Shown piece by piece: positions 1-21,405 of a stretch of 21,405 nt of DNA. Positions within the stretch are counted from its first letter, which is position 1, and every line of letters begins with the position of its first letter. A model generated the notes under the pieces. That model was not told the DNA's origin. It did not search any database and saw only the letters and a list, made by a program, of their open reading frames with translations. Source of the stretch: a virus; the IMG/VR virus record IMGVR_UViG_3300049855_000437, positions 1 to 21,405 of that record; one strand, given 5' to 3'. A program made the translations under genes and the position numbers.

Positions 1-618
1 GTTCTTGTACTCGTTGGGGTTTTCCGTGCGCAGGGCCAACACAGCTTGCAGCTGCTGGATGACTTCTTCTTCTTCCAGCGGCACTTCGTAGAAGGCGTAG
101 ACCGGTACCGTTTCCTTGCGGGTAGCCACGATCTGGCACCAACCGAGCTCGATGGCTACGGTGCCTTCGTCAACCGCAGCACGAATCAGGTCGTCAATGA
201 AATCGACCTTGTCGATGCAGGTCTCGAACTGGTAGTTCAGCAGGATCTGCTGCTGCTGTGCGGCTTTGGTGTCTTCCCAGGTGCGCGGCTTACAGGTGAA
301 CAGGGTGTCCTGGCCCAGGAACGGCTCAGACAAGGCCGGGTAACGCCATTCGGCATGCTTGCGGATCAGCTTTGGGGCAACGCTTGAGCGGCCTTTTACC
401 TTGCGCGGGGCAGCTTCGCCCTGGCAGTGCATGTGATCTCGCCAGCGCTCGATGTCAGCAACCATCACATCATGGGAAGGCTTGGCTGCAGCCAGATCCG
501 CCTTCAGGTCGGAAAGTGTCGGAGCCTTGACCCACTCAGGCTGCAGCCTTTCCGGGAGTACGTCAGAGGGCTTGGCGACGTACGTGACCTCGTTGGATGT
601 AACAACCGGAGTAGTCAT
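1..618 (-). CDS. Phage portal protein, N-terminal part (cut by window edge)
   Basis: This leftward reading frame starts with ATG at 618 and stays open for 206 codons to the window edge, so the C-terminal part is missing. It begins MTTPVVTSNEVTYVAKPSDV. A central stretch (GRSSVAPKLIRKHAEWRYPA, then LSEPFLGQD) matches the region near the start of large podovirus-type portal proteins, where a conserved GRS motif is followed by a helix leading to LxxPF. After it come a helical segment (FETCIDKVDFIDDLIRAAVD) and a strand (GTVAIELGWC), also typical of that family. Portal proteins form the dodecameric ring at one capsid vertex through which the terminase pumps DNA. The gene is divergent from the 671-1618 gene across a 52-base gap. 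The family call is from motif memory; the visible part lacks the stem and crown domains. Confidence 0.8.
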   Translation of the reverse strand, partial: MTTPVVTSNEVTYVAKPSDVLPERLQPEWVKAPTLSDLKADLAAAKPSHDVMVADIERWRDHMHCQGEAAPRKVKGRSSVAPKLIRKHAEWRYPALSEPFLGQDTLFTCKPRTWEDTKAAQQQQILLNYQFETCIDKVDFIDDLIRAAVDEGTVAIELGWCQIVATRKETVPVYAFYEVPLEEEEVIQQLQAVLALRTENPNEYKN

Positions 619-670
619 GGGCTCAACCTGAGTTATATTAGGGCGCAATATAGCTCAACAAAGACGGGAT
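619..670. promoter_or_regulatory. Divergent intergenic region with inverted repeat and paired TATATT boxes
   Basis: This is the only gap between the leftward portal gene and the rightward 671-1618 gene. It holds an inverted repeat, GAGTTATATT (630-639) and AATATAGCTC (647-656), with nine of ten positions complementary and a 7-base spacer. Each arm carries a -10-like TATATT, one reading right (634-639) and one left (652-647). A direct repeat GCTCAAC flanks it at 621-627 and 653-659. No convincing -35 box is seen for either direction. It probably contains divergent promoters or an operator; the symmetry is observed, the function is inferred. Confidence 0.5.
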
Positions 671-1618
671 ATGGCTAGCATTCCTTCGAACTTGACCCTG
701 ATTCGGGAAGATTCTCGCCGACCAAGGTCCCTGTCCAAGATTAAGGCCAGCATGACCCAGGCGTCCACAGATTACCTCATGGTCGTCGGCCATGACGACA
801 TCGTAGACATCTCAGGAACCCTTACCGGGGACATCCACTACCTGACTACCCACGTCGCCACCCGCCGACAGTTCCGCCATACCCGCCCCGTCGTGGCCTA
901 CGACCCCCTTCTCCTGACCCAGTACAACTACTTGGGAGCCCCTATTCTCCATCGGTCCCTCATCCCCCTGTTCCCTGAGGCGGCCCGAGAACCTTGGCAC
1001 ACTCTTCTGGTTCGAGCTCAAGGCCAAGGGGCCACTTTCAGCCTGATCTCGGGGGACCACACCATCATCGACTCCTGGCCTCGTCCAGCGCTCGGCGGGG
1101 CCTATGCCGAGTACCGACGCCCTTTTGACCCAGAAGCGGTCATGGAGGCTGTCCCAGGGCTTCTGGTGCAGGAGATCGGTCAGCAGCCCTACTACGCCTT
1201 CCGGAATCCTCGAGCTGAGACCGTCAAGGCCTTCTGCCGCGGCTGTGCTCCGGAGTTCCTGGCCAGCCTGGCAGACGGTGGGGTCACGGTCTATGAGATG
1301 CCCACCTTCGACCTGCCCCAGCTCCGAGCCAGCGAGACCAGCTACGTGGCCTGGTTCGACGGCCTGGCCGACAGCGCGGGTAAGAGCATCCTGAGCCAGC
1401 TCCGGCTGGCTATGGAGTTTGAGGGGGTCACCACGGTGTCGCCCCGGGTTGTCTCTGACTTCACCCCGGCGTCCTTTCGGTGCGCTCCTTTCGAAGTGAT
1501 GGGCATCCGTCGGGGGTTCTCTCCGATCGCCTGGATGAGCCGTACAGCAGACCTATCAAGCACTCCGCCCAGCACAGGCTGTATCAACAGTCAGGTAGTC
1601 GTCAGGGAACTTCCGTAG
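671..1618 (+). CDS. Glycosyltransferase-2-like protein, possibly degenerate
   Basis: A 315-residue soluble protein without signal peptide or membrane segments. I do not recognise it with certainty. Two parts recall GT-A family 2 glycosyltransferases. Residues about 21-45 (LSKIKASMTQASTDYLMVVG then HDD) have the shape of the helix, strand and acidic DxD/DDD motif that binds metal and nucleotide sugar. Residues about 83-130 (QYNYLGAPILHRS and onward) resemble the acceptor-side part. A second, weaker GT-like block lies near residues 213-255, where SYVAWFDGLAD occupies the place of a DxD strand and a GVTTVSPRVV strand follows. The N-terminal Rossmann-like start of a normal GT2 (PTYNR type) is absent, so the protein is truncated or diverged. 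The upstream ribosome site is weak (GACGGG, too close). Phage glycosyltransferases can modify virion proteins, DNA or host surface sugars. It is the first gene of the rightward lysis island. Confidence 0.45.
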   Translation: MASIPSNLTLIREDSRRPRSLSKIKASMTQASTDYLMVVGHDDIVDISGTLTGDIHYLTTHVATRRQFRHTRPVVAYDPLLLTQYNYLGAPILHRSLIPLFPEAAREPWHTLLVRAQGQGATFSLISGDHTIIDSWPRPALGGAYAEYRRPFDPEAVMEAVPGLLVQEIGQQPYYAFRNPRAETVKAFCRGCAPEFLASLADGGVTVYEMPTFDLPQLRASETSYVAWFDGLADSAGKSILSQLRLAMEFEGVTTVSPRVVSDFTPASFRCAPFEVMGIRRGFSPIAWMSRTADLSSTPPSTGCINSQVVVRELP

Positions 1619-1645
1619 CATCCATCATCTCCAAAGGGTCTTTCT

Positions 1646-2272
1646 ATGCTTCTCACAGCTCTGTCGAACGCTATCAAACTTGCCCCTGCCCAATACCGGG
1701 AACCGCTGGTAGCAGTCATCAGCGATTTCGAAATCACCAACCAGGCTGAGTTTCTGGCAACGGTGTACTACGAGTCAAAGTACTTGACCTCATTGGTCGA
1801 AAACCTGAACTACAGCTCCGACGCCCTTCTCAAGAAATTCGGTCGTCACCGCATCAGCTACGAAAATGCTTTGCGCTATGGACGTAGTGGCTACCACCGT
1901 GCCAATCCCCAGGCCATCGCCAATGCCATCTACGGCGGGAAGTGGGGCCTAGACAACCTCGGCAACACCAAAGAAAACGATGGCTGGCACTATCGCGGCC
2001 AAGGCCCAATCCAACTCACTGGAAGAAGCAACTGGGAAGCCTTCGGCAAATTTCTGGGACGTGAGGATGTAGGGCAGAATCCCCAGATTGCTCTCAACGA
2101 TCCCCTGCTTGTGTGCAAAACGGCTGGCTGGTACTGGACCAAATTCCGTGATCTCAACGGTTGTGGAAAGGACATGCGAGCCGTCACCAAACTGGTCACT
2201 GGCGCTTCAGACACTGCCATCAAGACGCGCCTGACGTACCGTGATCGTGTTCAACTGTTGATGGCCACCTAA
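1646..2272 (+). CDS. Endolysin, glycoside hydrolase family 19 (chitinase-like lysozyme)
   Basis: A 208-residue single-domain peptidoglycan hydrolase that should cut the glycan backbone between N-acetylmuramic acid and N-acetylglucosamine. The GH19 signature is clear: TVYYESKYLTSLVENLNYSS holds the two catalytic glutamates, E43 and E52, nine residues apart as in bacterial family 19 chitinases. The second conserved block YRGQGPIQLTGRSNWEAFG lies at residues about 117-135. No signal peptide, SAR segment or cell-wall-binding domain is visible, so release to the periplasm should need a holin, and none is obvious in this cassette. An AGGG ribosome site sits seven bases before the ATG. The Rz gene follows 14 bases downstream, giving an endolysin-spanin transcription unit. 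Confidence 0.93.
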   Translation: MLLTALSNAIKLAPAQYREPLVAVISDFEITNQAEFLATVYYESKYLTSLVENLNYSSDALLKKFGRHRISYENALRYGRSGYHRANPQAIANAIYGGKWGLDNLGNTKENDGWHYRGQGPIQLTGRSNWEAFGKFLGREDVGQNPQIALNDPLLVCKTAGWYWTKFRDLNGCGKDMRAVTKLVTGASDTAIKTRLTYRDRVQLLMAT

Positions 2273-2286
2273 CCTAGGAGAACGTA

Positions 2287-2730
2287 GTGACCGATACTTT
2301 CAAGCTGTACGGAACCATCGCCTTGATAGTCATTCTTGGCTTGATGGCCTGGGGTGTGAAGAACTGGGACTCCAATCGACTGGAGGCTCAGTTCCAAGCC
2401 GGCGAGCTTGCCGAACGAGCCAAATGGCAAGCCGCCCAGAACAAGGCAACAGAAGATGCAGTGAACGAAAGCAACCGGGATACCGTAGCCAGCGAAGATG
2501 CTGCTGACGAAGCCCGGGACGTTGCAGGCAAGACCCTTGCTGCCAGCACGGCAGCTACTCAAACCATCGTGGAGAAGATTGTTTATGCGTACCGTACTGC
2601 ACCTGCTACTGCTTGCCTGCCTACTGACCTTCCTCTCGGGGTGCAGCAAGGACTCAGTGAAGCGCGATCTGCCGCCCTCGGTGGAAGTCCTACCGCCCCG
2701 GGTGGACTGCAACCAGCCGAGCGCAACTGA
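2287..2730 (+). CDS. Rz: Inner-membrane spanin (Rz-like i-spanin)
   Basis: A 147-residue protein starting with GTG at 2287 behind an AGGAG ribosome site. It has one N-terminal membrane segment (LYGTIALIVILGLMAWGV, residues about 5-22), then a long Ala/Glu/Lys-rich helical periplasmic region with coiled-coil character (EAQFQAGELAERAKWQAAQN and on) and a Gly/Pro-rich tail. This is the N-in, C-out form of Rz i-spanins, which bridge the envelope with Rz1 and fuse inner and outer membranes in the last step of lysis. Rz1 starts inside this gene in another frame, the classic nested arrangement. The short length matches Rz-type proteins. Confidence 0.85.
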   Translation: MTDTFKLYGTIALIVILGLMAWGVKNWDSNRLEAQFQAGELAERAKWQAAQNKATEDAVNESNRDTVASEDAADEARDVAGKTLAASTAATQTIVEKIVYAYRTAPATACLPTDLPLGVQQGLSEARSAALGGSPTAPGGLQPAERN

Positions 2731-2878
2731 CCCGCCCATGCACCCCCTCACGACGGATCCAGTGGCTTGGACCGTCTGGGCGAGCCGGGTTTACCTCACC
2801 ATCGGCCAGGAGCGAGAGCTGGACAGAATCGAAGAGGCTTGCATCCAAAAGCTAAAAGACAAAGCTGTCATTCGATAA
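2585..2878 (+). CDS. Rz1: Outer-membrane spanin lipoprotein (Rz1-like o-spanin)
   Basis: A 97-residue lipoprotein starting at an ATG within Rz and continuing 148 bases past its stop. It begins MRTVLHLLLLACLLTFLSGC: a short signal peptide with a lipobox (LSGC), so processing should leave Cys20 as the lipidated first residue. The mature part is proline-rich (LPPSVEVLPPRVDC), as is usual for Rz1. A C-terminal helical extension (about residues 57-97) makes it longer than minimal Rz1 proteins of about 60 residues. A GGAGAAG ribosome site precedes the start. The different-frame, partly nested arrangement with Rz supports both calls. The last codons lie just before the bidirectional terminator. Confidence 0.88.
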   Translation: MRTVLHLLLLACLLTFLSGCSKDSVKRDLPPSVEVLPPRVDCNQPSATDPPMHPLTTDPVAWTVWASRVYLTIGQERELDRIEEACIQKLKDKAVIR

Positions 2879-2891
2879 CCTGAGTTCTATG

Positions 2892-2923
2892 AAAAAGGCC
2901 CCGATTTCTCGGGGCCTTTTTTT
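2892..2923. terminator. Bidirectional intrinsic terminator
   Basis: A perfect 8-bp stem (GGCCCCGA and TCGGGGCC) with a TTTC loop is preceded by AAAAA and followed by seven T, so a U-tract is produced on both strands. It lies in the 59-base gap between converging genes, Rz1 (ending 2878) and the leftward gene ending at 2938, and should stop transcription from both. Confidence 0.93.
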
Positions 2924-2937
2924 GTGCTTGCGATTGC

Positions 2938-3450
2938 TCAGGCTTTTCGTCGGGCGTAGTAGGACATGCCAGCAGGAGACTTTTCTAACTGGCCCAGGAT
3001 GGCAACATCGTTCCGAGCGTGGGTCACGCCATTCGGAGCCAGCACCGTCAGGTTCACTCGGTAGCCTTCTTCAACATGGCTGACGAAAGCGACCATCGGA
3101 TCGGACTCTTTGTCTTCCAGCCGTTCGTAGTACCAGACCTGCTCACCAAGAAGAACGACAGGATCGACCGTCGGAATTTCTTGGTTCTTGTTCTTGTTGT
3201 ATATCTGGTCGGCCAGGCGGAAGCCCAGTAGGGGCCAGATTTTTTCGACTGCCTTACTGTGTGCAATGAGCTGTCCCAGTTCAGCATCGAAATTTTCGAG
3301 GCTCACGCAGGCAGACATTCCTTCGACGGTAAAGCCGTTGTACAGGGTCAACTGACAGACCGTCGTACGGCCATTCGGTAGCACGGTGTAGGTCGCCGAG
3401 ACAACCGCGTCATTCACGTCAGCTTGGCTAACAGAAGGCGCACTTTTCAT
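2938..3450 (-). CDS. Gp49-like phage protein (N4 gp49 / Sf6 gene 66 family) with extra C-terminal domain
   Basis: A 170-residue protein. Residues about 8-85 match the phage family named after N4 gp49 and Sf6 gene 66: a beta-rich start (TYTVLPNGRTTVCQLTLYNG), then FTVEGMSACVSLENFDAELG and the helix KAVEKIWPLLGFRLADQIY. The family is widespread in phages and has no established function. The remaining residues form a second segment (VVLLGEQVWYYERL; then EGYRVNLTVLAPNGVT) that looks like a small beta domain found in other phage proteins; I cannot name it. A GGAG ribosome site precedes the ATG. It is last in a three-gene leftward unit and ends 15 bases from the terminator. Confidence 0.8.
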   Translation of the reverse strand: MKSAPSVSQADVNDAVVSATYTVLPNGRTTVCQLTLYNGFTVEGMSACVSLENFDAELGQLIAHSKAVEKIWPLLGFRLADQIYNKNKNQEIPTVDPVVLLGEQVWYYERLEDKESDPMVAFVSHVEEGYRVNLTVLAPNGVTHARNDVAILGQLEKSPAGMSYYARRKA

Positions 3451-3471
3451 TCATCACTCTCCAGGTTGGTT

Positions 3472-3735
3472 TTAGGCTTCAGAAAAATCGGTGCTGGGGT
3501 CAGCAACCGGTGGGCGCTTCGAGTCACGCAGCTGTCGAACACGATTCACCACGTAAAGGCGAAGCTCACGAGGAATGATCGCTGCCTTTTCAGCCAGCGT
3601 CAGGTCTGCGAAACGCTCCAGACCAGGGCCGTAGGTGAACAGGGCTTCTGCGATTTCAAGCTGCTGTGTCTGGCTGGAAACAGAATTGAGAAGGGCATCG
3701 CAGATGGCTTTGGTTCGTTCTGCATTGGTTGCCAT
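3472..3735 (-). CDS. Small protein of unknown function
   Basis: An 87-residue protein that I do not recognise. It is mostly helical: residues 4-35 (ERTKAICDALLNSVSSQTQQ and on) form an amphipathic helix, a second helix spans the LTLAEKAAIIPRELRLYVVN region, and a short disordered tail (KRPPVADPSTDFSEA) ends it. No membrane segment, cysteines or catalytic motif. AAGGAC seven bases before the ATG is a fair ribosome site. It lies between the 43-residue membrane protein and the Gp49-like gene with gaps of 9 and 21 bases, which fits one operon. Confidence 0.7.
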   Translation of the reverse strand: MATNAERTKAICDALLNSVSSQTQQLEIAEALFTYGPGLERFADLTLAEKAAIIPRELRLYVVNRVRQLRDSKRPPVADPSTDFSEA

Positions 3736-3744
3736 GACGAGTCC

Positions 3745-3876
3745 TTAGTCGAGCTTGGTCGGAGGACGGACGCCCGGGCGAGTGCCGGTACCTTCAGACT
3801 TCTTGCGCTTGCTGCGAGACACCAAGATGTAGGTCACGACACCAGCGACAAAGACAAAGCCGAGAAGCAGTTCCAT
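3745..3876 (-). CDS. 43-residue single-pass membrane protein
   Basis: A short gene translated from ATG at 3876 to TAA at 3745. The product begins MELLLGFVFVAGVVTYILV, one clear membrane segment, followed by a strongly basic stretch (SRSKRKKSEG) and a proline-rich end (GTRPGVRPPTKLD). The positive charge after the segment predicts an N-out, C-in topology. An AAAGGAA ribosome site lies a few bases before the ATG, and the gene fits exactly between the candidate promoter at 3915-3944 and the next gene. Such small one-pass proteins with a basic tail occur as holin accessories, antiholins or envelope modulators in phages, but nothing here decides the role. Confidence 0.7.
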   Translation of the reverse strand: MELLLGFVFVAGVVTYILVSRSKRKKSEGTGTRPGVRPPTKLD

Positions 3877-3914
3877 AGTGATTCCTTTGATTGGTTGAGG
3901 GATGTGGCGGTGAA

Positions 3915-3944
3915 TTTATATCACAGACCGCTTTCGTAGGTCAT
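3915..3944 (-). promoter_or_regulatory. Candidate extended -10 promoter for the 3876-2938 genes
   Basis: On the minus strand, TATAAA (3920-3915) is preceded by TGA, giving an extended -10 of TGnTATAAT type, and ATGACC (3944-3939) lies 18 bases upstream as a partial -35. The predicted start of transcription is near 3908, about 30 bases before the 43-residue gene. It overlaps the end of the 3921-4358 gene. Spacing and sequence support a sigma-70 type promoter; activity is inferred. Confidence 0.5.
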
Positions 3945-4358
3945 GCTTACTGTTACGTCCTGGGTGGCCCCGGCCGATGTGACGCGGAAGATTGCGCTCA
4001 CGTTGGTGCCAATAGGCAGGTTGGTGACCGTGAAGGTCGTGGTAGCCGCCGAGGGAGACGTGGCGGTGATCAACGTCGAACCACTGACTCGCGTCCAAGC
4101 AAACGAGCCATCGCCACCTGAGGCCGTAACGCTAGTCAAGGTAGCAAAAGTGCGGGTAGCTGGTGAATTAGAAGCCGGGCTATTGGTGAAAGTGCGGCTG
4201 ACATTTCCTGTAGAAACAGAAAGAGACGACCATACAGTCACCCAAGCCCCGCTTACTCGACGCTTTACTGTAGATACCCCAACCCAAGCACCGCCGGAGC
4301 GGCGCTTGACGGACGCGATGTCGACGAAGGAGCCGGAGGACTTGCGCTTGAAGGCCAT
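3921..4358 (-). CDS. Tail-associated Ig-like protein with N-terminal KRR-GAWV repeats
   Basis: A 145-residue protein of two parts. Residues 1-45 carry three copies of a 14-16 residue repeat: FKRKSSGSFVDIAS, VKRRSGGAWVGVST, VKRRVSGAWVTVWS, each a basic K-R-[KR] turn followed by [GS]-[AS]-[FW]-V. Similar small repeats occur at the ends of tail fibre genes in many phages and prophages and look like short beta-strand modules. Residues about 46-145 form a Ser/Thr-rich beta sandwich of Ig or PKD type (ATRTFATLTSVTASGGDGSF, then VSAIFRVTSAGATQDVTVSM). It starts 3 bases after the knob-domain fibre gene, so it probably belongs to the same fibre assembly, as an accessory or decoration protein. No enzymatic motif. 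Confidence 0.65.
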   Translation of the reverse strand: MAFKRKSSGSFVDIASVKRRSGGAWVGVSTVKRRVSGAWVTVWSSLSVSTGNVSRTFTNSPASNSPATRTFATLTSVTASGGDGSFAWTRVSGSTLITATSPSAATTTFTVTNLPIGTNVSAIFRVTSAGATQDVTVSMTYESGL

Positions 4359-4361
4359 AGG

Positions 4362-5990
4362 TCACCACGCCCACAGGTCGCCATCCGCCGCCGCCGCGCC
4401 GGGATCGGCGGACTGGACGAAGGTGCGTGGAATGCGAACCCACGATGCGCCGTTGGCTGCAAGCTGGAAGTCAGAGCCCCCGAGCCGGACGGTGCCGTTG
4501 AAGAAGAGGCCGCTGTTCTCCTGAAGCTCGACGCCCGCGATGAACTCATTGCGCGACCAGCTGCCCCAAACACCGGACGCCTTCTGCCGTCGCCACACCT
4601 GGCGCCCGGCGGCGCTGGCGGTGAAGTCCCAGACTTCCTGGGTGATCCAGTCGTTGTTGTGGACGGTGACGCGACCGATGTACCAGCCGCCGCCGCCGGG
4701 CGAGTTAGCAGCGCCAGCCGCCATCCAGATGCCGTTAGCGTTGGCGTTGTTCCAGTCGGTGTGCTGGGTGCCGCCGCCGCGCATGCCGTTGGGCATGGCC
4801 GCATCAGGGATCGTTCCGGTCGTGAGGTTCGCTGCATTGGCGGGGTTGAGGTTGTGGGGAGACCACACTTCAACGCCGTCCACATGCAGCCGCGCACCGG
4901 GCATGACGTACTTGGTGCCGTCGAACAAAACGTAGCGGCTCTGGGCGCCATTGAGAAACAGGACGCCCGTGCCGTCACCACGCGATGCGGTAATGTCGCG
5001 CCACAGACAATTCAAGCCATTGACAGTGTCGCTGAACGTGACCACACCAGCTGCAGACACTGTTATTCGATTGCCGTTAGCTGCATTCCATAGAAACCAG
5101 TTGCCACCATCAACGTAGGTTCCCCACACCGCAGCGCTTGTGCGGTCGCTTAGAAAGAAACCTGCATTCGAACCTTGGCTGTTGAAGTTGCCGCCACTCG
5201 GTACAGTGAACTGAGAAGCACTCAAAGAGCCAATACCGGTGTCGCCGGCTTTATTGATGGGCGTGAAGCCCAATGATGCCTGTTTGCCGTCCAGAGCCGT
5301 TTGAAGACCCGTCACTTCAGAAATGATGTGATTGTGAGCACTCGGCGCAAACGTGGCAGGTTTACCGCTTAGACCAGCCCACGTAAACGAAGCAATCGCC
5401 AGCTTGGCGTCGAGGGCAGTCTGCAGCCCGGTGACGTTGGCAATGGTGTGCGTGTGCCCACCAGCCACAGAATCAGCAGCTTTCTGAGCCCAGTGACGAG
5501 CCGAGTATTTCGACGGTTCAACCGTGGTATCGACGTTTTCGTCAGCCCATTTCTGAGCCTTGTCACGAGCCAGGCCAGCATTGGTGTTGGCCGTACTTGC
5601 AGTAGTCGCTGAGCCAGCAGCTGCTGTCGCACTGTTGCCTGCATTAGTTGCTGAAGTGCCGGCCGCTGTTGCCTGTGTGCTGGCCGTCGTAGCTGAAGCT
5701 GCAGCTGCATTTTGGGAAGCCAAAGCGTTCGCAGCACTGGTCTGAGCCGACAGAGAAGCCGTGGTAGCTGTACCAGCTTGAGTGGTGGCCGTGTTGGCTG
5801 CAGCGCTCGCCGTGTTAGCGAACACCTCGATGGGCTGCTCGTTCAGCGCTGGATTCAGCGCCTGTGCGGCAGGGCAGTAGACCAGGTAGGTCTGTCCATC
5901 GGCATAAACCAATGGATACCGACCATCGGAATTAGGGCCTCCACTGGGAGTACCGTTGAGCCAGGCTTCAAGTTGAGTAGTGCTAGACAT
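4362..5990 (-). CDS. Tail fibre with pyocin-knob-like C-terminal domain
   Basis: A 542-residue fibre protein. Residues about 55-140 are an Ala/Thr/Ser-rich low-complexity stalk (TASAAANTATTQAG and on), probably a trimeric coiled coil. Residues 150-170 carry the DKAQKWADENVD...YSARHWAQKAA motif common in fibre shafts. Two copies of a HxHxIxxVTGLQTALDxK module follow (about 178-250), as in many phage fibres. The C-terminal half includes a knob-type region (GIWMAAGAANSPGGGGWYIG; then HNNDWITQEVWDFTA; then VWRRQKASGVWGSW) like the receptor-binding knobs of R-pyocin fibres. The ATG overlaps the upstream stop as TAATG and has GGAG five bases before it. The product is expected to bind the host surface, probably lipopolysaccharide or another glycan. 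Confidence 0.87.
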   Translation of the reverse strand: MSSTTQLEAWLNGTPSGGPNSDGRYPLVYADGQTYLVYCPAAQALNPALNEQPIEVFANTASAAANTATTQAGTATTASLSAQTSAANALASQNAAAASATTASTQATAAGTSATNAGNSATAAAGSATTASTANTNAGLARDKAQKWADENVDTTVEPSKYSARHWAQKAADSVAGGHTHTIANVTGLQTALDAKLAIASFTWAGLSGKPATFAPSAHNHIISEVTGLQTALDGKQASLGFTPINKAGDTGIGSLSASQFTVPSGGNFNSQGSNAGFFLSDRTSAAVWGTYVDGGNWFLWNAANGNRITVSAAGVVTFSDTVNGLNCLWRDITASRGDGTGVLFLNGAQSRYVLFDGTKYVMPGARLHVDGVEVWSPHNLNPANAANLTTGTIPDAAMPNGMRGGGTQHTDWNNANANGIWMAAGAANSPGGGGWYIGRVTVHNNDWITQEVWDFTASAAGRQVWRRQKASGVWGSWSRNEFIAGVELQENSGLFFNGTVRLGGSDFQLAANGASWVRIPRTFVQSADPGAAAADGDLWAW

Positions 5991-8900
5991 TAAGACTCCG
6001 TTGACACAACTGAAGTGCGCTGCGACTGGCTGTTTTGTACATTCATCGTATAAGGCCAGCCTGAGGGGCTAGTCACTACAACACGATAATTGAAGTTACC
6101 TGTACCTGCCAGGTTGTCAGTAAATGTTGCACTTCCTGCCAAGTTGAAATCATGAGAATAGCCAGAACCAGGCTCGAAACCTTCAGAGACCCGGTTGCCT
6201 GTTAAAGCCACAGAGCCTACGTTAGTCCACGCACCTCCGTTGTAGCTACGTTCCAAAGTAATCGTGGCAGACAAAGTACCGTTACCAAGATCTGTCGCAT
6301 GAAAACCTGCGTTTCGATAGCTCAAGCTATACGTGACAATTTTTGGCCCACCGTTGGTTCCAAAAGCTCCGGTTTCAACAATAGCGGAACCGCTTAGTGT
6401 GCTGCTTGTCACCGCATTTTTAAGCACACCTGTAGACAAGCTGCCACCAAAGTAAGCACCTCCTGTGCGGGTTAGGTACATATCAGCCTGAGCACGATTG
6501 CAGAGGTTGATGGCCATTTTCGGGCCGTACCACTGCACGAATTCGTTGGCCACACCAAAGCCCACACCTTGAACCAGAATGTGGGTACCAGAATCAAGAA
6601 TGATTCGGCCATTGCCGAAGTACATGTCGTTGGCAAACTCGGTGTTACCGCCACTGCTGATGGAAAACAGAGTGCGCGGGGACTGTCCTGGCGTGACAAT
6701 CCGGAAGTTGTCTGCGATGAAAGTAGTGGTAGCCACGCTGCCGTTGTTGACCGACGACACACCCGAGATGTACCCGTTCACGTCGAGGCTCACGCCCCAG
6801 CGTGCTTCCAGAGCAGTTGCCCTACCCTGTACTGTTGTCATCTGAGTGGACAGCGTACTGGTCGCTGATGCTTGAGCAGTGATATTGCCCTCAGCCGTCG
6901 TCATCCGAGAGGTGACGTTAGTGATGGCACTGGCCTGGGACGTATTGGTGTTCTCGGTGTTGGTCACCCGAGTCGTCAAGCTGCTCAACGCACTGGCCGT
7001 TGCCGCCACACCTGTCGTACCGTTGTTGACGGTGTTTTCCAAAGACGTGATCGCACTACCCTGCGACGTATTCACACCTTCTGCAGCAGTCACACGAGTC
7101 GTGAGCGACGAGATCGCACTGGCATTACCAGTGATCCGCGTGTCGGTCATGTCGATCCAGGTAGTGCCGTTCCAGCGCCAGGGCCGGTTACCGTCGTCCG
7201 TGTCGAGCCAAAAGTCGCCGACGTTCTCAGCAGTCGGCTGAGTCGGTTGGGCAAACACCCGGTTCTTGTTGTTCGGGCGCAGCACCCAAACACCACTTGT
7301 CAGAGTGTAGATGTTGCCGGTGCTGGCCTGGATCCAGAGATCATTCTCCGTGCGCCCAGCGGTTGCTGGCGCAGTCTCAGATACCGTAGTTCGGTTGGCG
7401 CTGGTGACGGAGTTCTGCAGGGCAGTGATCGCACTGCCCTGGGAAACAATTGACGCTTCCGTCGCAGTGACTCGCGTATCCAGCGCAGCAATAGCTGCGC
7501 CCGAACCACCCGTATCCAAGTCGAGAGCAGTCACCTGCGCCTGGAGCGAGGTCAGGGCACTGCCCTGGGAAGTGTTCACACCCTCAGCTGCCGTGACCCG
7601 AGTGGTCAAGCTCTGTACAGCATTCGCTGCTGCCAAGGTATCAGCTTCGACATCCACGATCCGCGTGGAAAGCTCATTGGTGGTGGCAACCAAGGCGGCA
7701 TTGTTGTTTGCGCTGGTGATCATTTCATTGATCAGCGCAGACTCCACAAGCCGCAAGTTCCCTTCCAAGGCACCCATCGCGCCTGCCGTATTCGGCACCC
7801 AAGCGCTGGGGCCAGCCTGGTCAACCCAGGCCTGCTCAACCATCGGGCGGAACAAAGCACCTTGCGTGATGAAGTCTCCATCACCAGTCACCGTCAGGTA
7901 GAGGCGCAACTTTACTGCGCCTGCCGAAGCGAGAAACTTCACCCAGGTCCGGGTGTACCCACTGAAATCAGTGCTGGTCGTGGTATTGAAAGTCGGAGGG
8001 CAAACACCTTGCCCAACGATAGAGCCAGCCGAGTCAAATAGCTTGTACGACAGCACTACCGTGCCGTTGTCCACACACGGATAGCCGCTCACAATGTAGT
8101 GACGGTTGCCAATCACGAGCACAGGCGAGGACTCGACAATAATCTGACCCAGTGGAGTCGGTGCTCCGACTACTTCCAGGCAGTTCACGTCAGTCGGCAT
8201 GTTGAGCGTGTTCACCGTAAGAAGCGTGTTCGCCCAATCTTCCTCTGCAACGGTGATAGCCCAGCCGCTTGCCCCAACGGCAAAGTCTGCATTGGGCAGA
8301 AGGTTGCCGCTGCCACCGATCACCGAGCCCAAAACGGTCGTCTGCTGCGATTGCGCGGTGAGATCGTTACCGATTCCCGTCACCGTAGTCTGCAGCGTAT
8401 TCAGCGCGGTAGCGTTGGCCGTCACATTGGTGTTCGTGTCGGTCAAGCTGCTCGACAAGGCATCAATCGAGGCTGCCTGGATCGTGATCGCGTTTTCCGC
8501 AGTCGTTATGCTGGCCGTGTGGCCAGCAATTGTGCTGTTCGCAGCCTGAAGTCCAGAAATGGTGCTGGCCAGGCTTTGGTTGATCGAATCCAAGCTCTGA
8601 TCTACCAGCGTCGCATTCTGCTCAGTCACCGTCAGGCGCTGAAGCGCGGTGGTGAGGTTGGTCTGGTTCGTCTCCAGGCCTGCCTGAATGTTTGAGTAGT
8701 CAGTCTGCAGACCACTGATCGAAGTCTGTTGGCTAACTCGGTACTGATCCAGTTGATTGACGACAATGCTGATGGCCGTCAAATCATTGTTGGTCGTGGT
8801 CAGATCACTCTGAAGGCTTGCCTCTAACGTTGCGAGCGCAGCGTTGAGCTCGTCCAGCAAGACCACGTTTTCAGGCAGAACCCCGATCTCGAGAAGGGTT

Positions 8901-9145
8901 TTGATCGAAGCCACCGAACCCGTCAGGATCGACTCACCCGTGGGGGTGGCGGTGACGATCAGGTTGCTGGCTTCCACCAACAGATCCAGCTGGGCATGAA
9001 TAGCCCCAATCTGGGCCTGGAAGCCGGCCAGGTCCTCGACCGGGGTCAGCCGATCGGCGACCTTCCGGATCTCGTCCAAAGCCTCGTACACCGCCTTGAT
9101 CTTGTCGGCGTAGGCGTTGGCCGCAGTGGTCGAATACACCCCCAT
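5990..9145 (-). CDS. Long tail fibre / gpJ-like host-recognition protein
   Basis: About 1051 residues from ATG at 9145, which overlaps the upstream stop (TGATG) and has AAGG nine bases before it; a second ATG seven codons earlier (9166) lacks a good ribosome site. Residues 1-270 are helical with heptad patterns and probably attach to the tail. About 278-455 resemble a jelly-roll carbohydrate-binding domain (GSGNLLPNADFAVGASGW). About 455-800 contain repeated TTRVTAAEGVNTSQGSA-type coiled-coil units, interrupted at about 588-667 by two Trp-rich modules (TENDLWIQASTGNIYTL; DFWLDTDDGNRPWRWNGTTW). The C-terminal part (DNFRIVTPGQSPRTLFSI, then an Ig-like domain) resembles the end of lambda gpJ-type tail proteins. 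It looks like a mosaic of a podovirus-type anchor and a siphovirus-type tip. Likely a trimeric receptor-binding protein encoded just before the knob fibre. Confidence 0.82.
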   Translation of the reverse strand: MGVYSTTAANAYADKIKAVYEALDEIRKVADRLTPVEDLAGFQAQIGAIHAQLDLLVEASNLIVTATPTGESILTGSVASIKTLLEIGVLPENVVLLDELNAALATLEASLQSDLTTTNNDLTAISIVVNQLDQYRVSQQTSISGLQTDYSNIQAGLETNQTNLTTALQRLTVTEQNATLVDQSLDSINQSLASTISGLQAANSTIAGHTASITTAENAITIQAASIDALSSSLTDTNTNVTANATALNTLQTTVTGIGNDLTAQSQQTTVLGSVIGGSGNLLPNADFAVGASGWAITVAEEDWANTLLTVNTLNMPTDVNCLEVVGAPTPLGQIIVESSPVLVIGNRHYIVSGYPCVDNGTVVLSYKLFDSAGSIVGQGVCPPTFNTTTSTDFSGYTRTWVKFLASAGAVKLRLYLTVTGDGDFITQGALFRPMVEQAWVDQAGPSAWVPNTAGAMGALEGNLRLVESALINEMITSANNNAALVATTNELSTRIVDVEADTLAAANAVQSLTTRVTAAEGVNTSQGSALTSLQAQVTALDLDTGGSGAAIAALDTRVTATEASIVSQGSAITALQNSVTSANRTTVSETAPATAGRTENDLWIQASTGNIYTLTSGVWVLRPNNKNRVFAQPTQPTAENVGDFWLDTDDGNRPWRWNGTTWIDMTDTRITGNASAISSLTTRVTAAEGVNTSQGSAITSLENTVNNGTTGVAATASALSSLTTRVTNTENTNTSQASAITNVTSRMTTAEGNITAQASATSTLSTQMTTVQGRATALEARWGVSLDVNGYISGVSSVNNGSVATTTFIADNFRIVTPGQSPRTLFSISSGGNTEFANDMYFGNGRIILDSGTHILVQGVGFGVANEFVQWYGPKMAINLCNRAQADMYLTRTGGAYFGGSLSTGVLKNAVTSSTLSGSAIVETGAFGTNGGPKIVTYSLSYRNAGFHATDLGNGTLSATITLERSYNGGAWTNVGSVALTGNRVSEGFEPGSGYSHDFNLAGSATFTDNLAGTGNFNYRVVVTSPSGWPYTMNVQNSQSQRTSVVSTES

Positions 9146-9861
9146 CAGACGAAGCCTTTCTGCCACAGCCGGTTATCAAGGTCGAACCCAGGCTCCTGGG
9201 CCGTGTCTTGGCCCTTCAGACGGGCCTGCAGGTCTGCTGCCTCACCGCGGTACTGGGCGGCCTTGGAGATGCTCTCAGGCGTCTTTTGGGCTCCGTACAC
9301 CCGCTCAGCCACCTTTAGACGCAGAAGGTCCACGTAGCCTGGGGGGAGGATCAAATCCACAGTCCCGTCCACCTGGTTCTCGGTCATCACCGGAGCGCTG
9401 GCACGGTACCGAACCAGATATTCCTTGCCGTCGATGGGGGTGGAGAAGGTCAGGCAGTCCCAGCGGGGCATCCGAACGAACCCCCCTGTGTAGTTTTCGT
9501 GAGCGGAGTAGACCAGCCGGTCATCTTCGTCTCGGACTTCATCAATCCGAGCCAGGTCTCCGGTGTAGGGGTTGCCCACGGTGTCGATGATGTACTTGTC
9601 GGCCAGGGCAGCGTTCGTCACCGCATGCTCGACAGTGAGGAAGTATTGCGTCACGTTGACATCGGTGCGCAAAACAAGCTCTTTTTGGGCGATCTGGTGA
9701 TCGATGTACATCTGCCGCAAAGCGCTGTTCACCACCGGCAGCAGCTTCAGCCGCAGGGCGGCTGAGGGGTACTCGGTCGGAACGACGCTATCCGGCTCGG
9801 TGTACACAAGGTCACTGAGCTCGACCAGGCAGAGGTCTTTCAGAAACGTCTCAAAGTCCAT
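9145..9861 (-). CDS. Head-tail connector / neck-like virion protein
   Basis: A 238-residue protein from ATG at 9861, five bases after the large-terminase stop, with AGGTG as ribosome site; the frame is open further upstream but the extra residues would lie inside the terminase gene. It begins MDFETFLKDLCLVELSDLVY and continues with a helix (LLPVVNSALRQMYIDHQIAQ) and a beta-rich middle (DLARIDEVRDEDDRLV, then VRMPRWDCLTFSTPIDGKEY). A late helix follows a LPPGYVDLLRLKVAERVYGA stretch. The shape, an N-terminal helical part, beta domain and Leu-rich helix, fits small proteins encoded after terminase in podovirus-like phages that complete the neck. I recognise the type rather than a named family. 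Its stop overlaps the next start (TGATG). Confidence 0.55.
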   Translation of the reverse strand: MDFETFLKDLCLVELSDLVYTEPDSVVPTEYPSAALRLKLLPVVNSALRQMYIDHQIAQKELVLRTDVNVTQYFLTVEHAVTNAALADKYIIDTVGNPYTGDLARIDEVRDEDDRLVYSAHENYTGGFVRMPRWDCLTFSTPIDGKEYLVRYRASAPVMTENQVDGTVDLILPPGYVDLLRLKVAERVYGAQKTPESISKAAQYRGEAADLQARLKGQDTAQEPGFDLDNRLWQKGFV

Positions 9862-9865
9862 GGTG

Positions 9866-11431
9866 TCACCTCGCCAGATAATTGGCCAAAGCGTACTGGT
9901 CTTCGCCCCAGTTATCCATCTCGTCATTGGCCGGAACGGCAAACTGCTGGGCCGGCAGAATCGGGGTAACCAGGTACAGCATGGAGACCGTATCAAGAAC
10001 GTCGTCGTTCTTGGACTTGAGGCCCTTTTTGGTAGCCAGGCGGATTTCGTTCCAGAACTCGATGATCCAGGGGTGGTCGGGCATATCGTTCGGGATCATG
10101 ATTTTGCCGGCCTTTATCAGGGGCACGACTTCGTTCATTCGCTGGAGCTTGGAGCTGACGACCCGGATTCCGGGCTTGGTGCCGTTGCCAAAGCTGAGCA
10201 GGTTGAAGAACTTGGACCGGGTGGTCATCTCCTTGATGATCCAGGTGATGAAACCTCCCTGCTGGCCAGTGACTTCGCAGCCCACTCCCATGAGAGCCGA
10301 GGGGTACTTCTCCGCAGTCTCAAAAATCTGGTCCACTGTTTTGTCTATCAGCTGCTTTCTGCAATAGCCGCCTATGAAGCGAAAGTTGCCCTCGAAGTCT
10401 ACTGCCCAGTTCGAGACGACGTTGAAGTCGTTCTTTTTCTCTTCGGTGGTGGCAAAGTCAGTGGTGGTGTACACCGTGTACGCAGGCCGACTTGCCAACC
10501 ACTCAGCTCGGTTGTAGGTAGTGATCTGATCGTCAGTGACCAAACGTTCTTCGTCACTGGTCAAGCGCAACATCATTTCCTGATCAAAGGCTGCACCAGT
10601 CAGGTCTGCCGTCTTCTTCACCGCCTCGTAAGTGAAGCGATCTGGCCAAGACGAACGAAACTCTTCCTTGCTGCAGGGCCACTGCTCACACACCGGCCAC
10701 ACGTTGACATGCCAGTTACCGCTCTCAACAGCCTCGCACATGATGTCCGACTTGTTGAAAGGCGTACCGTTGAGAATAATTTTGCGCTTTTTCGGATCCA
10801 GCGCTGGGACGATACCCTTGTAGATGCTGTTCCTGATCTTGCCCATCACCGCAGGACTGGCGGCGTCTTCGTCGCTTTTGATCAAATCGTCCATCACCAC
10901 CAATTGAGGGCGATGGCTGTAGATTTTGGTGCCTCGAATACCAGACTGCGCACCGTACATTCGAGTACCGAACTGAGTACCGTCTTTTCGCCGATATTCG
11001 ATGAAATTCTCGGTAAAATTGGCCTCTGGGATCCAGTATTGCAGAAAGGGACTCTGGTTGTATTTTGTCTCGACGTTGGAACGGAAGTTCTTCACACCGT
11101 TGTCCATGGCATCCGAGACATAAAGCATGCCGTTGACGGTACCAAAACCATCAATCTCGCCAAACACTCCGATGTAGAGATTGAGGTACTCACCGAACAG
11201 CACGGTTTTACCCAAGCCTCGGTGGCACAGGTTGGCGATGTTCTCTTTGAGACCAGCCAGGCCATCCAGCATCACGAGATGCACTTCGGGGGTGGCATCC
11301 GGTTCGGATGTGCCCACCATCTTGATGAAGTTGATGAACTTCAGGCTGAACTTGCTGGGCTGGTACCCGACTCGCGGCCCGTAGCTGATCTCGTTGAGGT
11401 AGTCGTCGAGCTCCTTGAGCTGGTTATTCAC
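9866..11431 (-). CDS. terL: Terminase large subunit (packaging ATPase-nuclease)
   Basis: This protein drives DNA into the prohead and cuts concatemers. Counted from GTG at 11431 (521 residues), Walker A is CHRGLGKT at 69-76, Walker B is LVVMDD at 177-182, and the coupling motif NGTPF lies at about 221-225. The RNase-H-like nuclease has TTDFATT (Asp325), CEVTGQQGGF (Glu386) and KNDDVLD (Asp476/477). The family, with RGLGKT and EVTGQQGGF, is one I recall from podovirus-like phages. The GTG overlaps the small-terminase stop by eight bases and has a GAGACGG ribosome site; another GTG at 11452 has its Shine-Dalgarno-like bases too close to use. A 586-residue open frame on the opposite strand is a shadow. 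Confidence 0.95.
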   Translation of the reverse strand: MNNQLKELDDYLNEISYGPRVGYQPSKFSLKFINFIKMVGTSEPDATPEVHLVMLDGLAGLKENIANLCHRGLGKTVLFGEYLNLYIGVFGEIDGFGTVNGMLYVSDAMDNGVKNFRSNVETKYNQSPFLQYWIPEANFTENFIEYRRKDGTQFGTRMYGAQSGIRGTKIYSHRPQLVVMDDLIKSDEDAASPAVMGKIRNSIYKGIVPALDPKKRKIILNGTPFNKSDIMCEAVESGNWHVNVWPVCEQWPCSKEEFRSSWPDRFTYEAVKKTADLTGAAFDQEMMLRLTSDEERLVTDDQITTYNRAEWLASRPAYTVYTTTDFATTEEKKNDFNVVSNWAVDFEGNFRFIGGYCRKQLIDKTVDQIFETAEKYPSALMGVGCEVTGQQGGFITWIIKEMTTRSKFFNLLSFGNGTKPGIRVVSSKLQRMNEVVPLIKAGKIMIPNDMPDHPWIIEFWNEIRLATKKGLKSKNDDVLDTVSMLYLVTPILPAQQFAVPANDEMDNWGEDQYALANYLAR

Positions 11432-12116
11432 CGGGCACCGTCTCGTAGTCACCTTCGATCATGAGCGGCGTGGAGGTGATCGCCTTCAGCGGAACGCCCT
11501 GGTTGATGAGAGCAAGCTGCTCACCGGCTACGCGAGCCATCATCTCCTGCAGCATCTCGATGCTGTTGTCGTTCTTCACGTTCACGTCGATCTTGACCTT
11601 GGCGGTCTCCGGCACCTTCAGGATCGTCAGAATGGAGTTGGCAGCCTGGCTGCGTACCATCTCGCTCTGGGCCGTCAGAGCCAGCTCCATCTGGACGTTC
11701 AGGGCCTTCTGGAACATGTCCTGGTTGAGGACATGGGTCGGGGTCATCGTCTGAGCCAGGATCAGGTTGACCAGCTTGCCCTTGTTGTAGGCCGTGACGT
11801 AGCTGTCGATCTCCTGGCACAGGGTCGCGTCGGCCATAAGCCGGGTGAAGCGCTCCGGGAAAACCAGGGAGTAGGCCGTCCGGTTGGACTTGCCCATCAC
11901 CTTGTAGCTGACGTACTTCACCGCGCAGAGGTAGTCGTCCAGCTTGAACTTGCCTTCCTGCAGGACATCCATGTACCCCAGGAAGTTCTCCCGGAGCATG
12001 TCTGCCATCTCCCCTGAGGCGGCTTGATTGAAGCGCTCTACTATTTCAGGGGTGGCCATGCTGCGATGTGCCCGAGGCAAGGCCTGACGCAGGAGTTCGA
12101 GGGTGATCTCAGTCAT
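11424..12116 (-). CDS. terS: Terminase small subunit-like protein
   Basis: A 230-residue, almost entirely helical protein directly before the large terminase and overlapping it. It begins MTEITLELLRQALPRAHRSM; a conserved-looking block is EGKFKLDDYLCAVKYVSYKV at about residues 53-72, then a long helical region with AYNKGKLVNLILAQTMTPTH (about 109-128) and VLNQDMFQKALNVQMELALT (129-148). An acidic tail (EGDYETVPGE) ends it. From memory, proteins with these blocks stand beside this type of large terminase in podovirus-like phages and are taken to be the DNA-recognition subunit. No classical helix-turn-helix is plain, so the assignment rests on position and family resemblance. The ribosome site is weak. 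Confidence 0.7.
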   Translation of the reverse strand: MTEITLELLRQALPRAHRSMATPEIVERFNQAASGEMADMLRENFLGYMDVLQEGKFKLDDYLCAVKYVSYKVMGKSNRTAYSLVFPERFTRLMADATLCQEIDSYVTAYNKGKLVNLILAQTMTPTHVLNQDMFQKALNVQMELALTAQSEMVRSQAANSILTILKVPETAKVKIDVNVKNDNSIEMLQEMMARVAGEQLALINQGVPLKAITSTPLMIEGDYETVPGE

Positions 12117-12173
12117 TGGTCTTTCAGCGTTCTAGGAGGGTGGGTCTGAAGCTACCTCGACCGTCCGAGAATC

Positions 12174-12548
12174 TCAACCAGCCTTCGAGGTCTGGTTCCT
12201 ACCGCGGCCTTTGGCCTTCATGTCGGCCATGTTCTCGTCATGGGTGCCGAGGAACAGGTGGTTGGGGTGGAGGCACTTGGGGTTGTCGCAGCGGTGGCAG
12301 ACAAACTTCCCGTCGATCGGGCCGTGGAAGGCCTCGTAGGAGGCCCTGTGGGTGTAGGCGAAGCCACCCTTGGACTTGAAGCAGCCGTAGCCGGTGCGGT
12401 GCATCACGCCCTGCCACTCCCAGCACCCGGTCTCAGTCTGGAGCACCCGTTTGAGCAAAAACCCCTGGATGGAGCTGAGCGAGCCATCCATCAGCAGATC
12501 CAGCAGGGTGTTGGCCTGGGCCCGGCAATAGAGCTCGTCGTAGTCCAT
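12174..12548 (-). CDS. HNH endonuclease
   Basis: A 124-residue protein from ATG at 12548, which overlaps the previous stop (TGATG). After an N-terminal helical part, residues 42-75 (GCWEWQGVMHRTGYGCFKSK onward) carry the Cys-Trp-Glu-Trp start seen in phage HNH_3-type nucleases, then HRASYEAFHGPI. The core VCHRCDNPKCLHPNHLFLGT (83-102) shows the likely zinc cysteines C84, C87 and C92 and catalytic or metal histidines H85, H94 and H97, followed by DENMADMKAKGR. The gene lies just upstream of the small terminase. HNH proteins in this position support cos-site cutting in HK97-like phages, but free-standing homing nucleases also occur here. A basic tail (RGRNQTSK) may bind DNA. Confidence 0.9.
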   Translation of the reverse strand: MDYDELYCRAQANTLLDLLMDGSLSSIQGFLLKRVLQTETGCWEWQGVMHRTGYGCFKSKGGFAYTHRASYEAFHGPIDGKFVCHRCDNPKCLHPNHLFLGTHDENMADMKAKGRGRNQTSKAG

Positions 12549-12955
12549 CACTTCTGCCAGCGGGCCAGCTTCTCTCGCAGCTGCTCCCCGACGCCCTGCC
12601 TCGCACCGCTGGCCAAGGCCAGGTACTGGCGAATGTCCGGACGAGAAGTAGTGCGGTCGTTGAAGCCCTCACCCGGCAACACCTGTTCGCTCAGGGAGCC
12701 CAAGGCTTCTTTCACCGGCTTAGGGCCATGGAAGTAGGCCAGCTTCGCCAGGTCGTAGGGCACGGAGGCGATGGCTGCACCCAGAGCTCTCGACGGCATG
12801 GTCCGGCCCTGGTGGAATCGGTCATCCAGAGCCAGGCGCTGCTGCATCTGGGGGTCGCCAGCGTACTGCTGGCGTAGCTGTTTAGTCTCGACCTCGCCCT
12901 GTCGAGGGGTATAGCTCAGCCCTTGCAGCAGTTGGTTGAGCGTCACCGGATTCAT
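12548..12955 (-). CDS. Soluble protein of unknown function
   Basis: A 135-residue protein that I do not recognise. It starts MNPVTLNQLLQGLSYTPRQG, has a Gln- and Arg-rich helical stretch (about residues 15-55: KQLRQQYAGDPQMQQRLALD), a small hydrophobic patch (ALGAAIASVPYDLAKLAYF, about 57-75) too short and broken to be a sure membrane segment, and a helical C-terminus (LREKLARWQK). The start overlaps the upstream stop as ATGA and its stop overlaps the HNH start, so it is translationally coupled to both. It could be a small virion, packaging or lysis accessory protein; nothing decides between these. Confidence 0.65.
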   Translation of the reverse strand: MNPVTLNQLLQGLSYTPRQGEVETKQLRQQYAGDPQMQQRLALDDRFHQGRTMPSRALGAAIASVPYDLAKLAYFHGPKPVKEALGSLSEQVLPGEGFNDRTTSRPDIRQYLALASGARQGVGEQLREKLARWQK

Positions 12956-13461
12956 GAGCCGTCACTCCCGCCTCTACGGCGATCCCAAGCATCCATCACT
13001 TTCTTGAGGGGAGACTCCGGGTAGCCAGAGTCTTCGTCACGATACTTGCCCGAGATGTACTGCCACCAAGGCGGTAGCAGCGGGGTAGTCAGCCACGTCA
13101 GGGCGATGCCCCAAGTGAAGATGACCATCTTCCAGGTCGGCGGATTTGAGTCAAGCAAGGTACCGGTGACCATCATGACCGAGCCTGCACCAGCCAAAAT
13201 CAACCCGATTCGACGAACTTGCCACTCCTTGCCCAGGCATTCGACACCTATGTCGTTGAGCCGAGCCAGTGCCGTGATTCCGCAGATCACTGCCGGAGGC
13301 GTGATCAGCAACCAGGTCACGATGCCTGGAGAAATCAGCAAGCTGCTGACGTAGATCGCCACAAAGATGCCGACAGCAATTGCGAAGGAGACCCACTGTA
13401 GACGAGCCACGTCAACGGTCTCCACGACCTTCTGCTTCAGGTACTCCGATGTCTCTTTCAT
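12952..13461 (-). CDS. Multi-spanning membrane protein, holin candidate
   Basis: A 169-residue protein from ATG at 13461 behind GGAG; the open frame extends to 13542 but that part lies in the upstream gene. After a cytoplasmic-looking charged start (MKETSEYLKQKVVETVDVAR) there are four hydrophobic segments: about residues 22-42 (WVSFAIAVGIFVAIYVSSLL), 45-65 (GIVTWLLITPPAVICGITAL), 83-102 (IGLILAGAGSVMMVTGTLL) and 111-130 (MVIFTWGIALTWLTTPLL). The tail is charged (KYRDEDSGYPES...DRRRGGSDGS). The neighbouring gene also encodes a multi-spanning protein. Charged tails and several segments fit holins or envelope proteins, but no holin family is recognised. Confidence 0.65.
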   Translation of the reverse strand: MKETSEYLKQKVVETVDVARLQWVSFAIAVGIFVAIYVSSLLISPGIVTWLLITPPAVICGITALARLNDIGVECLGKEWQVRRIGLILAGAGSVMMVTGTLLDSNPPTWKMVIFTWGIALTWLTTPLLPPWWQYISGKYRDEDSGYPESPLKKVMDAWDRRRGGSDGS

Positions 13462-13462
13462 T

Positions 13463-13882
13463 TCAGGCTCCAGGCCCTTCAGAATTTCGGCCAGTGATTC
13501 GACGGAGGATGACCGGGACCTCCTCAATGACGAAAGGCACAATCCAGCGCGAGAGCAGCGCTATGAGCCCAGCCATAGGTGCTTGCATCAGCTCTGCACT
13601 GTACCACTGCCAGGCCAACCACACCGGCAGAATCTGAACCAGCCAGACGCCGATGAAGATGCCGCCGAAGGCGTAGCCGTAGAGCTTGCGTCGAGTCTTA
13701 ACTGGCGTTCCGTAGGCGAAGGCCAGCATCGAGCCTGCCGTTGCCATTCCAAGGGTGGAGACGCCAACGTTGAAGAACGGCAGCGCGGCACCATCAATGA
13801 CCTGTCCGGCCAGCGAGCCCAGAACGGACGCGACAGCCATGACTTTCAGGGCACCAAAATCAATGTAAGTGGGTAGTGTCAT
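13463..13882 (-). CDS. Multi-spanning membrane protein, holin candidate
   Basis: A 139-residue protein with three or four hydrophobic segments: about residues 11-30 (LKVMAVASVLGSLAGQVIDG), 38-57 (NVGVSTLGMATAGSMLAFAY), 67-92 (LYGYAFGGIFIGVWLVQILP and on) and a weaker one at about 100-121 (APMAGLIALLSRWIVPFVIE). The end is basic (RRITGRNSEGPGA). Size and Gly/Ala-rich first segments resemble class I-type holins, and the next gene, one base away, encodes a second membrane protein that could be an antiholin or partner. No holin is visible beside the endolysin at 1646, so this pair is the best candidate in the window. Weak ribosome site. Confidence 0.6.
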   Translation of the reverse strand: MTLPTYIDFGALKVMAVASVLGSLAGQVIDGAALPFFNVGVSTLGMATAGSMLAFAYGTPVKTRRKLYGYAFGGIFIGVWLVQILPVWLAWQWYSAELMQAPMAGLIALLSRWIVPFVIEEVPVILRRITGRNSEGPGA

Positions 13883-13900
13883 CAGGGCTTCTTTGAGTAA

Positions 13901-14200
13901 TTACAGTTGAAGAAAACGAACCAGAAACGATCGTTCGATTACCCTGCCACCAACAGCTGTCAAATTCACAGTGACTCGCGCAACCTCTCCAACAGTGCCG
14001 CCCGACACACGAATCGACACCAATCCCGCCGTCGTCCACTCATGCACACTGGCAGAAGCGGTAGCACTGCCCGCTATGCTGACGGTAGCTCCAGACGCAA
14101 AAGCACCCTCCAACCAGGCGGTGAAGTTGAGCACAAAATCCTCAACATCATTGGGATCAAGATCGAAACGAAGATCCTGAACCCATTGAACAGTCTTCAT
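13901..14200 (-). CDS. Small beta-sandwich virion protein (fibre-tail adaptor-like)
   Basis: A 99-residue protein with the layout seen in small phage proteins annotated as fibre-tail adaptors: a DP-containing start followed by an FxxxWLxG motif (FDLDPNDVEDFVLNFTAWLE), a middle strand region, then SIRVSGGTVGEVARVTVNLT and a final VGGRVIERSF strand. The DPxDVxDF...W...SGG...G pattern is what I recognise; the fold is probably Ig-like or fibronectin-like. AAGGAA lies before the ATG. It belongs to the leftward block of beta-rich virion genes and comes directly before the membrane-protein pair. Confidence 0.6.
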   Translation of the reverse strand: MKTVQWVQDLRFDLDPNDVEDFVLNFTAWLEGAFASGATVSIAGSATASASVHEWTTAGLVSIRVSGGTVGEVARVTVNLTAVGGRVIERSFLVRFLQL

Positions 14201-14203
14201 GGC

Positions 14204-14566
14204 TTATTCCTTGGGGATCAGAATCGTACGTCGTGGTGCAGGTTCAATTACTGTTGGTGCATCGACGGCCATGATTCTAGCAGTGGACTCCACATTTTGC
14301 ATGGCGGAGTGTTCAGGCATCAGCAAGATGCTCCTCGCTTGCACCCACATCCAACGCAGTGTCGCTGGGATTACCAGTAGCGTTTTAGGGTCAAAGGGAA
14401 CGAACCACTGAGCCAGCAAATACAGGGCAGTGCCTGAGGCCTGGCCTGCATGCGACAACAGGCGCTCACCTGTGGTGTTTCCTGTGCCAGACTGCTGCCA
14501 ACGAGCGAGTGCTGTTGCTGGCGCAGAGCCAGTGAGGGTTACCAGGCGTTGTCCTGTCGTGGTCAC
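14204..14566 (-). CDS. Unknown protein of the fibre block
   Basis: A 120-residue protein from GTG at 14566, which overlaps the previous stop as GTGA; an in-frame GTG at 14584 is less likely. I do not recognise it. The N-terminal part is Thr/Gly/Ser-rich (TTTGQRLVTLTGSAPATALA and on), the middle has a hydrophobic, Trp-containing region (ALYLLAQWFVPFDPKTLLVI; then LRWMWVQARSILL) that could pack in a beta structure or touch a membrane, and the end is APRRTILIPKE. Its place between two beta-rich virion proteins suggests a structural accessory. Confidence 0.55.
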   Translation of the reverse strand: MTTTGQRLVTLTGSAPATALARWQQSGTGNTTGERLLSHAGQASGTALYLLAQWFVPFDPKTLLVIPATLRWMWVQARSILLMPEHSAMQNVESTARIMAVDAPTVIEPAPRRTILIPKE

Positions 14567-15006
14567 GGTAGGGTCTTGGCCCACACAGCATCAGCGATTT
14601 CAGCTGCCGTTGGGCCACTGCCTCCACCACCACCTGCAGACGAAAAGCTGATGGCCTGGACAGGCTGCTGGAAGTTCACTCGGACGACGAACGATCCCGT
14701 CGTATTCACGAAGGGATCACCACCACCATCTACCAGCAACACACCGTCGCCTACCGCCAAAGTATGACTTGCCTCTTGAGGCTTGATCTTCCAGCCGTTG
14801 AGCAGGAAGGCGTAAATCGGGATCTTCGTTCCGGCCCCCGCATCGATGTCGTTACCACCTACCTGTGCAAACGCGGGCAGGTACTTTGAGTTGTCTCCAG
14901 TCAGGTACCAATCGACCCAGCGCGACCAGGCATCACGAACACTCACTGACGTTGTTCCCAACGTCAGGAGGATCCTTTTATTTGGCCCATCGAAGGTCAT
15001 GCCCAT
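14563..15006 (-). CDS. Virion protein with DGPNKRI start (fibre-block structural protein)
   Basis: A 147-residue protein that matches a recurring phage structural type: it begins with TFDGPNKRILLTLGTTSVSV, continues RDAWSRWVDWYLTGDNSKYL and PAFAQVGGNDID, then IPIYAFLLNGWKIKP and a VDGGGDPFVNTTGSFVVRVN region. A glycine linker (SSAGGGGGSGP) leads to a C-terminal helix (TAAEIADAVWAKTLP) that in related proteins serves as a coupling or cap segment. The exact role is not established to my knowledge; these proteins travel with fibre-tail adaptor genes in pseudomonad and other phages. It stands six bases after the 452-residue structural gene. Confidence 0.65.
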   Translation of the reverse strand: MGMTFDGPNKRILLTLGTTSVSVRDAWSRWVDWYLTGDNSKYLPAFAQVGGNDIDAGAGTKIPIYAFLLNGWKIKPQEASHTLAVGDGVLLVDGGGDPFVNTTGSFVVRVNFQQPVQAISFSSAGGGGGSGPTAAEIADAVWAKTLP

Positions 15007-15012
15007 GAGGGG

Positions 15013-16371
15013 TCAGACCAGGTAAGCGCGATCGGCTTCGGCGGTAAGGGTGAACGAGTTACCCTTGCTTCGCGTGATCAGTCCGGTGGCTACCACTGGT
15101 TTTGCAGAGCCGGCATTACCTGCAACGATTGTGACCGCCGCATCGAGACCTGGCGTACGACCACCTTGGACGTTGCCGTCGTAGTCGAAGGTGAAGGGAA
15201 TCGAAGCACCCGTAATCACGCCAGCAATATCGGCAGCTGCGTTGTCATCGACCGTCACCGCACCAGACTCGCCGTAGTCGTTCGAAGCACCCGGCAGCGT
15301 GGTGAAGTACATGCGGTAGTAACCCGTGCCTCCTGCAGTGAGGAAGCTGTTGAAGTTCAGCGTACCTGCAGCAGCGAAGGGGTAGCTGCGCTGCACAGCA
15401 TTCTGATCCAAAAAAACGACACGGTTGAGGTCGTTTGCCTGGATATTTTCGATGAAAACGCCGAGCGTAGTGTAGAGGGTGTCGCCGACGAAGTAGCAGA
15501 GACTGTCTGCCGTCTTGCCAGGAACCGTGCTTGCACCCGTGTCCATGTCGCCAATCTGGCGAAGCAGGTACTGGATCTTGGTGTAGATCTGTTCCAGCGT
15601 CGCACCGTTGCCGTCGATGATCTTCCGAAACGGGTAGCTGCCACCGCCGATGGTGCGGTTTTGGTTGGTGGCAAAGAATTCGACATCGATCAACGCATAC
15701 GGAGCACCCGACATGGCACCGTCAGCAGCCGTAACCTTCAGGTCTGCGCCCACGCTGATGGGCAAAGCCACCTTGTAGGGGCCAGTGCCGGTTTCGCCTA
15801 CGTCTCCAAGCACCGCGTCATCGAAGGTGTACGAAGGCTCTCGGCAGAACAGCTTGAAGTAGGTGCGGTTGTCGAAGTTGCCGTTGCTGGCATCGCCGAA
15901 CACCTGGATGCCCTCATTCGGAGCATCAGTGAAGGTGAAGTTCAGCGCTGGACCGCCCGAGGCCCGCTGGTAGTAGAACTGGGCACCTGCCGGAAAGCCT
16001 GAAGCCAGTGCCACCAGGCCGACGTACTGGCGATTGAGCACACCTGCGTTGCTGTATTCACTCCAGCCGGCGTCTCGAATCATTTGGCGAGTCGCGTCAT
16101 CAGCAGGCTTCCAGCCGTTGTACGAGCCACCTGGATCCTGGCCGAAGATGTACTGACCCGATCGAGCATCGAGTACGTTCATCGGGAAGGGGTACGGCTG
16201 GTAAGTGGAGGTCGTCCACAAGTCCACCAGCTTTGCCCAGATCGCGTTACCCGTCACACCATCTTTGGCGACTAGGGCTCCACCGACGCTCAGGGTAAAT
16301 GTCCGGGCAGGAAGGTTGAACGAGAGGTTCGTTCCAACAACCAAGTCATCTGGATCAGTAATCTTTGCCAC
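15013..16371 (-). CDS. Large beta-rich virion structural protein
   Basis: A 452-residue protein. Recognisable blocks are LVDLWTTSTYQPYPFPMNVL (about residues 47-66), ADDATRQMIRDAGWSEYSNA with GVLNRQYVGLVAL (about 90-123), a FTFTDAPNEGIQVFGDASNG block with NFDNRTYFKLFCREP (about 145-182), and LEQIYTKIQYLLRQIGDMDT (about 254-273). This series is shared by tail- or fibre-region proteins of several siphovirus and podovirus groups as I recall them; no enzyme motif is present. It ends TAEADRAYLV, very like the end of the next protein upstream (IDRAYLE). It probably forms part of the fibre or baseplate-like host-contact structure. Confidence 0.65.
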   Translation of the reverse strand: MAKITDPDDLVVGTNLSFNLPARTFTLSVGGALVAKDGVTGNAIWAKLVDLWTTSTYQPYPFPMNVLDARSGQYIFGQDPGGSYNGWKPADDATRQMIRDAGWSEYSNAGVLNRQYVGLVALASGFPAGAQFYYQRASGGPALNFTFTDAPNEGIQVFGDASNGNFDNRTYFKLFCREPSYTFDDAVLGDVGETGTGPYKVALPISVGADLKVTAADGAMSGAPYALIDVEFFATNQNRTIGGGSYPFRKIIDGNGATLEQIYTKIQYLLRQIGDMDTGASTVPGKTADSLCYFVGDTLYTTLGVFIENIQANDLNRVVFLDQNAVQRSYPFAAAGTLNFNSFLTAGGTGYYRMYFTTLPGASNDYGESGAVTVDDNAAADIAGVITGASIPFTFDYDGNVQGGRTPGLDAAVTIVAGNAGSAKPVVATGLITRSKGNSFTLTAEADRAYLV

Positions 16372-16376
16372 GGCGG

Positions 16377-18950
16377 TTACTCCAAGTAAGCGCGATCAAT
16401 AGTTTGTGAGAGAGGTAGCGATGCGTTCGAGCTTGTCAGTACGAGACCACGCACATACAGCGGAATGAAGCCAGCTTTGAACACCCCGATGTCCACCGGT
16501 ACGGGGGTTTCGTACACGTAGTTGTACGTGGTGCCAACGTTGGCATCGACCGAAGTGAGCACAGTTTCCGTGCCTGCGGCCAGAATCACAATATCGCTCG
16601 ACGCCTGTAGGCCGGTGAGAGTGAGAGTCACGACCTGCAGCGGGTAGGGATTTCCGCCCTGGGCCACGCTAGTGGTCACTGTCGGGATGGCGATGTTGGT
16701 CAGCAGGTTGCCTGCGTTGGCCACCGTGCAGGTGGCTCGCACCTTCAGCCGGACACCTGTGGCAGGCGTAATCGCGCCAGCACCGTTGAGGTTGGCCGCA
16801 TTGAGCGTGAGCCATGTGCCGTTGTAACCAGCTCCCTTGTCGTACTGGAACTCGTAGCTCATGTTGCCGGTGTTGGTACCGGTCAGGGTCGGAGTCAGGT
16901 TGGCGAGTGCCGTATGACCACGGGCGAAGTAGGGCATTTCCCAGGTCACTTGCTGGCCAACGACCGTCATGGCCACCTGGCCCGCAGAATTGAATTGTGG
17001 TGTGCCACTGGTGACTACACACTGGGCAGCGCTGGCAGCCGTCGGTTCGTTACCGAATATTTCGATCTTGCCGACCGTAGCGCTGGTGAAGCTGTCCTTC
17101 CAGTGGGTGCCGTACACCGAGGTCTGGCCAGTCGTGGAACCAAGCAAAGCCACACCCTTGGCTACGGTGTTGAGCGACGCGATCACCGAAGTGTCGGCGT
17201 AGTCGCCCTTCACGTCCTGGATCTCGACATTGTTGTCCGAGTTGACGAACGCCCAAGGGCCAGTTCGGCTGTTCGTAGTGTAGCAGCGCTGTACCTTGAT
17301 ACCGTCGTTGTTGCCACCACCGTTGACAATGACACCTACGGCATTGGCACTACCGAGGTCCAGAGGCGCAGCGTAGGTACCGATGTTGCGCACAATTCCC
17401 TTGTAGCAAGCAGAAAACGACACCAGTCCGTTATACGGATGCAAGTTGGTGCCGCCATTGAAGGTCATTCCGTCAACGACCGGATCCACACAGCCGCTGG
17501 CAAACTCTACCGCGTACATCGCATTGCCTGTACCCGTGGTTCCGCTGAAGTTGTCGTTGTATTTGTAATTCGTAATGGTGGGGCGCTGCGCAGTCACTTG
17601 CAGCATGCGACCACCGATGTCCAAGCAATTTGTCCAGATGCAATCCACGTTCTGGGTGTTGCTCCAGGCACCCGTGGTTGCGTTACCTCGGTTCAGCAAG
17701 GTTTGAGTCTTGATGTTCGAAAAAGTCACGCCCTTGTTAAAGTTGGCCACACAGGTGTAAGCACCTGAAGCAGCCAGCGAGAAGCGGGCAAACAGGCAGT
17801 TCGAGATGGAACCACCGCCGAAGCACGACAGCATGTTCAGGGCGTTGTTGAGCTGGGCCTGGGTGGGCCCGACAATGCAGTTCTGGACGTTGATGGGTGC
17901 CGCGATTTCCTGCAGCACCATTGAGTCGGAGAAGGCGCTGTTGATCAGGTCGGCTCGGTAGGCCTGCAGGAAGTTGCCGTACCACTGGAACACCGCTCGA
18001 TCGACTACCACGTCGCCGGCAGCCGTGGTCACGAACTCCTGGCGAGTGGCCAGGGTCGCATTAGGCAGCACCCGGGGGCCGGAGCCGCTCACCGTGCGGG
18101 TGCAGCAGGTGAGGATCACGTTCGGAATCCGCACCCGGCAGCCCGTCGGAGGTAGGAAGCCTACGTTGTTGGTGCCATCGAAACCGATTCGAATGCCGCC
18201 CGCAGTCTGCCAGACGATCTTGCCGCGCTCGTCGGTCGGGATGGAGGCCAGGGCCACGATGCTGCCGGCTCCGACGAACCGCTCGTACACGCCGGTGCCC
18301 GGGCCGGTCTCGATCCAGACACCCGGAAACACGCCGACCACCGTGGCCGTGGTCGGGCAAGGCAGCACCTGGTTCCGGGCTCCATTGGTGGTGCCCAGCT
18401 CAAACCAGTCACCGGTCACCTCGAATGCACCAATTCGGGGCACCGTGATGGTGGCCGTATCGGCTCCCCTCACCTCAATCCAACCCACCACATCCGCGCC
18501 TGCTGCCGTTGCTCCAATGCCGCCCAAAGCACCCGCCGCGAAGTTGCCCCCGGTCTTGGTCTTGACCTTGATGAAGCCCGTCGCCGGCATGGCTGCCGCT
18601 GCAGCCGTAGGCTCCGCCTGCCAGCCGCTCCACACGCCCAGCAGAACGGCGCTCACGCCGCCCTGGGTGATACTGGTGCCGATGGCCGGGACGTTGCCTG
18701 TACCGCCCGTGTAGGCGATCACACGCACCCCTGTGCCATCGATCTTCAGCTTGCCCCCGGTGCCCGAGAAGCTCACCGTGTCCAAGCTGCCGAAGGCCGC
18801 CGAATGGTTCGCGCACTGGTAGCTGTCGGTATCAATCAGCAGGGTGCTGCCGTTGCTGATGGTGTAGGTGTCCAGGGTGGCATTCACCGAGCCACCCGTC
18901 AGGGTGTCCCAGTTGGTCGTCGCGCCGCCGTTGACAGTGAATGCAGTCAT
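16377..18950 (-). CDS. Large putative tailspike or fibre protein with beta-helix-like centre
   Basis: An 857-residue protein. Residues 1-280 are Gly/Thr/Ala-rich beta structure. The region about 290-600 shows successive short strand-turn units with Asn, Cys and Gly at turns (INVQNCIVG, SISNCLFARF, VTFSNIKTQT, PTITNYKYND, DPVVDGMTFNGG, DGIKVQRCYTTN, NNVEIQDVKGDY), the look of a right-handed parallel beta-helix as in tailspikes. The C-terminal 250 residues look like Ig-type domains ending in IDRAYLE. No acidic catalytic pair can be identified by eye, so depolymerase activity is uncertain. It is the first gene after the winged-helix pair and heads the leftward virion-gene block. Ribosome site weak. 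Confidence 0.65.
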   Translation of the reverse strand: MTAFTVNGGATTNWDTLTGGSVNATLDTYTISNGSTLLIDTDSYQCANHSAAFGSLDTVSFSGTGGKLKIDGTGVRVIAYTGGTGNVPAIGTSITQGGVSAVLLGVWSGWQAEPTAAAAAMPATGFIKVKTKTGGNFAAGALGGIGATAAGADVVGWIEVRGADTATITVPRIGAFEVTGDWFELGTTNGARNQVLPCPTTATVVGVFPGVWIETGPGTGVYERFVGAGSIVALASIPTDERGKIVWQTAGGIRIGFDGTNNVGFLPPTGCRVRIPNVILTCCTRTVSGSGPRVLPNATLATRQEFVTTAAGDVVVDRAVFQWYGNFLQAYRADLINSAFSDSMVLQEIAAPINVQNCIVGPTQAQLNNALNMLSCFGGGSISNCLFARFSLAASGAYTCVANFNKGVTFSNIKTQTLLNRGNATTGAWSNTQNVDCIWTNCLDIGGRMLQVTAQRPTITNYKYNDNFSGTTGTGNAMYAVEFASGCVDPVVDGMTFNGGTNLHPYNGLVSFSACYKGIVRNIGTYAAPLDLGSANAVGVIVNGGGNNDGIKVQRCYTTNSRTGPWAFVNSDNNVEIQDVKGDYADTSVIASLNTVAKGVALLGSTTGQTSVYGTHWKDSFTSATVGKIEIFGNEPTAASAAQCVVTSGTPQFNSAGQVAMTVVGQQVTWEMPYFARGHTALANLTPTLTGTNTGNMSYEFQYDKGAGYNGTWLTLNAANLNGAGAITPATGVRLKVRATCTVANAGNLLTNIAIPTVTTSVAQGGNPYPLQVVTLTLTGLQASSDIVILAAGTETVLTSVDANVGTTYNYVYETPVPVDIGVFKAGFIPLYVRGLVLTSSNASLPLSQTIDRAYLE

Positions 18951-19008
18951 GCTCAGTAGGCCTCTGGAATCCCCGGGTACGTTAGCTGCTCACCTTCGAA
19001 AAGGCTAC

Positions 19009-19239
19009 CTATTCAGGCCCACAAAGCGACTTGTCGAGGTACATGTGTCCTCCTTGGTCATAGACGATCACCCCCTTGGTCTCCAGCTCTTTGAAGCTTC
19101 GGGAGACCTGGGCAGGAGTGAGGCTCAATCTTTGGGCAATCCCCTTCCGGCTCATGCTGACCAGAGCAGGGTGCATCCGGGACAGCATGTCCTCCAGCAC
19201 TCGGGCCGTCGTCTCGGTGATTTTGATGTCCTCGTTCAT
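19009..19239 (-). CDS. Small winged-helix DNA-binding protein (second of a pair)
   Basis: A 76-residue protein starting at an ATG that overlaps the upstream stop (ATGA), with AGGTGGTG just before it. It is nearly a bare winged helix-turn-helix: helix 1 TARVLEDMLSRMHP, then MSRKGIAQRLSLTPAQVSRS with recognition helix AQVSRSFKELETKG, and a wing VIVYDQGGHMYLDKSL. The final HMYLDKSLCGPE matches in outline the HMNVNLCYRGS of the larger protein encoded just before it, so the two look like paralogues, this one lacking the N-terminal part. Without an obvious effector domain it could be a repressor, co-repressor or competitor of its partner. Confidence 0.75.
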   Translation of the reverse strand: MNEDIKITETTARVLEDMLSRMHPALVSMSRKGIAQRLSLTPAQVSRSFKELETKGVIVYDQGGHMYLDKSLCGPE

Positions 19240-19733
19240 ACGTTCACCACCTTGGTGATCCCCAGATGCTTCAAGGCCTTGTACCCCTGCTCCAACCGCT
19301 CTCGCCCATCCCCCTTCACCAGATCCTTGGGACTCCCCCGGTAGCAGAGGTTCACGTTCATGTGCTCGTTGCCCGACCGATCCAGCAACAGAATGCCTGC
19401 CCCTCGCAGCTCCTTCCAGGCCTTGCTGATGGCCTGCCGGCTCACCCCCAGGTCGATCGCCATCCCGCTCTGGCTGGTGTCCACGATGTTCCCCTGGCTC
19501 GTCAGTTCCATGATCCGGTGCAGCACCCTTAGGGCCGTCCCCCCCAGCTGGCTGTGCATCACCACCTTGTTCAGGTTCTTGCTGAAGGTGAAGCTGAACT
19601 CCTCGGAGAACTGCACCCGCTTCTCCACCACCCCCACGTGCCCATCCTTCCCAAACACTGCAACATGGTCTCGCCCGGTGCTCTCCCCCCGGTTTTTGAG
19701 GTGTTGGGCGATTTCTCCCACTGTTTTGGCCAT
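19236..19733 (-). CDS. RepL-like winged-helix protein, initiator or regulator
   Basis: A 165-residue protein with AGAGGG before its ATG. Residues about 25-60 (DHVAVFGKDGHVGVVEKRVQ and on) are a short beta start. Then come the helical core NKVVMHSQLGGTALRVLHRI, a winged helix (QSGMAIDLGVSRQAISKAWK, residues about 98-117), a wing with GILLLDRSGNEHMNVNLCYR (123-142) and a basic tail. The order, and the end M-x-x-N-x-x-x-x-RG, resembles RepL replication proteins of small Gram-positive plasmids, and also generic phage regulators with this fold. It faces a 538-base region full of palindromes and repeats. I am sure of the DNA-binding fold, not of replication versus regulation. Confidence 0.75.
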   Translation of the reverse strand: MAKTVGEIAQHLKNRGESTGRDHVAVFGKDGHVGVVEKRVQFSEEFSFTFSKNLNKVVMHSQLGGTALRVLHRIMELTSQGNIVDTSQSGMAIDLGVSRQAISKAWKELRGAGILLLDRSGNEHMNVNLCYRGSPKDLVKGDGRERLEQGYKALKHLGITKVVNV

Positions 19734-19783
19734 GAAAGAACCCTCTGAATAAGTAAGTAGAGATCAGCCATAAGTCGCTGATT

Positions 19784-19811
19784 CTCATAATAATTTTTTC
19801 CTTCTTGTCAA
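19784..19811 (-). promoter_or_regulatory. Candidate leftward promoter for the winged-helix pair
   Basis: On the minus strand, a perfect -35 TTGACA (19811-19806) is followed after 16 bases by TATGAG (19789-19784), four of six matches to the -10 consensus. The predicted start near 19777 gives a leader of about 44 bases to the ATG at 19733. The 9-2-9 palindrome lies directly upstream of the -35 box, where a regulator could act. Confidence 0.5.
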
Positions 19812-19885
19812 CCTGTGCTTTACACCTGTGTAAAGCCTGAGTTGACAGAATTCGAAGCCAGTGTAACCCATTGGTTGACAAAATT
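19804..19885. repeat. Three GTTGACA-core repeats around the palindrome
   Basis: GTTGACAGAATT (19841-19852) and GTTGACAAAATT (19874-19885) are direct repeats with 11 of 12 bases identical and start 33 bases apart, about three DNA turns. A third core lies inverted at 19806-19812; its nine bases TTGTCAACC (19805-19813) are the exact complement of GGTTGACAA at 19873-19881. They could be iterons, operators or simply -35 boxes; the two rightward copies lack good -10 boxes at normal spacing. Confidence 0.55.
19817..19836. promoter_or_regulatory. Perfect 20-bp palindrome, candidate operator
   Basis: GCTTTACAC and GTGTAAAGC are exact reverse complements separated by CT. Arm length and two-fold symmetry fit binding of a dimeric winged-helix protein such as the one encoded at 19236-19733. 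It sits between the leftward -35 box and a rightward TTGACA. Confidence 0.65.
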
Positions 19886-20135
19886 ACCAGTTATTCCTCT
19901 ACCTTCCGTCGGCTCACCCCCTCCGGGACGGCGGCTCCGCTGGCGCTCCGCCTTGTCCCTACGGGGCTCGCCTCCGGCCTGATAGTGAGCACGCTCACGA
20001 TCCAGGCAGAACAAGGCCTGTGTGTGTGGCCGCTCCGCGGCACAAGAGCGTGAGGCTGCCGGATATCACCGGCCCATCCCCTTAGGAAAGCATCCCCCTC
20101 AAAATTTTTTTATCAGGGAGGGTTGAGGGTTTCCT

Positions 20136-20163
20136 ACACCGGTACACCAAACACCAAAACACC
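20136..20163. repeat. Four phased ACACC repeats
   Basis: ACACC occurs at 20136, 20144, 20151 and 20159, with steps of 8, 7 and 8 bases. The array lies between the CCCTCAA/TTGAGGG inverted repeat and the C7G6 block. Its short, regular form resembles a small protein-binding or iteron array. Confidence 0.5.
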
Positions 20164-20228
20164 CCCCCGGGGGGTTCGATTCGTGTGTGGGTCTCCATAC
20201 CCCCACGTTGCGCTGCGGCGGCGTCTAT

Positions 20229-20250
20229 GGATGGGCAGCCCTGCTCATCC
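20229..20250 (+). other. Hairpin in the leader of the 20272 gene
   Basis: GGATGGGCA (20229-20237) can pair with TGCTCATCC (20242-20250) across a GCCC loop, nine pairs with one G-U. It ends ten bases before the AGGAG ribosome site of the next gene, so it may stabilise the transcript or tune translation. Confidence 0.4.
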
Positions 20251-20271
20251 TCACCTACTAGGAGTAATGAA

Positions 20272-20571
20272 ATGAGCGACAACAACTTCGGCACCAACCA
20301 GGAGGCTGCGGCTTCCTCGCGCAAGAGCAAGAGCACCGAGTCCTTCGGCATCGTCACCGTCGAGCTGCCCAATGGCCAGCGCCTGGACGGCTATACCCTG
20401 CTGTCGGCCAAGAACGCCGAGAAGCTGGGCATCAGCCGCACCAAGCTGGAAGAGTTGGCGAAGGCGCAGGCCAAGGCCATCATCGGTACGGAAGGCGGTG
20501 TGCGTCTGCACATCCAGTTCGGTGACCGCGCTCCGGTCCTGGCTGCACCGGTCGAAATGACCTTCGTGTAA
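20272..20571 (+). CDS. Small protein of unknown function, first rightward gene
   Basis: A 99-residue protein with a strong AGGAG seven bases before the ATG; the open frame extends upstream to 20185 but without a ribosome site there. It starts with a polar, probably disordered segment (MSDNNFGTNQEAAASSRKSK). Next is a beta segment (FGIVTVELPNGQRLDGYTLL), a helix (NAEKLGISRTKLEELAKAQA) and a beta end (GGVRLHIQFGDRAPVLAAPV). No membrane segment or catalytic motif. I do not recognise it. The strong ribosome site and its place at the head of the rightward block suggest an abundant early product. Confidence 0.75.
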   Translation: MSDNNFGTNQEAAASSRKSKSTESFGIVTVELPNGQRLDGYTLLSAKNAEKLGISRTKLEELAKAQAKAIIGTEGGVRLHIQFGDRAPVLAAPVEMTFV

Positions 20572-20578
20572 TACGGAC

Positions 20579-20602
20579 AGGCCCCTGGGAAACTGGGGGC
20601 CT
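20579..20602 (+). terminator. Hairpin after the 20272 gene, probable terminator
   Basis: AGGCCCC (20579-20585) and GGGGCCT (20596-20602) pair perfectly across a 10-base loop, eight bases after the stop codon. The following TCTCCCTTCCC is pyrimidine-rich but not a clean T run, so it may be a partial terminator or a 3' end stabiliser. Confidence 0.5.
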
Positions 20603-20612
20603 TCTCCCTTCC

Positions 20613-20642
20613 CGGATATCGACCTAATAAGCTAGATATCCG
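20613..20642. promoter_or_regulatory. Inverted repeat CGGATATC / GATATCCG
   Basis: Eight-base arms, CGGATATC at 20613-20620 and GATATCCG at 20635-20642, are perfect complements around a 14-base AT-rich spacer containing TAATAA. The element lies between the hairpin and the next gene. It could be an operator or promoter element; CCGGATATC also appears at 20059-20067 in the control region. Confidence 0.45.
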
Positions 20643-20693
20643 CCGACCCCACGGAAGCATACCCTTCCCTCTTGCTCAATCAGGAGATAGCAA

Positions 20694-20849
20694 ATGGCAT
20701 CACTGTTGGCAAAACGCATAAGCGCTCTCGTGAAAGAGGACATTGCCCGTCAAAAGGCAGGGCTCCCTTCTTCATGGAAGCCGCCCAAGAAGAAGCAAGT
20801 CATCCACGACATGCTGGAAAACGGAAAACCAACCAAGAGGAAAGTATGA
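20694..20849 (+). CDS. 51-residue basic protein of unknown function
   Basis: A short gene with AGGAG before ATG at 20694 and a TGA that overlaps the next start (ATGA). The product begins MASLLAKRISALVKEDIARQ and continues through a Lys-rich stretch (PPKKKQVIHDMLENGKPTKR). It is strongly basic and mostly helical, with no membrane segment. Basic small phage proteins of this sort often bind nucleic acid or a host enzyme, but there is no family match I can name. Coupling to the next gene by overlap and the ribosome site support it being real. Confidence 0.7.
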   Translation: MASLLAKRISALVKEDIARQKAGLPSSWKPPKKKQVIHDMLENGKPTKRKV

Positions 20850-21184
20850 ACAACATCAACCTGGCCCTTCTCATCTTCACCCTCTTCGTCATTGCTGCTG
20901 GCATTGACATCACCCGTCGCATCAACAAGCCCACATCCCATTACCAGGAAGCGCTCGACTACCTGCTTGCACCTGGTAAAACCAATCCCGCTCTCCGTGT
21001 CTACCAAGTAGCTGTATGGGCACAAGCCCACGACATCAGCTTCGATAATCTCCCAACCGAAATGCAACTACCCTCACATGCTCGTGACCTGTTCAACGCA
21101 GCGGTATCCATGCTGGAACTGGGTATGCAAGCAGACTTCGATAAGCACATGTCGAAGCACCGCCAGAACAGCGGCGGGTTCTGA
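20846..21184 (+). CDS. Small membrane-anchored protein of unknown function
   Basis: A 112-residue protein from ATG at 20846, which overlaps the upstream stop and has GAGGAAA before it; the frame is open upstream but that part covers the 51-residue gene. Residues 3-21 (NINLALLIFTLFVIAAGIDI) form a membrane anchor, followed by basic residues (TRRINK), so the N-terminus is probably outside and the rest cytoplasmic. The remainder is helical (HYQEALDYLLAPGKTNPALR; then LPSHARDLFNAAVSMLELGM). No family recognised. It may act on a membrane-linked host process early in infection. Confidence 0.72.
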   Translation: MNNINLALLIFTLFVIAAGIDITRRINKPTSHYQEALDYLLAPGKTNPALRVYQVAVWAQAHDISFDNLPTEMQLPSHARDLFNAAVSMLELGMQADFDKHMSKHRQNSGGF

Positions 21185-21191
21185 CCATCAC

Positions 21192-21209
21192 GCCCCTAGC
21201 AATAGGGGC
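21192..21209 (+). terminator. GNRA-loop hairpin after the 20846 gene
   Basis: GCCCCTA and TAGGGGC form a perfect 7-bp stem closed by a GCAA tetraloop, seven bases after the TGA. ATGTTGGTTCTC follows, only mildly T-rich, so it is a weak terminator or a transcript-stabilising hairpin. Confidence 0.5.
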
Positions 21210-21256
21210 ATGTTGGTTCTCCTGATATCTCACTCTACCTACAAGGAAACAACATC

Positions 21257-21405
21257 ATGGCTGGCATCTTCAAGACCATCGGTTCCACCCTCTCTGCTGT
21301 CGATACCGTTGCAGCCAGTGGCTCGCGCCGCATTGCTGTCTGGGCTCGGGAGCAGGAGACGCAGACCAAGTACCGTCACGTCAGTGCGATGACGCGCATC
21401 AAGAC
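21257..21405 (+). CDS. Unknown protein, N-terminal part (cut by window edge)
   Basis: An open frame with AAGGA before ATG at 21257 that runs to the window edge, giving 49 complete codons. It begins MAGIFKTIGSTLSAVDTVAA and continues SGSRRIAVWAREQETQTKYR, an amphipathic N-terminal helix followed by a charged helix. No family can be assigned from this fragment. It continues the rightward block of small genes. Confidence 0.65.
   Translation, partial: MAGIFKTIGSTLSAVDTVAASGSRRIAVWAREQETQTKYRHVSAMTRIK

Follow-up and report, generated by a model that had tools for sequence, protein, structure and literature searches.

A probable genome terminus between the late and early genes of an N4-like phage fragment

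Gene layout and conservation of the gap

The window analyzed here, a whole virus record of 21,405 bp, holds a gene-free gap at positions 19734 to 20271. From the sequence and the list of open reading frames, a leftward gene ends at 19733 and the next ATG stands at 20272; no credible coding sequence was found in the gap, which is overlapped just by short mechanical ORFs of 60 to 96 amino acids. A first-pass annotation had described this uncoded stretch as gene-free, which we confirm, and had correctly located its C7G6 block, T7 run, ACACC array and palindrome. Its remark that such long uncoded stretches are rare in phage genomes does not apply at this place: in RG-2014 about 446 bp of the equivalent junction are uncoded, and in Pokken 813 bp. 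The sole close relative that we found, hereafter L002 (IMGVR_UViG_3300046615_000598; TerL 84% identical), carries the same genes on either side of the same gap. The following elements border or occupy the gap; the palindrome, the inverted repeat and the C7G6 block come from direct reading.

19236-19733, minus strand: RepL-like winged-helix gene (165 aa), bordering the junction on the late (right-end) side
19805-19880: operator-like repeats of putative function, TTGTCAAC at 19805-19812 (minus strand) and GTTGACA at 19841-19847 and 19874-19880 (plus strand)
19904-19926: TTCCGTCGGCTCACCCCCTCCGG, identical in L002 and forming an imperfect direct repeat with 19965-19982
19965-19982: GGCTCGCCTCCGGCCTGA, identical in L002
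19985-19998: palindrome GTGAGC-AC-GCTCAC
20029-20041, plus strand: hairpin GCCGC-TCC-GCGGC, with a TNC triloop on a stem of 5 bp, shaped like N4 vRNAP promoters
20096-20102 and 20123-20129: inverted repeat CCCTCAA/TTGAGGG, flanking a T7 run at 20105-20111
20136, 20144, 20151 and 20159: copies of ACACC, at spacings of 8, 7 and 8
20162-20174: C7G6 block
20252-20265, plus strand: ribosome-binding region CACCTACTAGGAGT, identical in L002
20272-20571, plus strand: first rightward gene, in early position (99 aa), known from the window phage and L002 only

Judged from its proteins and gene order, the window is a piece of an N4-like phage of the Schitoviridae. In protein comparisons, its TerL is 48 to 50% identical to that of N4-like phages over more than 93% of the TerL length; it is of the N4 gp68 type and adjoins a gp69-type gene (phrog_38, phrog_2109), and the portal matches SU10/phrog_1216. 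Late genes run leftward and small or early genes rightward, the same polarity as in N4, S6, RG-2014 and Pokken. The record is apparently a fragment, and the genes for the giant virion RNA polymerase and the two-subunit RNAPII would fall outside it. The first rightward gene (20272) has no recognizable likeness to gp1; a gp1-like start (MAGIFKTIGSTLSAVDTV) occurs at 21257, in a sequence for which no family was matched.

Two further genes of the window deserve mention. A family 19 glycoside hydrolase gene of the endolysin type lies on the plus strand amid the leftward late genes (1646-2272), and the gene beside the gp69-like gene contains an HNH-endonuclease-like sequence (12174-12551; counterpart in L002 at 8202-8588).

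Comparison of the two gaps shows 368 identical positions out of 513 aligned (72%), and nine stretches of 10 bases or more agree without a mismatch. Four-fold sites are 48% identical between window and L002 in TerL, 45% in the gp69-like gene and 42% in the RepL-like gene. The gap is under selection and therefore a functional segment, though not on account of its hairpins. Searches for DNA similarity, of the gap against phages and of the L002 copy against plasmids, returned nothing or a single chance hit at E = 3. As a separate observation, GATATC (mostly as GGATATC) occurs at 20062, 20615, 20635 and 21224, positions within the junction and early region, is absent from the rest of the 21.4 kb, and is found twice in the L002 junction (9781, 9799).

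Likeness to the left ends of N4-like genomes

A run of seven to nine C residues starts at genome position 29 to 33 in N4, S6, LUZ7, LIT1, RG-2014, Pokken and contig 2974723488, seven records that begin at a mapped, predicted or repeat-defined end. The ends of LUZ7 and LIT1 were determined by direct sequencing (according to the record notes) and those of RG-2014 by Sanger run-off (PMC5735904); the left end of Pokken is a PhageTerm prediction, that of S6 is defined by a 397-bp repeat, and contig 2974723488 begins and ends with the same exact 404-bp repeat, its C-run being at position 31. The left end of N4 itself is described as precise, and several right ends exist (PMC5557969). In most of these left ends, the lead-in to the C-run is rich in ACACC. 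The C7 run of the window sits between the leftward late and the rightward early genes, ahead of the first rightward gene, and its distance to the first ATG is 110 bp, versus 71 to 181 bp in relatives. The metagenomic relatives L005, L006, L008 and L011 also have a C7 run, placed about 70 to 80 bases ahead of an ATG in L005, L008 and L011. Alignment of the window with these ends identifies the following elements.

20090-20112: T-run element GCATCCCCCTCAAAATTTTTTTA, upstream of the left end, from comparison with relatives
20122-20132: cut-proximal sequence GTTGAGGGTTT, from comparison with Pokken, X3_15 and L045
20133 (uncertainty about 20130-20134), plus strand: predicted left end and start of the direct terminal repeat, from the position of the C-run in relatives
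20134-20161, plus strand: ACACC array, in which CTACACC..TACACCAAACACC agrees at 20 of 22 positions with the terminus of Rhizobium phage X3_15
20162-20168, plus strand: C7 run, common to the left ends of most Schitoviridae examined
20196-20210, plus strand: CATACCCCCACGTTG, an element of the ACCCC(C)AC type, with counterparts CTACCCCACCTTGT in N4/LIT1 and CACCCCCATGTTG in JWAlpha
20225-20232, plus strand: CTATGGAT, TATGGA-like, counterpart of the early P1 start region (TTATGGAC in N4, TTATGGAT in V13)

The putative cut site was placed by sequence comparison. Pokken has TGAGGGTTT directly before its PhageTerm-predicted left end, and X3_15 and L045 have TGTAGGGTTC at the cut-proximal place; on the strength of this match, the end of the window phage would fall at 20133, which makes 30 the position of the C-run. 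CTACACCCTTACACCAAACACCCCCCCCC precedes the first early gene in the circular record of Rhizobium phage X3_15, and the window has CTACACCGGTACACCAAACACCAAAACACCCCCCC; the 22-base match between the two scores 34, a value reached by none of 200 shuffled windows. Upstream, the AATTTTT(T) run ends 71, 73, 71 and 73 bp ahead of the C-run in N4, RG-2014, V13 and contig 2974723488, respectively, while the T-run of both the window and L002 ends 50 bp ahead of it, about two helical turns closer. The T-run element is not present in all of the relatives compared. Downstream of the C-run, the window shows in order the ACCCC(C)AC element, the TATGGA sequence and a TAGGAG ribosome site. The composite pattern C7..TGGA..GGAG..ATG, devised after the window was seen and fitting just 5 of 9 known ends, has a single match in the window (20162-20274), against 0.005 per shuffled window.

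The motif of ACACC lead-in and C-run is not diagnostic when taken alone. Two scans of a viral collection for ACACC/C7 yielded 66 loci, just 6 of them clearly N4-like; a loose form of the pattern matched 62 stretches, mostly unrelated and many from one repeated family, with an N4-like minority that includes N4 itself and both ends of contig 2974723488. A profile of the C-run flanks ranked the 20162 site best in the window, yet not above all shuffles. Furthermore, the JWAlpha and EE36 records start 5 and 2 bp ahead of the C-run, respectively, and the C7 run is absent from the records of Presley and VBP32. As the ACACC/C7 motif is not specific, it needs its context, and the identification of a terminus, made by sequence comparison, rests on the kind of phage, the place, and the order and spacing of the elements taken together.

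Origin, promoter and RNA readings of the gap

The RepL-like gene next to the gap raises the question of an origin. The gap might mainly be a plasmid-type origin dependent on RepL, with the protein binding the GTTGACA/GATGACT repeats or the GC-rich direct repeats and initiating replication. The window protein matches Pfam RepL above the cut-off (4.4e-5; 23.5 bits versus 20.3), distant homologues sit on enterobacterial plasmids of 2.7 to 2.8 kb (the one plasmid inspected has just one other annotated gene), and the arrangement of the repeats is retained in L002, where alignment shows copies of the GATGACT type, despite the change in repeat sequence. However, the match is weak and overlaps Crp-type HTH families, and that of the L002 homologue (49% identical, the only relative found in viral and bacterial contigs) stays below the cut-off at 19.4 bits. 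The repeats, furthermore, overlap a -35-like TTGACA and resemble operators, and the elements shared with phage termini would be left unexplained. We consider this reading unlikely: a weak RepL match together with operator-like repeats suggests a regulator at least as much as an origin initiator. It is also rather improbable that the junction combines a terminase signal common to the family (T-run, GGGTTT cut site, ACACC array and C-run) with a RepL-controlled origin on its right-end flank; if this dual junction were true, an N4-like phage could persist, or start replication, as a plasmid. Two overlapping leftward genes of the window (19009-19733), the RepL-like gene and a Crp-type winged-helix gene (76 aa), make an unusual pair in an N4-like phage.

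The gap could also be a divergent promoter and regulatory region and nothing else, with host-type promoters driving the leftward genes and the 20029 hairpin acting as the rightward early promoter. The genes are indeed divergent, TTGACA boxes are present, and a scan of both strands found no other TNC hairpin in the 21.4 kb, against a chance level of about 1.0 for the whole window and 0.01 for the plus strand of the gap; L002 keeps the stem, with a TAC loop. Like the N4 vRNAP hairpin promoters P1 to P3 (PMC4496689, PMC3715699, PMC12633501), the window hairpin combines a 5-bp stem with a C-TNC-G triloop, and the same scan of the first 6 kb of N4 found exactly three hairpins, at the places of P1, P2 and P3. 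However, the 20029 hairpin lies on the opposite side of the C-run from those of N4, LUZ7, JWAlpha and Pokken: it precedes the predicted end by 92 bp and the gene by 231 bp, whereas 38 to 56 bp separate the end of the first such hairpin from gene 1 in N4, LUZ7, EE36 and JWAlpha. The ACACC array, C7 run, T-run and cut-proximal sequence, common to the ends of other genera, would again find no explanation, and we regard a promoter-only gap as quite unlikely.

Since the comparison puts the genome end downstream of this hairpin, we demoted it as a vRNAP promoter; it may be a chance product of GC-rich sequence, a relocated promoter or a part of the terminase signal. A TNC hairpin stands after the C-run in N4, JWAlpha and Pokken, whereas the window has none there: no C-TNC-G hairpin of 4 to 7 bp was found between the C-run and the first gene, and upstream of the TATGGA-like sequence at 20225-20232 the expected P1 hairpin does not occur in canonical form. 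In one of the metagenomic relatives, L005, the early region has two copies of one identical hairpin (AGACACTTCGTGTCT) on the minus strand (370-384 and 4003-4017), both of them promising candidate vRNAP promoters.

A structured regulatory RNA or riboswitch-like leader, an option raised in the first-pass annotation, is very improbable: the gap is GC-rich with several possible stems, and the minus strand of 19905-20054 folds better than shuffles in the window (z -2.49), but the same piece scores +0.92 in L002, scans of the entire window gave no Rfam match at the gathering score and no tRNA, and the stems are not conserved. On the plus strand, predicted RNA energies against shuffles gave z -0.47 for 19905-20054 and -0.88 for 20132-20271 in the window, and +1.55 and -1.31 for the equivalent pieces of L002; each piece tested fell inside the shuffle range in at least one of the two phages. 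By alignment, the 19985 palindrome is absent from L002, the CCCTCAA/TTGAGGG arms do not pair there, and most stems of the window are missing.

The proposed junction and known systems

The gap is very probably the terminus, or concatemer junction, of an N4-like phage genome, lying between late and early genes. Among the options of the first-pass annotation, the packaging signal finds good support in the resemblance to mapped N4-like ends, and the structured RNA finds none. Replicated genomes would be joined head to tail inside the cell, and terminase would cut a fixed left end at about 20133, right after GAGGGTTT and 29 bp ahead of the C7 run. From 20133 rightward, a few hundred bases, starting with the ACACC array and the C7 run, would form the direct terminal repeat present at both packaged ends; the repeats of relatives measure 340 to 660 bp. 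The segment 19734-20132, with the T-run and the GC-rich block, would come from the right-hand part of the genome and probably contribute to the signal that terminase recognizes. The contig of L002 breaks at 10270, 384 bp after the C-run begins, where a terminal repeat could plausibly have its right edge.

In N4, the left end enters first and bears the early promoters (PMC4496689), and the left end of the window phage would accordingly carry the first early leader: 20133-20271 probably doubles as the 5' leader of the first early gene and its transcript. Because the base at which assemblers start such genomes is random (PMC5557969), a contig may cross the junction; that of the window spans it once and would hold a single copy of the repeat. 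Close to the right end of Pokken (L034), we noted a Tad2-like (Thoeris anti-defence) gene at 1607-1930 on the minus strand.

The feature appears largely ordinary and largely explained, as a fresh example of an N4-like genome terminus that had gone unassigned. An unexplained gap becomes a predicted genome end. We found no description of a shared end signature of N4-like phages in the literature searched; the signature is seemingly common to many of them and would be useful for locating genome ends in metagenomic contigs spanning the junction. To our knowledge, the signal at which terminase cuts has not been defined in Schitoviridae, and the elements listed above provide concrete candidate sites for its recognition. 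The missing hairpin after the C-run is of interest too.

The proposed end resembles the left ends of the Schitoviridae (N4, LUZ7, LIT1, RG-2014, Pokken, X3_15) in its run of seven to nine C residues about 30 bp inside the end, mostly with an ACACC lead-in, followed by an ACCCCAC-like element, a TATGGA-like start, a ribosome-binding site and the first rightward gene; several of these ends also have the upstream T-run. It differs from them in the spacing of the T-run (50 instead of 71 to 73 bp), in the lack of a TNC hairpin after the C-run, in a first gene that is not gp1-like, and in having, on the side of the right end, a conserved GC-rich block and a RepL-like gene. The concatemer junction of T7-type phages offers a broader parallel, as a gene-free terminal repeat that terminase cuts.
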